This document shows positions 1 to 64,000 of a DNA stretch of 64,000 nucleotides, piece after piece. This DNA is from Gimesia maris. GTDB taxonomy: Bacteria; Planctomycetota; Planctomycetia; Planctomycetales; Planctomycetaceae. A program made the position numbers and the translations under genes. Within the stretch, counting starts at the first letter, position 1. Every line of letters begins with the position of its first letter. The notes below the pieces were generated by a model. It worked only from the letters and a program-made list of their open reading frames with translations, searched no databases and had not been told where the DNA came from. The DNA is taken from NCBI RefSeq assembly GCF_008298035.1, contig NZ_CP042910.1, positions 7,378,001-7,442,000 of the forward strand, in the 5' to 3' direction.

Positions 1-870
1 GCAGCAGAATGCCACCCCTGCCAGACCGAATCCGATCAGCACGCCACTGCGACAGGAGTTCCGCCAGTGCACCTGCTTCAGTGTGGCAATCGCGGTTTGC
101 GAATGTGGGTCTGTCACTCTTTCAGAACTTGCTCCCACTGCCAGTACTTTCCATCTTTGATGCAGGATTTCCCAAGCGGGGCTGGGAACCGCAGTGCCGG
201 AACGAATCTGAGCAAAGGCAATAGTTCCCAGGTACCAGGCTCCAACCGAGACAACAAGCATGGTTCCAAATTCACTCAGAGTCACCTGGGTCCAGGGAAC
301 CACAGCTCCGCTAAAGCCATCGGGATAAAACCGGGAAAGAAACCAGAACAGCATCCCGGCGATAAAACTGACCGAGGTACACAAACGCGTCAGACTGGGT
401 GCCTGCAGCAACCAGAAAACAGCATACCCCACCAGTGTGAACGTCACGAGAAACAACAGGGTTCCCACCAACGGCCAGTAATCAGACAGCCAGTTCTGAT
501 CGAAGAACAGCAGGCGGTAGAATCCATTCGTCAGCAGCTGCATCGAGAGAAACAGCGTCACTGCCGTGAACATCATTCCGCTGGCAATCGTACGAGACGG
601 AATAGGCAGCCTGAGAAAATATTTCTGAAAACCTATCGTCATGGCAACAGAGATCCCCAGAAAAGCGAAGCTGGACAGAAGCATATAAAATGCAAAGAGG
701 AAGCCAAATTTGAAGATGTCGATGTGCACACGTCCCTCGAACTCTTCCGCAACCGCGATCACTTTCAAAACCACATACGAATACAGCACAAAGGCCACGA
801 CACAACACAGCGCCTGCGGCCAGGCACGCTTCCAGATCAGTCGAGTTGTCATGACAAATGCAGATGACAT
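1..870 (-). CDS. ABC-2 type permease-like membrane protein (partial, C-terminus outside window)
   Basis: An open frame of 290 codons starts at ATG 870 and reaches base 1 without a stop, so the C-terminus lies outside the window. An AGGTG ribosome site sits about 6 bases upstream of the start, and the stop of the preceding gene is 18 bases away, so it is the last visible gene of a leftward operon. The protein is hydrophobic with at least five likely membrane segments. It is a paralogue of the next gene: both contain the segments FFDQNWLSDYWPL and RSGTAVPSP and a similar arrangement of helices. It probably forms the membrane part of the ABC exporter whose ATPase is encoded at 2630-3535, perhaps as a heterodimer. 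The substrate is unknown. Confidence 0.85.
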   Translation of the reverse strand, partial: MSSAFVMTTRLIWKRAWPQALCCVVAFVLYSYVVLKVIAVAEEFEGRVHIDIFKFGFLFAFYMLLSSFAFLGISVAMTIGFQKYFLRLPIPSRTIASGMMFTAVTLFLSMQLLTNGFYRLLFFDQNWLSDYWPLVGTLLFLVTFTLVGYAVFWLLQAPSLTRLCTSVSFIAGMLFWFLSRFYPDGFSGAVVPWTQVTLSEFGTMLVVSVGAWYLGTIAFAQIRSGTAVPSPAWEILHQRWKVLAVGASSERVTDPHSQTAIATLKQVHWRNSCRSGVLIGFGLAGVAFCC

Positions 871-888
871 TCGTTACACCTAAAACAA

Positions 889-2625
889 TTATCGATGCCG
901 ATTCCACGAAACCGCCAGCGGGATCGTCGCGAAGGGGGTGACCAGCGAAGTCAGTACAACGAAAACCAAAAATCGCATACTATTAATTCCCAATGCACGA
1001 AAGAAGAAATTTGAATTCCAGATTCGGTAAAACACGGAATGATATTCATCGCCTGTAAGTGAGCTGCAGAACCAGACTGCGGTCAGCAAAAACAAAACCG
1101 CCATCAGCACACCGGTTGCCGTAATCAATTTTTTTCGATATGCGACTAAATAAGCGGCAACCGTTCCTCCCAATATCGTAGAGGCTAATGTCATGGTCAA
1201 TCCGTAAAGCAAGCCGGTAATGGCCTCAGATTGAATGCAGGCGCTGATCAGAATTAAAGCAAAACACAATCCGCCAAACAGGGAAAGCACCATTAGATAG
1301 AACCATGTGCGACCCGTCCAGAAAATCGATACCATGGTAGAGGAAACTCCCCATAAAATCATCGCAGAGAGAAAAAGAAAAGGCACGAGATTCTCTGACG
1401 TTGCGCTGACGTAAGCTTCTAAATACAGCATATTCAATGGGGATGCAGTGAAATCGAAATAATGAATAACGATAATATGACTAAGCAGACACCCCAGCAT
1501 CAGACAGGACCAGACAATACAGACCGTCTTGACCAGATTTCGCATCAGAATGCCAGAAAAATCCTGATCTGACAGCGGAACAGCACTCAGATATCGTTTG
1601 AGTTCTATGCGACCGGGACGATGAATCCCGTCGCCCAGCAGAAACCCAATCAGAAGTGACGCAAGTAAAAATAAAGAACTGGTCACCACAGAGATACTTT
1701 GGATATAACTCCAGAAAGCGGCCGTCTGACCTCCTGGCAGATAAGAGAGTTTGAATAACAGAAAACTCAGTAACACTCCTGCCACGCTACAATAAAGCCC
1801 CCCGATGACCACCGCAGGGCGACAGGAGTCGCACCAATGCAATAGTACCAGTGAGCGATGCTGCGAACCGAATTCCACACGACGATTGATGAGCGTTCCC
1901 GATAAAAGTGCATTCCAGCAGTCCCTCAGCCGCGACCATTGCGGGCTGGGTACAGCAGTACCCGATCGGACTTTCTCAAACGCACGTGTTCCCTGATACC
2001 AGGCAACGCTGTTAACAACCAGCAAGGTGAACCAGTCCGCAAGAGTGACATGATTCCAGGGTGCAACCGGTTTTTGAAAACCGTTGGGAAAATAACGTGA
2101 GGCAAACCACCAGCAAAGCGCAGCGACGAAACTGATACAGAAGAGACTGCCGGTTACACTTGGGGCAAACCTGCTCCAGAACAAAAATTGGCCCACCAGA
2201 ACGAGTGTCATTAAAAATAATAATGGCCCCAGTAATGGCCAATAATCGCTGAGCCAGTTTTGATCGAAAAAAAAGAATCGATACAGCCCGTTTGTTACCA
2301 GATTCAGGATCAAAACAAGACCGACCGTTAACAGTATCAATCCACTGAAAATCGCAGTTGAGGAAACCGGCAGCCTCACCACAATATTCTCACATCCCTG
2401 CAGGGCATGGACGCAAATTGCGATAAAAAAGATCCACGACAATCCCAGGAACGCGAAGTGGTATTGAAACGGATCTGTAGAGATACCGTAAGTCCCCAGT
2501 TCTTTGATCGACATCAATCCACGAAATACAAGCGGTACGAGTACAAGCACGCAAACCGCCAGCACCGCCGCCAGCCAGGCACGCTTCGTAAACGTTTTTG
2601 AAACAACAAAGAACTGATGAATCAT
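889..2625 (-). CDS. ABC-2 type permease-like membrane protein
   Basis: This 578-residue protein has about twelve hydrophobic stretches and no soluble domain, as expected for the permease subunit of an ABC transporter. Its ATG (2625) follows the ATPase stop by 4 bases, and its AGGAG ribosome site lies across the end of the ATPase gene, so translation is probably coupled. Residues 105-140 include FFFFDQNWLSDYWPLLGP, which is nearly duplicated in the partial gene downstream, showing a tandem duplication. YtrA-regulated operons of Firmicutes have the same order of repressor, ATPase and membrane proteins. Export of a toxic or cell-wall-active compound is a guess from that analogy; the sequence does not show the substrate. 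Confidence 0.85.
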   Translation of the reverse strand: MIHQFFVVSKTFTKRAWLAAVLAVCVLVLVPLVFRGLMSIKELGTYGISTDPFQYHFAFLGLSWIFFIAICVHALQGCENIVVRLPVSSTAIFSGLILLTVGLVLILNLVTNGLYRFFFFDQNWLSDYWPLLGPLLFLMTLVLVGQFLFWSRFAPSVTGSLFCISFVAALCWWFASRYFPNGFQKPVAPWNHVTLADWFTLLVVNSVAWYQGTRAFEKVRSGTAVPSPQWSRLRDCWNALLSGTLINRRVEFGSQHRSLVLLHWCDSCRPAVVIGGLYCSVAGVLLSFLLFKLSYLPGGQTAAFWSYIQSISVVTSSLFLLASLLIGFLLGDGIHRPGRIELKRYLSAVPLSDQDFSGILMRNLVKTVCIVWSCLMLGCLLSHIIVIHYFDFTASPLNMLYLEAYVSATSENLVPFLFLSAMILWGVSSTMVSIFWTGRTWFYLMVLSLFGGLCFALILISACIQSEAITGLLYGLTMTLASTILGGTVAAYLVAYRKKLITATGVLMAVLFLLTAVWFCSSLTGDEYHSVFYRIWNSNFFFRALGINSMRFLVFVVLTSLVTPFATIPLAVSWNRHR

Positions 2626-2629
2626 CGTT

Positions 2630-3535
2630 TTACTCCTGGGCAGAAGCGCGTTGTGCCGACTTCATTCTGGCCACGAATATTTCTTCCAATGTCGGTGCGG
2701 TCTGATCGAGGATCTCGGCTTCCAGCTGTTCCAGCTCTGTTTCCAGTTCCTGTTTCTGACCGTTACAGACGATCTTCCACTCTCTGCCGGAACCCGACCA
2801 CATCAGTGCGCCGGTGAGTTGCGGGAAAAAGGGCTGTGGCTCCAGGAAGCGGATTGTCAACTGGTAATGCGAGACGAGCACTTCATCCAGTGGGCTTGTG
2901 AGTAACAGTTTGCCCTGATCGAGAATCGCGATGCGATCGGAGACGCGCTGCACTTCGTCCAGCAGATGCGAGGAAAACAGCACCGTTCGACCTTCATCGA
3001 CGACCGTGCGAATGATGGCGTCCAGAATGTCTTTGCGGACCACCGGATCCAGCCCGGACGAGGGTTCGTCCAGCACCAATAGCGGCGGTCGATGCGCCAG
3101 GGCGACAAGCAGGCCGGCCCGTGCCAGTTGGCCGCGTGACAACGTGGGCACTTTCTGATTCAGCGACAGCTCAAACATCATCCGCAGTTCTTCGGCGTAA
3201 ACCGGATCCCACTTGGGATAGAAGGCCCGCGTGAATTCAATCAGTTCGCGTACCGTCATCCACGCAGGCAGATCGCGGTTTTCCGAGAGATGTCCGATCC
3301 TTCCCAGTACGCCAGGCGGGTCGGCCACCGGGTCCAGACCAAATACGCGTACGCTCCCCTGCTGTGGCTTCAGGAACCCCAGCACATGTTTCAACAGCGT
3401 GGTTTTGCCGGCCCCGTTTTCGCCGACCAGTCCGAACACACAGCCTTCAGGCACAGACAGACTGACGTCGGACAGCGCCTGTTTCTTGCCGAAGTGACGA
3501 CTTAGATTGTTGACTTCAATGACATGTTCGCTCAT
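2630..3535 (-). CDS. ABC transporter ATP-binding protein (YtrB/CcmA type)
   Basis: This 301-residue ATPase would energise the two membrane proteins encoded downstream. Walker A is GENGAGKTT at residues 38-46. The ABC signature is LSRGQ (132-136), an Arg in place of the second Gly of LSGGQ. Walker B with the catalytic Glu is LLVLDEP (152-158), followed by the D-loop SGLDP and a switch His in SSHLLDE near residue 190. A C-terminal tail of about 80 residues follows the nucleotide-binding fold and is rich in Glu and Leu. The start codon overlaps the stop of the GntR gene by four bases (ATGA), so the two are translationally coupled. The arrangement matches drug or antibiotic exporters of the YtrB/BcrA type; the specific substrate is not predictable. 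Confidence 0.93.
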   Translation of the reverse strand: MSEHVIEVNNLSRHFGKKQALSDVSLSVPEGCVFGLVGENGAGKTTLLKHVLGFLKPQQGSVRVFGLDPVADPPGVLGRIGHLSENRDLPAWMTVRELIEFTRAFYPKWDPVYAEELRMMFELSLNQKVPTLSRGQLARAGLLVALAHRPPLLVLDEPSSGLDPVVRKDILDAIIRTVVDEGRTVLFSSHLLDEVQRVSDRIAILDQGKLLLTSPLDEVLVSHYQLTIRFLEPQPFFPQLTGALMWSGSGREWKIVCNGQKQELETELEQLEAEILDQTAPTLEEIFVARMKSAQRASAQE

Positions 3536-3930
3536 TTTTCGACCTCTTGATGTGAATCAAATTTCTGGCTCCGCTGACGGAGTAATTTCAACAGGGTCTC
3601 TTCATCTACGCCCAGTTGACGCGATTCGGTCAGCAGGGCATCCATGCGTTCGTTGAGGATGCGGCGTTTTTCTTTATTGGACAGGGGGGAAACGCCGTTA
3701 GATATGAAAACGCCGGCACCGCGTTTCGAGATCACGACCCCTTCGGCTTCCAGCTCGCGATAGGCTCGCGCGACGGTATTGGGGGTGATCGTCAGCTGCT
3801 GTGCCAGCCCGCGGACGGACGGCAACTGCTCATGGGCCTCGAGACGACCGGAGGCCACCAGAAACTTGACCTGGTTCACAACCTGCTGGTAATAAGGCGT
3901 GCCATCCGCTTCTGATAATTGAATCTGCAT
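3532..3930 (-). CDS. GntR-family transcriptional regulator, YtrA subfamily
   Basis: The 132-residue protein starts at ATG 3930, chosen because GAGGT lies 8 bases upstream; the frame stays open further 5' to 3972 but without a ribosome site. Residues 10-80 form the GntR winged helix-turn-helix (LPSVRGLAQQLTITPNTVAR, then RELEAEG and KRGAGVFI). Only about 50 residues follow, too short for a ligand domain, which is the hallmark of the YtrA subfamily. Those regulators repress the ABC operon they head. A palindrome at 3952-3971 overlaps the predicted promoter and is the obvious operator. The inducer is unknown but may be the substrate of the encoded transporter. Confidence 0.92.
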   Translation of the reverse strand: MQIQLSEADGTPYYQQVVNQVKFLVASGRLEAHEQLPSVRGLAQQLTITPNTVARAYRELEAEGVVISKRGAGVFISNGVSPLSNKEKRRILNERMDALLTESRQLGVDEETLLKLLRQRSQKFDSHQEVEK

Positions 3931-3951
3931 TGGGAAAACCTCACTTAGAAC

Positions 3952-3989
3952 TGTATCAACACAGTAATACAATTATCAGACACTGTCAA
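3952..3989 (-). promoter_or_regulatory. Predicted promoter and GntR operator of the ABC operon
   Basis: Read on the minus strand, a perfect -35 TTGACA (3989-3984) is followed after 17 bases by a weak -10 TACTGT (3966-3961). An inverted repeat TGTAT-N10-ATACA (3952-3956 and 3967-3971) covers the -10. Its position, just upstream of a YtrA-type gntR gene, fits steric autorepression. The assignment rests on base patterns only. Confidence 0.5.
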
Positions 3990-4147
3990 ACAAATTATTT
4001 GTTTATTCTCTGCGTTGTTTTTTTACAAAATAAATTTATTCCGCAAATTTGAGCCTCTGCAAATCAATGCTTGCGGAATCGCTCTGCGGGCTGCAGAATG
4101 AAAACAGAGTCTCTTCTGATCGTTCTGAATTCTCACTCTGAAAGCCT

Positions 4148-5623
4148 GTGCTCATGATTTTTACTGGCAGACGTCGCTCTCCGCGGGTAGTTGTGTTACT
4201 CCTGATCTTCTGCTCTGCTCTCGGTTTAGAAGCTGAGGCAGTCGAAAAACCGAACGTGCTGTTTATCGGCACGGATGACCTGCGCTGCGATCTGGCCTGC
4301 TACGGTCACCCGCTGGTGAAGACGCCGAACCTTGACAAGCTGGCGACCCGGGGCGTTCTGTTCAAACGGGCTTATTGCCAGCAGGCACTGTGTAATCCTT
4401 CGCGGGCCTCCCTGATGACGGGCCGTCGGCCGGACACACTCGAGATTTGGGATCTGCCAACACACTTTCGCGAAGCTGACCCGAATATTGTCACACTGCC
4501 TCAACTGTTCAAGCAGCAGGGTTACTTCACCCAGAACATCGGCAAGATTTTTCATAACTGGCGGCAGAAGATCCAAGGGGACCCGGCTTCGTGGAGTGTA
4601 CCTGCCGTCATGCATTTTGCGCGACACGATGATGATCAGCCAATGCTAAACGATAACCGGGAACTGCCGGTGAACCTGGCGAAAGCGCCGCGATCCGAAA
4701 GCCGCGACGTACCTGATTCCGCTTACTTTGATGGACGCATCGGCGATCTCGCCGTCAAAGCGTTGCAGGACCTCAAACAGAAACAGCAACCGTTCTTTTT
4801 AGCCGTTGGCTTCTGGAAACCGCATCTGCCGTTCAATCCGCCTAAGAAATACTGGGACCTGTATGACGACAGTCCGATTACGGTTCCCGATAATCCTCAG
4901 CCTCCGAAAAACGTACCGGATGTTGCGCTGCATGACAGTCGGGAAATTTTGAGAGCCGTGAAGGGCAAACTGACCGATGCGCAGATCATTGAACTGCGGA
5001 CCGGTTACCTGGCGGGCATCAGTTACCTGGATGCGCAGCTTGGTAAAGTACTGGCGGAACTGGATCGCCTGGGACTGCGCGAGAAAACCATTATTGTGTT
5101 CTGGTCGGACCATGGTTTCCATCTGGGCGAACATGGTCTGTGGTGCAAAACGTCCAACTTCGAAAACGATGCACGCGTGCCTTTGATGATTTCGGTGCCA
5201 CATATGAAGACGGCGGGAAAGACATCAGACGCACTGGTCGAACTGCTCGACATGTATCCGACGCTGGTCGAGTTATGTGGACTCGACTCCCCCGGAAAAC
5301 TGGAGGGCACAAGTCTGGTCCCGGTATTGAAAGATCCGACGCAGTCAGTCAAACCAGCCGCCTTTACGCAGCATCCGCGGCCCGCGTATTACAGAAAACA
5401 ACCTGAAAACATGGGCGTCTCTGTCCGCACGCCCCGCTATCGCTACACCGAATGGCGGAATTTCAAAACGGGTAAAGTCATCGCACGCGAACTGTACGAT
5501 CACACCAGCGATCCGGAAGAGAATACGAACATCATCAACGAGCCTACCGATCGAGCCGATTTTCAGGCAGCGGTCAAACTGCTGGAAGCACAGTTTCCAC
5601 GCAAAAAGCATAAGCTGCAATAA
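4148..5623 (+). CDS. Secreted sulfatase, iduronate-2-sulfatase-like
   Basis: This protein of up to 491 residues hydrolyses sulfate esters, probably on polysaccharides outside the cytoplasm. A signal peptide covers about residues 10-31. The formylglycine signature [11 protein letters not shown] (Cys82) carries the Cys that a maturation enzyme must oxidise. Metal ligands include the Asp pair at TDD (42-44) and the SDHG motif near residue 320, followed by LGEHGLWCK. The spacing and the phrase [12 protein letters not shown] resemble iduronate-2-sulfatase. The frame begins at GTG 4148, with an in-frame ATG at 4154; neither has a strong ribosome site. No sulfatase-maturating enzyme is present in the window. 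Exact substrate cannot be read from sequence. Confidence 0.92.
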
Positions 5624-5764
5624 GAAAATAATCCACGTCGAACTTGTCAGAATCGAACCAGCATAGACTGCTACTTTACGAACAGTTAGAGTGAGTGTCA
5701 GCAATTCGCCCCTCCTGACCTGTTCTTCGGAAATTGTTCTTCAGAATTATGGGAAGCGATTTAG

Positions 5765-6622
5765 ATGACCGAGATAGAACCAACCACTGAGACAACGGCC
5801 GCGACACCAGAAACCAGACACATGCTTGCCCCCCTGGTTCACTCGCTACCGGTTGCAAGTGTCGTGTATGTGTTTCTGATCCTGGGATTCGTTCTGTCAA
5901 CAATTTTGTTTCTGGTTCAGCTTCGTTACGAAGTCGAACCGGGAATTCTCTTGATCGATTCCCGTAGCGGTCGCCTGGTCGTCTTTGCCCATTTAGCGCG
6001 GGCCTGTGCCTTTCTGCTATTATCACTCGCTCTGCACAAATACACTGACAGTCTGCTGCGTATCCGACGTAATACACCGGACGCTCTGGAGCGTTTCTTC
6101 AAAGCATCGCGATTCCTCTGGAACGTGCTCTTAATTAGTGCGCTGCTGGTGGTCGGATTCGGCATCTGGTCTTACGATGTGAGCAGAGACCCGTCCGCCG
6201 ATTTTGCAGTGGGGTCAGAAAAATATCTCAGCAATCCAGAACCAGACGTTCAAGTAGAATTTTACCTGGCGGAAACCAGTCCCGGGGAGGGATTAGAAGA
6301 ACACGTCATTCCTGCAACGGGGGATTCCATCTGGCTACCACAGGAACCAGTATTATCCAACGAACACTTTCTGGAAGCTCAGATCAATCTGGACCAATAC
6401 CAAAATCCCACCATAAATGTGAAATTGAATCAAGAAGGCGCGGCGTTGATCTCGAAGGCAAGCCAGAAACATCGCTCGAAGCCTCTGGCAATTCTGGTCG
6501 ATGGAAAAATTATCATGGCCCCGACCATACATGATGCCGTTGGGAGTGAGTTCACTATCTCTGGATCCATATCTCTCGAAGAAGCAGAACGGATCGCACG
6601 CTCTCTCTCCCGCAAGCAATAA
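5765..6622 (+). CDS. Membrane protein with a C-terminal SecD/SecF-type head (P1) domain
   Basis: The 285-residue protein has a polar N-terminus, three likely membrane helices (about 32-52, 72-92 and 114-136) and a C-terminal soluble domain. Residues 200-282 resemble the head part of the SecD periplasmic domain: VKLNQEGAALI is followed by ILVDGKIIMAPTI and ISGSISLEEAERIA, where SecD proteins have a DGxVxSAPxI strand and an IxGxFxxEEA strand and helix. The RND-type helices of SecD/SecF are absent, so it is not a translocase subunit. It may sense or bind a secreted chain or another ligand at the membrane; this is inference. GGAAG about 10 bases upstream supports ATG 5765. It converges on the next gene with a 10-base gap. 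Confidence 0.75.
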   Translation: MTEIEPTTETTAATPETRHMLAPLVHSLPVASVVYVFLILGFVLSTILFLVQLRYEVEPGILLIDSRSGRLVVFAHLARACAFLLLSLALHKYTDSLLRIRRNTPDALERFFKASRFLWNVLLISALLVVGFGIWSYDVSRDPSADFAVGSEKYLSNPEPDVQVEFYLAETSPGEGLEEHVIPATGDSIWLPQEPVLSNEHFLEAQINLDQYQNPTINVKLNQEGAALISKASQKHRSKPLAILVDGKIIMAPTIHDAVGSEFTISGSISLEEAERIARSLSRKQ

Positions 6623-6632
6623 TCCCCCCGCA

Positions 6633-8009
6633 TCAGCCCAGCTCAACAATTGGTTTTCCACTGGGAAGAATCGGCATGGGACGGCCGCTGTGGTCGAGAA
6701 ATTCGTGGGCCTGGTCGATGCCCAGGAAACGATAGACGGTGGAAAGCAGATCGTTGGGATCGAGTTTATTGTCTTTCGCATAAGCACCATTGGCCGTGGT
6801 GGAACCAATGACCTGCCCCATCTGCATGCCGCCACCGGAGACCAGGACCGACATGGCACCGGGCCAGTGATCGCGTCCGGGCTGCATGACTTTGGAACGG
6901 GTCCCCTTCTGTGGATTGATGCGGGGCGTGCGACCGAATTCGCCGGAGACAATGACCATCACTTTTTCATCCAGGCCACGCTCGTAGATATCTTCAATCA
7001 GCGCAGACACGGCACGGTCGAAGACAGGCAGGCGTCCCCGCAGGTCATCATAGAGGTGTCCATTCACAGCGTGGATGTCCCAGTTACCCGCACAGCCTGT
7101 GATACCCGGATTTTGCATCTGCATCGTGACGAAACTGCTGCCGGCTTCGACCAGACGGCGGGCCAGCAGGGCGCGCTGTCCCCATTTGTGGCGGCCATAT
7201 TTATCGCGGGTTGCTTCGCTTTCCTGAGTGATATCAAACGCATCGCGGGATTTATCACTGGTTAACATATCCAAAGCGCGGCTGTTAAATTTGTCGATGG
7301 ACTGCAGCGAACCGTTCTGATCCAGATCGCGGCGCATGTTGTCGAAAGAAGCCAACAATGTGACGCGGTCATCCAGGCGATCTTTCAATTTATCGTCCAG
7401 GGTAATATTGGGGACACGATAGTTTTTCGCATTCGGGTCAGAGCCGACAACGAAAGGAAGCGCGGACTCGCCCAGGTAAGCACTGCCGCCGCCGTACACG
7501 TTGGGTTGGTTTCCGATATAATTCGGGATGCCGATATTCACATGATCGCGCATTCTGGAAACGATGGGGCCGATCGTGGGAAACTGTGAGGTACGTTCCA
7601 GTGGTCTTAAGGGATCGCGACCGGACAGAAAGCGACCAGCACCGCCGGCATGATTGGCGAAGCCATGTGAAATGGAACGGATCAACGTGAAGCGATCTGC
7701 CACCTTCGCATGCAGGGGAAGATACTCGCAGAGATCCATGCCCGGCACATTCGTATGAATCGGATTGAATTCACCCCGATATTCCACCGGCGCTTCGGGT
7801 TTCATATCATACGTTTCCATATGACTGGGACCGCCCTGCAGCCAGATCAGAATTACCGAGGTATCCGGAGTGGATCCTGAATTTGAAGCAGCTTCGGCTC
7901 TGAGCCGCAACAGATCCGCCAGACCCAGACCACCCAGAGTCAGAAATCCAGACTGGAGAAACGATCGTCGGGAAAGCGTCGCCTGCATCAGATTTGCTGG
8001 ATCATTCAT
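6633..8009 (-). CDS. DUF1501 family protein, Tat-exported
   Basis: This 458-residue protein belongs to DUF1501, a family abundant in Planctomycetota and related to sulfatase/alkaline-phosphatase folds. ATG 8009 was chosen because GAGGTG lies 6 bases upstream; the open frame continues 32 codons further without one. The N-terminus has a twin-arginine signal (SRRSFLQSGF, Arg14-Arg15) and a hydrophobic stretch, so it should be exported folded. Typical family segments are VILIWLQGGPSHMETYDMKP, the region around SGRDPL, and SGEFGRTPRIN near the C-terminus, with DHWP after it. In many planctomycete genomes such genes follow DUF1549/DUF1553 cytochrome-like genes, but no such partner is seen here. Biochemical function is not established. 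Confidence 0.9.
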   Translation of the reverse strand: MNDPANLMQATLSRRSFLQSGFLTLGGLGLADLLRLRAEAASNSGSTPDTSVILIWLQGGPSHMETYDMKPEAPVEYRGEFNPIHTNVPGMDLCEYLPLHAKVADRFTLIRSISHGFANHAGGAGRFLSGRDPLRPLERTSQFPTIGPIVSRMRDHVNIGIPNYIGNQPNVYGGGSAYLGESALPFVVGSDPNAKNYRVPNITLDDKLKDRLDDRVTLLASFDNMRRDLDQNGSLQSIDKFNSRALDMLTSDKSRDAFDITQESEATRDKYGRHKWGQRALLARRLVEAGSSFVTMQMQNPGITGCAGNWDIHAVNGHLYDDLRGRLPVFDRAVSALIEDIYERGLDEKVMVIVSGEFGRTPRINPQKGTRSKVMQPGRDHWPGAMSVLVSGGGMQMGQVIGSTTANGAYAKDNKLDPNDLLSTVYRFLGIDQAHEFLDHSGRPMPILPSGKPIVELG

Positions 8010-8633
8010 GTTCAACACCTCAGCTCGCTGATATCGGGAAGGAAGTTCAGGTGGGATCTGAGCAGACGCATGTCGCCGCTCTCTATTACTGGTCGGCTGT
8101 GTCAAATGACGAATTCACTTCAACATTCGCTTATATATCATATCAAATCAAATCCCACTCACAAACCTTTCCTGCGAAATCGGGTTCCCCTCTTGAATCC
8201 AGCAACAATAAATCTTCACAAACCACTAATATCAATACACTTAAATTTATTTTAGTTATCTCATCGCGCAGATGATTTGTCTGTCGTGGACGCAATTGCT
8301 GGATTGAACGCGTTAACCTGCACAATCGAAACAGTCTTTGTAACCTGTTTGCTGAGGCGGTTTAAGAGGCGTGTCTCTCGACGAATATTGGATTCTGGGC
8401 AGGAAATGACTCGTTATTGTCCCTGAGAGAAGATAGAATTGACCGCCAATCAAGTGATTGAAAACCAGAACGAACATTTGGCGTACGCGGTGCGTCTACG
8501 TATCTGTCTGTTGTGGTAACAGCGAAACAGCGATCTGCCAGAAGCCGGATTCGAACCGGTGACAGTGAAATCTGGTCGATCCCGTCATTTAATTTGAGAC
8601 AATTAGAGATTATCGAAACAGAAGGGTGAAACA
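8010..8633. other. Intergenic region between divergent DUF1501 and ilvB genes
   Basis: This 624-base region has no convincing gene. It should hold the promoters of both flanking genes. An AT-rich stretch near 8130-8160 contains a plausible leftward promoter. A short stretch at about 8536-8568 resembles the T-arm and 3' end of a tRNA on the minus strand but lacks a matching 5' half. No T-box or leader-peptide attenuator was recognised ahead of ilvB. Confidence 0.6.
8137..8164 (-). promoter_or_regulatory. Predicted sigma70-like promoter of the DUF1501 gene
   Basis: On the minus strand, TTGTGA (8164-8159) is followed after 16 bases by TATGAT (8142-8137). This matches the -35 at 4 of 6 and the -10 at 5 of 6 positions. 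It would leave a leader of roughly 125 bases before ATG 8009. Confidence 0.35.
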
Positions 8634-10415
8634 GTGGCCACTGCCAACGAAAAAAACACGCAAACGAAGACAATCAATGGCGCTGAGATTCTGGTTCAGG
8701 CATTGGTGCGGCAGGGCGTGAAAACCATCTTTGCTTATCCCGGTGGTTGCAGCATGCCGTTACACCAGGCTTTGATGAAATACAAAGACGATATCCGCAC
8801 ACTCCTGCCCCGCCACGAACAGGGGGGCGGCTTTGCTGCTCAGGGGATTGCCCGTACGACCGGCGAAGTCGGCGTCTGTATGGCAACCAGTGGTCCCGGT
8901 GCCACCAACCTGGTCACCGCTCTGGCAGATGCGAAACTGGATTCGATTCCCCTGGTGGCCATCACCGGCCAGGTGCCTCAAGCCGTCATTGGTAGTGACG
9001 CGTTCCAGGAAACTCCCATGGTGGAAATTTCCCGCGCGATCACCAAGCATCATTACATGGTGACCGACGTCAAAGACGTCGCCCGTATCGTGAAGGAAGC
9101 CTTCTTCATCGCGAATACAGGACGTCCCGGTCCCGTACTGATTGACTTCCCGAAAGACTGTCAGCTGGCGACACTGGATGAAGAACCCGATTACAATCCG
9201 GATACTTATCTGCCCGGCTATCGTCCTGAAATGCGTAAAGCGGCTCCCGAGCAGATCAAACAGATTCTGGCAGCCATCAAACGTTCCAAGAAACCAATTC
9301 TGTATGTTGGTGGCGGGGCGATTATTTCAGACGCCTCTGAAGAACTCGTCAAATTTGCCAGACGAACCAATATTCCTGTTACCACGACCGTGATGGGTCT
9401 GGGTGTATTCCCCGGCGAGGATCCCCTGAGCCTGGATATGCTGGGCATGCACGGAACCGTCTATGCGAACTACGCCGTCAACGAAGCTGATCTGCTGCTG
9501 GCATTTGGCGTACGCTTTGATGACCGCGTGACAGGGAAGCTTGAAGAGTTCGCCAAACATGGAAAAATCGTACACGTGGACATTGATCCTTCTGAGCTGC
9601 AGAAGAACAAAGAAGCGCATATTCCGATTAATGCAGACCTGAAACATGTTCTGACCGAGTTAAACGAAGCAATCACCGACGACGACCTGCCTCAGGTCGA
9701 CAGCTGGCTCGCTCAGTGCAAAGAGTGGAAAGAGAAATTCCCGCTGAAATATCCTGAGCTGGGTGACGTCATGTCACAGCAGTACGCGATTCACGAACTC
9801 TGGCAGCAGAGCAAAGAGAGAGACCCTTACATCACCGTAGGCGTGGGTCAGCACCAGATGTGGGCAGCCCAGTTCTATAAATTCAACAAACCACGCCACT
9901 GGCTCAGCAGTTCGGGACTGGGAACGATGGGCTTCGGCCTGCCCGCTGCCATGGGTGTCCAGGCACAGTTCCCCAATGACCTCGTGGTCGACATCGACGG
10001 CGATGGCTCAATGCTGATGAATATTCAGGAACTGGCAACACTGCACACTGAGAATCTGCCGGTCAAAATCCTGTTGCTGAATAACCAGCATCTGGGTATG
10101 GTCGTGCAATGGGAAGATCGCTTCATGGAAGGGCGGCGTGCTCACACTTACCTGGGGCCCGTGCACCATCCGGAATGGGAAGGGAAAGGCTCCGGCGAAC
10201 ATGCTGAAGCCACCTATCCCGACTTTGTCTCCATCGCCAAAGGCTTTGGACTGCAGGCCAGACAGGTACGCTCCAAAGCAGAATATCCGGCCGCCCTGGC
10301 AGAGATGCTGGCCTCGGATCAACCTTACCTGCTGGATGTGATCTGCACCTACCAGGAACATGTGCTGCCGATGATTCCCAGTGGTGGAACTGTGAACGAC
10401 ATTATCACTGAATAA
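8634..10415 (+). CDS. ilvB: Acetolactate synthase, large (catalytic) subunit
   Basis: The 593-residue enzyme condenses two pyruvates, or pyruvate and 2-oxobutyrate, in the first shared step of branched-chain amino-acid synthesis. It is a cytoplasmic ThDP enzyme. The N-terminal pyrimidine-binding domain has the catalytic Glu62 in [12 protein letters not shown] and the segment [14 protein letters not shown]. The central FAD-binding-type domain spans about 200-340. The C-terminal domain holds the ThDP/Mg motif, [15 protein letters not shown] to [10 protein letters not shown] (about 455-485). The length is normal for the family. The start is GTG 8634 with AGGG upstream. No ilvN regulatory subunit gene or ilvC follows; a strong terminator comes straight after, so the gene is apparently monocistronic. 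Confidence 0.96.
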
Positions 10416-10444
10416 CCAGTGACACTTGAATGAATTCTATTTCC

Positions 10445-10482
10445 GGGCCCCACAATCACAGATTGTCGGGGCTCGTGTTTTT
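10445..10482 (+). terminator. Rho-independent terminator after ilvB
   Basis: A stem formed by GGCCCCACAATC and GATTGT-C-GGGGCT, with one bulged C and a 3-base loop, is followed by GTGTTTTT. It lies 30 bases after the ilvB stop and separates it from the small downstream gene. Confidence 0.75.
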
Positions 10483-10560
10483 ACCAGAAATCTAAAACTA
10501 CGACAGAATCTGATCTCACCCGGCAAGAAAAAGTCTGATTATTTCAGGAGGAATCCGAGC

Positions 10561-10755
10561 ATGTTATTCGCAGCACAAATCCCGCAGGAATCAGGATATC
10601 TGGTCGGTTGGGGATCACTGGCTCTGATCAATGCCGGCCTGGCACAAGGAAAGAACCGCAGCGGCCTGGCCTGGTTTCTGCTGTCCCTCTTACTGGGCCC
10701 GGTTGCCACTTTTATCCTCGTCGCTTTCTGCAACAAATTGCCCGGGGACCCGTAA
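10561..10755 (+). CDS. Small membrane protein, 64 residues
   Basis: The start is fixed by a strong AGGAGG site 9 bases before ATG 10561; the longer open frame beginning at 10426 lacks one and overlaps the ilvB terminator. The protein has two hydrophobic segments (about 12-25 and 35-57) separated by a basic loop, AQGKNRSGLAWF. This helix-loop-helix layout recurs in small hypothetical membrane proteins of many bacteria. I do not recognise a function. It lies alone between the terminator and a separate rightward gene 97 bases further on. Confidence 0.7.
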   Translation: MLFAAQIPQESGYLVGWGSLALINAGLAQGKNRSGLAWFLLSLLLGPVATFILVAFCNKLPGDP

Positions 10756-10852
10756 AGTCAAAAAAAATCTCTCCGGCGGGCTGGAGAAAGGATCTTGCAG
10801 GCCTATAAGATATCAAGTACAGAGTTTTTTTCTGCTTCATTGCGAGGAAACC

Positions 10853-12286
10853 ATGAGCCAGCAGAGACAGATCGGCGTGACGGTTTTACCGGAGTACCTG
10901 CAGTACGAGGGAGTCGAAACGGTTCTCGACAATCTTATGAAGCGCGCAGGCGTCACGGCCGTTTCCACTTCGCCTTATGTCATGCAACTGGCTGACGAGC
11001 AGACAGGCGTGCGCGAGCCCCCCGCCGACGCTGGTGCCGGACAGGTCCGCCTGCTGGACCGACCGCTGTGGGAAGGTAAACGGGAACTGTGGGTCAAAAC
11101 GTCGCCCAGCTTCGTCCCCGATGAATCACTTTATTCAGGCCTGCGCTATCAGCCAGCGAAAGCGGATGAACTGACTCACAGCGCAGGTCATGTCGTTGCA
11201 GAGTTCATTGAAGCTGCGCATGAACGGGGACTGGAAGTTTACTTCCAGGTCCAGGCAGCAATTCCCCCCGGGTATCGTGTGCAGTTTGGTGGACCGGTCG
11301 AAGAAGACATCCCCCGCCTGCCCGATGGATCACTGCCCCGCAGACGCGTCGCGAATAACGGCAGCCTGGCCAGCCCGCATATTATCGCATACCAGCATGC
11401 ACTGATTCGCGATTTACTCAGTCAATATCCTGAGATCGACGGCCTGCGTTTTGACTGGCCCGAGTATCCGCCTTATTTTCTGGATTCTGCGTTTTTCGAT
11501 TTCAGCGACCACGCCCGCCAGGCAGCAGATCGCCTGGGATACGATTTTGAACAAATGCAGTTAGACTCGCAGGGATTGTATCAGAAACTCAATGGAGGAC
11601 TGACGAATTACGATCTGGAAAACTGGCTCTCGGAAGAGAACCAGGCCGCCAATTTCCCGCTCTGGCTGAACGATCATTATCCCGGAGCCTCTGAAATGCT
11701 GCTGATGAAAGCCCAGCTTTCCAAAGAATTGCTGGCGGGATTCCGGAACACAATGGATGACTGTGGTAAAGCCGGCGTCGAGCTGGCCCCCAGTGCGTTT
11801 CCTCCCCCCTGGTCCATATTATCAGGCATGAATTACTCACTGGCAGCAAAATACTGTAACTCGGTAAGTGTGAAACTGTATGGGATGCACTGGTCAATGA
11901 TGTTGCGTTCGTACGGTGATCAGATTCTGGCGGCCAATCCCGGTTTGTCAGAAACGCTGCTGGTCCGCGCACTCTTCAAATTTCTTGATATCACCGACTG
12001 GGCTCACCCCACACGCCTGGCAGACGTCTCTTACCCGGGCCCCGATCAACCCCACATCGCAGGCCCGCTGGCACAGGAGCGTAAAATCCTGGCTGCCAGA
12101 AAGCTGGCACGTCCCATGCCTATCTATGCACTCGCGCACGGGTATGGTCCCACCGAAGATTTTCGGACGCGGATGCAGGTCGCGACTGACATCAGCCCGG
12201 ACGGAGTCTGGATCAACCGCTATTGCTATCTGAACGATGACAAACTGGACATCATCGGCCAGTGCGCCGTCGGCTGCAATACATAA
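10853..12286 (+). CDS. Putative glycoside-hydrolase-like TIM-barrel protein
   Basis: This 477-residue cytoplasmic-looking protein has no signal peptide. ATG 10853 is preceded by GAGGAAA at 6 bases; the upstream open frame is rejected because it overlaps the previous gene in another frame. The layout suggests a (beta/alpha)8 barrel: AHERGLEVYFQVQAA fits the strand where many glycoside hydrolases place substrate-binding residues, and IDGLRFDWPEYPPYF fits the strand carrying an acid Asp, as in families with the GxRFD motif. Other motifs are VSVKLYGMHWSMM and PMPIYALAHGYGP. It may act on a sugar or be a non-catalytic relative. The fold assignment is inference, and I cannot name the family. Confidence 0.6.
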   Translation: MSQQRQIGVTVLPEYLQYEGVETVLDNLMKRAGVTAVSTSPYVMQLADEQTGVREPPADAGAGQVRLLDRPLWEGKRELWVKTSPSFVPDESLYSGLRYQPAKADELTHSAGHVVAEFIEAAHERGLEVYFQVQAAIPPGYRVQFGGPVEEDIPRLPDGSLPRRRVANNGSLASPHIIAYQHALIRDLLSQYPEIDGLRFDWPEYPPYFLDSAFFDFSDHARQAADRLGYDFEQMQLDSQGLYQKLNGGLTNYDLENWLSEENQAANFPLWLNDHYPGASEMLLMKAQLSKELLAGFRNTMDDCGKAGVELAPSAFPPPWSILSGMNYSLAAKYCNSVSVKLYGMHWSMMLRSYGDQILAANPGLSETLLVRALFKFLDITDWAHPTRLADVSYPGPDQPHIAGPLAQERKILAARKLARPMPIYALAHGYGPTEDFRTRMQVATDISPDGVWINRYCYLNDDKLDIIGQCAVGCNT

Positions 12287-12402
12287 AATTTGCAGAAAAA
12301 CAGATCCCTCTCCCGATCTTCATTCAAATCTCAGCGCCAGACAGTAGGATGGCAGTACACTCAACATTGAATCCGTACTGATCTACCAGGAGGGCACCTT
12401 TC

Positions 12403-13791
12403 ATGCTGCACGGCCAGAACAATCTGCATCCATCTGACCCCGAATCCTTCATCACTCCCGCGTATGGAGGACGCTTCATTCAGGAGCCCGTTCCCAAATA
12501 CAAAATGCCAGACGCAGGTCTGCCTCCCAAGGTGGCTTATAACCTGATTCGCGATGAACTGATTCTGGATGGTAACTCGCGGCTGAACCTGGCAACCTTC
12601 GTCACCACCTGGATGGAAGACGAAGCCCGGCAACTGATGTCAGAAACGTTCGATAAAAACATGATCGACAAGGATGAATATCCGCAGACAGCAGAGATCG
12701 AACTGCGCTGCACCAACATGCTGTCACAGCTCTGGAATTCCCCTGCCGAAGAAAACGCCGTTGGGTGCTCTACAATCGGGTCCAGTGAAGCAGCCATGCT
12801 GGGCGGGATGGCCCTCAAGTGGAACTGGCGGAAACGCAGAGAAGCGGCAGGCAAACCCGCTGATAAACCGAATATGGTCATGGGCATTAACGTGCAGGTC
12901 TGCTGGGAAAAATTCTGTCGTTACTGGGAAATCGAACCACGGTTCGTGCCTATGGAAGGGGACCGCTACTGCCTGACCGCTGAAGAAGCCTTGAAACTCG
13001 TCGACGAGAATACGATTGGCGTCGTCGTGATCATGGGGAGCACGTTTGATGGTCGCTATGAAAACGTTAAAGAAGTCAATGACGCGCTGGTCAAACTCAA
13101 TTCCGAAACCGGCTGGGAAGTTCCCATTCATGTAGATGCCGCTTCGGGCGGATTTGTCGCGCCCTTTCTGCAACCGGATCTCGAATGGGATTTTCGGCTG
13201 CCGCTGGTGAAATCGATTAATACCTCCGGGCATAAATTCGGGCTGGTGTATCCCGGTGTTGGCTGGATTATCTGGCGTGAGAAAGCCGAACTGCCGGAAG
13301 AACTGATCTTTCACTGCAACTACCTGGGCGGGGACCTGCCTAACTTTGCATTGAATTTTTCCCGCCCCGGTAATCAGGTCGTGGCGCAATATTATAATTT
13401 CCTGCGGCTGGGTCACGAAGGCTATCGCGACATCCACCAGACATCGCAGGATGTCGCGTTGCACCTGTCTGCCGGCATCGCGAAACTGGGGCCATTTGAT
13501 CTGATCTCAGATGGAAGTGATATTCCCGTGTTTGCGTTTACCACCAATGAAACCGCCAATTTCAGCGTGTTTGATATTTCAAATAAAGTACGTGAACGGG
13601 GCTGGCTGGTTCCCGCTTATACTTTCCCCAAAAACCGTGACGACCTCGCGGTATTACGGTGTGTCTGCAAAGAAGGTTTCACACGCGATATGGCAGAGAT
13701 GCTGCTGAATGACCTGCAGCACGCGATAGACTATTTTGCTTCTCATCCTCAGCACACCCCCCAGACAGAAGGCAGTGGATTTCACCATTGA
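12403..13791 (+). CDS. gadB: Glutamate decarboxylase
   Basis: The 462-residue PLP enzyme converts glutamate to 4-aminobutyrate and CO2 in the cytoplasm. The PLP-binding Lys is Lys278 in NTSGHKFGLVYPGVGWI, close to the position in E. coli GadB. The HVDAASGGFVAPF segment supplies the Asp that contacts the PLP nitrogen. The N-terminus contains FITPAYGGRFIQEPVPKYKM, typical of bacterial and plant GAD, and the full length matches the family. AGGAGG lies 8 bases ahead of ATG 12403. There is no gadC-type antiporter or GABA transaminase next to it, so a role in acid resistance or in a GABA shunt cannot be separated. Confidence 0.95.
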   Translation: MLHGQNNLHPSDPESFITPAYGGRFIQEPVPKYKMPDAGLPPKVAYNLIRDELILDGNSRLNLATFVTTWMEDEARQLMSETFDKNMIDKDEYPQTAEIELRCTNMLSQLWNSPAEENAVGCSTIGSSEAAMLGGMALKWNWRKRREAAGKPADKPNMVMGINVQVCWEKFCRYWEIEPRFVPMEGDRYCLTAEEALKLVDENTIGVVVIMGSTFDGRYENVKEVNDALVKLNSETGWEVPIHVDAASGGFVAPFLQPDLEWDFRLPLVKSINTSGHKFGLVYPGVGWIIWREKAELPEELIFHCNYLGGDLPNFALNFSRPGNQVVAQYYNFLRLGHEGYRDIHQTSQDVALHLSAGIAKLGPFDLISDGSDIPVFAFTTNETANFSVFDISNKVRERGWLVPAYTFPKNRDDLAVLRCVCKEGFTRDMAEMLLNDLQHAIDYFASHPQHTPQTEGSGFHH

Positions 13792-13860
13792 CCTGTGTCC
13801 GGGTTGCCAAAAGCAGTTTCCTGTAAGAGCAAGGCAGGGGTTATCAGAATAACAGCTGAC

Positions 13861-14277
13861 TTATTTTTTGAGGTCGAACGTTAATTCATTCGCGCCCGCT
13901 TTGACATCAGCTTTGAGTGGAGTATCTTTCATACTGCGGTATTTCTGGGGGATATTGGGGTAGTCTTTTTTCGGAGCCGGATTGTCGGGAGTCCCCTCCG
14001 GTGGGGTCACCGTCACGGTGTAACTGCCGAGCACGACATCAGAGAGTTCCGTCTGTCCCGCTTCGTTCAATACGCCCATGGCTCCCTCGCCTTTACCGTC
14101 CATCATCAACCGGAGTTCCGCTTCGGTGACAGGTGCACCATCGTGAGTCACGGTAACGGTAATGTGGGCACGCTGTTTGTCTTCTGCATTGCTTTTTCCA
14201 CAGCCGACCAGCAACAAACTGGAACACAGCATCAGGGAGTACAGAAAAAATCGCTTCAAATAAATCTGTGTAAACAT
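13861..14277 (-). CDS. Small lipoprotein with a carboxypeptidase-regulatory/transthyretin-like beta domain
   Basis: The 138-residue protein starts best at ATG 14277, which gives a signal peptide ending in the lipobox LLVGC (Cys at about residue 26). The mature part has the pattern HITVTVTHDGAPVTEAELRL and VLGSYTVTVTPPEG, typical of small Ig-like or transthyretin-like domains that describe an added value to a parent protein. A short basic and Pro-rich linker, then LTFDLKK, ends it. It lies downstream of the DUF1559 gene on the same strand, separated by a hairpin. Planctomycetes commonly pair a DUF1559 gene with such a lipoprotein. Role unknown; probably at the cell surface. Confidence 0.8.
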   Translation of the reverse strand: MFTQIYLKRFFLYSLMLCSSLLLVGCGKSNAEDKQRAHITVTVTHDGAPVTEAELRLMMDGKGEGAMGVLNEAGQTELSDVVLGSYTVTVTPPEGTPDNPAPKKDYPNIPQKYRSMKDTPLKADVKAGANELTFDLKK

Positions 14278-14324
14278 TTCAGAGTGATTCCAGATATCAT
14301 TCAGATGATAAAATACAAAACAAT

Positions 14325-14360
14325 GCACGGCCCCGTTGGCCTGACGAACGGAGACCGTGC
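14325..14360 (-). terminator. Hairpin between the DUF1559 gene and lipoprotein gene
   Basis: On the minus strand, GCACGG-TCT-CCGTT and AACGG-GG-CCGTGC form an 11-base-pair stem with a small internal loop and an apical loop of about 8 bases. A T-rich run (CATTGTTTTGTATTTT) follows. It may end most transcripts of the DUF1559 gene, letting a minority read into the lipoprotein gene. Confidence 0.65.
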
Positions 14361-14398
14361 CTTCATTCTCAGTTTAAGACTGCCATGCTGAGTGACGA

Positions 14399-15409
14399 CT
14401 AAAACTCGCCCAAAACATTACCGTCATTTTTGGATGCCAGATTTGCCAGGGTACTGAAGTCAATATTTTCAGAAACAAAGCGGACAGCTCCATCAGTCAA
14501 CAGAACATGGGTTCCGCCGGTATGAAAGGAGTTCAGAACCGTATTGGCCCCATAGGGAGCACTGGCTTCAGTTGGTGCACCGGAAGTCCAGAAGCTGTTG
14601 ATGGAATACATCACAGTCGTTGTTCCTGAACCCCAGGCAGAACCGGAACCCAGTGAAGGCATTTTGGACGTCGTTCCGATTCCGCTCCAGCCGCCATAGT
14701 AGTTAGAGCGGCAGTCTTTCCCATTCACCTGGCCTGACTGCTCAGCCACGATCATCGTATTCGAAGTTCCGTCTTTGACATCACGGATTCGGAAACTTTC
14801 ATTGGGAGCCAGCAATCCATTGTTACAGAAGGTACCGTTCCCATAGCCGGCCCCGGTAACAGAGCAGGAACCTGAACTGCTGCCCGGAGCGGGTGTCGCA
14901 CCGGCAATCCCGACGTAGTCCATCGTCTGACCCTGGTCGTAATTGTTCATCCCGTTCTCGTTGGACGAATTGGAAAACGGACTCGACGGGCAGTTATACA
15001 CGGGAACCCGCAACGTTTTTAATACTTCGTTCGTTCCGGCACCTGTGCCATAACCATACGAGCCGCCACTGTTCTCTGACATGAAACCACCCACGGTGGT
15101 ACTGATATCAAAGTTCATCTGGTTGTAAGCGGGTGCCTGATCCAGGAAAGGTAGAATCGGTGCACGCCAGTTAGGTCGGATGCGTCCGAACTGCTCGCCA
15201 ATCGGGAAGCGAAGATAGTTATCATGGTAGTTGTGAAGCGCCAGACCGATCTGTTTCAACTGATTTTTACAGGTGCTGCGGCGGGCGGCTTCCCGTGCCT
15301 GCTGCACTGCCGGTAAGAGTAACGCAATCAAAATGGCAATAATGGCTATCACCACCAGTAATTCAATCAACGTGAAACCACGTATACGTAATTTGTGCCT
15401 GCTCAACAT
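14399..15409 (-). CDS. DUF1559 family protein with type II pseudopilin N-terminus
   Basis: This protein of about 336 residues begins with a prepilin signal, [20 protein letters not shown], and an amphipathic continuation, [20 protein letters not shown]. It is therefore likely cleaved before the Phe and methylated by a prepilin peptidase, then inserted in a pseudopilus or the membrane. The remainder is the DUF1559 domain with [10 protein letters not shown] and the C-terminal H-x-G-G signature in [20 protein letters not shown]. The family is greatly expanded in Planctomycetota. ATG 15409 was chosen for the AAGGAAAA site 7 bases ahead. No pilus-assembly gene is nearby. Confidence 0.93.
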
Positions 15410-16032
15410 GGACTTTTCCTTCAATAAATACGGGATGCGAGAGTTCGTTTCTTTAGCGGAAAACAGGTATGAAAGAGGGTGGGGTATTCAGGGATGCAGC
15501 CAGTCTCTTCTCAATCTATATCTCAACTCAAATTTTTCGACTCTCCAGCTTTCACAATGAAGTGAGAATAAAACCAGTGCTAACGATCATGCAGAAATTG
15601 CCATCGGACCAATTAGCTGACATATCAAATATGCGAATCTCATGCCTAATCAGCTTCCCCGGACGAAGCAACGATTCTGTTGAACAGTGAAAAACCAGAT
15701 TGAATCCGCTACTTTGCAATCGAGGTTGTCGCTCTCCACTTTTTTTCAAGAACCAAAAACTGCTGAATTATTTCGACTTAGCGAAGACCCACTCTCACAT
15801 CATAAATTGCTGATATGACTTACATTTCTTTTTAGAATTAAAAAATATCACGAATCGGCTCTGCCTGTTGAGTGTCTGTCTGGTCCAGACTGCCCAATAA
15901 AGCAGCAGCCTTAAACTGCAACTCAACTTTCGTTCAGAAACGCTTCAAATTGATTTCTCTGTTTGTGCTGTACTCAAAATTATCACATAATATAACTTTG
16001 ATATCACACTTCCGGTTTCATGAGGATTCACC
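15410..16032. other. Intergenic region between divergent DUF1559 and DUF1080 genes
   Basis: This 623-base stretch is AT-rich and holds no convincing gene; the short open frames in it lack ribosome sites and family features. It must contain the upstream signals of both flanking genes, but no promoter with both boxes at proper spacing stood out. Confidence 0.5.
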
Positions 16033-16812
16033 ATGCGTTTCACAGCCTTGATTACGACTCTGTTTGCACTGATACTCCTGTCGCCCTGTTCGAGTGTACG
16101 GGCCGACGTCGGTCTTGGTGCCAAAGCCCCCACCGATGCAGAAATCCTGCTGGACGGCAGCCGGGAAATGCTGGATCAGAAATGGACTTACTGGGAGGGT
16201 CCCCGGTTCAGTTCCTCACTGCCCATCAAATGGAAAGTGGTGGAAGATCCCATCGATGCAGGTACAGTCGTCATGTCAGATGACCCGGCTGCAGCAGGTG
16301 GCAAATACGGAACCGCCGACATCGTGACAAAAAAGAAATTCCGCGACTTCCGTCTGCATGTGGAATTTCTGGTTTCCAAACCGGGGGGTAACAGCGGCGT
16401 CTATCTGCAGAATCGCTATGAAATTCAGGTTCTGGACGGCGACAAGACAAAACACGGCATGGCAGCCGTCATCAACGAAACCGAGTCACCCTACCATGCC
16501 TATAACGGCACAGGAAAATGGAACGCCTACGACATCACCTTTCGCGCGGCCCGGTTCAAAGACGGCAAGCTCGTCGAGAAGCCTTTAGTCTCGATGTACT
16601 TCAACGGGAAAAAAGTCCACGAAAACGTTACCATCAATAAAGTCTGGGGCGGCGCGAACTCCGGCCTGGATGGAGGCAATGATAACGGTTTCGGTATCAC
16701 CGACACACCCGGCGGTATTAAGCTGCAGTGCGAAGGCCACGACGTCCGCTATCGCAATATCTGGATACAACCCCTCGATCTGAAAACTGCCGACACTGAT
16801 TTCAAGGAATAG
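16033..16812 (+). CDS. Secreted DUF1080 (3-keto-disaccharide hydrolase-like) protein
   Basis: The 259-residue protein has a signal peptide (about residues 1-24) and one DUF1080 domain with a concanavalin-like jelly-roll fold. Recognisable family segments are EILLDGSREMLDQKWTYWEG at the N-terminus, FRDFRLHVEFLVSKPGGNSG with VYLQNRYEIQVLD, and the terminal GIKLQCEGHDVRYRNIWIQP. Members of this family cleave 3-keto-glycosides or bind sugars; the specificity is not known here. GAGGA precedes ATG 16033. It converges on the PhoD-like gene with a 6-base gap and is probably transcribed alone. Confidence 0.9.
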   Translation: MRFTALITTLFALILLSPCSSVRADVGLGAKAPTDAEILLDGSREMLDQKWTYWEGPRFSSSLPIKWKVVEDPIDAGTVVMSDDPAAAGGKYGTADIVTKKKFRDFRLHVEFLVSKPGGNSGVYLQNRYEIQVLDGDKTKHGMAAVINETESPYHAYNGTGKWNAYDITFRAARFKDGKLVEKPLVSMYFNGKKVHENVTINKVWGGANSGLDGGNDNGFGITDTPGGIKLQCEGHDVRYRNIWIQPLDLKTADTDFKE

Positions 16813-16818
16813 CCGCTC

Positions 16819-18384
16819 TTATTGCTCTGCCGGCTTTTCTCCACCTGAGGGGACATCATGCTGGTAGAGCAGCTTTCCTTTTTCATCGTGAAACAGAAAG
16901 GAGAGGGTCGCCGGATCCTTTTTATTCGACGGAGTGACCTTCACCAGCAGAAACCCACCAGAACGCGGCTCCTGCAGATAAGGCTGTTTGATCAGTCCCT
17001 CGGGGTCCGTTGATTTCGGATCACCTGCCTTGCGACCCAGCCGTGAATTGGCATCGACCAGTGCACCGCTGGAGAATTCTTCGAATCCACTCGGATCAAT
17101 GGCATGATACTGCCAGTGACGATCACCACACACAATGAAAAAGTTCTGCTGATCCAACCCATTCTCCTTGAGCCAGTTGAAGAACTCATCCCGCTCATGA
17201 CGGAATCCACCGATGTCACAGTGGTTGTCGGTCTTGCGCAGATCATCGGGGCCAATCATGGGTGTCGGCGAGACGAGCAGTTTGAATGTCGCATTACTTT
17301 CATTGAGTGTTTTCTTGAGCCACGCTTTCTGTTCTGCACCCCAGATCGTTTTTTCCGGCCCGTCTTCCATGGCATTGGGACTGCGATACATGCGGTTTTC
17401 CGGCAGCCAGATCTGCAGATTTTGATTCACACGATGCGTGCGATAGGTTTTTGCCCCGGTCTCTTGCATGGGGGCGACGGGCAGTTGTTCCAGCATCATC
17501 GCACGCCCTTCTGCCGGCGTGGGATGATGATCTCCTGTGTTATCACCGTCATCGATTCGGTAATCATGATCGTCAATTTCCCAGTAGGTGGGTACTGCGG
17601 CAAACAGATCCCGATAGCGGGGCTGCAGAAACTGTTCATGCCATTTCTGCCGCATTTCGGGAATGGTTTTCGCGCGGGGCTTATCGGGTGTGTCGTAATA
17701 CACATTATCGCCGGTGCCAATAAAGAAGTCTGGTTTCAGTTTGAGAATGGTCTCCAACGCAGGATAGCCCAGGTGTTTGTCCGGGCCGGAATAGGGTTGC
17801 GGAAGCTTTGTGTTGTTTTCCTCGAGATGCTGTTTTTGATCGATTCGATCATCGCCGTGAAACTTGGCATAGTTCATCCCTGTCACCACCACAAAATCAA
17901 CAGGCGTCGTTTTACTGGCACCAGGCAATGTTTTGAACCGCGCCGTGGGACCAGCGTGCATCTGCTCCTCTGTTTCACCGATCCGGGTTTTGCACTCGTA
18001 TTCGGTGTCAGCCATCAGACCATTAAATGCGGCGCGCGCGATAAAATCATGCTCCGCAGCGGCCTTCACAACCTGGGTATCAACGTGCTTTGAAGCTGTC
18101 TTTTCGTTTTCGTATGGGCTGAGCGAAAAGATAACAACTCCCGGCATACCCGGTACATCGCGGTCAACGAGTTTGTCTGTTTTCGTCAAACGCACCTGTA
18201 CCAGAGCCGTCTCAGAGGTGACCTCTCCGACCATGATACCCATCCCCGCCTGTAGGAGAACCGTTTTACTCTCACTGTGGATTGATGCTGATTCCCCCTG
18301 TTCCACGGCAGCCGTTGCGACTTCCGGCTTCGGTTTTTCACAGCCGAACACAATTAACAGACAACAGAGACAAAATATTCTCAT
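16819..18384 (-). CDS. PhoD-like alkaline phosphatase/phosphodiesterase, lipoprotein
   Basis: The 521-residue protein carries a lipobox (IVFGC, Cys15), so it should be an exported, lipid-anchored protein. A Fibronectin-like N-terminal part (about 40-150, ending [15 protein letters not shown]) precedes a PhoD-type metallophosphatase domain. Metal-site motifs are [13 protein letters not shown], the [18 protein letters not shown] segment and [13 protein letters not shown]. These fit hydrolysis of phosphomonoesters or diesters outside the cytoplasm, with calcium and iron cofactors in characterised PhoD. GGGAG precedes the ATG. Phosphate starvation control is plausible, but no Pho box was identified. 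Confidence 0.9.
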
Positions 18385-18574
18385 GCGAGCACTCCCTTAA
18401 GTTCCGGATCTCGAACTGATGATGACTCCCATTCTATTGATTACCACTTCCCTTCCCAACTGAAATCTACTGCGAATTCCCGTATTACTGAGATGCCGGT
18501 TTTTTATGAATTCCTCAGCAAATCAACTTGCTGTTCTGATTGCGAACTCACCAGAATAGAACAGTAGTGACTGA

Positions 18575-18603
18575 TTGACGTTCTTGCTGTTCCAGCCGAT
18601 TAT
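18575..18603 (+). promoter_or_regulatory. Predicted sigma70-like promoter of the SGNH hydrolase gene
   Basis: TTGACG (18575-18580) is followed after 17 bases by GATTAT (18598-18603), 5 of 6 and 4 of 6 matches to the consensus boxes. Transcription would begin about 15 bases before ATG 18627, giving a short leader. Confidence 0.35.
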
Positions 18604-18626
18604 CCATTAATAAAAGAAGACGCATC

Positions 18627-19409
18627 ATGAAATCCATCCTACTGCTTACGCTGTTCTCCGCCTGCCTGCTCGCGGGCACTCCTGTTGTATTCGCAGAAGA
18701 ACAGGCGTCCGATGCCTGGAAAAAACTGGTTCGTTCTCCCCGCTTCAACAAGCGTCCCACCTTTCAGTTTGTCGAGAACGACCCCAAACTGCCCAATGTC
18801 TTTCTCTACGGCGATTCGATCTCCATTGCCTATACCGATGCCACTCGCGAAGCCCTCAAAGGCAAAGCCAACGTCTATCGCCTGTACTGTAATGGGGGAG
18901 ATTCCTCTTCGGTCATCACCAAAATGAAAACCATGCACGACACGATGCGCAATCCCAAACTTGCCGACCACTGGGACTTCGACTGGGATGTGATTCATTT
19001 CAACGTCGGCCTGCATGACCTGAAATACATGAACGGCAAAAAACTGGATCGCGTTAACGGCAAGCAGGTGACCTCTACCGCAGACTATGAAAAAAACCTG
19101 CGCGCCATTATCGCCTATCTGAAAGAGCTGGCTCCCAAAGCGAAACTGATTTTTGTAACCACTACCCCGGTCCCCGAAGGAGAAGCAGGACGCATCGCCG
19201 GTGACGCTGCAAAGTACAACGAGGTCGCTCTGAAAGTCCTGAAAGATTATCCCGAGATCGGAGTCAACGATCTGTACGCCTTCACCAAACCGCATCACGC
19301 CGAATGGTGGACCAAACCGGGCAACGTGCATTTCAATGCGGAAGGCGCAACAGCGCAAGGCAAAGAATCCGCCCGCGCCATCGAACAGGAACTGAAGAAA
19401 CGGGATTAA
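18627..19409 (+). CDS. Secreted SGNH/GDSL-type hydrolase-like protein
   Basis: The 260-residue protein has a signal peptide (about 1-24) and an SGNH fold. The nucleophile block is VFLYGDSISIAYT with Ser64, the Gly of block II may be in YCNGGDSSS, and the Asn/His region is HFNVGLHDLKY. The catalytic His lies in KPGNVHFNAEGA near residue 240, where most members have DxxH; here the Asp position is Gly. This could mean a Ser-His dyad or a role other than ester hydrolysis. Likely substrates of active relatives are acetylated carbohydrates. Its stop codon overlaps the stop of the convergent propeller gene by four bases (TTAA). Confidence 0.85.
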   Translation: MKSILLLTLFSACLLAGTPVVFAEEQASDAWKKLVRSPRFNKRPTFQFVENDPKLPNVFLYGDSISIAYTDATREALKGKANVYRLYCNGGDSSSVITKMKTMHDTMRNPKLADHWDFDWDVIHFNVGLHDLKYMNGKKLDRVNGKQVTSTADYEKNLRAIIAYLKELAPKAKLIFVTTTPVPEGEAGRIAGDAAKYNEVALKVLKDYPEIGVNDLYAFTKPHHAEWWTKPGNVHFNAEGATAQGKESARAIEQELKKRD

Positions 19410-20521
19410 CTCTTCACAAAGCGGACGCAATGGATCGGAGGCAGGTTGGTAGAGATCGTCTGCCAGCTGTCGCCTCCATCTTCGGTGATCCAGAAGTTGC
19501 CGGTCGTCGAACCGACGGCCAGACAGTCACCGGTTTCATCAATGTCCAATGCATGTCGATAAACAATGTCGTAGCTGTGTTCGCCCGGTAACCCGTTCGA
19601 AAGCACTTCGGAAGTCGCGCCTCCATCGGTCGTGCGGGCAATCACGAACCGTCCATCGACGGGGATGCGGCACTCGTCTTTCACGCCGGGTGCAAACCAT
19701 GCCGTATCTGGAAGATGCGGATGGACGGCAACTGCAAAGCCGAACACGGAAGGCTGAATTCCGGTCACTTCCTGCCACGACTGCGCCCCATCGGTCGTTT
19801 TAAATACGCCGTTGTGATGCTGAATCCAGAAATGGTCCGGCTGCGTAGGTGACTGCACCATGCGATGTGCATCCTGAATATTGGGATCGTGCGCCAGATC
19901 CGGAGGCATATACTCGGCCCGCAATCCGTCCGCCTTGCAGGTCCAGCTGGCACCGTCATCTTCAGTAATCCACACTCCACCACAGGAAATTGCGACCGCA
20001 ACATTCTGACTGTTCCGGGGATGCACGCAGATGGAATGGATGCCCGGATCATCCTTGCCGCCGCCAAACCATTTCAAGCGTTCGGGCAGATCCCATAATG
20101 AATCTACCAACTGCCAGCTGGAACCGCGGTCATCCGAACGAAACAGGCCACCGGGAATCGTTCCACACCAGAGACGATCGGGCTGATCGGCGCCCCCCGG
20201 TTCCAGTGACCAGATTTCGCTTAGACTGGCCGGTTTAGGCTCTGCATTTTCGGTAAACGGATCGGCTGCTTTTTTGGCTCCTTCCGGATAAACGGGTACG
20301 GCACACTCTTCCCAGTTTTTACCCCGATCCGAACTGCGGTGCAGCTTGACCCCGAAGTGACCATGATTCAACGCAGCGTACGTCGTGTCATCCCGCGAGT
20401 CATGCAGGATCATCGAAACATTTTCACCGGGAAAATCGTGACGTCGAATTTTCCAACCATCTGAATTGCGGTCGAGCTGAAACAGACCTTTACGGGTCGC
20501 AATCTGAACCTGAGAACTCAT
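19406..20521 (-). CDS. BNR/sortilin-type beta-propeller protein
   Basis: This 371-residue protein has no signal peptide. It consists of repeating blades with Asp-box-like motifs (SSDRGKNWEEC, RSDDRGSSWQLV, TEDDGASWTC, TTDGAQSWQEV, TEDGGDSWQTI), the pattern of BNR repeats in sialidases and photosystem assembly factor YCF48. Annotation pipelines often call such proteins exo-alpha-sialidase, but catalytic sialidase residues are not evident. The MoaD/ThiS-like gene lies 53 bases upstream on the same strand, so the two form an operon. A cytoplasmic scaffolding or protein-binding role linked to that small protein is possible; this is inference. Confidence 0.85.
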   Translation of the reverse strand: MSSQVQIATRKGLFQLDRNSDGWKIRRHDFPGENVSMILHDSRDDTTYAALNHGHFGVKLHRSSDRGKNWEECAVPVYPEGAKKAADPFTENAEPKPASLSEIWSLEPGGADQPDRLWCGTIPGGLFRSDDRGSSWQLVDSLWDLPERLKWFGGGKDDPGIHSICVHPRNSQNVAVAISCGGVWITEDDGASWTCKADGLRAEYMPPDLAHDPNIQDAHRMVQSPTQPDHFWIQHHNGVFKTTDGAQSWQEVTGIQPSVFGFAVAVHPHLPDTAWFAPGVKDECRIPVDGRFVIARTTDGGATSEVLSNGLPGEHSYDIVYRHALDIDETGDCLAVGSTTGNFWITEDGGDSWQTISTNLPPIHCVRFVKS

Positions 20522-20574
20522 CGCGAATGCCTTTAGAAAGGTTGATGACAGAAATGTAACGAACGGAAAAACCG

Positions 20575-20853
20575 TTATCCGCCGGAAAGTGCCTGCATCA
20601 CATAAATCTCACTGTCGGGTGAGATGGAATCACTTAAATGAACCCGGTCTACAATCGTCTGGCCATCCACGAAGATCACCATATGCTGACGCAGCCGGCT
20701 CTGATCATCGAGAATATAGCCGCGCAGCCGCTGCTGCGTTTCAAACACCGCTTCCAATGCCTCCCGCACCGTAGTGCCGGACACAGTCTCTTCCGGACAA
20801 CTGAGATGACGTTCCAGGTTGGCAGTAAATACGACTCGGACCATATTCGTCAT
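20575..20853 (-). CDS. MoaD/ThiS-family ubiquitin-like protein
   Basis: The 92-residue protein has a beta-grasp pattern (VRVVFTANLERHL, TVREALEAVFE, HMVIFVDGQTI) and ends in the diglycine tail ALSGG, whose terminal Gly can be adenylated and converted to a thiocarboxylate or an isopeptide. MoaD supplies sulfur to molybdopterin and ThiS to thiazole, but neither moa nor thi genes are nearby. It heads a two-gene operon with the propeller protein. The true start may be ATG 20853 or ATG 20844; AGGAT is very close to the first and about 10 bases from the second. Confidence 0.88.
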   Translation of the reverse strand: MTNMVRVVFTANLERHLSCPEETVSGTTVREALEAVFETQQRLRGYILDDQSRLRQHMVIFVDGQTIVDRVHLSDSISPDSEIYVMQALSGG

Positions 20854-21055
20854 ATCCTACACTGTACAAATTTCGGAGGCAATAAAAATCAGGTTTGCGA
20901 TCAAAAGCAGACCATCGGGGTTTTTGAAATTACTGCCTGAAAATACCCGGAAGCATCGACATTCCCCAAGTGGTCTCGGTAAAATGGCATGTTCTACATC
21001 AAGTTTCTCTCCTGAAGATAAACCACCATCCTCATTCTCATAAAAGTTGACTCAC

Positions 21056-23443
21056 ATGAACAACTTCCTGCCCGAGACCATGCGTAGAAATCGTGTTTTT
21101 CTTATATTGACTGCCTGTCTGCTCTGCCTGCCGCTTACAACGGCTTACAGCGCCGACAAAGCAGCAACGGACGTGGAGAAAACGGAAACGAAATCCGCCG
21201 AGGAAACCCTGGCTGGTCACTCGTATCATGGCGAAGTTTTTAATGAAGGTCCCCGCCGTCAGGCCTACCTGATGGGGGGCACCGGTGATGTGCACTTTGA
21301 TGTGACGGTGAAGAATCCGGCCGCACAGAAGTTTCTCGACCAGGCGCTGGGGCAGCTCCACGGTTTCTGGTACCTGGAAGCCGAACGCTCCTTCCGTCAC
21401 GCCGCGAATTTAGACCCCGACTGTGCCATGGCATTCTGGGGCGCTGCGATGTGTAATCTGAAAAATGAAAAACGCGCCAAAGGATTTATCGAAGAAGCCA
21501 ACAAACGGCTGGACAAAGCCAGCCCGCGCGAAAAGCAGTACATCAAAGCGCTCACAGCCTACATCAACGCGGATAAGAAAAAATCCAAAGAGCGTAACGA
21601 AGCTTATACCAAAGCGCTGGAAGACCTGATCCTCGCGTACCCCGATGATCTGGAAGCCAAGGCCTTTCTGGCCGTGCACCTGTATAACTCGCGTTCTGCC
21701 AGCACCAGCTACATCGCTGCTGAAGCACTGCTGCAGGACATCTTCGCAAAGAACCCGATGCACCCGGCTCATCACTACCGCATTCATTTGTGGGATCACC
21801 GCAAACCGGAACAGGCGCTGACGTCAGCGGCGAGCTGTGGACAGTCTTCCCCCGGCATCGCCCACATGTGGCATATGCCCGGTCATATCTATTCGCGATT
21901 AAACCGCTATGAAGATGCGGTCTGGCAGCAGGAAGCCTCGGCCCGCGTCGATCACGCACACATGATGCGCGACGCTGTCATGCCTGACCAGATTCACAAC
22001 TACGCCCACAACAACGAATGGCTGATCCGCAACCTGATCTTTATCGGTCGCGTCCACGATGCCCTGGCGCTCGCCAAAAACATGACAGAACTGCCGCAGC
22101 ATCCCAAATATAACACCTTCAAAAAACGGGGCAGTGCGAAGTACGGACGGATGCGTCTACTGCAGGTGCTGCGGACGTACGAACTGTGGGACGAATTGAT
22201 CGCTTTGAGCCAGACCTCGTATTTAGAACCGACCGATGAGGAAGAAGAACAGATCAACCGCCTGCGCTACCTGGGACTGGCGTATTACCAGACAAAAAAT
22301 ATCAAACAGGGTGATGCCCAGTTGGCTCAACTGAAAAAGCGACTGGATGACGTCACCGCTGAACGCAAACGAACCGTTGAAAAAGCGGAAGCCAAAGCAA
22401 AATCCAGTCTGACCGCGGAACCACTGGTCGCACTCAGACCAGACGAAAGTCGTGCCTCTATCATTGATAAAGCGAAAAACACAGCAGCGAAACCGTACCT
22501 CTCACGCGTCCGCAAACTGGAACAGAGCATCAAAGCCCTGGAGGGACATCAGGCGATTGCACAGGGTGATCTGAAAGCGGGTTATGAGCTGCTGAAGAAA
22601 GCGGGGGGCGCGGATGAAGTTTATCTGCTCGCCGTTCAATGGAAATCTGGCGACCGTAAAAAAGCAGAGAAAGCGTTACGCAAACTGATTGGCTCACATA
22701 AGAATGAAGTTCACCCGCAGGCGACATTGGTGGAACTGCTCTGGGAATCCGGTGATAAAGCGGCTGCAAAAAAAGAATTCGAGAAGCTGCAGAAGATCTC
22801 AGCTTCCATCGATCTGGACATGCCACTCTTCACACGACTGGCACCGATCGCCGCCGAACTGAAATTCAAACCGGACTGGCGCATTGAAAAGACAGCCGCC
22901 ACCGATGTAGGTAACCGTCCCGATCTGAGTACGCTAGGCCCCTTCCGCTGGAAACCCAGCCCGGCTCCCACCTGGGAACTGAAAGACGCCACCGGTAAAG
23001 TGCGCCGTTCCGACGAATTTCGCGGCAAGCCACACGTGCTGATCTTCTACCTGGGCTTCAGCTGTCTGCATTGTGCCGAGCAACTGCAGGCGTTCGCCCC
23101 CATGGTGCAGGAATTCGAGCAGGCCGGCTTCCCGCTGGTGGCCATCAGTACCGACAACCTCGAAGGTTTGAAAACGTCGATCAAAAACTACGACAAAGGG
23201 GATCTGCCTATCCCGCTGTTCTCGAATGACAAGCTTGACGTGTTCAAATCATTCCACGTCTACGACGATTTTGAAAAACAACCCCTGCATGGCACTTTCA
23301 TCATCGACGGCAAAGGAAACGTCGTCTGGCAGGACATCAGCTACGAACCGTTCATGGATCCCAAATTCGTGTTGCAGGAAGCACAGAGGCTCCTGCCCAA
23401 TACCGGTAACAAAGAAGTGGTCGGCGCCGTTTCGAAGAAGTAA
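21056..23443 (+). CDS. Secreted TPR-repeat protein with C-terminal peroxiredoxin/thioredoxin-fold domain
   Basis: This protein of about 795 residues has a signal peptide (MRRNRVFLILTACLLCLPL lies inside it), an N-terminal helical region with tetratricopeptide-like repeats (about 70-320), a second Lys/Ala/Glu-rich helical region, and a C-terminal AhpC/TSA-type domain. The redox motif is FSCLHCAEQ, with two Cys near residues 670 and 673, followed by VAISTDNLEGLK. The fold suggests thiol redox activity in the periplasm. ATG 21056 is the preferred start; TTG 21047 and ATG 21080 are alternatives, and none has a strong ribosome site. The DALAL and HMPGHIYSRLNRY segments recur in a group of planctomycete TPR proteins. 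Confidence 0.85.
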   Translation: MNNFLPETMRRNRVFLILTACLLCLPLTTAYSADKAATDVEKTETKSAEETLAGHSYHGEVFNEGPRRQAYLMGGTGDVHFDVTVKNPAAQKFLDQALGQLHGFWYLEAERSFRHAANLDPDCAMAFWGAAMCNLKNEKRAKGFIEEANKRLDKASPREKQYIKALTAYINADKKKSKERNEAYTKALEDLILAYPDDLEAKAFLAVHLYNSRSASTSYIAAEALLQDIFAKNPMHPAHHYRIHLWDHRKPEQALTSAASCGQSSPGIAHMWHMPGHIYSRLNRYEDAVWQQEASARVDHAHMMRDAVMPDQIHNYAHNNEWLIRNLIFIGRVHDALALAKNMTELPQHPKYNTFKKRGSAKYGRMRLLQVLRTYELWDELIALSQTSYLEPTDEEEEQINRLRYLGLAYYQTKNIKQGDAQLAQLKKRLDDVTAERKRTVEKAEAKAKSSLTAEPLVALRPDESRASIIDKAKNTAAKPYLSRVRKLEQSIKALEGHQAIAQGDLKAGYELLKKAGGADEVYLLAVQWKSGDRKKAEKALRKLIGSHKNEVHPQATLVELLWESGDKAAAKKEFEKLQKISASIDLDMPLFTRLAPIAAELKFKPDWRIEKTAATDVGNRPDLSTLGPFRWKPSPAPTWELKDATGKVRRSDEFRGKPHVLIFYLGFSCLHCAEQLQAFAPMVQEFEQAGFPLVAISTDNLEGLKTSIKNYDKGDLPIPLFSNDKLDVFKSFHVYDDFEKQPLHGTFIIDGKGNVVWQDISYEPFMDPKFVLQEAQRLLPNTGNKEVVGAVSKK

Positions 23444-23517
23444 AGGAGTGATCCTCGGGTGGTCGCGAATGTAATTCGGGATTGCCGCAGGCAACAGGAA
23501 ACTGACGGTTCACTCCT
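23444..23517. repeat. Diverged reverse copy of the palindromic intergenic repeat, bounded by a 7-base inverted repeat
   Basis: AGGAGTG (23444-23450), immediately after a stop codon, pairs with CACTCCT (23511-23517). Between them lies a reverse-oriented, diverged copy of the family: CGAATGTAATTCGGG matches the core, and CAGGAAACTGAC matches the tail seen at 37321-37373 on the other strand. It may double as a transcription end hairpin. Confidence 0.6.
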
Positions 23518-23596
23518 GCGAAATATTAGTCACGCGACATATCTCAACAATATCTGGCAGACAGATTTTCCAGCAATCGTTCTGCTTCTCTGCCAA

Positions 23597-23643
23597 TTTC
23601 CTGCTCGCTGCGCTCGGCCCGAATTGCATTCGGGCTTACCCAT
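23597..23643. repeat. Palindromic intergenic repeat, copy A
   Basis: This 47-base element has the core CCCGAATTGCATTCGGG, a near-perfect inverted repeat, preceded by CCTGCTCGCTGCGCTCGG. It is identical to the copy at 37327-37373 except for one base. It lies between the convergent TPR-peroxiredoxin and PPOX genes, 93 bases from the diverged reverse copy. Confidence 0.85.
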
Positions 23644-23672
23644 TTTTATTTGACTATCCTCCTTGATTCTGA

Positions 23673-24221
23673 TCACTCTTCTTCCAGAATATGCGTCGGA
23701 ATACCATCCAGGCTCTGCTGGTTTCTGTCGTACCAGTATTGATGGAGGCCGGCTTCTCCCTGTTTACTGGCCCAGGTTTTAAGCTGTTCGCGTTCCTCGA
23801 CGTAATCAAAATAGGGAACCGCCATGCCGCAGGAGGTCTGTACCAGATCGACGCTCAGGTCGAATACCTGCCGGGCCCCGGGAATCGAGGGAAAGTGCGC
23901 GAACAGTTCGTCCCAGTCGGCATCATAAGGATGAATGACGCGTGCCTGTCCATAGAGTCGCAGGATCAAAGGCTTGCCGGTAAACGCGCAGAACATGACC
24001 GTCATGCGTCCGTCTTGCTGAATATGGGCCGATGTCTCATTGCCGCTGCCCGTCACGTTCAACCAGATCACACGATTCGGCCCCAGCACACGAAATGAAT
24101 CCATTCCCTTCGGCGACACATTGATGCGACTGTCGGCGGTCGCGGTACCAACAAAGAACAGCTTTTGTGCGGCGATGAATTTGATATGCTGTTCTTCAAG
24201 TTCGGGTATTTGTTTTCCCAT
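23673..24221 (-). CDS. Pyridoxamine 5'-phosphate oxidase family (split-barrel flavin-binding) protein
   Basis: This 182-residue cytoplasmic protein has the PPOX split-barrel pattern: KLFFVGTATADSRINVSPKG (about 20-39), then NRVIWLNVTGSGNETSAHIQ and GRMTVMFCAFTGKPLILRLYG. This is the group whose members bind FMN or F420 and are annotated as general stress or pyridoxamine phosphate oxidase-like proteins. True PdxH C-terminal residues are not seen. The C-terminal part is unique (CGMAVPYFDYVEEREQL). It shares orientation with the AraC-type gene 137 bases upstream, but a separate promoter is possible. Substrate unknown. Confidence 0.85.
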   Translation of the reverse strand: MGKQIPELEEQHIKFIAAQKLFFVGTATADSRINVSPKGMDSFRVLGPNRVIWLNVTGSGNETSAHIQQDGRMTVMFCAFTGKPLILRLYGQARVIHPYDADWDELFAHFPSIPGARQVFDLSVDLVQTSCGMAVPYFDYVEEREQLKTWASKQGEAGLHQYWYDRNQQSLDGIPTHILEEE

Positions 24222-24358
24222 GTTCTGGATGCTCTTACTTTGAATACTAGATCAGAAAGTCGGCAGGCAGTTGAAACAGTCGCGGCAATCATAGCAGAGG
24301 GACAAGAACCGGGCAAAATCGGTTCGAGAAAATTAACGACATACAAACGGATCAGTGG

Positions 24359-25096
24359 CTATTGATACTTGCGGCGGTAAACGGTCGGGCTGACACCAGT
24401 CTGCGATTTGAAGACTTTAGAAAAATGACTGTGATCGTAAAATCCGGTCTGATTGGCGATTTGTGAAATCGTGTCAGTCGTCGATGTCAGCAGTCGACAG
24501 GCGGCCTGAACGCGAATGTGGCTGATATAACTGGCCGGGCTCGTATCAAACAGCTTGCGGAACCGGCGCTGAAACTGGCTGGTGGACAGTCCCATCAAGG
24601 CCGCCAGTTCGGTCACTGTGATTTCGCGCTGAAAATGATCGTTAATGAAATCAAAGACGCGCTGCATTTCCAGATAGGGAGCAATCGCCAGACCTGCGCG
24701 GCGGAAGTCACGCATCATCCCCACAATGCCCGCCACATTGCCGCGCACATCAAACAGCGGTTCTTTGATCACCTGAAACCAGGTCGTGGCCCCCTCGCCG
24801 CCGGTCACCGGATGCACGAGATCGACCAGCGGTTCCCCTGTTTCCATCACGCGACGATCTTCCCGACGATACGCTTCGGCCTGATCGGGGGCATGTATGT
24901 CATAATCCGTCTTGCCGATCAGCGTTTCACCCGAATCCACCTTGAGCCAGCTCAACAGCGCTGCATTATGGTTGATGAAACGTCCCCGTTCGTCTTTCAC
25001 CACCAGATACACATCGGGCAGATGTTCGAACAGGCGACAGGTCTGCGCAATACCGGGGACTTTTTTGAAAAACTGCTGTTGTAACGAAACATTCAT
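24359..25096 (-). CDS. AraC-family transcriptional regulator with N-terminal PAS domain
   Basis: The 245-residue protein combines a PAS/PAC domain (about residues 15-135; DVYLVVKDERGRFINHNAAL, then GKTDYDIHAPDQAEAYRREDRR, ending GIVGMMRDFRRA) with an AraC-type DNA-binding domain (about 150-245). The latter has LAALMGLSTSQFQRRFRKLF as the first helix-turn-helix and ISQIANQTGFYDHSHFSKVF as the second. A PAS-sensed signal or cofactor probably controls DNA binding. It is divergent from the oxidoreductase gene at 25279, with a 182-base gap, which makes that gene a candidate target. No clear ribosome site precedes the ATG. Confidence 0.9.
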   Translation of the reverse strand: MNVSLQQQFFKKVPGIAQTCRLFEHLPDVYLVVKDERGRFINHNAALLSWLKVDSGETLIGKTDYDIHAPDQAEAYRREDRRVMETGEPLVDLVHPVTGGEGATTWFQVIKEPLFDVRGNVAGIVGMMRDFRRAGLAIAPYLEMQRVFDFINDHFQREITVTELAALMGLSTSQFQRRFRKLFDTSPASYISHIRVQAACRLLTSTTDTISQIANQTGFYDHSHFSKVFKSQTGVSPTVYRRKYQ

Positions 25097-25195
25097 AGCA
25101 AATTATCGAGACCAGAAATGCGCCAAATATACACAAATTCGCCTCGAATTTCCAAGACGCACGTTGGCCCGTCGATTACAATTTACAAAACCAGG

Positions 25196-25225
25196 CAGAC
25201 ACTGGTTTCACCAACCCGCTATAAT
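25196..25225 (+). promoter_or_regulatory. Predicted sigma70-like promoter of the Gfo/Idh/MocA gene
   Basis: CAGACA (25196-25201) and a perfect TATAAT (25220-25225) are separated by 18 bases. The gene starts at 25279, so the leader would be about 45 bases. Confidence 0.45.
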
Positions 25226-25278
25226 CATTGAATCATAGATCAGCCGACTCTTCCCCCCAGGCTAACGAGGAGAAACAG

Positions 25279-26571
25279 ATGACGAAGAAAAGTGCTCTCA
25301 ATCGTCGTGACTTCATGAAGACGGCAGCCGCCGCCAGTACCGTATTCACGGCCCCCACAATTATCCCGGCAACAGCACTCGGCCTGAACGGAACCGTGGC
25401 TCCCAGCGAACGGATTATTCTGGGAGGGATCGGCATTCGCAGACGTGGCGGATATGTATTGAGCCACATGCTTGAGCAGCCCGATGTCCGCTTCGTCGCT
25501 ATCGCCGATGTTCGCGCTGATCAACGCAAGACCGTCAAAGAGATGGCCGACAAACAGAACGGCGACCAGAAATGCGACACCTATCGCGACTTCCGCGAAC
25601 TGCTGGCCCGCGATGATATCGACGCCGTCCTGATTGCCACGGGTGACCGCTGGCATGCGACCGCTTCCATGATGGCAGCCGAAGCCGGCAAAGATGTCTA
25701 CTCGGAAAAACCTTGTGCGATCTCCATTGAGCTGGCACGACGACTGCAGGAAACGATTCAGCGGACCGGTCGCGTCTTCCAGGCGGGTACACAACGCCGC
25801 AACGTTTCAAACTTTGGCCACGCCGCCAAACTCGCGCAGACCGGGCAGTTGGGAAAAATTCATACTGTCCACGCTTCGATCTACCAGTTGATCGATCGCC
25901 ACGACTGGCTGCCTGCGGAACCAGAGCCCGATCCGGAAGTCGTTGACTGGAACATGTGGCTCGGCCCTGCACCGTGGCGTCCTTATAACCATGCGTATGT
26001 GGATGGTGCCTGGCGCGGACATTACGACTTTGACTCCGGTGCGAAGCTGCTCGACTGGGGTGCACACACGCTGGATATCTGCCAGTGGGCACTCGAAGCC
26101 GATAATACGATGCCCGTCACCTACGAACCCAAAGACGTTCCTGACGACAACGTCATAGAATGCGTCTACGAAAACGGGGTTAAGCTTGTTATGCGTCGCA
26201 ATGGCTGGCTCGGTCTGGGAACCTGCCCCGTCCGTTTTGAAGGGGAAGCCGGCTGGGTCGAAACGGGTGACTCCGGACAGACTGCGGTCTCTTCGAATGA
26301 GTTGCGGGCTTCGTTGCCTTCCCCCAGTTCGATTCCGGGAACCTCACCCAAGTTTCATGTCCGCGACTTCTTTAACTGTGTGAAGACGCGTTCCAAGCCC
26401 GCGGCCAACGAAGATGTGATGGCCCGCTCACACATCGCCTGCCACGCGGCTGCGATTGCCTGGAAACTGGGACGCAAGGTGCAGTTCGATCCGGTAACGG
26501 AAGAATTTGTGAACGACGAGGAAGCCAACCGCATGCGAAGCCGTGCGATGCGCGAACCGTGGACCGTCTGA
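25279..26571 (+). CDS. Tat-exported Gfo/Idh/MocA family oxidoreductase
   Basis: This 430-residue protein starts at ATG 25279 with GAGGAG 8 bases ahead; the open frame 17 codons upstream begins at TTG and is unlikely. A twin-arginine signal, NRRDFMKTAAAAS, indicates export after folding with its cofactor. The Rossmann part follows (ILGGIGIRRRGGYV, VRFVAIADVRADQR, DAVLIATGDRWHA), with the catalytic EKPCAIS Lys. The C-terminal domain is the usual alpha/beta sheet of this family. It would oxidise or reduce a sugar or inositol with NAD(P). Many such exported members exist in Planctomycetota, with unknown substrates. Confidence 0.92.
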   Translation: MTKKSALNRRDFMKTAAAASTVFTAPTIIPATALGLNGTVAPSERIILGGIGIRRRGGYVLSHMLEQPDVRFVAIADVRADQRKTVKEMADKQNGDQKCDTYRDFRELLARDDIDAVLIATGDRWHATASMMAAEAGKDVYSEKPCAISIELARRLQETIQRTGRVFQAGTQRRNVSNFGHAAKLAQTGQLGKIHTVHASIYQLIDRHDWLPAEPEPDPEVVDWNMWLGPAPWRPYNHAYVDGAWRGHYDFDSGAKLLDWGAHTLDICQWALEADNTMPVTYEPKDVPDDNVIECVYENGVKLVMRRNGWLGLGTCPVRFEGEAGWVETGDSGQTAVSSNELRASLPSPSSIPGTSPKFHVRDFFNCVKTRSKPAANEDVMARSHIACHAAAIAWKLGRKVQFDPVTEEFVNDEEANRMRSRAMREPWTV

Positions 26572-26637
26572 TTCGCGACCTGCTTCAACAACCGAATTTG
26601 AATATTTCCGATAACGTCTTCTTCCCCTGAGGATTTT

Positions 26638-29205
26638 GTGCTCATGTTGATCTGTCGATTTTCCGTTTTCATGCTGTGTGTGACCAGCCTGCTGCTGACA
26701 CCGACAATGAATTTTGCCGCTGATAAATCTACTGCTGATAAAAATGCTCCCGAAGCCGCCCGCCTGGTTAAAGTACTTAACTCCGACGCGGATACCTACG
26801 ACAAAGCGATGGCCTGTCGTCGGCTGGCCGCTATTGGTGATGCTTCGTCGGCAACTGCCATCGCCAAATATCTGGGCGATGAAAAACTGGCGACCTACGC
26901 CCGCTCGGCTTTGGAAAACATCCCCGGTCCGGCAGCTGACAAAGCACTGCGGGATGCACTGAAAACCGTCAAAGGCAATCTGCTGGTCGGCGTGATCAAT
27001 TCGATCGGAAAACGGAAGGACAGAGGAGCCGTCGACGATCTGACTCCGCTGCTCTCAGACAAGAACACAAACGTCGCAATCGCCGCCGCTCATGCGATCG
27101 GCGAAATTGGTACGTCGGAAGCTGCCAAGGCTCTGCTGCTGGCACTCGGTAAAGGAGATGCGAAACTGCAGCAGGAAGTTGGATTTGCCTGCCTGATGTG
27201 TGCAAAGTCGCTGGCAAATATCAAAGATAATCAGCTGGCACTGACACTGGTCAATACCGTACAGAAAATGGATCTGCCTGATAATATCCTGCTGGCAGCG
27301 ACGCAACAGTCAATCGTATTGCAGGGCAAGGCAGGTCTGGGACTATTGGCAGAACAGCTTAAATCGGACGACCTGCAGCGATTCCGTGCCGGTCTGCAGG
27401 CGGCTCAGAAACTGGGAAAAATATCTTCGTCTACTCTCATTGAAACGTACCCGAGATTACCTGAAGAACGTAAAGCCTTATTGGTTGCTGCATTGGGGAC
27501 ATTACAAGCTCCATCTGCCCTGCCCACGGTGATTAAAGCGACCTCGGGCGATTCCCAGGAACTGAAACTGCAGGCGATTTTTGCAATTGGTGAACTGGCG
27601 CCTGTTGCGAATGACGAACAGAAAACTCAGGCTTTGAACTCCCTGTTCGCACTGGTCAAACAGAAAGACGCCGACCTCGCCGGTGCTGCGGAAACGGTGA
27701 TCGTCAAACTGAATTCCAGTCAGCCTTCTGCAGAAATTGAAAAACGCATTGAGGCCAGTATCCGTAAGCTGCTGGAGAGTGAAACTCGCGAATCGCAACT
27801 GGCGGGCATCAAGCTGGCAGGTGGCTGTCGTCTCAGTTCAGCCACTCCGGTTCTGTTGCAACTGGTGAATCATTCGAACCCTGAAGTGAAGCAGGCCGCC
27901 ATCTCTGCTTTAGGCGGCACCACTTCGCTCGATGATCTTCCGAAATTAATCAAGCTCACCCTTGCATCCAGTCCCGACTCTCCCGCAGGCCAGGCACTCG
28001 TCGCTGCCTGCTCGCGGCTGCCGCTGGAAGAGACTGCACAGGCACTGGCCGGCGGCATCGAAGGCGCGACCACTGATCAGAAGCTGATTCTGCTGGACCA
28101 GCTGGCGGCCATCGGAGGTGAGACCGCGCTAGAGACCGTCGTGGCAGCCGCTCGATCGAATGACGACGCACTGCAGAACAAAGCGACCGACCTGCTGGGA
28201 AAATGGGTGACCATCGACGTCGCGCCCCCCCTGCTGGAACTGGCGAAATCACTGGAGAACAACAAATACAAAATTCGCTCACTGCGTGGTTACATTCGCG
28301 TGGCCCGACAGCTGAACATGACCCCGGAAGAGCGTCTGGAAGTCTGCCGCAATACACTGGCGATTGCCGAACGTAACGATGAGAAGAAACTCGTGTTCGA
28401 AGTGCTCCGCCGTAACCCGACGCCTCAGGCCGTCAACTACACAGTTTCACTGCTCAAGGATAAATCATTGAACGTCCCTGCGAGTACGACGATTGTCTCT
28501 TGGGCCGAACGGGGAACTCCGATTGACGACGAACTGCTGGCTGATGCGTTACAGCGCGTCATCGCTTCCACATCGAATAATGGCCTCAAACAACGAGCCG
28601 CTCAGCAGCACGAACGGATCTCTGCACAGGCGAAACAGGGTGAGAAAGAACTAGGATTTCAGTCGTTGTTCAATGGCAAAACATTCGACGGCTGGCATGG
28701 TAATAAGAAGATCTTTCGCATCGAAGATGGCGAAATCATCGCCGGCAGCCTGACCGAGAAAGTCGAACGCAATGAGTTTCTTCGTTCCAACAAAGTGTAC
28801 GATGATTTTGAGCTCAAGCTCGAATTCAAACTGCTGGGTGATAAAACCAATGCCGGCGTGCAGATTCGGACCGCGGAAATTCCCGATCATCACGAAGTCA
28901 GTGGCTACCAGGCAGACCTGGGAACCGGCTACTGGGGCTGCCTGTATGATGAATCCCGCCGCAAAAAGATCCTGGCAGGGCCTCCTGCAGAACTGCGTGA
29001 TCTGCCTGTCCGCATGAACGACTGGAACAGCTATCGCATTCGCTGTGAAGGACCCCGCATTCGCATCTGGATTAACGATGTACAAACAGTCGACTTTACG
29101 GAAGCAGATCCCCAGATTCCATTGAAAGGCATCATCGCATTACAGATTCATGGAAATCTCGTGAACGAAGCACATTACCGCAATGTCCGCCTGCGGGAAC
29201 TGTAA
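26638..29205 (+). CDS. Secreted HEAT-repeat protein with C-terminal DUF1080 domain
   Basis: The protein of up to 855 residues has a signal peptide, an N-terminal HEAT/armadillo-repeat solenoid (about 35-660; typical repeats are AAAHAIGEIGTSEAAKALLL and AISALGGTTSLDDLPKLIKL), and a DUF1080 domain (about 665-855; FQSLFNGKTFDGWHGNKKIF, AGVQIRTAEIPDH, and LQIHGNLVNEAHYRNVRLREL at the end). The solenoid probably mediates protein binding while the C-terminal domain binds or cleaves a sugar. This domain pairing is common in Planctomycetota. Start is GTG 26638 or ATG 26644; GAGG lies 5 and 11 bases ahead. It follows the oxidoreductase by 66 bases and may be co-transcribed with it. Confidence 0.9.
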   Translation: MLMLICRFSVFMLCVTSLLLTPTMNFAADKSTADKNAPEAARLVKVLNSDADTYDKAMACRRLAAIGDASSATAIAKYLGDEKLATYARSALENIPGPAADKALRDALKTVKGNLLVGVINSIGKRKDRGAVDDLTPLLSDKNTNVAIAAAHAIGEIGTSEAAKALLLALGKGDAKLQQEVGFACLMCAKSLANIKDNQLALTLVNTVQKMDLPDNILLAATQQSIVLQGKAGLGLLAEQLKSDDLQRFRAGLQAAQKLGKISSSTLIETYPRLPEERKALLVAALGTLQAPSALPTVIKATSGDSQELKLQAIFAIGELAPVANDEQKTQALNSLFALVKQKDADLAGAAETVIVKLNSSQPSAEIEKRIEASIRKLLESETRESQLAGIKLAGGCRLSSATPVLLQLVNHSNPEVKQAAISALGGTTSLDDLPKLIKLTLASSPDSPAGQALVAACSRLPLEETAQALAGGIEGATTDQKLILLDQLAAIGGETALETVVAAARSNDDALQNKATDLLGKWVTIDVAPPLLELAKSLENNKYKIRSLRGYIRVARQLNMTPEERLEVCRNTLAIAERNDEKKLVFEVLRRNPTPQAVNYTVSLLKDKSLNVPASTTIVSWAERGTPIDDELLADALQRVIASTSNNGLKQRAAQQHERISAQAKQGEKELGFQSLFNGKTFDGWHGNKKIFRIEDGEIIAGSLTEKVERNEFLRSNKVYDDFELKLEFKLLGDKTNAGVQIRTAEIPDHHEVSGYQADLGTGYWGCLYDESRRKKILAGPPAELRDLPVRMNDWNSYRIRCEGPRIRIWINDVQTVDFTEADPQIPLKGIIALQIHGNLVNEAHYRNVRLREL

Positions 29206-29335
29206 TCACCCCTGAATTGAGGGAAAAACAGTCGTTCAGCAACATTTTTGATTTCCGCCCCTTGCGGTCGTCGTCTGTCTGGCGAAAATAGAAAGAAAGC
29301 AGATTCGCAATTCTTTCGACCTCGGCGAGGCATGG

Positions 29336-31417
29336 ATGTCAGAAATCCCCCCACAACTGGAAGACCTTTTCAAACAGCTCAATCCGGAGCAGCAGGCAGC
29401 CGCCTGCCACGATACGGGCCCGCTGTTGATCATCGCCGGTGCGGGGACCGGTAAAACGACCACACTTTCGCATCGGGTCGCGTACCTGATTGCGCAAGGC
29501 ATCGATCCCAGCCGGATCCTGCTGCTGACGTTTTCCCGCCGCGCAGCGAATGAAATGGTCCGGCGCGTCGATGCGCTGTTGCGGGCGATGAGCGCCGGCC
29601 GCGAGAATACCGCCTCGGCCCGATCGCGGAGTATCTGGGGGGGCACATTTCACTCAACGGCTGCGCGACTGCTCAGGCGTTACGGACAGGCCATCGGACT
29701 ACCCGATGACTTTACCATCATCGACCGCAGCGATGCCGAAGACTTGATGAGCGCCCTCCGCAGTGAACTCGATCTGGGCAATAACGGCAAGAAGTTTCCT
29801 CGCAAAGGGACCCTGCTGGAAATCTACAGCCGCTGTGTGAATACGTGTTCCAAACTGGAACCGATCCTCGAGCGACATTATCCCTGGTGCCTGGAACATG
29901 CTGACGAGTTGAAGAAACTGTTTCAGGCGTTTGTGGATCGCAAAGAAAAGCAGAACATTCTCGATTACGACGACCTGCTTTTATTCTGGCATGCCCTCGC
30001 CGCTGATCCCGCGGGGGGCAAACTGTTGCGAGGCCAGTTCGAAGCAGTACTGGTAGACGAATACCAGGACACGAACATCCTGCAGTCGGGCATTCTGAAA
30101 AACATCTGTCCGGACGGTGAAGGACTGACCGTCGTCGGCGACGATGCACAGTCAATCTATTCCTTTCGGGCGGCGACCGTACGGAACATCCTGGACTTCC
30201 CCCAGGAATACGAGGGAACAACCGTCGTCACGCTGGAAGAAAATTACCGCAGCACGCAACCCATCCTGCAGGCGACGAATCAGATTATCGACGAAGCACA
30301 CGAACGTTACGAGAAAAACCTGTGGTCGTCCAAGATCAGCGGGGAAGCGCCCTGCCTGGTCGACTGCAGTGACAATAACGAACAGGCGGACTTCGTCGTG
30401 CAGCAGGTGCTCGAACACCGGGAAGCCGGGATTCCCCTGAATCAGCAGGCGGTCCTGTTCCGGGCTTCACACCACAGTCTTTCGCTGGAAGTTGAACTGG
30501 CGCGACGCAATATCGCCTATCACAAATATGGCGGCTTAAAGTTTATTGAAACTGCGCACGTCAAAGACCTGATGGCGTATCTGCGTCTGGCTGAAAATCC
30601 CCGCGATGCCGTCTCGGGATTGCGAGTACTGACGTTACTGCCGGGCATTGGCCAGAAAAAAGCACAACAGCTGATCAACCTGCTGGCGGAATCGCAGTTT
30701 CGCTTTGATGCCTGGTCGGAATTCAAACCGCCGGCAGCGACGGTTGAGCACTGGCCTCTGTTTGTGCGGCTGATGAAAAACCTGAGTTCTCCCCAATCAG
30801 AAAAACGGGGCATCTCGGCGGAAGTGCATCAGGTGCGCACGTTTTACAGTCCCCTGCTCGACCAGCAATACGATAACGCGACATCGCGTCAACGGGATCT
30901 GGAACAGTTGGAACAGGTTGCCAGTCGCTTCAGCAGTCGCATGAGTTTTCTGGAAGAGATTACCCTTGACCCACCCAGTTCCACGCAGGATGTCTCAGCC
31001 GCCAGCGGCGCGGATGACGATGATTTCCTGGTACTGAGTACGATTCACTCGTCAAAAGGTCTGGAATGGGACGCAGTCTACGTGCTGCAGGCCGCCGATG
31101 GCAGTATTCCGTCAGAGATGTCACTGGAAAGCGAAGACGAAATCGACGAAGAACGCCGTCTGTTTTATGTCGCGTTGACGCGGGCGAAAAACTGGCTGTA
31201 TGTCTGCTTTCCTCATCGGCAGTATTTCCAGAATCGTCGCTGGAACCAGGCACACAGTTATGCCCAGCTGACACGGTTTGTTTCACCAAAGACGATCTCG
31301 CTGTTTCAGCGACGACCGGCGTTCAGTGCCGATGCGCTGGATACTCCCCAGGAAGCCGAGATCGAAACGACAGCAGAAGACATCCGCAAGAACATCCGCA
31401 ACATGTGGTCTGCCTGA
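29336..31417 (+). CDS. UvrD/Rep/PcrA-type superfamily 1A DNA helicase
   Basis: The 693-residue ATP-dependent 3'-5' helicase has all key motifs: Walker A in IAGAGTGKTTTL (about 33-44), motif Ia with LTFSRRAANEM, Walker B in VLVDEYQDTN, motif III in VVGDDAQSIYSFR, motif V with LSTIHSSKGLEWD and motif VI in VALTRAKNWL. Such enzymes act in DNA repair, replication restart or plasmid maintenance. The length is typical, and no exonuclease-like C-terminal fusion is seen. GAGG precedes ATG 29336 by 6 bases. It ends 2 bases from the stop of the convergent methyltransferase gene. Confidence 0.93.
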   Translation: MSEIPPQLEDLFKQLNPEQQAAACHDTGPLLIIAGAGTGKTTTLSHRVAYLIAQGIDPSRILLLTFSRRAANEMVRRVDALLRAMSAGRENTASARSRSIWGGTFHSTAARLLRRYGQAIGLPDDFTIIDRSDAEDLMSALRSELDLGNNGKKFPRKGTLLEIYSRCVNTCSKLEPILERHYPWCLEHADELKKLFQAFVDRKEKQNILDYDDLLLFWHALAADPAGGKLLRGQFEAVLVDEYQDTNILQSGILKNICPDGEGLTVVGDDAQSIYSFRAATVRNILDFPQEYEGTTVVTLEENYRSTQPILQATNQIIDEAHERYEKNLWSSKISGEAPCLVDCSDNNEQADFVVQQVLEHREAGIPLNQQAVLFRASHHSLSLEVELARRNIAYHKYGGLKFIETAHVKDLMAYLRLAENPRDAVSGLRVLTLLPGIGQKKAQQLINLLAESQFRFDAWSEFKPPAATVEHWPLFVRLMKNLSSPQSEKRGISAEVHQVRTFYSPLLDQQYDNATSRQRDLEQLEQVASRFSSRMSFLEEITLDPPSSTQDVSAASGADDDDFLVLSTIHSSKGLEWDAVYVLQAADGSIPSEMSLESEDEIDEERRLFYVALTRAKNWLYVCFPHRQYFQNRRWNQAHSYAQLTRFVSPKTISLFQRRPAFSADALDTPQEAEIETTAEDIRKNIRNMWSA

Positions 31418-31419
31418 AG

Positions 31420-32793
31420 CTACTCTTGCCTGTCTTCCGTTTCTTCATTCGATTTTTCATGTGTCGCAGAATCTTCAGCTGGAGTAGACTCTGTAGAAGC
31501 CGTCTCAATCGATTCTGCAGCTCCCGGGTTCTCGCTTGCCACTTCGGGTGGAGTCACGTTCGGCTCGGAAGCAACTTCTTCCTGCCGCGTTTCATCGGCG
31601 TCATCTGTTTCCTCAGCTGAATCGGATTGTGTCCCGACTGCCTGTTCCCAGGGTGACTTCTTCCGCGGCGGAGGAGGGCCGGGAAACTGATAGTAAATGC
31701 ATTCTATCCGACCGTTATACAGTTTGCGGCGGCGGGCCTTTTGTTCGTAAATGCGTTCGAAGCCCGGATGCGAGGTAATTACATAAATTGACCACATCTT
31801 CAGTGGCGCAAATACCCGTTTCATTTCACGGTAAATGACTTCGGCGTCTGCTTTATCGCCCAGTCGTTCGCCGTACGGAGGGTTGGTAATGATACAGCCA
31901 TACTTGCGGGGTGTGCTGAATTCGGAAAGTGGCTGATCCTGAAAATGAATGAATTCTTCCATGCCGGCCTGCTGCGCATGATAGCGGGCCATGCGAATCA
32001 TGGCAGGATCAATATCGTAGCCTTGCAGTCGATAGTCGATATCAGTTCGTGCGAGCGCGCGCGCTTCCTCGCGGGCCGCTTCCCACATTTCGGGGGGCAA
32101 CTGTTGCCAGCCTTCGGCGGCAAACTCACGGTTGAGGCCCGGCGCCGTGTTCGTACCAATCAGGGCGGCTTCGATGGCAATCGTACCCGTGCCACAACAG
32201 GGATCAACAAACGGCCGTTCGCGATTCCAATAGCTGAGCTGGACCAGACCTGCTGCCAGCGTCTCCTTAATCTGCGCGCCGGCGGCGAGCTTGCGATAAC
32301 CGCGTTTATGCAGTCCTGGGCCGGTGGTGTCGATGCAGACGGAAGCCTTGTCTTTCAGAATCGACAGGCTGACCGAGTACAGCGGGCCATCTTCGGGAAA
32401 CCAGTCTTTGATGTAATGATCCTTCAGGCGTTCGGCAATCGCTTTCTTAACCAGTTTCTGACAGTTCTTGGGACTGTTGATTTTGGAACGGACTGCGGTG
32501 GCTCGGACAGGAAACTGGGCGGAAGGGGGCAGCCAGCGTTCCCATTCGATGTCGCGGATTTCGTCGAACAGGTCATCAAAGTCGAGCGCCGTGAATTCCG
32601 CCAGGCTGAGCAGCACCCGGTCGGCACTACGGAGCCAGAGATTGCAGTGACAGATCGCAGCAAGATCGCCTTGAAAGGTGATGCGGCCATTTTCAATGGT
32701 CTGCTCTTCGTATCCCAGTTGTTTCAGTTCGCGCGAAACCACGGCTTCCAGGCCGAAAGCGGTAGTAGCAACGAGTGTGAGCGGCTCGGACAT
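31420..32793 (-). CDS. THUMP-domain RNA methyltransferase (RlmL/YpsC type) with acidic C-terminal tail
   Basis: This 457-residue protein probably methylates guanine in 23S rRNA, as E. coli RlmL does at G2445. The N-terminal THUMP domain covers about 1-165. The Rossmann methyltransferase domain has FVDPCCGTGTIAIEAALIG for SAM binding and the catalytic IITNPPYGERLGD. ATG 32793 was chosen over TTG 32799. After about residue 375 comes an acidic, Glu/Ser/Thr-rich tail of some 80 residues (beginning near PPPRKKSPWEQAV), predicted to be disordered and unusual for the family. Its first gene neighbour is the divergent isomerase-like gene 135 bases away. The modified nucleotide is inferred from homology. 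Confidence 0.9.
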   Translation of the reverse strand: MSEPLTLVATTAFGLEAVVSRELKQLGYEEQTIENGRITFQGDLAAICHCNLWLRSADRVLLSLAEFTALDFDDLFDEIRDIEWERWLPPSAQFPVRATAVRSKINSPKNCQKLVKKAIAERLKDHYIKDWFPEDGPLYSVSLSILKDKASVCIDTTGPGLHKRGYRKLAAGAQIKETLAAGLVQLSYWNRERPFVDPCCGTGTIAIEAALIGTNTAPGLNREFAAEGWQQLPPEMWEAAREEARALARTDIDYRLQGYDIDPAMIRMARYHAQQAGMEEFIHFQDQPLSEFSTPRKYGCIITNPPYGERLGDKADAEVIYREMKRVFAPLKMWSIYVITSHPGFERIYEQKARRRKLYNGRIECIYYQFPGPPPPRKKSPWEQAVGTQSDSAEETDDADETRQEEVASEPNVTPPEVASENPGAAESIETASTESTPAEDSATHEKSNEETEDRQE

Positions 32794-32928
32794 ATTCAAC
32801 GGGGATCTCTTTCGATTTCAGTAAATCAGGCAAATCTGGTAGAAAAAGGGTCGGTCTCAGTTCATACTACTATAAAATAGCTTTCCTCGAAATCTACAGG
32901 ACAACGGATCATAAAGAAGGTTTTCAAC

Positions 32929-33930
32929 ATGCGGAATACTCCCTCCCCTTATAATCGGCTTCCCCGCCGTGATTTCCTGAAACAGACCGCCGCGCAGGTA
33001 TTAACGGGTACAGCAGTCGCCGGTATCCTGCAGTCACAACACGGCTTACAGGCAGGCGAGGATTCCAAAGCGAAATCAAAGCCGGCCGCCGCCTATCAGC
33101 TGGGTGCCTTCACCAAGAGCTTCCAGGACATGCCGATCCCTGATGTCTGCCGGGCGTTCCAGTCCATCGGCCTGGATGGACTCGATCTGACCGTACGACC
33201 CAAAGGTCACATTCTGCCCGAAAACGCGGAGCAGGAACTGCCGCAGGCATGTGCGGCAGCGAAAGAGGCGGGCGTGAAAATCCTGTTTCTGACGACCATG
33301 ATCGACGAGCCCGACAAAAACGCCGAACGTATTCTGGCGACCGCCCGGGAACAGGGCATCGACCGCGTCAAAATCGGTTATTACCGCTATAAAACGTTTG
33401 GCACACTGGCGCAGCAGTTGAAAGAGACCACAAAAAAGATCGGCAAGGTTGCGAAGCTGTGTCAGAAATATGAGATCCTGCCCTGCGTGCATGTGCACTC
33501 GAATGCGTTTCTGCCTTCGCATGGCACACAACTGTATCAGTTGATTCAGGATTACTCGCCTCAGGAAGTCGGTGCGTACGTGGATATGCTGCACATGGTC
33601 AAAGAGGGGAGTGGCGACGGCTGGCGGCAGGGACTCGATCTGCTGGCCCCCTGGATCGCGTTGTGCGCCGTCAAGAATTTCTCATGGGAACGGGGCGAAG
33701 GACGTGACAAGCACGGTCACCAGAAATGGGAAGTTAAAACGGTTCCCGTCGCTGATGGAATTTCTCCCATTCCCGACTATGTCGCCGCACTGCGGAAGCT
33801 GGGCTATGAAGGGACGTTCTCTTTACACAGTGAATACAAAGGACGTCACAGCTGGAAGGAACTGTCGACCCAGGAATGCCTGGATCAGACCGCCGTCGAT
33901 GCGAAGTATTTCCGCTCGCTGTGGTCGTAA
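32929..33930 (+). CDS. Tat-exported sugar phosphate isomerase/epimerase-like TIM-barrel protein
   Basis: This 333-residue protein has a twin-arginine leader, PRRDFLKQTAAQ, followed by a hydrophobic stretch. It is then a TIM barrel of the xylose isomerase/AP endonuclease 2 superfamily: SIGLDGLDLTVRPKGH, VKILFLTTMID, LPCVHVHSNAF, VGAYVDMLHMVKEG and TFSLHSEYKG fit successive strands carrying divalent metal ligands (His, Asp, Glu). Such exported members are frequent in Planctomycetota. The reaction is probably a sugar isomerisation or epimerisation, but the substrate is not known. AAGG is about 8 bases ahead of the ATG. Confidence 0.88.
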   Translation: MRNTPSPYNRLPRRDFLKQTAAQVLTGTAVAGILQSQHGLQAGEDSKAKSKPAAAYQLGAFTKSFQDMPIPDVCRAFQSIGLDGLDLTVRPKGHILPENAEQELPQACAAAKEAGVKILFLTTMIDEPDKNAERILATAREQGIDRVKIGYYRYKTFGTLAQQLKETTKKIGKVAKLCQKYEILPCVHVHSNAFLPSHGTQLYQLIQDYSPQEVGAYVDMLHMVKEGSGDGWRQGLDLLAPWIALCAVKNFSWERGEGRDKHGHQKWEVKTVPVADGISPIPDYVAALRKLGYEGTFSLHSEYKGRHSWKELSTQECLDQTAVDAKYFRSLWS

Positions 33931-33954
33931 TTAATTTGAGATCATCGTACTATA

Positions 33955-34028
33955 AAACGGTACGGTGCCAGCTGTCGGTATTTGCTGCGGGCCTGTAAAA
34001 AATACCGGTGGCTGGCGCCATTCCGTTT
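33955..34028. repeat. Large imperfect inverted repeat (hairpin element)
   Basis: The left arm AAACGG-TAC-GGTGCCAGCTG (continuing to 33983) pairs with the right arm at 34000-34028, which ends CCGTTT. Base pairs cover about 26 positions per arm, with a few GU pairs or mismatches, a 3-base internal loop and a loop of 16 bases. It is 24 bases after the stop of the isomerase-like gene. It could be a terminator, though it has no T-run, or a MITE/REP-type mobile hairpin. Confidence 0.75.
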
Positions 34029-34058
34029 AAGATGGTGTTGATTATGATACACGTTGGG

Positions 34059-34104
34059 ATGGGCCTGAATAAAAATCGGGCCAAGCGCAGCGAGCAGGGA
34101 ACTG
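34059..34104. repeat. Palindromic intergenic repeat, diverged reverse copy
   Basis: This reverse-oriented copy has ATGGG, CCTGAAT, TCGGGCC and AGCGCAGCGAGCAGG in the same order as the reverse complement of the element at 37327-37373. It carries a deletion in the core and one insertion after GGGCC. It sits between the hairpin element and the second sulfatase gene. Confidence 0.7.
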
Positions 34105-34288
34105 ACAGTGAGATCTTCGAATTGTCAAAGGAAATAGCAACCCAGAATTTAACAGAGGTCGATAACGTCTTTCCCGTTTGCAATCGTGTTATGATAGATT
34201 CCTGCTGTCGATGACAACCGCGAATTGCATTCTCGGCCCCCCGCTCCGTGGACCTGATAATTTTCTGAGAAGGAGGGAGCGCTTGTTT

Positions 34289-35905
34289 ATGATTCGGAAA
34301 ATCTTAGCTTCTCTCACCTGCCTGGTCGTCTGCCTCGTCGCTTTCACCGCACAGGCCGCTGACCGACCCAATATCATTCTGATCATGGTCGATGACATGG
34401 GCTTCTCTGACATCGGCTGTTATGGCGGCGAAATTGAAACGCCGAATATCGATGCACTGGCCGCGGGTGGTGTGCGTTTTTCCCAGTTTTATAATTCGGG
34501 TCGCTGCTGTCCCACGCGGGCGACTTTGATGACGGGCCTGCATCCACAGCAGACGGGAATTGGCTGGATGACCAACCCGCCCGGCGATACTCGCGGTTAT
34601 TCCAAACCACCGGCGTACCAGGGTTACCTGAATCGCAAGTGCGTCACGCTGGCGGAAGTCTTAAAGCCGGCTGGTTATGCGACGTTGATGACGGGCAAAT
34701 GGCATCTGGGCTTTAACGCGCAGGATCGCTGGCCGTTGCAGCGCGGGTTCGATAAATTTTTCGGCTGTGTCTCGGGAGCGACCCGGTTCTTTCATCCCGT
34801 CGTACCGCGGGGTATGACATTCGGGAATGAAGACATCGAAACCCCTGCGAGTACCACAGACCGCCGCTTCTATACTACCGACGCGTACACAGACTATGCG
34901 ATTCGTTTTCTCAACGAACATCAACAGGCAAAAGAGACGCAGGACAAACCCTTCTTTCTGTACCTCGCTTACACCGCGCCGCATTGGCCTTTACAGGCAC
35001 ATGAAGAGGAAATCAGGAAGTATCGCGGCAAGTACAAGATCGGCTGGGACGAACTCCGCAAACAGCGTCTCGCGAAACAGAAAGAACTGGGACTGCTGCC
35101 GGAAGATACACAGCTTTCACCCCGCGACAGTGAGGTACCCCCCTGGGAAACTCTGAGTGAGAAAAAGCAGGACGAGATGGACCTTAAAATGGCCATCTAT
35201 GCGGCGATGGTAGATCGCGTGGATCAGAACATCGGCAAACTGGTCAGTTCCCTGAAGGCGAGCGGGCAGTATGAGAATACGTTGATTCTGTTTCTTTCAG
35301 ACAATGGGGGCTGTGCCGAGGGGGGCGTGCTGGGACGCGGCGAATTCTACGATGTGGAAAAACGCAATCTCGACCACAGCAACAGTTACGGCAAAGCGTG
35401 GGCGAATGCATCGAATACGCCGTTTCGACTGTATAAACATTTCGCACATGAAGGGGGTACGTCGACACCGTTCATCATGCATTGGCCGGCGGGGATCATA
35501 CCGGAGAAACGCTGGATCACGGAACCGGCCCAGCTGATTGATATTATGCCAACGCTGATTGATGTGGCGGAAACAAAGTATCCCGAGACATTTAATGGGA
35601 ATCCAATCCCGGCGCTGGATGGTATTTCACTGCGACCGATAATGCAGGGAGATCCGCTGAACCGGACCGAGCCGATTTTCATCGAGCATGAAAGTAATGC
35701 CTTCGTCAGAGCCGGTAACTGGAAACTGGTGGGGCGCGGCGTCTCGCCGGCAAAAGGCTATCAGCCACAGAAATGGGAACTCTACGATGTGCAGCTCGAC
35801 CGCACGGAACTGAATAACCTGGCGGAGCGCAGGCGGGCCATCGTAGATGATCTGGTTCAGAAGTGGGAAGTCTGGGCAAAACGCGTGGGCGTGTATCCGA
35901 AGTAA
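34289..35905 (+). CDS. Secreted arylsulfatase
   Basis: The protein of 538 residues starts at ATG 34289, chosen because it directly begins a signal peptide (MIRKILASLTCLVVCLVAF) and follows AGGAGG; the in-frame TTG at 34283 is possible. The formylglycine motif CCPTRATLMTG has the modified Cys at the first position of CxPxR. Metal and substrate motifs include ILIMVDDMGFSDIGCYG, MTGKWHLG with the conserved Lys/His, and LFLSDNGGCAEG. The protein should hydrolyse sulfate esters of polysaccharide after maturation. Its length and order match type I arylsulfatases of Planctomycetota. Family-level substrate assignment needs a subfamily comparison. Confidence 0.93.
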   Translation: MIRKILASLTCLVVCLVAFTAQAADRPNIILIMVDDMGFSDIGCYGGEIETPNIDALAAGGVRFSQFYNSGRCCPTRATLMTGLHPQQTGIGWMTNPPGDTRGYSKPPAYQGYLNRKCVTLAEVLKPAGYATLMTGKWHLGFNAQDRWPLQRGFDKFFGCVSGATRFFHPVVPRGMTFGNEDIETPASTTDRRFYTTDAYTDYAIRFLNEHQQAKETQDKPFFLYLAYTAPHWPLQAHEEEIRKYRGKYKIGWDELRKQRLAKQKELGLLPEDTQLSPRDSEVPPWETLSEKKQDEMDLKMAIYAAMVDRVDQNIGKLVSSLKASGQYENTLILFLSDNGGCAEGGVLGRGEFYDVEKRNLDHSNSYGKAWANASNTPFRLYKHFAHEGGTSTPFIMHWPAGIIPEKRWITEPAQLIDIMPTLIDVAETKYPETFNGNPIPALDGISLRPIMQGDPLNRTEPIFIEHESNAFVRAGNWKLVGRGVSPAKGYQPQKWELYDVQLDRTELNNLAERRRAIVDDLVQKWEVWAKRVGVYPK

Positions 35906-35917
35906 AAATGGAATACG

Positions 35918-35945
35918 ATTTTTGCTACCACGAAAAACACGAAAT
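35918..35945. repeat. Dispersed CACGAAA-type direct repeat, left copy
   Basis: CTACCACGAAAAACACGAAA at 35925-35944 is identical to 37238-37257; the match extends left by an ATTTTT tract with one extra G here. The two copies are in the same orientation and flank a single gene. Confidence 0.7.
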
Positions 35946-35993
35946 ATTTTTTATGGCTGACTTCCAATAGCAGCTGTTTACAGGTCGCTGAAT

Positions 35994-37145
35994 TCAATTC
36001 TTACTTTGTGATTCTTTGTTGAATTCAAATTCTTCGGCGGGGACGAGGCCGTCGTGGTCCTGGATGAAGGCTTTGTTTTTGGTTCTGTCCAGCATGCGTT
36101 CGCCATACTGCAGATTGAATGATTTGATCTGGAACTGGTCCGGGTTAATGGGTTGATTCAGTTTTGAATCGAGTAACGTATAAGTGCGGCGTGAGGTCAG
36201 CTCACGCTTACCGGCTGGTCTAAACTGGAAGTACTCAGTAACAACTTTCTCAGGCAGAGAAATGCCATCGACGTTTTTATAAGAGAATGTCTGGATCTGA
36301 TCCGCGACAGTACCGCGTAAATGCTCAGATCTCACTGGATTAAATCTAAATCGGGAATCGTAAGTCACTTGACTAAATCTGGGAACGCCATTGGGCTTCC
36401 AGGGATTGTACTCGATCGTGACGATCAACTGCTTCTGCCCGTGTTCCAGTTTTCTTTCCGCGATGGTAACTCGCGGGGAAAACTTCTCCTGCTTTTCTTT
36501 TCCCTCTGCGCCACTGAGTACATTTGCGTATAATTCAAGGGTACGGGCAAAGCTGCCCGAGCTATTCCCCAACACTTCTGTTCTGGGATCAAAGAACCGC
36601 CCGTCCCGCTCTAATTCAAATTTCCATTTTCGGTACAGAATTCTGCCTCCGCCGATCTGTTTCTGAACACCATCGGGAAAACCAAAGACGGAACCGAAGC
36701 GTTCCTCGCTCAATTCGAGGCACTCTTCCCCTTTGACGACAATCCATTGTGCATTTAAAGTACTTTCGATTTTGGCTGGTACCGGTTGCAACTGATCGAG
36801 CTCATCGGGTTTTTCTGTCAGATAATAATTGACACGCAGTTTATCCTGCCGTTGGTCCAGCCAGAAAGGGAGCAGTCGATAAGTGCTCTCCCAGCGAACA
36901 CCGACCTGGCCTATGGTGTTCCGTTTGATTTGCATATCTCTGACGTACGTATAAGTTCCCTGCCAGGTATGAATGGCATCAAGATTTGAGGTGAGCTGCT
37001 TCGCCAGGAAAACGAGTGTCTGTTGGATTTCTTCCGGGTTCAGTTGACGCCGTTGATCGTCAACCGGTTCTGCTGCAGGAACTGGTGACCGTAAACAGAG
37101 ACTGAGTAACAGCAGTAGTATTGTGAATGACAGACGATCGGCCAT
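35994..37145 (-). CDS. Secreted protein of unknown function (LolA-like fold possible)
   Basis: This 383-residue protein has a signal peptide (MADRLSFTILLLLLSLCLRS, cleavage near AAEP). The mature part is largely beta-strand-forming, with alternating segments such as VRWESTYRLLPFWLDQRQDK, KWKFELERDGRFFDPRTEVL and QTFSYKNVDGISLPEKVVTE, and an opening helix (LNPEEIQQTLVFLAKQLTSN). This layout resembles LolA/MucB-type lipoprotein-carrier folds that carry hydrophobic ligands, where tail sentences such as EYFQFRPAGKRELTSRRTYTL fit antiparallel strands. That is weak inference; I do not recognise the family. The gene stands alone, flanked by direct copies of a 20-base repeat. Confidence 0.7.
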   Translation of the reverse strand: MADRLSFTILLLLLSLCLRSPVPAAEPVDDQRRQLNPEEIQQTLVFLAKQLTSNLDAIHTWQGTYTYVRDMQIKRNTIGQVGVRWESTYRLLPFWLDQRQDKLRVNYYLTEKPDELDQLQPVPAKIESTLNAQWIVVKGEECLELSEERFGSVFGFPDGVQKQIGGGRILYRKWKFELERDGRFFDPRTEVLGNSSGSFARTLELYANVLSGAEGKEKQEKFSPRVTIAERKLEHGQKQLIVTIEYNPWKPNGVPRFSQVTYDSRFRFNPVRSEHLRGTVADQIQTFSYKNVDGISLPEKVVTEYFQFRPAGKRELTSRRTYTLLDSKLNQPINPDQFQIKSFNLQYGERMLDRTKNKAFIQDHDGLVPAEEFEFNKESQSKN

Positions 37146-37231
37146 ATTTCACTCCGCGCTGAATTTTTTCATGAGAAAGAAACAGATACATTCGTCGATG
37201 CAGTGTAGCAGAAATTGAACCGTCGTGACAA

Positions 37232-37258
37232 ATTTTTCTACCACGAAAAACACGAAAT
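37232..37258. repeat. Dispersed CACGAAA-type direct repeat, right copy
   Basis: CTACCACGAAAAACACGAAA at 37238-37257 repeats the element at 35925-35944 exactly, about 1.3 kb away. Another 70 bases downstream is a copy of the palindromic intergenic repeat. Confidence 0.7.
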
Positions 37259-37326
37259 GACTCGAACAAGACGAAGCGGAGATTAAAATTCGCAGGGTTA
37301 CACTTTTACCACGTTTTCTCTGACAG

Positions 37327-37373
37327 TTTCCTGCTCGCTGCGCTCGGCCCGAATTGCATTCGGGCCTACCCAT
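37327..37373. repeat. Palindromic intergenic repeat, copy B
   Basis: This element differs from the copy at 23597-23643 by a single base (CGGGCCTACC here, CGGGCTTACC there). Core CCCGAATTGCATTCGGG is an inverted repeat. The near-identity of two copies 13.7 kb apart suggests recent spread or gene conversion. Confidence 0.85.
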
Positions 37374-37416
37374 CTGTTTGCGTTCGCCGCTGTGAACGGC
37401 TCTATTTCATTTCTCG

Positions 37417-39591
37417 TTAATCCACCCAGTGCAGGACGTTGCGGATGATGGACCAGCGTGGGGGGGCGGGGTTGATGGTTTCGCCGAGAATCCAGTATTT
37501 GTAGAGCGTGTCGAAGACGCCTTCTTTCTTTTTGAGTTCGAGCCAGACTTCCATGAATTCTTCAAATTCGATGTCGTGAGCGCCCAGGTAATACATGGGG
37601 ACGCGAATATTTTTCTTGAAGGGATTGATCACCGAAAATTTCGGATACAGCAGCGTCCAGGCGGCACCTGTTTCAGCACTGGTCACCAGCAGATCGGCGT
37701 GAGAGGCATTGCCTTCAAAGAAATCTTCTTCCGAGTTGATGGAAACAAAGCTCGCATTGGGAAAGAACTCGTGGGCTTTTTCGTCGTAGAAACTGTTGGC
37801 GACGACCGCGATTTTCAGATCGGCGGAATGGCGTAATTTGTCGAACTCCAGGAAATCGACTTTGCGGAAGTCAGGCAGGACCAGTGCCAGCGTCACATCC
37901 ATGTAAGAATCGGCAACGGGGAACGCGGTGGCCCGTTCGATGGTGCCTTCCAGACCGGACATGGCCAGATCGAAATGATCCTGATTCAGCTGACTGACCA
38001 GTGTTTGCGGGGTAAAGGGAACGAATTCGATATCAACTCCCAGGTCGAGTGCCAGTCGATGGGCCATATCGATGTCGAGGCCGACCAGTTGTCCGCGATC
38101 ATTGAAGTAGGAAAAGGGAAGCCGCTTGGCGTCGAAGCCCAGCCGAATGGTCCCGCGACGGCGGATGCGATCGATGCGGGTTTCGCCGGACTGAATAGGA
38201 TCGGGGTTGGAAGCGGATTCTTCCAGTACGATCTCTTTAACGCCGGGAAAGAGCAGTTGACGATCGGCGATCAGTGCTTTGGACTGGTAGACATCCTTGA
38301 AAGTGTAGTTGAGTACCGCATGAATGCTGGCAATGACGACACCCGCGACACACAATGAAAACAGCGACCAGGAGATGAAACGTTTCCACTGAATTTTAAG
38401 CGTGCCGGAAAGCGAAGCAGCGGCGAGGATCGCGAAGGAAAACAGGTAAACTGAACGCAGGGCATCCCCCAGACGAGTGGTGTAAATGCCGACCGCCAGA
38501 TAAAGCTGAAAGATATCGTGCGGGATGTGCATCAGGTCAAGCAGCCAGGGAATGGTGACCGCTGGTTTCGCAAAGGAACCGGCCATGCCCAGCGAAAGGA
38601 AGCGGGGATATTCTTCGGGCAACATACTGGTACCATAAAACCAGGCAGAAAAAGGAATGAAGATCAACCCGACGATGCGTCCGAGATCGGGGAAGGGAAA
38701 GACAAGCGGAATCAGGACATCGGGTGAACCGCCGGTATCTTTTTTCTCCAGGTGATAGCGATCCAGAATTTCACGGGCCGCTTCAACAATGAGAGGCAGA
38801 ACGGCGAAGGTACTGCCCAGTACAAACGATGCAATAACCGCGGTCTGCGAAACTTTGAGGGCATCCCAGTAACGGACCGGGGTGCAGACAGAAATCAGCA
38901 TCGGAAGAATGCCGATCGCCAGCAGGAGTGTGGCAGCGGAGAAGGTAATCAGATACGCCTGGAGCAGTCCAAATTTTTCAAAGGGGAGCGTGCCCATGGC
39001 ATAGGAGACGATGGCAAATATTCCGATGGGCGAAACGTGGACGATCATACGATTGAGCCGCATCAAGGCGTTGACGGCGACGGACAACGGTTCCAGCAGG
39101 CGTTCGCGTTTGGGAATGCCACTGATGGCGATGCCCATGCCGATGGAAAACAGTACGACCGCAGGGACCGCGTTATTGGCGAGTGAGAAAAAGGGATTCG
39201 AGGGGATGAACAGGTCGTAGAGGCTTTCGGTCTTCGGCCCATCAATGATACTGGTACTGAAGAATGCGCCTTTCTGCCAGAAGGGAAAGGAAAGCGACAT
39301 CAGGCAGACACTAAACAAGCCGATACACCAGAGAATCAGCAGCAGCACGATGACAGTCAACGCCATGTTGCGAGTCTGTCGGATTGAGATGCGGCCCAGA
39401 TTTAAAATCAGTGAAAGCGTGATGTAAGGCAAAACCGTCATCTGCAGCAGACCGATAAAGACATCGCCGACCGCTTTGAGTGGCGAACATAAGTCACCAA
39501 AAAAGAGTCCACACATTATCCCCAGCACCAGACTCGTCAGAATCCAGGTGGTTAAGCCGGGCTTAAAATGTGACTGCTTGACTTTTCCCAT
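37417..39591 (-). CDS. SDF-family symporter fused to a type 3 solute-binding domain
   Basis: This 724-residue protein joins two modules. Residues 1-425 are a dicarboxylate/amino acid:cation symporter (SDF/GltP) with about ten membrane segments (QMTVLPYITLSLILNLGRI, HVSPIGIFAIVSYAMG). The SSSAT and NMDGT substrate motifs of GltP-type transporters are not evident, whereas TTRLGDALRSVYL suggests a divergent site. A last helix (405-425) leads into a periplasmic amino-acid-binding domain of the SBP_bac_3 family (about 473-700; RRRGTIRLGFDAKRLPFSYF, LVGLDIDMAHRLA, DLAMSGLEGTIERA). The binding protein should face outside and may feed the transporter or act as a receptor. No adjacent gene suggests substrate. 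Confidence 0.9.
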   Translation of the reverse strand: MGKVKQSHFKPGLTTWILTSLVLGIMCGLFFGDLCSPLKAVGDVFIGLLQMTVLPYITLSLILNLGRISIRQTRNMALTVIVLLLILWCIGLFSVCLMSLSFPFWQKGAFFSTSIIDGPKTESLYDLFIPSNPFFSLANNAVPAVVLFSIGMGIAISGIPKRERLLEPLSVAVNALMRLNRMIVHVSPIGIFAIVSYAMGTLPFEKFGLLQAYLITFSAATLLLAIGILPMLISVCTPVRYWDALKVSQTAVIASFVLGSTFAVLPLIVEAAREILDRYHLEKKDTGGSPDVLIPLVFPFPDLGRIVGLIFIPFSAWFYGTSMLPEEYPRFLSLGMAGSFAKPAVTIPWLLDLMHIPHDIFQLYLAVGIYTTRLGDALRSVYLFSFAILAAASLSGTLKIQWKRFISWSLFSLCVAGVVIASIHAVLNYTFKDVYQSKALIADRQLLFPGVKEIVLEESASNPDPIQSGETRIDRIRRRGTIRLGFDAKRLPFSYFNDRGQLVGLDIDMAHRLALDLGVDIEFVPFTPQTLVSQLNQDHFDLAMSGLEGTIERATAFPVADSYMDVTLALVLPDFRKVDFLEFDKLRHSADLKIAVVANSFYDEKAHEFFPNASFVSINSEEDFFEGNASHADLLVTSAETGAAWTLLYPKFSVINPFKKNIRVPMYYLGAHDIEFEEFMEVWLELKKKEGVFDTLYKYWILGETINPAPPRWSIIRNVLHWVD

Positions 39592-39813
39592 TCGCCAGAT
39601 CCTTGAGCACTCAGATATCAGCGGGTGAAATTAAACCTGTCTGACAGGAAAACTGATTCTTGCCGTGGATAATCTCTTGCCGGAAGTGTATGGTTCCCTT
39701 GAAGATACAGGTCATAACGTAATCTTCACAGTGAGTCCAGACAATCATCGAATCCCTGCGAATCTGGATTCTTAACAGAAAACCCTGTCAATCACCAGAC
39801 TTATCGAATCTAC

Positions 39814-40389
39814 ATGAGCTTTTCCATTACCTCTCATAATCAGCAGTTCAGCTTTGAAACAACGCCCGAACTGTTCTCCCCCAGAGGCCTGGATCGGGGT
39901 ACGGAAGCGATGCTCTCGACGGTGACGTTTGCGCCGGGCGAGCGAGTGCTGGACCTGGGCTGTGGATGTGGCGTGGTGGGAATTTTGGCAGCGAAGATCG
40001 TTGGTGCTGAAAATGTTGTGATGACCGACGTTGATGCAGACGCAGTTCGCATCTCAAAAAAAAATGCGGAACGTAATGCGGCTGCGGGAGTGACCGTTTT
40101 ACAGAGCGATGGTTTTCGCGACCATCAGGAGACCGACTTCGAGTGGATTCTGTCCAACCCGCCTTACCATGAGGATTTTTCCGTCGCCAAGAATTTCATC
40201 ATGAAGGGCTTCAATCGTCTGAAGATCGGCGGAAAGCTGGTGATGGTGACTCGTCGACGGCTGTGGTACCAGAAGAAACTGACCAGCATTTTCGGCGGAA
40301 CCGAAGTGCACGAGATTGACGGTTACTTTGTGTTTCATGCCGAGAAACGTCGCGACAGTTATGCAGCACGGAAACGACGGAACCGGTAA
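39814..40389 (+). CDS. Small class I SAM-dependent methyltransferase, RsmC-like
   Basis: The 191-residue protein has the methyltransferase small domain found in RsmC and RlmG. SAM motif I is VLDLGCGCGVVGILAAKI (about 46-63), the acidic loop is VVMTDVDADAVRISKKN, and the catalytic IV motif is WILSNPPYHEDF, an NPPY signature for N-methylation of adenine or guanine bases. The N-terminal pseudo-MTase half of RsmC is lacking. It probably methylates rRNA; target base unknown. It converges on carB with a palindrome in the gap. No close ribosome site is visible. Confidence 0.87.
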   Translation: MSFSITSHNQQFSFETTPELFSPRGLDRGTEAMLSTVTFAPGERVLDLGCGCGVVGILAAKIVGAENVVMTDVDADAVRISKKNAERNAAAGVTVLQSDGFRDHQETDFEWILSNPPYHEDFSVAKNFIMKGFNRLKIGGKLVMVTRRRLWYQKKLTSIFGGTEVHEIDGYFVFHAEKRRDSYAARKRRNR

Positions 40390-40416
40390 ATCGGGTCTGC
40401 CCTCATCTGGTGGAAA

Positions 40417-40450
40417 TTCAGGGAACATCCTGAGAAGGACATTCCCTGAA
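40417..40450. terminator. Bidirectional hairpin between convergent methyltransferase and carB genes
   Basis: TTCAGGGAA (40417-40425) and TTCCCTGAA (40442-40450) form a perfect 9-base stem. A CA/CA internal loop leads to an inner stem TCCT/AGGA with a GAGA loop. The element is symmetrical and sits between the two stop codons, so it can fold in both transcripts. Confidence 0.6.
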
Positions 40451-40459
40451 CCTCGTGAA

Positions 40460-43400
40460 TCACATGTCTGCCATCCAGTCCTGCAGGGCACGAACCTGGG
40501 GAGTTGCATCTTCGGCGAGTGCTTCGAGCGCTTTGACAACCGCGAGACAGCCGGGGATGGTGGTCACACAGGTCACGCCGTACGAGACCGAAGCCGAACG
40601 GATTTTACCTTCGTCGGTTCGAGAACCTTTACCGCTGGGCGTATTGAAGATGAACTGGACTTCCTGGTTCGCCATCATGTCCAGCAGGTTGGGACGTCCT
40701 TCTTTCAGCTTCTTGATGGTGGCCACTTCGAGGCCTGCTTCTTTGAGGACACGTGCGGTCCCGGAGGTCGAAACAATTTTGAATCCCAGTTCGATCAACC
40801 GTCTTGCCGGTTCGATGATCATGTCTTTGTAGACATCAGCCATACTGATGAAGACGGTGCCCTCGGAAGGCAGGCTGGTACTGGCAGCGAGCTGACTTTT
40901 GGCAAATGCCATCGCGAAGCCGTCTGAGATGCCCATGACTTCGCCCGTCGAACGCATTTCAGGGCCGAGGATAATATCAACGCCAAGAAAGCGGGAGAAC
41001 GGGAATACACTTTCTTTGACGGACGTATGTTTCGGTTCAGGCTCGCGTGTGATTTCCTGTTCGAGCAGCGAGACGCCTGCCATCACTTTAGCGGCGATGC
41101 GGGGCAGGGAAATTCCTGTCGCTTTGGAAACAAAGGGAGAAGTTCGGCTGGCACGGGGATTCACTTCCAGGATGTAGACTTTGTACTCATCGTCAGTCTG
41201 CTTGACGGCGAACTGGATATTCATCAGCCCTTTGACTTTGAGTTCGCGTGCCAGGGCGTGTGTCGCGCGTTTGATTTCATTGATGACCGACTCGGGGAGC
41301 GAGTGCGGCGGAAGCACACAGGCAGAGTCACCAGAATGAACGCCGGCCTCTTCGATGTGTTCCATTACGCCACCGACCAGCGTCGTAATCCCGTCTGAGA
41401 TGGCGTCGACGTCAACTTCGATGGCATCTTCCAGGAAGCGATCGACGAGTACCGGATGATCGGGAGACGCATTGACGGCTTCGTTCATGTAGCGTACTAG
41501 GGATTCTTCATCGTAGCAGATTTCCATCGCGCGTCCGCCGAGCACGTAGCTGGGACGTACGAGGATGGGATAACCGATTTTGCTGGCGACGTTGCGTGCG
41601 CTTTCGGTATCCGTGGCGATGCCGTTCGGAGGCTGATGCAGTTCGAGCTTTTCGAGAATCGCCTGAAAGCGTTCCCGGTCTTCGGCCGCGTCGATCATTT
41701 CAGGACTGGTACCGATAATGTTGACGCCGGCGGCTTCCAGACCACGCGCCAGGTTGAGCGGCGTCTGTCCGCCAAATTGCACGATCACGCCATCGGGTTT
41801 CATGCGGTCGCAGATATTGAGGACGTCTTCGGTGGTCAATGGTTCGAAGAACAGATGGTCCGAAGTGTCATAGTCAGTCGAAACGGTTTCGGGATTCGAG
41901 TTGACCATGATGCTTTCGATGCCCAGTTCCTGCAGCGCGAAGGAAGCCTGACAGCAACAGTAATCGAATTCAATCCCCTGCCCGATGCGGTTCGGTCCGC
42001 CGCCCAGAATCATGATGCGGCGTTTGTGATCGGGATTGCCCGGCGTTTCGTCTTCCTGTTCGTAGGTCGAATAGAAGTATGGTGTAAAGGCTTCGAATTC
42101 GGCGGCACAGGTATCGACCTGTTTGAACGTCGCCTCAATGCCGAGCCCTTTGCGATACTGGCGGACATCCATTTCGGTCGAGTCGAGCCAGAAAGCCAGC
42201 TGTTTATCGGAGTAGCCGGACTGCTTGGCCTGTTTCATGGCGGTGTAGTCCATATCTTCCAGGCGGGAACGTGAGCGGATCTGATCTTCCAGTTCAACCA
42301 GTTGTCTGATGTGATTGAGGAACCAGGGATCAATATCACTCAGTTCGTGAATCTGCTCCGTTGTCATTCCCTGCTTGAATGCATAGCGAACGTAGAAAAT
42401 CCGCTCTTCATTGGGAACCGAAAGTTTGGACTGGATCGTATCCTTGGAAGGCTGTTTGGCAGTTCCCCAGAGATCCTTCTTACCGCCACCCAGTCCGAAG
42501 TGACCAATTTCCAGGCCTCGCAGCGCTTTCTGCAGAGACTCTTTGAAAGTACGGCCGATAGACATGGTTTCGCCGACGGATTTCATCTGCACGGTCAGAA
42601 CCGGGTCGGCATCTGGGAATTTTTCGAATGTCCAGCGGGGAATTTTGGTGACGACGTAGTCGATAGTTGGTTCAAAACAGGCAAACGTTTCGCGGGTGAT
42701 GTCGTTTCGGATTTCATCGAGTCGATAACCGACGGCCAGCTTCGCGGCGATTTTTGCAATCGGGAATCCGGTCGCTTTGGAAGCCAGGGCACTGGAGCGA
42801 CTGACGCGGGGATTCATTTCGATGATCGTCATGCGGCCCGTATCGGGATTGACGGCGAACTGAACGTTAGAGCCACCGGTTTCGACGCCGATCTCACGCA
42901 TACAGGCGATAGTGGCATCGCGCATCCGCTGGTATTCTTTATCGGTGAGTGTCTGTGCCGGCGCGACGGTGATGGAATCACCGGTGTGTACGCCCATCGG
43001 ATCGAAGTTTTCGATAGCGCAGATGATGACCACGTTATCGGCCTGATCGCGCATGACTTCCATCTCGTATTCTTTCCAGCCGAGAATAGATTCTTCCAGC
43101 AGGACTTCATTGACGGGAGAGAGGGCCAGACCGCTGCGGACTTTCTCTACAAACTCTTCGCGGTTGTAAGCCACGCCGCCACCAGTTCCCCCGAGGGTAT
43201 AGCTGGCACGAATAATGATCGGCAGTCCGATGTCCTTCACTGCCGCATTGGCTTCCTCCATGTTGTGTACGACAGCACTGCGGGGACAGTCGAGCCCGAT
43301 TTTGGTCATCGCTTCTTTAAACTGGTCACGGCTTTCTGCTTTGGCGATGACCGCTTCTTTGGCACCGATGAGTTCCACGCCCAGCTGGTCAAGGATGCCG

Positions 43401-43714
43401 CGACGGGCAAGATCCATCGCAGCGTTCAAGCCGGTCTGACCGCCGAGCGTCGGCAGCAGGGCATCGGGTTTTTCGATCTCGATGACTTTCTGAATATACT
43501 GCCAGGTGATCGGTTCGATATAAGTTCGATGTGCTGTTTCCGGATCGGTCATAATCGTAGCCGGATTGGAGTTTACCAGCACGACTTCATAACCATCTTC
43601 CCGCAGTGCCTTACAGGCCTGGGTTCCAGAATAGTCAAATTCACACGCCTGACCGATCACAATCGGACCGGAGCCAATGATTAAAATCTTACGAATGTCG
43701 TCTCGTCTGGGCAC
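40460..43714 (-). CDS. carB: Carbamoyl-phosphate synthase large subunit
   Basis: The 1084-residue cytoplasmic enzyme makes carbamoyl phosphate from bicarbonate, ATP and glutamine-derived ammonia for pyrimidine and arginine synthesis. Two homologous ATP-grasp halves are visible: the first begins [20 protein letters not shown] with [20 protein letters not shown]; the second begins [20 protein letters not shown] with [18 protein letters not shown]. The C-terminal allosteric domain (from about 940) has [17 protein letters not shown]. Start is GTG 43714 with GAG close ahead. The small subunit carA is not adjacent, so the enzyme must be assembled from separate loci. Full length is normal for the family. 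Confidence 0.97.
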
Positions 43715-44418
43715 TTTCTCGGATCACTTTCACAGCTAATGTACACTATACTCTGGCTCGGAGACCTTTATCTGCGCAAATCTTCCCAACGTTAACAAGC
43801 ACAGCAAAATAATCAAGCAAGGCAGACCAGAAAGTACCAGAACCGGCTTTGAAACGTCAGAGAACGGGAACCACTCCGATATCTACCATGCTTTACGGAA
43901 ACATCCGGATGACTTTCAAGCCATCAACTCCAAATCAGACACTTTTGTACGGTAAGTATTTCGGGCCCGAATTACATTTAGCATCCAGTGCAGTGAGCTG
44001 CGGTTTTTTTTCCTTTGAGTGGTTCCTGTCAGAACAATTAAACCGAATTGATGTTTTAAGCCGTTAATAACAGACTGAAATAAACGCTTTGAATTTCTCT
44101 AAGTGGCTATATAGAAAACGCTTTTACTTAAGGAGGTATTTAATTCCTCAATTTCGTTCATCTATACAGGTTAAAACGTTCCCCTCCTTATGTATTAAGG
44201 GATTTCACGCAAATCAGACCGCAGAATGAACAGGTACTGCAATAATGTTGATCTAAGGCACATGTTGACAAAAAAAAACATAAGCTTTTTGTGAATGAAA
44301 CAGCGATCTGTTTTATTTCTGAAAACTGAAACACTTCCTTGAGACAGTGTATGAGAGCACGTCTGGAATTTCGGGAAGCTTGTGATTAACTACTTCGCCA
44401 GATACATGAGTCGAAATC
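43715..44418. other. Intergenic region between divergent carB and Amt-kinase genes
   Basis: This 704-base region has no convincing gene; the 72-codon frame at 43849 lacks a ribosome site and family features. A TATAGT box on the minus strand near 43747 could be part of the carB promoter. GGGCCCGAATTACATT near 43965 resembles the core of the palindromic repeat family and may be a decayed copy. TTGACA at 44265 has no fitting -10. AAGGAGG near 44131 and the hairpin CCTTATGTATTAAGG at 44186-44200 lack a gene to serve. Confidence 0.5.
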
Positions 44419-47070
44419 ATGGAACTTCATCAACAAATTGACATTCTCTGGATTTTGGTCTGCAGTCTATTTGTCCTGTTTATGCAGGCTGGTTTCTGTT
44501 GTCTGGAATCTGGTCTTTCCCGCTCTAAAAACAGTATTCACGTCGCCATAAAAAATGTCGTCGACGTCAGTATTGTGGGGATCCTGTATTGGATATTCGG
44601 ATTTGGCCTGATGTTTGGTACGACAACGGGTGGGTTAATCGGCACCACTCATTTCCCGTTCACGAATTCCGGTTCCGATATATTTCTATCCGCGTTTTTC
44701 CTGTTTCAACTGATGCTGTGTGTGACTGCCGCCACCATCGCTTCCGGCGCCTCAGCCGAACGGATGCGCTTTACCGCTTATCTGATTCTCTCAATCGTGC
44801 TGGGCGGGATCATCTATCCCGTGTTTGGACACTGGGCCTGGACCAGTCATTTCACCGGAAAAGCGCCCGGCTGGCTGGAGTCTTTGGGATTCCGGGATTT
44901 CAGTGGTTCGACAGTCGTCCATTCACTGGGAGCATGGGCAGCGCTGGCATCGATCATGATTATCGGACCTCGAATTGGAAAATTCGATAAACAATCCGGT
45001 TCAAAAAAATTGAAGGGGCACAATCTGACCCTCGCGACAACGGGTGTCTTTATCCTCTGGATGGGCTGGTTTGGATTTAACGGCGGAAGTGAGTTTGGTT
45101 TTACATCGCATGTACCGCAAATCTTTATTAATACTTTTCTGGCGTCTGCCTGTGGTGCCATCACAATGCTGGTGTGGCAATTCTATCAGAAGAAACAGAT
45201 CGAAATCGAAAACATACTGAATGGTCTGCTGGCAGGCCTAGTCGCCAGCAGCGCCAGTTGTGATGCGGTCTCGCCTGCAGCTGCTGTGGTGATTGGAATT
45301 ATCGCAGCGATCGTCATGGAAGCGGGTGTCTGGGTTCTGGAGCGTTTCCAGCTCGACGATACGATCGGCGTGATTCCCGTGCACGGTTTTGCGGGTGTCT
45401 GGGGTACTCTGGCGGTCGCATTGTTTATTCCCGCCGAGCTCCTGTCACATTCCCGATGGGAACAGTTTCTGATCCAGTTACTGGGATGTGGCGTCTGCTT
45501 CATCTGGTGTTTTTCTTTCTGCTGGGTCACTTTACGGATCATCAGTCATTTTGTTCGACTGCGTGCAACCAAAGATGAAGAAAAGCTGGGTCTGAATATG
45601 GCAGAGCATGGTGCCACTTCAGAAATGTATGACTTGTTGAATCTGATGGAACTGCATATCCAGGGAGATACCGAGCTGGGAGATGACATGGACGAATACA
45701 GCGATGTCAGCCTGATTGCAAAACAATACAACAGGGTTTCACAAGTACGGGATCTGGCTTTAAATGAACTGAAAGACCGGACGGAAAATCTGGAATTAAC
45801 CCGTCGTGAACTGGAAGAAAAAGCCGAACGACTGAAACAGGCCAATACCGATGCGGAGGCTGCCTCGCGGGCGAAGAGTGAATTTCTGGCGAATATGAGT
45901 CATGAAATCCGGACGCCGATGACTGCCGTCCTGGGATACACCGATTTGCTGATTGAAGAAAGCTGGGGCCGCCCGGGCAGCATTCAGTTACTGGACGTGA
46001 TTAAACGTAACGGGCATTACCTCCTGGAACTGATCAATGACATTCTCGACCTCTCCAAAATTGAATCGGGAAATCTGACGATCGAAACCATTCAATTTTC
46101 CCTGCTGGAAAAAATGAAAGAAATCCAGTCACTGATGAAAGTCAGGGCGGAACTCCGGGGATTGCACTTTAAGCTGTCATTTGAGGGTACCCTCCCGGTT
46201 GAGATTCAGAGTGATCCGACACGACTCAAACAGATTCTGATCAACCTGATTGGGAACGCGATCAAATTCTCACCCGATGGGGGAAAAGTTTCAGTGGAAA
46301 CATCGTTTTTAAATTCTTCTGCTGATAATCCCCTGCTGGAATTTAAAATCAGTGACACGGGTATCGGCATGACAGCCGAGCAGATTGCCATGCTCTATCA
46401 ACCGTTTGTCCAGGCGGACTCTTCCACCACGCGTAAGTTTGGTGGAACCGGCCTGGGACTGGCTATCAGCAAGCGACTGGCCGAGATGCTGGGTGGCGAT
46501 CTGACGTGTGAAAGTGTGCCTGGTGAAGGTACCGTCTTCACGCTGACCATTGGCATTGGCAACCCGGAAACACTGAAGTTTCATGAAAATCCACAGGACA
46601 AATTCAGACAGATACCAGTGATCCAGCAAGATCCGGAATTGCCTGCAGGTGATTCAGAAACAATGAATCTGGGCCCCTGTACTGTCCTGCTGGCAGAAGA
46701 TGGTGTTGATAACCAGCGTCTGATTTCCATGTTGCTGAAAAAAGAGAAAGCGCATGTGGTACTGGCTGAAAACGGCGACATCGCAGTCAGGCGGGCACTG
46801 AATGCCGAACAACAAGGCAAACCGTTTGATGTCATTCTGATGGATATGTCGATGCCGGTCCTGGATGGATATGGCGCCACCAGAAAACTGCGTGAACTGG
46901 GAATCGAGACTCCCATCATCGCCTTGACCGCGCATGCCATGACCGGGGATCGGCAGAAATGTATCGACGCCGGTTGCTCGGATTATGCAACCAAACCGGT
47001 CAACCGGGAGAAGCTCCGCAACATCATTCTGAAATATCGATCGCGTGCACAGGCAGAGCCGGTCACGTAA
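44419..47070 (+). CDS. Ammonium transporter-type sensor hybrid histidine kinase (Amt-HK-REC)
   Basis: This 883-residue membrane protein joins an ammonium transporter domain to a kinase and receiver. Residues 1-385 form the Amt domain (about eleven helices): MQAGFCCLESGLSRSKN, WFGFNGGSEF, Asp160 and His168 in RDFSGSTVVHSLG, and His322 in IPVHGFAGVWG keep the twin-His pore and binding Asp of AmtB. LGLNMAEHGAT leads into a coiled coil (440-485). The kinase has His495 in FLANMSHEIRTP, IGNAIKF, DTGIGM and GTGLGLAISKRL. The receiver (about 755-875) has Asp809 in ILMDMSMPVLDG and Lys859. A planctomycete Amt-kinase (Ks-Amt5 of Kuenenia) senses ammonium without transporting much of it. No output regulator gene is adjacent. 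Confidence 0.95.
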   Translation: MELHQQIDILWILVCSLFVLFMQAGFCCLESGLSRSKNSIHVAIKNVVDVSIVGILYWIFGFGLMFGTTTGGLIGTTHFPFTNSGSDIFLSAFFLFQLMLCVTAATIASGASAERMRFTAYLILSIVLGGIIYPVFGHWAWTSHFTGKAPGWLESLGFRDFSGSTVVHSLGAWAALASIMIIGPRIGKFDKQSGSKKLKGHNLTLATTGVFILWMGWFGFNGGSEFGFTSHVPQIFINTFLASACGAITMLVWQFYQKKQIEIENILNGLLAGLVASSASCDAVSPAAAVVIGIIAAIVMEAGVWVLERFQLDDTIGVIPVHGFAGVWGTLAVALFIPAELLSHSRWEQFLIQLLGCGVCFIWCFSFCWVTLRIISHFVRLRATKDEEKLGLNMAEHGATSEMYDLLNLMELHIQGDTELGDDMDEYSDVSLIAKQYNRVSQVRDLALNELKDRTENLELTRRELEEKAERLKQANTDAEAASRAKSEFLANMSHEIRTPMTAVLGYTDLLIEESWGRPGSIQLLDVIKRNGHYLLELINDILDLSKIESGNLTIETIQFSLLEKMKEIQSLMKVRAELRGLHFKLSFEGTLPVEIQSDPTRLKQILINLIGNAIKFSPDGGKVSVETSFLNSSADNPLLEFKISDTGIGMTAEQIAMLYQPFVQADSSTTRKFGGTGLGLAISKRLAEMLGGDLTCESVPGEGTVFTLTIGIGNPETLKFHENPQDKFRQIPVIQQDPELPAGDSETMNLGPCTVLLAEDGVDNQRLISMLLKKEKAHVVLAENGDIAVRRALNAEQQGKPFDVILMDMSMPVLDGYGATRKLRELGIETPIIALTAHAMTGDRQKCIDAGCSDYATKPVNREKLRNIILKYRSRAQAEPVT

Positions 47071-47095
47071 ACATTCATCTCACAATGATTCAGAA

Positions 47096-47590
47096 TTACG
47101 TCAGTTGATCGCGATTCAGTTCCAGAAACTGATCTGCCCAGTAATAACCTTCCAGCAGGCCGGTTGTATCCAGTCCCATCAGGTGATAAGCAATGTAGAT
47201 GGCCTCAATGGTGGCAAGCCCGGCTGAAGGATCTGCAAACTGTTTAGAGACACGCGGGTATGCGGTCTTCCAGTCAGGCAGGCTGCGAACGGGAAGTTCC
47301 CGATAATCGGGTTCCATTTTCTCCGCCAGACGCCAGGTTCCGTCCAGGACCAGCAGGCCCGAGTCTGCATCCGCCGGACTGATGAGGGGGCCATCCAGTC
47401 CCAGACGCACATATCCCTGTATGCGGTCGGCTTCCTTACGGGGGAACTTCCAGAAGACAAAGTCTTCGCTGGTGCGCAAAGGCTGCACGGTGCATTTACT
47501 TTTGCGTTCTTTGGGATGTACCACAATCACTGTGGGAGGATGCGAGCCTGGCACTGCTTCAGTCTTTAAGTTTAAGTGCGTTCCATTCAA
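47096..47590 (-). CDS. TDD-superfamily (Tsr3/DTW-like) protein, probable RNA-modifying enzyme
   Basis: The 164-residue protein resembles the TDD superfamily, which includes Tsr3 (adds the aminocarboxypropyl group of SAM to a pseudouridine in 18S rRNA) and DTW proteins. Matching segments are [33 protein letters not shown] (the D-x-T-W signature), [20 protein letters not shown], and the helix [17 protein letters not shown], which parallels the LSTxEAxAxALYI helix of Tsr3. Transfer of an aminocarboxypropyl group to RNA is inferred from homology. Downstream of the small coiled-coil gene by 19-46 bases on the same strand. It converges on the Amt-kinase gene with a 25-base gap. Confidence 0.7.
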
Positions 47591-47636
47591 TTTCAGTCGA
47601 ACCTGGTGAATGGATCTGATATCTGCAGGACACTGT

Positions 47637-47816
47637 TCAGGAAGCTTCCTGGACTTTCTTGATCAGGTCTTCCTGTACGGCGATTTCCTGTTCAAGGTAT
47701 TTGACTTCCTGGGGGTCATCCATCTGCTCTTTGGCGCCGGTCAGTCGCTGTCGCAGCTTTTGAATTTTCTGACGGGCCACGTCAATCTGTTTTTTCTGTT
47801 TTTTATTCAGGCTCAT
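47637..47816 (-). CDS. Small coiled-coil protein, 59 residues
   Basis: A short, highly charged protein, starting best at ATG 47816; ATG 47828, four codons upstream, is too close to GAGGAA. The body from [12 protein letters not shown] to [17 protein letters not shown] forms one coiled coil with heptad-like Leu/Ile/Val spacing. I do not recognise a function. It precedes the TDD-like gene by 46 bases, so the two are likely one operon. The protein may be an RNA- or ribosome-associated partner, which is inference from charge and neighbour only. Confidence 0.7.
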
Positions 47817-47911
47817 TACGAATTGCATTTCCTCATATTCTGGATACGAATCAACTTTTCGGACGGGTCAGTATATCACAGGCGTTGAGAAAATCACAGA
47901 CTCCCTGACGG

Positions 47912-50161
47912 TCAACGCAGGAAAAACAGGCTCAGTCCGGAGATCAGCATCACTGCCAGAAACGTCAATGCACCAGCGGAAAATCGCCAGAGCAGCAACT
48001 GTTCAACCACGATCAGAGCCAGTACGGTCAGCAACAGGTTTTCCGCCAGTCCTGCCTGTGTACTGCGTTCTTCCGGCACTTCTGCCAGTTGACTTTGAGC
48101 TCCCTCGGGTCGACGAAAATACTGTGGTGGAATCACCTGGGGACCAATATGATTCAAATTACTTTCCTGTGACGAAACATTCACGGCATAGAGTGTATTT
48201 TCCATGGCCGCCGATCCCCAGTCCAGTTCGTAGATCCCAGAGAGCAAAGTCTGCGGGAAGGTAATTGTGCGGGACTCATCCTCACTGTCGAGAACGCTTC
48301 TGAGCGGATACTTCTCCTGATCGGGCGCGATCATCTGGGGAGAAAGTGTCAGCTGGTTTTCCCGGGTCATGATTTCCAGAGGCTGTCCCACCCGGGCTTC
48401 GCGACTGCCCCATTTACCCGTCGCAATATACAACACGAGTTCATTCACCATCGGCGGAAAGCTGGGCCAGATCGCCCATGTCCCCCAGAGCCGATCAAGT
48501 GATGTGGTAATCAGGACCACTTTTCCCCGTCCGAGTGACCCCTCGATGATTGCCGGATCATTCGTATCATAATTCAAAATCAGTCGCGTATTCGGATCGG
48601 CGGGAAGCTCTGTTTGAAAGTATTCGTAGATATGCGTGGTCTCCAGGCCGGCGTCAGGATTTCCCTTAAAGATTTCAATAACGGGATGCTGGTACTGGAG
48701 GGGATCAAATTCAAACAGTGTGGTATGCCTGCGGGCGTCGCCTCGACGGTCCAGCAATTTCAAGGATAACAGCCCCTGCCCTGGTTGAAAGATCGTCTGG
48801 TTATAATTCTTGACATTCACCTGCTCGCCGAGGCTGAAGATCAGCCCGCCTCCGCGACTGACATAATGTTTTAACAGATCGCGTTCGTGATCTGTAAACA
48901 GAGCAACATCACAGATGACAACCGCATCGTAGAGGCTCAGCTCGGTGGTCGCCAGTTCGCCTTCATTGATCACATGCGGCTTGATAATTCCCTGCCAGGG
49001 TTGTTCCTGCAATGAAGGCGAGAGTGCCAGTTCCAGAAAGTCTGTGGCGCGGCCCATCGCTTCCGTCGAGCGTCTGCCATTGACCAGCAGCACGTTGATT
49101 TCTTTTTTGACGGGCATGACCTTCCAGCGATGATTATCCAGCGGCAGTCGATCGTCGGCGAGTCGAACTTCCAGTCGATGATCGCCCACCCGGGTAAACT
49201 GATGGGTAAACTCCGCTTGAGTGTCAGTATTCGCCGGCAGGTCCACCTGCTTCTGATTGACCAGCTGTTGATCGACGTACAACTGCAGGTTGACCGCATC
49301 CTGGTTCAGAAGGCCAAAATTATGCAGAGTGACACTCAAACGCACCGGCTGATTTAACGTGGCAAATACGGACCTGCTGTTGAAATCGACGATGGCAAGA
49401 TTCGATTCCTCCGTTACTCCGACATCTTTAAGAATCAGCGTCGCTTTTTTTGATAATGCATCCATTAATGACAGGATGCGTGAATTTCCCTGTTCGGCCT
49501 GCTGGGGAGCCCAACTCTCCGCCTGGAAATCGCTGATGATAATCACTTCTTTCTGCGCCAGTTCCTGAGCCTGTCCGAGAAATTCCAGCGCCGCCTGCAG
49601 CGCCTGCCCAGCATTACCGAACTCCTGTGTCGGTTGCAGTTTTGAAATTTCATCGAGCACATAGGTCTGTTGTCGAGAAGGGCGGGAAATCACTTTTTGT
49701 GGCGAAGCGCTGGAAATCTGAATCAGTTGAAACGCGTCTCCCTGTCGGGACGATGAGACAATCGACCGCGCGATTTCTCTGGCCTCTTCAAACAGGGTCT
49801 CTTCCTCTCCCTGCCAGCGCATACTGAAGGAAGTATCCACGACCAGAATCCGATGTACGGGCGCGGCGCTTTCAAAAAAGGCGCCTTGCAGAGACCAGTA
49901 AGGACGCGAAAATGCGACTGCCAGCAGCAGCAGAATCAGACACCTGACCAGCAGGATCAACAGTTGCTCAAACCGCACCCGCCGGGAATATTTCCGGGTC
50001 GCCGCCAGCAGAAACTTCATGGCCGCCCATTCGGTTTCGATGAATTTTCGCTTATGCAGCAGATGGATCAGGATGGGAATTCCAGCCGCCAGCAGTCCCA
50101 TCAGCAGCCAGGGACTGGCAAAACCAAAAGCAAACAGAGGCTGAAAGGAAAAAGCGTTCAT
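47912..50161 (-). CDS. BatA-like membrane protein with von Willebrand factor A domain
   Basis: This 749-residue protein starts best at ATG 50161, since the preceding TTG frame has no ribosome site. Residues 1-90 are the BatA N-terminal membrane region (SPWLLMGLLAAGIPILIHLL, then HKRKFIETEWAAMKFLLAAT and a second helix ILLVRCLILLLLAVAF). A VWA domain follows with the MIDAS motif DTSFSM (Asp109). A large beta-rich periplasmic region (about 270-690) resembles glutamine amidotransferase-like ThuA/BatA parts, with YVSRGGGLIFSLGEQ. A final helix (LLTVLALIVVEQLLLWRFSA) ends it. Downstream of the DUF58 gene by 21 bases, it completes a MoxR system. Confidence 0.88.
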   Translation of the reverse strand: MNAFSFQPLFAFGFASPWLLMGLLAAGIPILIHLLHKRKFIETEWAAMKFLLAATRKYSRRVRFEQLLILLVRCLILLLLAVAFSRPYWSLQGAFFESAAPVHRILVVDTSFSMRWQGEEETLFEEAREIARSIVSSSRQGDAFQLIQISSASPQKVISRPSRQQTYVLDEISKLQPTQEFGNAGQALQAALEFLGQAQELAQKEVIIISDFQAESWAPQQAEQGNSRILSLMDALSKKATLILKDVGVTEESNLAIVDFNSRSVFATLNQPVRLSVTLHNFGLLNQDAVNLQLYVDQQLVNQKQVDLPANTDTQAEFTHQFTRVGDHRLEVRLADDRLPLDNHRWKVMPVKKEINVLLVNGRRSTEAMGRATDFLELALSPSLQEQPWQGIIKPHVINEGELATTELSLYDAVVICDVALFTDHERDLLKHYVSRGGGLIFSLGEQVNVKNYNQTIFQPGQGLLSLKLLDRRGDARRHTTLFEFDPLQYQHPVIEIFKGNPDAGLETTHIYEYFQTELPADPNTRLILNYDTNDPAIIEGSLGRGKVVLITTSLDRLWGTWAIWPSFPPMVNELVLYIATGKWGSREARVGQPLEIMTRENQLTLSPQMIAPDQEKYPLRSVLDSEDESRTITFPQTLLSGIYELDWGSAAMENTLYAVNVSSQESNLNHIGPQVIPPQYFRRPEGAQSQLAEVPEERSTQAGLAENLLLTVLALIVVEQLLLWRFSAGALTFLAVMLISGLSLFFLR

Positions 50162-50182
50162 GAAAATTTGAATCAATACAAC

Positions 50183-51091
50183 TTAAGAACCGACTCGTGA
50201 CTGACGGTGTGAGAGGAATGTTGAGAGTGCCATATCCAGAGACTGATCGGTACGAACAAATCCATAGTCCATATTCAGATCGCGACAGCCGCGCTGCGCT
50301 GCTTTGAGAAATTTTTCAAACTCGGCCTGGTATGCTTTTTTGAGTGAGCGTGGTTCCGCCATCTGTTCCGGCAGGTTTTCCAGTCCGCGAAAGAGAACCG
50401 GCTCCTGGAAAGGGAAGTCCTGTTCCGCGGGATCAATCACCTGCAGCAGGCTGACATCATGTTTGCGATGGCGAAAATGTTTTAATCCCAGCATGACCGA
50501 ATCGAGATCATCAAACAGATCGCTGATGATAATGATCAGGCTGCGACGGTTAATGCGTTCTGCCAGTTCGTGAAAGACTTTTCCCAGTCCCGATTCGCCT
50601 GCTGCTTCCGTGTGTTCCAGGGTATAATATATCTGTTTCAGATGGGTTGGCTGACTGGCCGGTCTGAGAAAATCGACCACGTGATCGTTGACCGTACACA
50701 GCCCGGCGGCATCCTGTTGTTTGAGAACCACATACGCCAGGGCAGCGGCCACCAGCCGCGCGTATTCCCACTTGGAAAGCGCGGTCCCTTCAGAGCGATA
50801 CCGCATGGATTCACTGCAGTCAAGCAGCAGGTAGCAGGTAAAATTGGTCTCGGCTTCATACTGTTTCAGATAATATCGATCCGATTTGGCGTAGACCTTC
50901 CAGTCGACGTAGCGCAGGTCATCGCCGGTCGCGTATTCCCGATGCTGCGCAAACTCGGCGGAAAAACCATGAAAAGGGCTTTTGTGTGCCCCGGAAACAT
51001 AGCCTTCCACAATCTGTCGCGCCGCCAGATCCAGATTTTGAACCTTAGCGAGCGTCTGCGGATCTAAATACTTGCGGTAATCGTCCATCAA
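50183..51091 (-). CDS. DUF58 domain protein
   Basis: The 302-residue protein has the DUF58 signature near its N-terminus: HGFSAEFAQHREYATGDDLR and YVDWKVYAKSDRYYLKQYE, followed by a VWA-like fold beginning CYLLLDCSESM. DUF58 proteins are the usual partners of MoxR ATPases and are thought to bind or present client proteins or metal cofactors. The start is ATG 51091 with AGGA 8 bases ahead (ATG 51088 also possible). It overlaps the upstream MoxR gene by 47 bases, indicating coupled translation, and is followed by the BatA-like gene at 21 bases. Confidence 0.92.
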   Translation of the reverse strand: MMDDYRKYLDPQTLAKVQNLDLAARQIVEGYVSGAHKSPFHGFSAEFAQHREYATGDDLRYVDWKVYAKSDRYYLKQYEAETNFTCYLLLDCSESMRYRSEGTALSKWEYARLVAAALAYVVLKQQDAAGLCTVNDHVVDFLRPASQPTHLKQIYYTLEHTEAAGESGLGKVFHELAERINRRSLIIIISDLFDDLDSVMLGLKHFRHRKHDVSLLQVIDPAEQDFPFQEPVLFRGLENLPEQMAEPRSLKKAYQAEFEKFLKAAQRGCRDLNMDYGFVRTDQSLDMALSTFLSHRQSRVGS

Positions 51092-52133
51092 GTTTTTCCT
51101 GAGAGGAGTCGACCGAGATGAGTTGAATCAGTCGATCCACGATTTTATCGGGAGTCATCCCCTCGGCTTCCGCATTGAAGTTAGTAATAATACGATGCCT
51201 GAGCACGGGATGTGCGACGGCCCGAATATCATCAGTACTCACATACATCCGCCCATGCAGAATCGCGCGGGCTTTTGCACCCAGTACCAGATTCTGGCTG
51301 GCACGCGGGCCGGCACCCCAACTGACAAACTCACGAATAAAGTCCGGGACTTCCTCCGCCTGCGTGTCACTGCCTGGGATGATGCGCGTCATGCGGGCAA
51401 ACTGCATCGCATATCGAATCACATGGTCGGCGACGGGAACTTTGCGCACGAGTGACTGAAAAGACAACAGCTCATCCAGATCCAATACCTTCTTCACCGA
51501 ATACGAGTCATCAGACGTCGTCTGTCTCACAATCGCAAATTCTTCTTCTTCGCTGGGATACTCGACTTTGATTTCGAACATGAATCGGTCGAGCTGCGCT
51601 TCCGGCAGGGGATAGGTGCCTTCCTGCTCAATCGGATTTTGAGTCGCCAGTACAAAAAATGGAACCGGGAGTTTGTGTTTTCGACCACCGGCCGTCACCT
51701 GGTGTTCCTGCATTGCCTCCAGGAGCGCGGCCTGTGTTTTGGGAGGCGTACGGTTGATTTCATCTGCCAGTACAACATTCGAAAATACAGGGCCGGGAAG
51801 AAACTTGAAATCGCGGCTGCCGGTACTCTTATCTTCCTGAATCACGTCGGTCCCGGTAATATCAGCCGGCATGAGATCGGGTGTGAATTGAACGCGGTTA
51901 AAGGAAAGATTGAGCGTATCTGCCAGCGTGTGCACGATCAGTGTTTTCGCCAGCCCGGGAACGCCGACCAGCAGGCTGTGTCCGCCTGCGAGCAGGGAAA
52001 TCAATAATTCTTCCACCACCTGCTGCTGGCCGATAATCACACGGTTCACTTCCTGCAGAAGCCGCTGATATGCCTGGTGTAGTTTTTCAACGGATTCCAG
52101 ATCGGAAGTTTCCATCTTAGGATCGCTGCTCAC
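51045..52133 (-). CDS. MoxR-family AAA+ ATPase
   Basis: This ATPase of up to 362 residues has Walker A GVPGLAKT (57-64), Walker B in VVLADEINRTPPKTQAALLE and sensor segment VLATQNPIEQEGTYPLPEAQ with LDRFMF after it; the C-terminal lid has GAGPRASQNLVLGAKARA. MoxR ATPases act as chaperones for protein complexes or cofactor insertion, together with VWA proteins. Here the ATPase heads a compact operon with DUF58 and BatA-like genes. The first codon is GTG 52133, with ATG 52115 as alternative; neither has a strong ribosome site. Similar but distinct from the MoxR gene at 54712. Confidence 0.93.
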   Translation of the reverse strand: MSSDPKMETSDLESVEKLHQAYQRLLQEVNRVIIGQQQVVEELLISLLAGGHSLLVGVPGLAKTLIVHTLADTLNLSFNRVQFTPDLMPADITGTDVIQEDKSTGSRDFKFLPGPVFSNVVLADEINRTPPKTQAALLEAMQEHQVTAGGRKHKLPVPFFVLATQNPIEQEGTYPLPEAQLDRFMFEIKVEYPSEEEEFAIVRQTTSDDSYSVKKVLDLDELLSFQSLVRKVPVADHVIRYAMQFARMTRIIPGSDTQAEEVPDFIREFVSWGAGPRASQNLVLGAKARAILHGRMYVSTDDIRAVAHPVLRHRIITNFNAEAEGMTPDKIVDRLIQLISVDSSQEKLDGRLPQVFRSADAR

Positions 52134-52239
52134 AATGATGCCAGTTTCTTGTTCAGAGAAAAGAGTGAAGCCCGCCGGTGTTAACTATCCTATTGTGACG
52201 GGCGTACCCGGGTAGATGCAAGGCTGTTGGCAGGAGTTC

Positions 52240-54348
52240 TCAGCTGTCAGCGCCTTTTGCCCCCCAGGGAGCAATTTGCGTAAGCCCTTTACTCGATTTC
52301 AGTTCAGCATAACAGTCTGGCATATCAAAGACGGTCAATACGTTCGGAACCAGTGTGGAAAGCGGCCACTCGTAATGCTCGGTTTCAGCGATATCGCTGA
52401 AGGAAGTCAGTGCATTTTTCAGAGTCACCTGTTTCACATGCGGCGAGAACAGGGCGGCAAACGTCGCCGGCAGGGCACCCCAGCCGCGACCGATCAGATG
52501 GATATCGGTATGTCCGTTGGCGGCCATCCAGTCGAGGACCCTCAGCACGTCGAATGTCTTCTGGCCGACATACGGGTCATCCAGCATGACCGCGTGGGCC
52601 GCATAAAAATAATCACTGCCATACGGAGTGAAGAAGGAATTCGCATTGGTCGTGTCGGGCATCGATTCCCCTACTCCGCGCACGTCACAGGTGTATAAAA
52701 TGCGTTTTTTATCCTTACCGGCAGTTTTCAATAGAGGCTCTTCCCGCAATTCTGCATCGGCAGAGACATGGGAAATATACAGAGTCGCCTGTTTGCCGGC
52801 GTCCTGAGGGGGTCGGGAATAAAGTTTCTCGTCAGACACCCGGTACACGATAGCCTGAATGCCGGGTTCTGTTTCCACGGCATAAGCGATGGTATTTTTG
52901 AGCGGATAGTTTTTGCCACCCCGGTTTCTGAGGATGCGATAATCGGGTGTTCCTTCGATGTTTTTCAAGCGCAATGTTTCCGCGACCGCTGACTGCAGGG
53001 CAGCGCCCGACTTTGGTTTTCGCTCCGCCGCCAGTGCTTTCGATTGCTCTGCTGTAAAAACATGTAGTGGTTTAGAACCGATGTCTGCGACTGAACCTTT
53101 TGGGGTACACCAGAGTGTTTCATCTTTTTCGATGACCAGTTTTGGCTCTTGTGATTCACTGGAAATGCCGGTCGCCTGGTTAAACCATTCATACATGGCT
53201 TCTCGATTCTCCTGCGAATAGCCATGATAGGTAGGCCCTACGAACAGCGAGATATTGTCTTCGTGGCCCAGCAGTTTGTAGAGTCGCTTCAGCCGCAGAT
53301 ACGCTTCCCGCGCCCCCCGCACATCGAAAAAGTCGCGTTCCTTACTGAGGATGCGAACCGGTTTTGGTGCCTGCGCCGCCAGGAAGTCGGCGTGATCCAG
53401 TTCCAGCGCCAGAACTTTGGGCGGACACTGTTCGGTATCGGCGGGGAGTTCGTTCTCCATGTTGCGACGGAAGGTGGTGACGAAACAACTGGGAGCCGCC
53501 ATCGTCCAGCGAGGCTCCACACCACACAGCCAGGTGGTCATGGTCCCGCCTCCCGAATTCCCGGTGACGCCGACCTGATTTGGATCAACTTCTTTACGCG
53601 TCTGCAGATAATCAAGAGCGCGGATTCCGTCCCAGGCGCGCCACATTGCCAGATTTTCACCGACCAGAAACTGCTGATTGCCGCCCTGCAGATGCTCGCG
53701 GACGCCGACACCTACCGTGGATTTGAGATCAGTGCCGCTGTATTGGACCCGTTCCCCCTGGCCAATGGGATCGAAGATTAAAACAACGTAGCCTTTGCGG
53801 GCGAGCCCTTGTGAGAATGACTGATATGCGGTCTCCGCTTTCCCGTTATGCGAATGTCCGCAGGTTCCCACAACACCCGGCGCGGGTCTGGTAATGCCTT
53901 TGGGAACATACAGGTTTGCCGTAACCAGAAATCCGGGACGGCTCTCGAAGATGACATTTTCAATCGTATAGGTATCGCGGTCTGTCGTTTTGGTAATCCG
54001 CGCATTGAGCGGAGTGCGTTCGGGTTCCGGGCCGAAAGATTCACGGATGCGTTTCTGCACAGAGGCCACATAATCTTCAGCGTCTGCTTTGGTTTTTAAC
54101 GCATCGAGTCGCTGAATGGTTTTGGCTTCCTGTTCCCTGACCCGTTCGACAAAGTATTCCTGCACCATCCGCGGGAAGCGGTTTAAGGTTTCTACCTTTT
54201 GATCGGAAGAAGCAGGCGCCGCTACCAGTTCCTGGAGTACCAGGTGATCTAACAGACTCAGGCCAGCCAGGCTCATCCCTCCTGACTGTAGAAAAGACCG
54301 TCGTGTGAGAGAGGCGAACTGGTCGACCGACTGATTTGAGCCCGACAT
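52240..54348 (-). CDS. Tat-exported alpha/beta hydrolase (acetyl xylan esterase-like)
   Basis: The 702-residue protein begins with a twin-arginine leader (TRRSFLQSGGMSLAGLSLL). The first alpha/beta-hydrolase part (about 140-370) has RPAPGVVGTCGHSHNGKAE, GYVVLIFDPIGQGER and the nucleophile elbow GVTGNSGGGTMTTW, with Ser in GNSGG. A second half (about 480-690; ILYTCDVRGVGESMPDT and IHLIGRGWGALPA) resembles another hydrolase lobe, as in large planctomycete acetyl xylan esterase-type proteins. It is likely exported and acts on polysaccharide acetyl esters. AGGA lies 8 bases ahead of the ATG. A single-gene unit divergent from the second moxR gene. Confidence 0.85.
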   Translation of the reverse strand: MSGSNQSVDQFASLTRRSFLQSGGMSLAGLSLLDHLVLQELVAAPASSDQKVETLNRFPRMVQEYFVERVREQEAKTIQRLDALKTKADAEDYVASVQKRIRESFGPEPERTPLNARITKTTDRDTYTIENVIFESRPGFLVTANLYVPKGITRPAPGVVGTCGHSHNGKAETAYQSFSQGLARKGYVVLIFDPIGQGERVQYSGTDLKSTVGVGVREHLQGGNQQFLVGENLAMWRAWDGIRALDYLQTRKEVDPNQVGVTGNSGGGTMTTWLCGVEPRWTMAAPSCFVTTFRRNMENELPADTEQCPPKVLALELDHADFLAAQAPKPVRILSKERDFFDVRGAREAYLRLKRLYKLLGHEDNISLFVGPTYHGYSQENREAMYEWFNQATGISSESQEPKLVIEKDETLWCTPKGSVADIGSKPLHVFTAEQSKALAAERKPKSGAALQSAVAETLRLKNIEGTPDYRILRNRGGKNYPLKNTIAYAVETEPGIQAIVYRVSDEKLYSRPPQDAGKQATLYISHVSADAELREEPLLKTAGKDKKRILYTCDVRGVGESMPDTTNANSFFTPYGSDYFYAAHAVMLDDPYVGQKTFDVLRVLDWMAANGHTDIHLIGRGWGALPATFAALFSPHVKQVTLKNALTSFSDIAETEHYEWPLSTLVPNVLTVFDMPDCYAELKSSKGLTQIAPWGAKGADS

Positions 54349-54711
54349 ATAGTATAATCCTGATGAATCGAAATTTTATGATGACGTTGAAATGCAGGAG
54401 CGTGCGTGTTCATAGTCAGTAAACAAGGTCAGAACACTCAGATAATGCACCTGGATTTCGTAAATGATTGCTACGAGTAGCGATTGTTATCAAAATTTGG
54501 TTTTCTTTACAATTGGCTTCTCTATAATGGAAGTCTGTCAGACAATTGTACAGAATTATTTTCTCTGTTTTTATATAATTCCATATCCCCTCGAAACCAG
54601 TTAGACTGTCAGTTGAAATCAATGTGGGAATCCTGTATTTCTGAACGTTGATACTCCGACTGTGCTCTCCGTTGTATCAACATCAATGCTCAACAGAAAA
54701 ATGGATCTTTA
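54349..54711. other. Intergenic region between divergent hydrolase and MoxR genes
   Basis: This 363-base AT-rich gap contains no convincing gene (the 68-codon frame at 54416-54622 has no ribosome site). TATAAT-like boxes occur near 54522 and 54577, but none has a -35 at proper distance. The region presumably holds the promoters of both neighbours. Confidence 0.5.
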
Positions 54712-55665
54712 ATGGAAGTCAGCTCCCAGCAAGAAACCGCCAGCCTGGTTAAGACACTGCATGACAACATTTCCAGCGTCCTCATTGGCAAACCGGATGT
54801 GGTCCAGCTGGCGATTGTCACTTTGCTGGCGGAAGGGCATGTTCTGATTGAAGATGCCCCCGGCGTCGGTAAAACGTCACTCGCGAAAGCAATTGCCAAG
54901 AGTCTCGACTGTAACTACACACGAGTGCAGTTCACCCCGGATATGCTCCCTTCTGATATCCTGGGCTCGAACGTCTTCCTGCCGAGTCTCGGTGAGTTCG
55001 AATTCCGTAAAGGCCCGATCTTCTCCAATATACTGCTGGCAGATGAAATCAACCGCACGCCCCCCCGTACTCAAAGCGCACTGCTGGAAGCGATGAATGA
55101 AGGTCAGGTCAGTGTGGAAGGCCAGACGATCACCCTGCAACCCCCCTTCTTCGTACTGGCTACACAAAACCCTTACGAATTTGAAGGCACCTATCCCCTG
55201 CCGGAAAACCAGCTCGACCGCTTCATGATGTGTATCGATATCGGTTATCCTGATCGGGCCATCGAACGTGAAGTTCTGATTCAGCATCGCAATGGTGAGC
55301 CCGTCGATACTCTGCAATCCGTCCTGTCGGTGAAACAACTGCGCGAGATGCAGCAGGCGGTTCGAAATGTCCGGGTCGATGATTCCCTGACCGACTATAT
55401 ATTGGAAATTGTGGATGTGACCCGCAATCACCCCGAGCTGACACTGGGCGTGAGCACACGCGGTGCGATTACGTTTTCGCATGCCGTGCAGGGGAAAGCA
55501 TTCACCGAAGGGCGAGATTATGTCATTCCCGACGACATCAAACAGTTGGCAGTACCGGTGTTAGCACACCGCGTGATTACCCGTTCTCTGGTGCGTGAAA
55601 GCCAGCGGAACCGCGCCACGGAGATTATTCGCCAGATTCTTCAACAGATCACGGTGCCTGCCTGA
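54712..55665 (+). CDS. MoxR-family AAA+ ATPase, second copy
   Basis: The 317-residue ATPase has Walker A APGVGKTS (49-56), Walker B in LLADEINRTPPRTQSALLE, and the sensor segment ATQNPYEFEGTYPLPENQ with LDRFMM after it. It ends VITRSLVRESQRNRATEIIR. It is not adjacent to DUF58 or VWA genes, so its partners are elsewhere or it may serve the MoxR operon on the other strand. GGA lies 6 bases ahead of ATG 54712. MoxR ATPases use ATP to remodel protein or metal centres; the client here is unknown. It is separated from the DUF255 gene by 203 bases. Confidence 0.92.
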   Translation: MEVSSQQETASLVKTLHDNISSVLIGKPDVVQLAIVTLLAEGHVLIEDAPGVGKTSLAKAIAKSLDCNYTRVQFTPDMLPSDILGSNVFLPSLGEFEFRKGPIFSNILLADEINRTPPRTQSALLEAMNEGQVSVEGQTITLQPPFFVLATQNPYEFEGTYPLPENQLDRFMMCIDIGYPDRAIEREVLIQHRNGEPVDTLQSVLSVKQLREMQQAVRNVRVDDSLTDYILEIVDVTRNHPELTLGVSTRGAITFSHAVQGKAFTEGRDYVIPDDIKQLAVPVLAHRVITRSLVRESQRNRATEIIRQILQQITVPA

Positions 55666-55868
55666 AAATGATAATCTGGTTTCAGACATTGTCGCAGTAA
55701 TGTGCTGAATCTCTTTTCTTCTGTTATTATATAGTCGACTGGACAGGTATCGGATAAGATATTGGTACCCACGGCTGGACCAGCTGCAGACCGGTTGACC
55801 GGCGCAGTCTGAAATGTAAAGTAAAACGGGCATTGATTATTCTGCCCGCCCCCCGAAGGAATTATAAA

Positions 55869-58499
55869 ATGGATTTGCATAAAAATATGAAATGGTGGAT
55901 TGTTCTCCTGCTGACCATCTTATTCTTTGTTTCCAACTGGCAACCAGCGAACCTGTCTGCCAGTGAGAAATCTGCCAGTGAAGATTCGGAAACCAAAGCA
56001 ACCGAATCCGAAAAGACGAAACACAAAGCCATGTTTACCAACCGTCTTTCCAAAGAGACCAGCCCGTACCTGTTATTGCATCAGCACAACCCGGTCGACT
56101 GGTATCCCTGGGGACCGGCAGCATTTGAGAAAGCGAAGCAGGAAAACAAAATCATTTTTCTGTCGGTGGGCTACAGCAGCTGTTACTGGTGCCACGTAAT
56201 GGAACGGCTGGTTTTCGAGAACCCCGAAATCGCGAAGTACATGAACGAAAACTTTGTGAATATCAAAGTCGATCGGGAAGAACGGCCCGACATCGATGAT
56301 ATCTATATGACATCCTTAAGCGTCTACTTTCATCTGATCGGTGCACCTGACAACGGCGGTTGGCCGCTTTCGATGTTTTTAACCCCCGATCGTGAACCTT
56401 TCGCTGGTGGCACCTATTTCCCGCCGACCGATCAGGGTGGGCAGATGAGCTTTCCCCGCGTGTTACAGAAAGTGAATGAATTGTGGAGCGGCGATAAAGC
56501 GAAGGTCCAACAGAGCGCCACGATCATCGCGAAAGAAGTCGCCCGGCTGCAGAAAGAAGAGGGAGCGACAGAAGCCATTCCAATTGAAGACAGGCTGGTT
56601 AAAGCAGGCGTGCGTTCGATCAATGCCAGTTTTGATTCGGAATATGGCGGAATCGATTTTTCAGAAGTCAGTCCGAACGGACCCAAGTTCCCCACGTCAT
56701 CCAAGCTGGTATTACTGCAGTACGACATCGAATCAATGGATGCGGAGAGTACGTCGGCGGAATCGGCGAAAGTGCTGTATCAGACACTCGATGCCATGGC
56801 CAACGGCGGCATCTATGATCATCTGGGAGGCGGCTTTCACCGTTACAGCACCGACCGCTACTGGCATGTTCCCCACTTTGAAAAAATGCTGTATGACAAC
56901 GGTCAGCTGGCATCGCTGTATGCGAAAGCCTACGGACAGACAGGCAACGAACAATACAAACAGGTCGCCGCAGGCATCATCGATTTTGTTCTGCGAGAGC
57001 TGACCGACACCCAGGGAGGATTTTATTCTGCACTGGATGCCGAAACCGATGGCGTGGAAGGCGAACATTATGCCTGGTCCCAGGAAGAACTGAAAGAGAT
57101 CCTGGATGAAGGCTATCCCCTGTTCGCTGAATTTTATGGATTGAACGAACCGGTTCGCTTTGAACACGGATACGTACTGCATCGTGTGACGACACTCAAA
57201 GCACTGGCCGAAAAACAGAAGACGACACCGGAAGCGCTGGAATCGCAACTGGCGGCAATGCGCAAGAAACTGCATACAGTCCGCAATCAGCGACAGCCAC
57301 TCTTGAAAGACGATAAAATTCTGACCAGCTGGAACGGGCTGATGATCACAGGCATGGCAAATGCCGGTCGGATCCTCAAACGTCCCGACTATACAGCTGC
57401 CGCCGAAAAAGCGGCCCAGTTTATTCTGGATCAGATGCGGGACAAGCAGGGGCACCTGTATCGCAGCTATCGCGCCGATCAGGCGCGGCTGAACGCGTAC
57501 CTGGATGACTATGCCTTCCTGGTGCAGGGATTGCTCGCCCTGTATGAAGCGACCGGCAAACAGCAGTGGCTGGATCAGGCGCAGGCATTGACCGACCTGC
57601 AGATCAAACTGTTCTGGGATCAGAAAGAACACGGTTTTTTCTTCACCACACACGATCACGAACAATTGATTGCACGTACCAAAAATGCATACGACGCCGC
57701 AATTCCTTCTGGCAACAGCATCAGTACCCGGAACCTGATTCAGCTAACGCAACTCACAGGCGATCCCAAATATCGACAGCATGCAGATCAGACGCTGCAG
57801 CTGTTTGGACGTGTCATCAAACGCTATCCGAATCGCTGTGCCCAACTGGTACAGGCGGTGGGAGAGTTCCTGACAACGCCGCCAGCTCAGAAGCAATCTG
57901 CGTTGCTTGCCCCCACTTCAGATGCAGGCTTTGCACTTGGATCACTGGAACAGTTCGCAGCGAACTCAGAGCAACTGGCCAGCGTCACACCGGGACTGGA
58001 ACTGCTGGCGGTAGCCGGGCTGGGCCAGGTGACCCCGAAGAAAAACCTGGTTGCTGCCAAGGCTTATCTTTCTGTTGATAAACTGCCCGCAGGAAAAACC
58101 TGCCGGGTAGCGATTGTGCTCACCATCGAAGATGGCTGGCACATCAATGCAAATCCTGCGAAACCCGATTTCATGGTACCCACAACTTTTACGGTGAAGT
58201 CGAATCAGCAGGTCACACTGTCTCAAGTCAAATATCCGGCCGGCCACGCATTTACTGTGGAGGGGTTCGATGAACCGCTGCAGGTTTATGAAAAACAGGC
58301 TATCATCCGCGGCACCTTGACGATTCCCGCTGCAGCAGCAGGTAAGGCAGAACAGCTGGAACTGAATGTGAAGTACCAGGCCTGTAATGATAAAACCTGT
58401 ATTCGACCGACTACTGTCAGTCTCAAAGGCAGCTTTCAGATTGCCAAACCGGGAGAGCCGGTCAAACAGGTAAATCAGAAATGGTTTCAGACAAACTAA
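55869..58499 (+). CDS. DUF255/YyaL thioredoxin-fold protein with C-terminal DsbD-like domain
   Basis: This 876-residue protein starts at ATG 55869, behind AAGGAA. A signal anchor (about 8-22) is followed by a thioredoxin-like domain of the DUF255/SSP411 family, with the Cys pair in [10 protein letters not shown] (Cys105, Cys108) and [18 protein letters not shown] catalytic-like (alpha/alpha)6 barrel follows (about 250-700; [35 protein letters not shown]). The C-terminal 130 residues match the N-terminal beta domain of DsbD ([36 protein letters not shown]). The protein is probably periplasmic with thiol redox function. The C-terminal fusion is unusual for the family. Confidence 0.9.
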
Positions 58500-58659
58500 A
58501 ATAACTGATCGTAGCTTCCAGAGCAGATAACATTTAACAGTAGCGACTTCAAACTATTATAGACCTGGAGACGTTTTAGTAAGACGGGACACAGGCTAAA
58601 CAGCAAGTCAGTGCGCACACAACGACTTGTTAATGGAATATCTTTTTTTAAGGTTCATG

Positions 58660-60126
58660 ATGAACGAAAAACACTACGCCGAACATCCGCTGGTAAAAAC
58701 AAAAATTATTGCCACGGTCGGACCCGCTTCCGATTCGCGGGAAATGCTGCAGAAACTGATTATTGCCGGCGTGGATCTGTTTCGTCTGAACTTTGCCCAC
58801 GGCAAACATGAATGGCTGTCGGAGATTGTGAAAAACATCCACGAGATCTCGGCTGAAATGGAAAAGCCGATTGGAATTTTAGGCGATCTGTCCGGCCCTA
58901 AGATTCGCCTGGGTGTACTCCCGGGTGATGAAATCACGTGTCGACAGGACATGCGCTTCCGCTTTATACAGGGATTGGATAGCGATAATCCACAGGAATT
59001 GACGTGCACTTACGAATCGCTCATCGGCGACCTGCGCGTGGGTGATCCCGTTCTGCTGGCAGACGGAATGGTCGCCATGCGGGTGGTTGAGAAATCAGCC
59101 GATGATGAATTTGTTGAGTGCGTGGTGGAACGGGAAGGGATTATCCGCAGTAAGCAGGGAGTAAATCTGCCCGGCGTGCAGTTGAGTACCCCCTGCCTGA
59201 CAGAGAAGGATCTGAGCGATCTGGCTTGGGCTGTCGAACACGGCCTGGATTACATCGGCCTCAGTTTTGTGCGTTCCGCCGACGATATCAGACAGCTGAA
59301 AGAAGAGATTGAGAAGCTGAATCCGGAAGACGCGCCGCATGTCGTCGCCAAGATTGAAAAAATCGAAGCGGTCAGTGATATCGAACAGATACTCAAGTTG
59401 ACCGATGCCGTCATGGTGGCACGTGGCGATCTGGGTGTGGAAGTCGATATCGAACGTGTGCCCATCATCCAGAAACGGATCATTCATCTCTGCAATCAAT
59501 ATCGCGTCCCTGTGATTACTGCCACGCAGATGCTGGACAGCATGCAGTTCAACACATTCCCGACCCGGGCAGAAGCCAGCGATGTAGCCAATGCGGTGCT
59601 GGACGGCAGCGATGCCGTGATGCTTTCGGGTGAAACGGCCGTGGGTGTGAGTCCACTGGCAGCGGTAGAAATGATGAGCCGCATCGTCCGCGAGGCGGCC
59701 CGCATTCTGTCTTCCAATCTGCATTCCGAAGAAGCCACCAGTAACCGTCGACTGTATGCCCGCGAAGTGACGGAAGCCGTGACGATGGGCGCCGGAATCA
59801 CTGCGGAAAAACTCGACGCCGATCTGATGGTGACCTGCACCCATGAAGGTAAAACGGCAATGGCGTTATCGAAACAGAGACGAACCGTCCCGACGGTCGC
59901 ACTGACTGATCGACCGGCAACGGCGCGGCGGATGACTTTATACTGGGGTGTGACTTCACTTTTGACCGATGTCGTCGAAAAGTCGCCGTCCAAAATCCTG
60001 GCGTTTATCGCCAGTTACGGCAAAAAACATGGTTTTCTGACAACGGGGAGCCAGATTGTCCTGATCTCCGGAACCGACTGGACCTCACAGGGACACGACA
60101 TGCTTTTGGTCCATGAAGTGAAATAA
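58660..60126 (+). CDS. pyk: Pyruvate kinase
   Basis: The 488-residue enzyme catalyses the last glycolytic step, phosphoenolpyruvate plus ADP to pyruvate plus ATP, in the cytoplasm. The catalytic barrel has KTKIIATVGPASDS, the FRLNFAHGKHEW segment (canonical NFSHG has Ser where this has Ala), HVVAKIEKIEAV with the active Lys, MVARGDLGVE for Mg, and VITATQMLDSM. The C-terminal allosteric domain follows. Length is normal. ATG 58660 was chosen for AAGG 6 bases ahead; ATG 58657 or 58627 are alternatives. It is followed by the PQQ-type gene with a 28-base gap, suggesting an operon. Confidence 0.95.
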   Translation: MNEKHYAEHPLVKTKIIATVGPASDSREMLQKLIIAGVDLFRLNFAHGKHEWLSEIVKNIHEISAEMEKPIGILGDLSGPKIRLGVLPGDEITCRQDMRFRFIQGLDSDNPQELTCTYESLIGDLRVGDPVLLADGMVAMRVVEKSADDEFVECVVEREGIIRSKQGVNLPGVQLSTPCLTEKDLSDLAWAVEHGLDYIGLSFVRSADDIRQLKEEIEKLNPEDAPHVVAKIEKIEAVSDIEQILKLTDAVMVARGDLGVEVDIERVPIIQKRIIHLCNQYRVPVITATQMLDSMQFNTFPTRAEASDVANAVLDGSDAVMLSGETAVGVSPLAAVEMMSRIVREAARILSSNLHSEEATSNRRLYAREVTEAVTMGAGITAEKLDADLMVTCTHEGKTAMALSKQRRTVPTVALTDRPATARRMTLYWGVTSLLTDVVEKSPSKILAFIASYGKKHGFLTTGSQIVLISGTDWTSQGHDMLLVHEVK

Positions 60127-60154
60127 TTTGATCTGTTCAAACCTTGAGGCCATC

Positions 60155-61465
60155 ATGAATATCTCACGCAGTCTGCTTGCGCTCGTACTCAGTTTCAGTT
60201 TCATATCGCAGCAGGGCTTCGGTGATGACTGGCCGCAATGGGGAGGACCAGGGCACGATCTGGTCTGGCGCGAAACCGGAATCGTCAAAACTCTACCCAC
60301 GTCCGGTGTACTGCCCCGCGTCTGGTCCACGCCCATCGGTGAAGGTTACGCGGGACCGGCGGTCGCTGAAGTGAATTCCCGCTGGTGCGTGTTTGTAACC
60401 GATCGCATTTTCAAACAACGGGTCAGCTTTGAACGCGTTTTATGTCTTGATGCAGAGTCCGGAAAAATCATCTGGAAATATGAGTATCCGGTCGAGTACT
60501 CCGTCAGCTATCCGGCGGGTCCCCGTTCAACACCCGTTATTAACGATGGTCGCGTCTATACTGTTGGAGCGCAGGGACATCTGCTCTGCCTGGATGCGCA
60601 AAACGGTAACATTCTCTGGAGTAAGAATTTTGTTGCCGAATTTGGAACACGACTCCCGACCTGGGGCATGGTCGCTTCGCCGCTGGTCGAGGGAGAGCAA
60701 CTCATCACCCTGGTCGGAGGCCAGCAGAATTCGCTGATTGTCAGTTTTGACAGGAAGACCGGAAAAGAGCTGTGGCGTTCGCTGGAAGATGCAGCCGTGG
60801 GATACGCGCCTCCCGTCATCTTTGAATTTGGCGGCCGGCGGGAATTGATCGTCTGGCATCCGACGGCGGTTTCGGCGATCAATCCCGAGAATGGGAAACT
60901 GATCTGGGAAGTCCCGTATGGCGTGCGCTATGGACTGAGCATTGCCACACCGCGCAAGGCAGGAAACCGGTTGTTTGTGGCCAGCTTTTATAATGGTCCG
61001 CGAATGATCGAAGTTTCGCCGGATGGCAGTCAGGCAAAAATCATCTGGGCAGGCAAAAGTGACAGCGAAATCAATACCGATGGGCTGCATCCAATGATGA
61101 TGACGCCGGTCTTCAACGGAAAGAACATTTATGGCGTCGACAGTTACGGACAGTTAAGAGGCCTGGATGCGAGTAATGGAAAACGACTGTGGGAAACTGA
61201 ACAGGCCACAGGCAAAGGCCGCTGGTGGAATGCATTTATCATTCCCCATGAAGACCGTTACTTTCTGCACAACGAACAGGGGGATCTGATCATCGCGAAT
61301 CTGACTCCCGCGGGTTACGAAGAACTGAGCCGGGCCAGACTGATCGAACCGACGCGGCGGGTCCAGCGGCGAATGACGATCTGGTCACATCCTGCGTTCG
61401 CAATGAAAAGTGTATTCGCCCGCAACGACAAAGAAATCATTCGCGTCGATTTGTCTGCGAAATAA
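60155..61465 (+). CDS. Secreted PQQ-type beta-propeller protein
   Basis: This 436-residue protein has a signal peptide (about 1-20; the mature part begins DDWPQWGGPGHDLVWRETG) and repeated PQQ-like blades such as VLCLDAESGKIIWKYEYPVE, LLCLDAQNGNILWSKNFVAE, FDRKTGKELWRSLEDAAVGY and LDASNGKRLWETEQATGKGR. The blades carry the A-x-D-x-x-T/N-G-x-x-x-W signature. The PQQ-quinoprotein catalytic residues are not obvious, so it may be a binding or scaffold protein; such secreted propellers are widespread in Planctomycetota. ATG 60155 follows GAGG by 6 bases. Probably co-transcribed with pyruvate kinase. Confidence 0.9.
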   Translation: MNISRSLLALVLSFSFISQQGFGDDWPQWGGPGHDLVWRETGIVKTLPTSGVLPRVWSTPIGEGYAGPAVAEVNSRWCVFVTDRIFKQRVSFERVLCLDAESGKIIWKYEYPVEYSVSYPAGPRSTPVINDGRVYTVGAQGHLLCLDAQNGNILWSKNFVAEFGTRLPTWGMVASPLVEGEQLITLVGGQQNSLIVSFDRKTGKELWRSLEDAAVGYAPPVIFEFGGRRELIVWHPTAVSAINPENGKLIWEVPYGVRYGLSIATPRKAGNRLFVASFYNGPRMIEVSPDGSQAKIIWAGKSDSEINTDGLHPMMMTPVFNGKNIYGVDSYGQLRGLDASNGKRLWETEQATGKGRWWNAFIIPHEDRYFLHNEQGDLIIANLTPAGYEELSRARLIEPTRRVQRRMTIWSHPAFAMKSVFARNDKEIIRVDLSAK

Positions 61466-61622
61466 TAGACACTTTTGTATCATTCAGCAGAATTCGTGCT
61501 GGTCCTCTCTCTGAGCTGTATTCTGGAAAATCCGCTGATACCCCGCCGGTTTCCCTGAAATCATCGTAACCGTTTCAGCAAATACACGGTCTATCAACGG
61601 TCTGAACTGAATCACTGCCGGT

Positions 61623-63197
61623 TCAGCGTCGTCGGGGACGGTGGGCTTCCGGGTGATGCTTCAGCCATTGGTCCGGCAGCAGTTCTTCCAGACGATCGGC
61701 GGCGTGATCGGTGATCCGTGCCAACACATCGCGCAGATAGGCAAACGGTTCTACCTCGTTTGCTTTGCAACTGGCCATCAGACTGTAGTGCACGGCGGCG
61801 GCTTGGCCGCCCCGGTCACTGCCGACGAACAGATAATTCTTCCGGCCGATAGCACAGGGACGCAAGGTGCGTTCGGCCAGATTGTTGTCAATCGACAGAA
61901 TGCCCTCTGCACAATACCGCGTAAACCCGGACCAGCGGCTTAACAGATATTGCATCGCGACTGCCACCGGACTTTTCGGTAACAGACTGCGCGCGGTTTC
62001 CGTCAACCAGTCGCAAAACGTTTCCAAAATCGGTAACGCCTTGTCCTGTCGCAACTGTCGGCGGTGTTGCCACCAGCGTTCACAGTCCGCCGGCTGTGAC
62101 AGATCCAATTTCAATTCGCCGGCTTCCCGTTCAATCGCGTATAACTGCTGGATAAACAATAATGCCCGGTGTGCGGCTTCCGGCTGCACGGTCCGCGCAT
62201 CGTAAAACTTGCGTCGCGCATGTGCCCAACATAAAACCTGATGAATTCTGCCCGAGCGGTACAGCTCTTCGTAGCCGGCATACGCGTCAGCCTGCAGATA
62301 ACCGCGAAAGTGTTTTAAAAACGCCTGGGGACCGGCGCGTTCCCGGTTCGGGGTGAAATCATAGACCGAATACGGGTGCGCGGCATCGCCGCAGTAAACC
62401 CAGAACCGGCCGGTCCGCGTGCGGGAAAGCCGTTGGTCCTGGACGGGAATCGTTGTATCGTCCGTATGCACGACACTGGATTGCAGAACGCGACTTTTCA
62501 TCAGATCAGTCAGCGGTTGCAGTAATTCCGCAGTTTCCAGTACCCAGCGGCTCATCGTGCTTCGCGAAAGCTGTACGCCATTCCGGCTGAGAATGGATTC
62601 ATGACGATACAGGGGGAGATGATCTGAGTATTTCCCCACCAGGATCGTCGAGAGCAAGCCGGGGCCGGCGAAGCTTTTGGCAATCGGCCGGGCAGGAACT
62701 GGAGCCAGCGCCACATGCTCTTCACACTCCCGGCACGCGTATTTGAAACGTACGTGCTCGATTACTTTCAGGCTGGCAGGTATGAATTCCAGCTGTTCGT
62801 GGCTGATTTCTCCGATCCGCTGTCGCGTCTGATTACAGCAGGGACAGAGTTTTTCCGATTCGGTCAGGTCATGTTCTACCCGTTCCCGGGGCAGATGATC
62901 GGGCAGCTTGTTACGGCCACCACCATGACGGCGATGTGCGGAAACCGCCGTGGGAGGAGGTTCATCGTCCTCGGGGTCGGTAGCTTCCTCGGCAGCCTCG
63001 GGTTCGTCAAACAGGCTCATTTGATTGGGAGCGATCTTTTCGGAACGAGCGCCAAAGCGTTGTCGCAGCAGCCGCTCAATGAAATGTTTGAGCTGCTCGA
63101 CTTCCCGCTGTTGCTCTCCCACGGTCTCACCCAGCTGGTGAATCATGTCGTGACAGGACTGGACGTCGCTCGGCAGTGAAGATCGTTTCTGGTTCAT
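61623..63197 (-). CDS. tnpC: IS66 family transposase (TnpC/Orf3)
   Basis: The 524-residue transposase starts with a leucine-rich coiled coil (about 1-50), then a zinc-binding region with CPCCNQTRQRIG and CRECEEHVAL. The catalytic IS66 DDE-type core follows with SSVVHTDDTTIPVQD, YLQADAYAGYEELY and LAERTLRPCAIGRKNYLFVG, and ends with CKANEVEPFAYLRDVLARIT, the Orf3 C-terminal motif. Length is normal, with no stop or frameshift, which suggests it works. A typical IS66 protein performs cut-and-paste or copy-in of the element, helped by TnpB. Confidence 0.96.
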   Translation of the reverse strand: MNQKRSSLPSDVQSCHDMIHQLGETVGEQQREVEQLKHFIERLLRQRFGARSEKIAPNQMSLFDEPEAAEEATDPEDDEPPPTAVSAHRRHGGGRNKLPDHLPRERVEHDLTESEKLCPCCNQTRQRIGEISHEQLEFIPASLKVIEHVRFKYACRECEEHVALAPVPARPIAKSFAGPGLLSTILVGKYSDHLPLYRHESILSRNGVQLSRSTMSRWVLETAELLQPLTDLMKSRVLQSSVVHTDDTTIPVQDQRLSRTRTGRFWVYCGDAAHPYSVYDFTPNRERAGPQAFLKHFRGYLQADAYAGYEELYRSGRIHQVLCWAHARRKFYDARTVQPEAAHRALLFIQQLYAIEREAGELKLDLSQPADCERWWQHRRQLRQDKALPILETFCDWLTETARSLLPKSPVAVAMQYLLSRWSGFTRYCAEGILSIDNNLAERTLRPCAIGRKNYLFVGSDRGGQAAAVHYSLMASCKANEVEPFAYLRDVLARITDHAADRLEELLPDQWLKHHPEAHRPRRR

Positions 63198-63244
63198 GTC
63201 CCACGTCTTAACATAATCGTTGTCAGGCGGGAACTGTTTTTTTA

Positions 63245-63604
63245 TTAAGTCGATACTTTTTGCGAAATCTGATAGCGTTTTCTGCGCTGCACGCTGGTCA
63301 GGTCGATGCCCTGCAGCAGTAGCGCCAGATCGGTAGATTTAAGAGATAGGCCGTGTGTGCCTTCCGGGCCGGAGAGACGCTGGTACGTGCCCGCTTCCAG
63401 GCGTTTGTACCAGATAGCCAGGCCATCGTGGTCCCAGTAGAGCAGCTTGATTCGATCCTGTTTTTTGTTGAGAAATACAAACAGTCCCCCGTCGAGTACG
63501 TTTTGCTGTAGGTAGGCTTCGGTCATCCGCATCAGCCCGTCAAAACTTTTACGCATATCAGTGGGCACCGTGCAGAAATAAATTCGGGCCGGGAGATTCA
63601 GCAT
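63245..63604 (-). CDS. tnpB: IS66 family accessory protein TnpB (Orf2)
   Basis: The 119-residue protein has the IS66 Orf2 signature: RIYFCTVPTDMRKSFDGLMR near the start, VFLNKKQDRIKLLYWDHDG, and a GLAIWYKRLEAGTYQ segment. The function is required with TnpC for transposition, but its biochemistry is unclear. Its start overlaps the end of TnpA by seven bases, so translation may be coupled. The frame is intact. Confidence 0.95.
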   Translation of the reverse strand: MLNLPARIYFCTVPTDMRKSFDGLMRMTEAYLQQNVLDGGLFVFLNKKQDRIKLLYWDHDGLAIWYKRLEAGTYQRLSGPEGTHGLSLKSTDLALLLQGIDLTSVQRRKRYQISQKVST

Positions 63605-63951
63605 GCGCGCTGCTCCAGCGCGGCGAGCACGGTTTCGAGCGTGGTTTGATCACAGCCGTTTCCAACGCGAACGGTGGTGCCGTGTGAGAACACGATTTCA
63701 ATCGGTGTGGGAAGCGGCTGGCGAGGGACCTCGATGGGCAGGAAGGATGTTGCAACTGTGTTCTCGGCATCGCGTTTTTTCAGCTCCCGCCGCCAGTAGT
63801 GGTAAGTTGGTTCGCTCAATCCCTCACGCTCACAGAAGGCACGGATCGAAAGTCCGGACTGCAGCCTGTCTGAAATTGTTTGTCGCCAGAACGCTTCGCG
63901 GTCCGGGTTCCGCCGCTGATCGGCACGTTGTGTTGGCTGGGATATGGGCAT
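63598..63951 (-). CDS. tnpA: IS66 family TnpA-like (Orf1) helix-turn-helix protein
   Basis: The 117-residue protein resembles the Orf1/TnpA component of IS66 elements: a basic N-terminal half with FWRQTISDRLQSGLSIRAFC, EREGLSEPTYHYWRRELKKR and a C-terminal IEIVFSHGTTVRVGNGCDQT. It likely binds element ends. It lies first in the operon, directly before TnpB. Start is ATG 63951. Another upstream start cannot be excluded because the window ends nearby. Confidence 0.9.
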   Translation of the reverse strand: MPISQPTQRADQRRNPDREAFWRQTISDRLQSGLSIRAFCEREGLSEPTYHYWRRELKKRDAENTVATSFLPIEVPRQPLPTPIEIVFSHGTTVRVGNGCDQTTLETVLAALEQRAC

Positions 63952-64000
63952 CGCATTCGCTCCTGAATATGCTGGGGTTGAAACACATTCAGAATACGAT

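Follow-up and report, generated by a model that had tools for sequence, protein, structure and literature searches.

To our knowledge, few ammonium receptors have been characterized so far. One protein of known structure (8qj3, 8qj4, and 8qpf) is Sd-Amt1 of Shewanella denitrificans, in which an Amt domain is joined through HAMP to a diguanylate cyclase. A relay of related layout is RpfC/RpfG, which consists of a hybrid kinase with a receiver and an Hpt domain plus a REC-HD-GYP regulator. For Ks-Amt5 of Candidatus Kuenenia stuttgartiensis (PDB 6eu6), the published report describes ammonium-dependent kinase activity and an ammonium site, with phosphorylation going up at low and down at high ammonium; it also mentions that Amt modules joined to other domains had been noted before 2018 (PMC5764959). 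Among the matches listed from the open-licence PMC literature, no title named an Amt-hybrid-kinase protein.

We analyzed a window of 64 kb (G000:C1:7378001-7442000) from a single-contig genome of 7.82 Mb. One of its genes, here called A, appears to encode an Amt receptor. Such receptors are a known class, and we did not find this hybrid-kinase form described among the papers listed in our literature searches. The gene is a single unbroken frame from an ATG at 44419 to a stop codon ending at 47070, and Pfam resolves its architecture into the domains given in Table 1. The Amt/Mep/Rh match (Ammonium_transp) is full length, with E 2e-114 and 382.8 bits against a curated cut-off of 23.2, and includes D160 and the twin histidines. 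The fusion that a sequence-only reading of the window had proposed is real: there is no break between Amt and kinase, and 14 of 17 genomes of the genus carry the gene as one open frame.

Table 1. Features of gene A, in window positions
Feature	Position	Strand	Basis
Gene A, Amt-HisKA-HATPase_c-REC hybrid kinase, 883 aa	44419..47070	+	reading frame, Pfam
Amt domain (PF00909), residues 10-400	44446..45618	+	Pfam, alignments
GLN motif, residues 391-393 and on	45589..45606	+	alignment of Amt rows
Linker, residues 397-484: HAMP-like segment (at family level only), then a probable helix to the kinase	45607..45870	+	
HisKA, residues 485-551, phospho-acceptor His495	45871..46071	+	Pfam, alignment
HATPase_c, residues 599-711, N-box N613, G boxes	46213..46551	+	Pfam, alignment
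REC (Response_reg), residues 756-870, phospho-acceptor Asp809	46684..47028	+	Pfam, alignment

The catalytic part has everything expected of a hybrid histidine kinase, as the same reading had stated: an H-box histidine (H495 within SHEIRTP), N and G boxes, and a receiver with its acid pair (E760/D761), phospho-acceptor (D809 within MDMSMP), T837, and K859. H495, N613, D809, T837, and K859 are identical in 9/9 A orthologs.

Gene A was found in 15/17 genus genomes. In one of them (G437:C1:3840370-3841739) it is divided over two frames, which reflects either a gene that is broken or an error in sequencing. Of the two remaining genomes, G443 shows a partial extra match and G439 no match. The same genes flank A in all eight loci compared, mean pairwise identity of the Amt domain among nine orthologs is 0.87 (36 pairs), and its median omega is 0.043 over 13 of the 36 pairs, the others having been dropped as near silent-site saturation. 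Given this conserved occurrence, flanking order, and identity, together with the low omega, the sequences indicate that A is held under purifying selection and is no chance fusion. No Rfam family reached its gathering score within the window. A sigma-54 promoter 5′ of gene A was considered and rejected, one pattern sought on the gene's strand matching 0/9 upstream regions; the best conserved stretch upstream lies far from A, on the side of carB (named by inspection).

The source genome yields four Amt matches: A, a second fused gene (B), and two stand-alone Amts, one of them AmtB-like and beside two PII-like genes (PII names by inspection), the other of a different type. Gene B, about 103 kb from A, encodes an Amt-PAS-HisKA-HATPase-REC protein of 989 aa that is 51% identical to A over the Amt domain and 49% over kinase and receiver. 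It is present in 14/17 genus genomes and was undetected in G281, G440, and G442, all three of which have A (completeness 99, 74, and 96). Counting the split gene, A and B co-occur in 12/17.

We placed A among its relatives with a tree of 99 Amt domains, selected from 136 by removing near copies and part of the stand-alone rows. A single clade of moderate support (SH-aLRT 87) holds 55 of the 56 fused rows, among them one with an unrecognized tail (L047), together with a single row that stands alone; this receptor clade is joined at support 99 by four stand-alone proteins. A, B, and L095 group together (support 99), and the clade includes both Ks-Amt5 and the 8qj3 protein. Its fusion partners comprise HisKA, HisKA_2, and HisKA_3 kinases, hybrid kinases, GGDEF, GGDEF-EAL, SpoIIE, and MCP domains.

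Several of these fusions, and some outside the clade, are observations in their own right. Six proteins of Pelagibacteraceae (SAR11; L011, L013-L016, and L064) join an Amt to a SpoIIE-type phosphatase domain, assigned by Pfam in L011, L013, and L015 and by home-made HMM in the others, and represent a receptor with a phosphatase output. Amt-MCP fusions occur at L012:6860-9172, L030:6884-9154, and L032:1922-4171 and in L128, L130, L136, L140, and L143, the hosts being Vibrio sinus and Orenia (Pfam) and Halonatronum and planctomycetes (home-made HMM). Because L030 falls outside the receptor clade, this kind of fusion arose more than once. In Crenothrix polyspora (L021:6914-13425), a sister-group Amt without a fused partner is followed after 0.8 kb by a hybrid kinase and a REC-GerE regulator, an arrangement that is a possible split form of the receptor.

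Ks-Amt5, offered by the sequence-only reading as the precedent, does belong to the same clade but is not the nearest solved relative: A scores 307 bits against it and 398 bits against the 8qj3/8qpf protein, the latter over residues 10-450, running through the linker. The linker after the GLN motif aligns to that of 8qj3 (linker profile, E 3e-15). With an E limit of 1, HAMP was matched by the linkers of 17 of 28 family members (the best at 1e-4), with no match, by Pfam, in A's own linker. The 8qj3 protein has the same site residues except for Phe in place of T51, and differs from A in its Phe at the outer gate (Leu in A) and presumably in its output, a cyclase where A has a hybrid kinase. With Ks-Amt5, A shares planctomycete origin, a C-terminal HisKA-HATPase kinase, the residues of the site within the membrane (Q, E, N, D, T, and T/S), and a loop 5 of equal length (G183-N202 in A, G186-N205 in Ks-Amt5, aligned without gaps). 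It differs in its receiver, in its linker, which is longer and belongs to the HAMP-like family, and in single residues: the outer Phe gate is Leu and T51 is Val. At the plug, where Ks-Amt5 has the bulky residues F27, Y30, and F34 that block the pore, A has F26, L29, and L33; the same letters occur in many other receptors.

A thus combines a transducer in the same chain with the site residues, membership in the clade, and the long loop 5 of an Amt-type ammonium receptor. Its putative ammonium site is formed by Q23, E30, N46, D49, T106, and S109; in Ks-Amt5 numbering it retains Q24, E31, N47, D50, and T109, so that five of seven site positions are identical, with T112 replaced by Ser and T51 by Val (V50). 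E. coli AmtB shares with A the Amt fold, Asp160, the His pair, and the Trp/Ser entrance, but reads TYVTFGV at the seven positions (no Ks-Amt5-type site) and has no output domain; the site is likewise absent from the PII-linked AmtB of the source genome. Since A lies in the receptor clade and keeps these residues, direct sensing of ammonium, as proposed before, appears to be the best reading of the gene.

How far the site residues by themselves mark a receptor is another matter. They have been described as an ammonium site that assimilatory Amts lack. In our alignment, all five (Q, E, N, D, and T) occur in 49/54 receptor rows, the five exceptions being of the HisKA_3 type, and also in 44/63 stand-alone rows. 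This count left out 9 of 126 rows (four duplicates, one truncated, the independent fusion L030, L047 with its unclear tail, and two of AmtB type). The stand-alone rows came mostly from a similarity search with A and B in which one of the two patterns includes the site Gln, and are thus a near and slightly biased sample, while the receptor rows include near copies. With 44 of 63 stand-alone Amts carrying the same residues, these were rejected as a sufficient test of sensing. Judged from the alignment, Asn393 in the GLN motif marks receptors better: it is present in 54/54 receptor rows, and of the 62 stand-alone rows readable at this position, 61 have Asp (GLD).

Asp160, His168, and His322, which the earlier reading had picked out as the residues that bind and pass ammonium, are invariant in 136/136 Amt domains with no loss in the alignment, and A also keeps the entrance residues W141 and S224. 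These retained residues would suit a working transporter whose own flux, rather than ammonium binding, drives the kinase, and E. coli AmtB is reported to be fully active with its outer Phe changed to Leu (PMC6856177). Kept motifs do not imply passage, however: Ks-Amt5 keeps all of them and is reported not to translocate ammonium efficiently (PMC5764959). The genome has two stand-alone Amts available for uptake, and we regard a flux-driven kinase as unlikely.

Around this pore the entrance of A is altered, so that the claim of kept residues holds for Asp160 and the two histidines and fails at three positions: Leu100 takes the place of the outer-gate Phe, Ser162 that of Ala, and Ser278 that of Thr. 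All 15 A genes, the split one included, have the three changes; none of the 14 B genes has them, and every B gene carries the common residues. When the 136 domains were compared as 9 A and 127 others, position 100 was Phe in 126 of the others and Val in one (L148), position 162 was Ala in all 127, and position 278 was Thr in 125, the two exceptions, L165 and L148, having a Cys and a Ser between them. Separately, L148:135-4082, an Amt-PAS-HK-REC-REC gene on a short contig, has both Phe gate positions altered (Val and Leu).

According to one study, the outer Phe is part of the AmtB S1 site, and Ala162 is a proposed guide of the substrate through its backbone carbonyl (PMC10433425). Because the proposed role of Ala162 runs through the backbone, the effect of Ser162 is uncertain and may be small. 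For the same reason, and because AmtB stays active with Leu at the outer gate, the entrance of A is altered yet not plainly dead, with B as the standard form in the same cell. The ligand of A, or its range, may nevertheless differ, near-invariant positions being changed.

One version of such a difference, which we think rather improbable, is that A no longer reads only ammonium and has turned into a receptor for a different amine or into a subunit that modulates B in mixed trimers. The fixed changes in A and their absence from B fit this idea, as do the 12 genomes that hold both genes and the trimeric state of Amt proteins (PMC5764959). Against it stand the retention of the intramembrane site and the three genomes that have A and no detected B, which suggest that A can probably work alone. 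On the preferred reading of A as an ammonium receptor, the entrance would be re-tuned relative to B, probably for another ammonium range.

The likely course of the signal can be approached through planctomycete relatives. We assigned architectures, by home-made HMMs and Pfam, to 33 planctomycete receptor loci that lie outside the genus, chosen among the best and longest matches listed and thus not a census. Twelve encode Amt-PAS-HK-REC-REC-Hpt proteins (some with two PAS domains), one has REC and Hpt (L096), two have two receivers and no Hpt that we found (L134 and L148), and seven have a single receiver (L095, L133, L137, L138, L139, L142, and L145); the remainder are four kinases without a receiver, two HisKA_2 kinases, and five MCP fusions. 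The attached receiver, which the sequence-only reading had treated as setting this protein apart, is therefore not unusual, since 22/33 loci have one or two.

A REC gene immediately follows the receptor gene in 11 of the 12 REC-REC-Hpt loci (the exception being L093); it has the same orientation and, taking the nearest likely start, begins 1-154 nt after the stop codon. All eight regulators scanned by Pfam (seven of these 11 and that of L146) have REC and HD_5, and an alignment of all 11 keeps the HD and GYP motifs. Membrane sensor, HK-REC-REC-Hpt, and neighboring REC-HD-GYP resemble RpfC/RpfG, with an Amt as the sensor domain instead, and judged by these domains the group most likely acts by changing c-di-GMP. 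Other regulators also occur: that of L165 combines REC with a KaiC-like ATPase rather than HD-GYP, and those of L133 and L150 are receivers alone. No linked REC-HD-GYP was detected beside the seven single-receiver loci.

Further loci show other arrangements. In all five of HisKA_3 type (L022, L027, L038, L065, and L081), the Amt-kinase gene precedes a REC-GerE regulator, and a stand-alone Amt comes next. The Amt-kinases of these loci have Thr or Ala where the site Asp would be, and the layout is the one expected for a sensor controlling ammonium uptake. The Amt-HK-REC gene at L138:7840-10494 (same genome as L008) reads EKEIRKPM in place of SHEIRTPM in its H-box and lacks the acceptor His, making it a likely pseudokinase by its sequence that retains the receiver Asp. 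At L134:5121-17900, an Amt hybrid kinase is clustered with separate Hpt, REC-GGDEF-EAL, and REC-GGDEF genes (home-made HMMs), which again points to c-di-GMP.

Gene A departs from RpfC/RpfG and from the long relatives in that its genome has neither an Hpt nor a REC-HD-GYP gene attached or adjacent to it: no Hpt was found in the chain or the window, and no REC-HD-GYP gene in the chain, the window, or the genome. In line with the earlier claim of no linked partner, home-made HMMs applied to stop-to-stop frames of at least 80 aa found no further REC, Hpt, HisKA, or HATPase frame across the window, and no Hpt or regulator was found within 16 kb around B. Five HD_5 matches in the source genome include none that shares a frame with a receiver match; there are also six GGDEF matches and six Hpt matches, two of the latter in short stand-alone frames. 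Either this lineage has lost the REC-REC-Hpt tail or it never acquired one, and the tree is compatible with both.

A receiver with no Hpt or regulator nearby could serve to draw off phosphate or to restrain the kinase, with no relay downstream, and the single-receiver forms outside the genus are mostly without linked Hpt or regulator too. Yet the receiver of A is closest to the second, Hpt-proximal receivers of the relatives that have Hpt and REC-HD-GYP (31-47% identity, versus 19-28% to their first receivers), and the genome has its two stand-alone Hpt genes. We consider a sink or brake improbable and a relay to an unlinked partner the better reading.

Co-occurrence, suggested earlier as a way to find such a partner, was examined for both stand-alone Hpt genes. 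The 104-aa orphan Hpt (L151) has matches in 40/61 family genomes with E up to 0.001. Matches below 1e-15 occur in 11/61, among them G018, where no long Amt frame was among the matches listed, and L151 was rejected as a specific partner. The other, L152, encodes an Hpt of 127 aa and is followed 45 nt later by a REC gene of 198 aa; it has matches up to 0.001 in 43/61 family genomes, and below 1e-30 in only two, both members of the genus. By frame length alone, the first kind of Hpt is present in 16/17 genus genomes and the second in 14/17. L152 is the best lead to a partner of A. A and B are similarly confined (their nearest kin is L095 in G002), but this co-occurrence amounts to one event, which makes the lead a weak one.

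Taken together, we think it probable that A is a receptor kinase with Amt as its ammonium sensor, a relay to an unlinked partner, and a re-tuned entrance (Leu100, Ser162, and Ser278). Periplasmic ammonium would enter the vestibule, cross the twin-His region, and settle in the acidic intramembrane site; occupancy of that site would shift the C-terminal GLN motif and the HAMP-like linker, and their movement would set kinase activity at His495. Phosphate would then pass to Asp809 within the same chain and from there to a separate, unlinked Hpt and regulator. In a group of other planctomycetes, the relay would be completed in one chain (REC-REC-Hpt) and end on the neighboring REC-HD-GYP protein, whereas the source genus would use its unlinked partner in place of that tail.

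A broader and much more tentative picture, which we hold to be doubtful, is that planctomycete Amt receptors front an ammonium-to-c-di-GMP relay and that the genus rebuilt it as the short pair A and B, reading two ammonium ranges (perhaps as mixed trimers) and both feeding one Hpt specific to the genus, for which the Hpt next to the REC gene at G000:C1:6335247-6336272 would be an example.

The apparently new features are the fixed entrance variant in A and the linked REC-HD-GYP output in its relatives. Within the wider clade, stand-alone Amts commonly carry the site residues, so that either these proteins bind ammonium there too or the residues are insufficient for sensing. The entrance variant is a natural one that stands beside a standard paralog within the same cell. 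The linked REC-HD-GYP genes make the signaling role testable in planctomycetes, and across this locus and the related ones a single Amt lineage acts as the receptor for outputs of several types.
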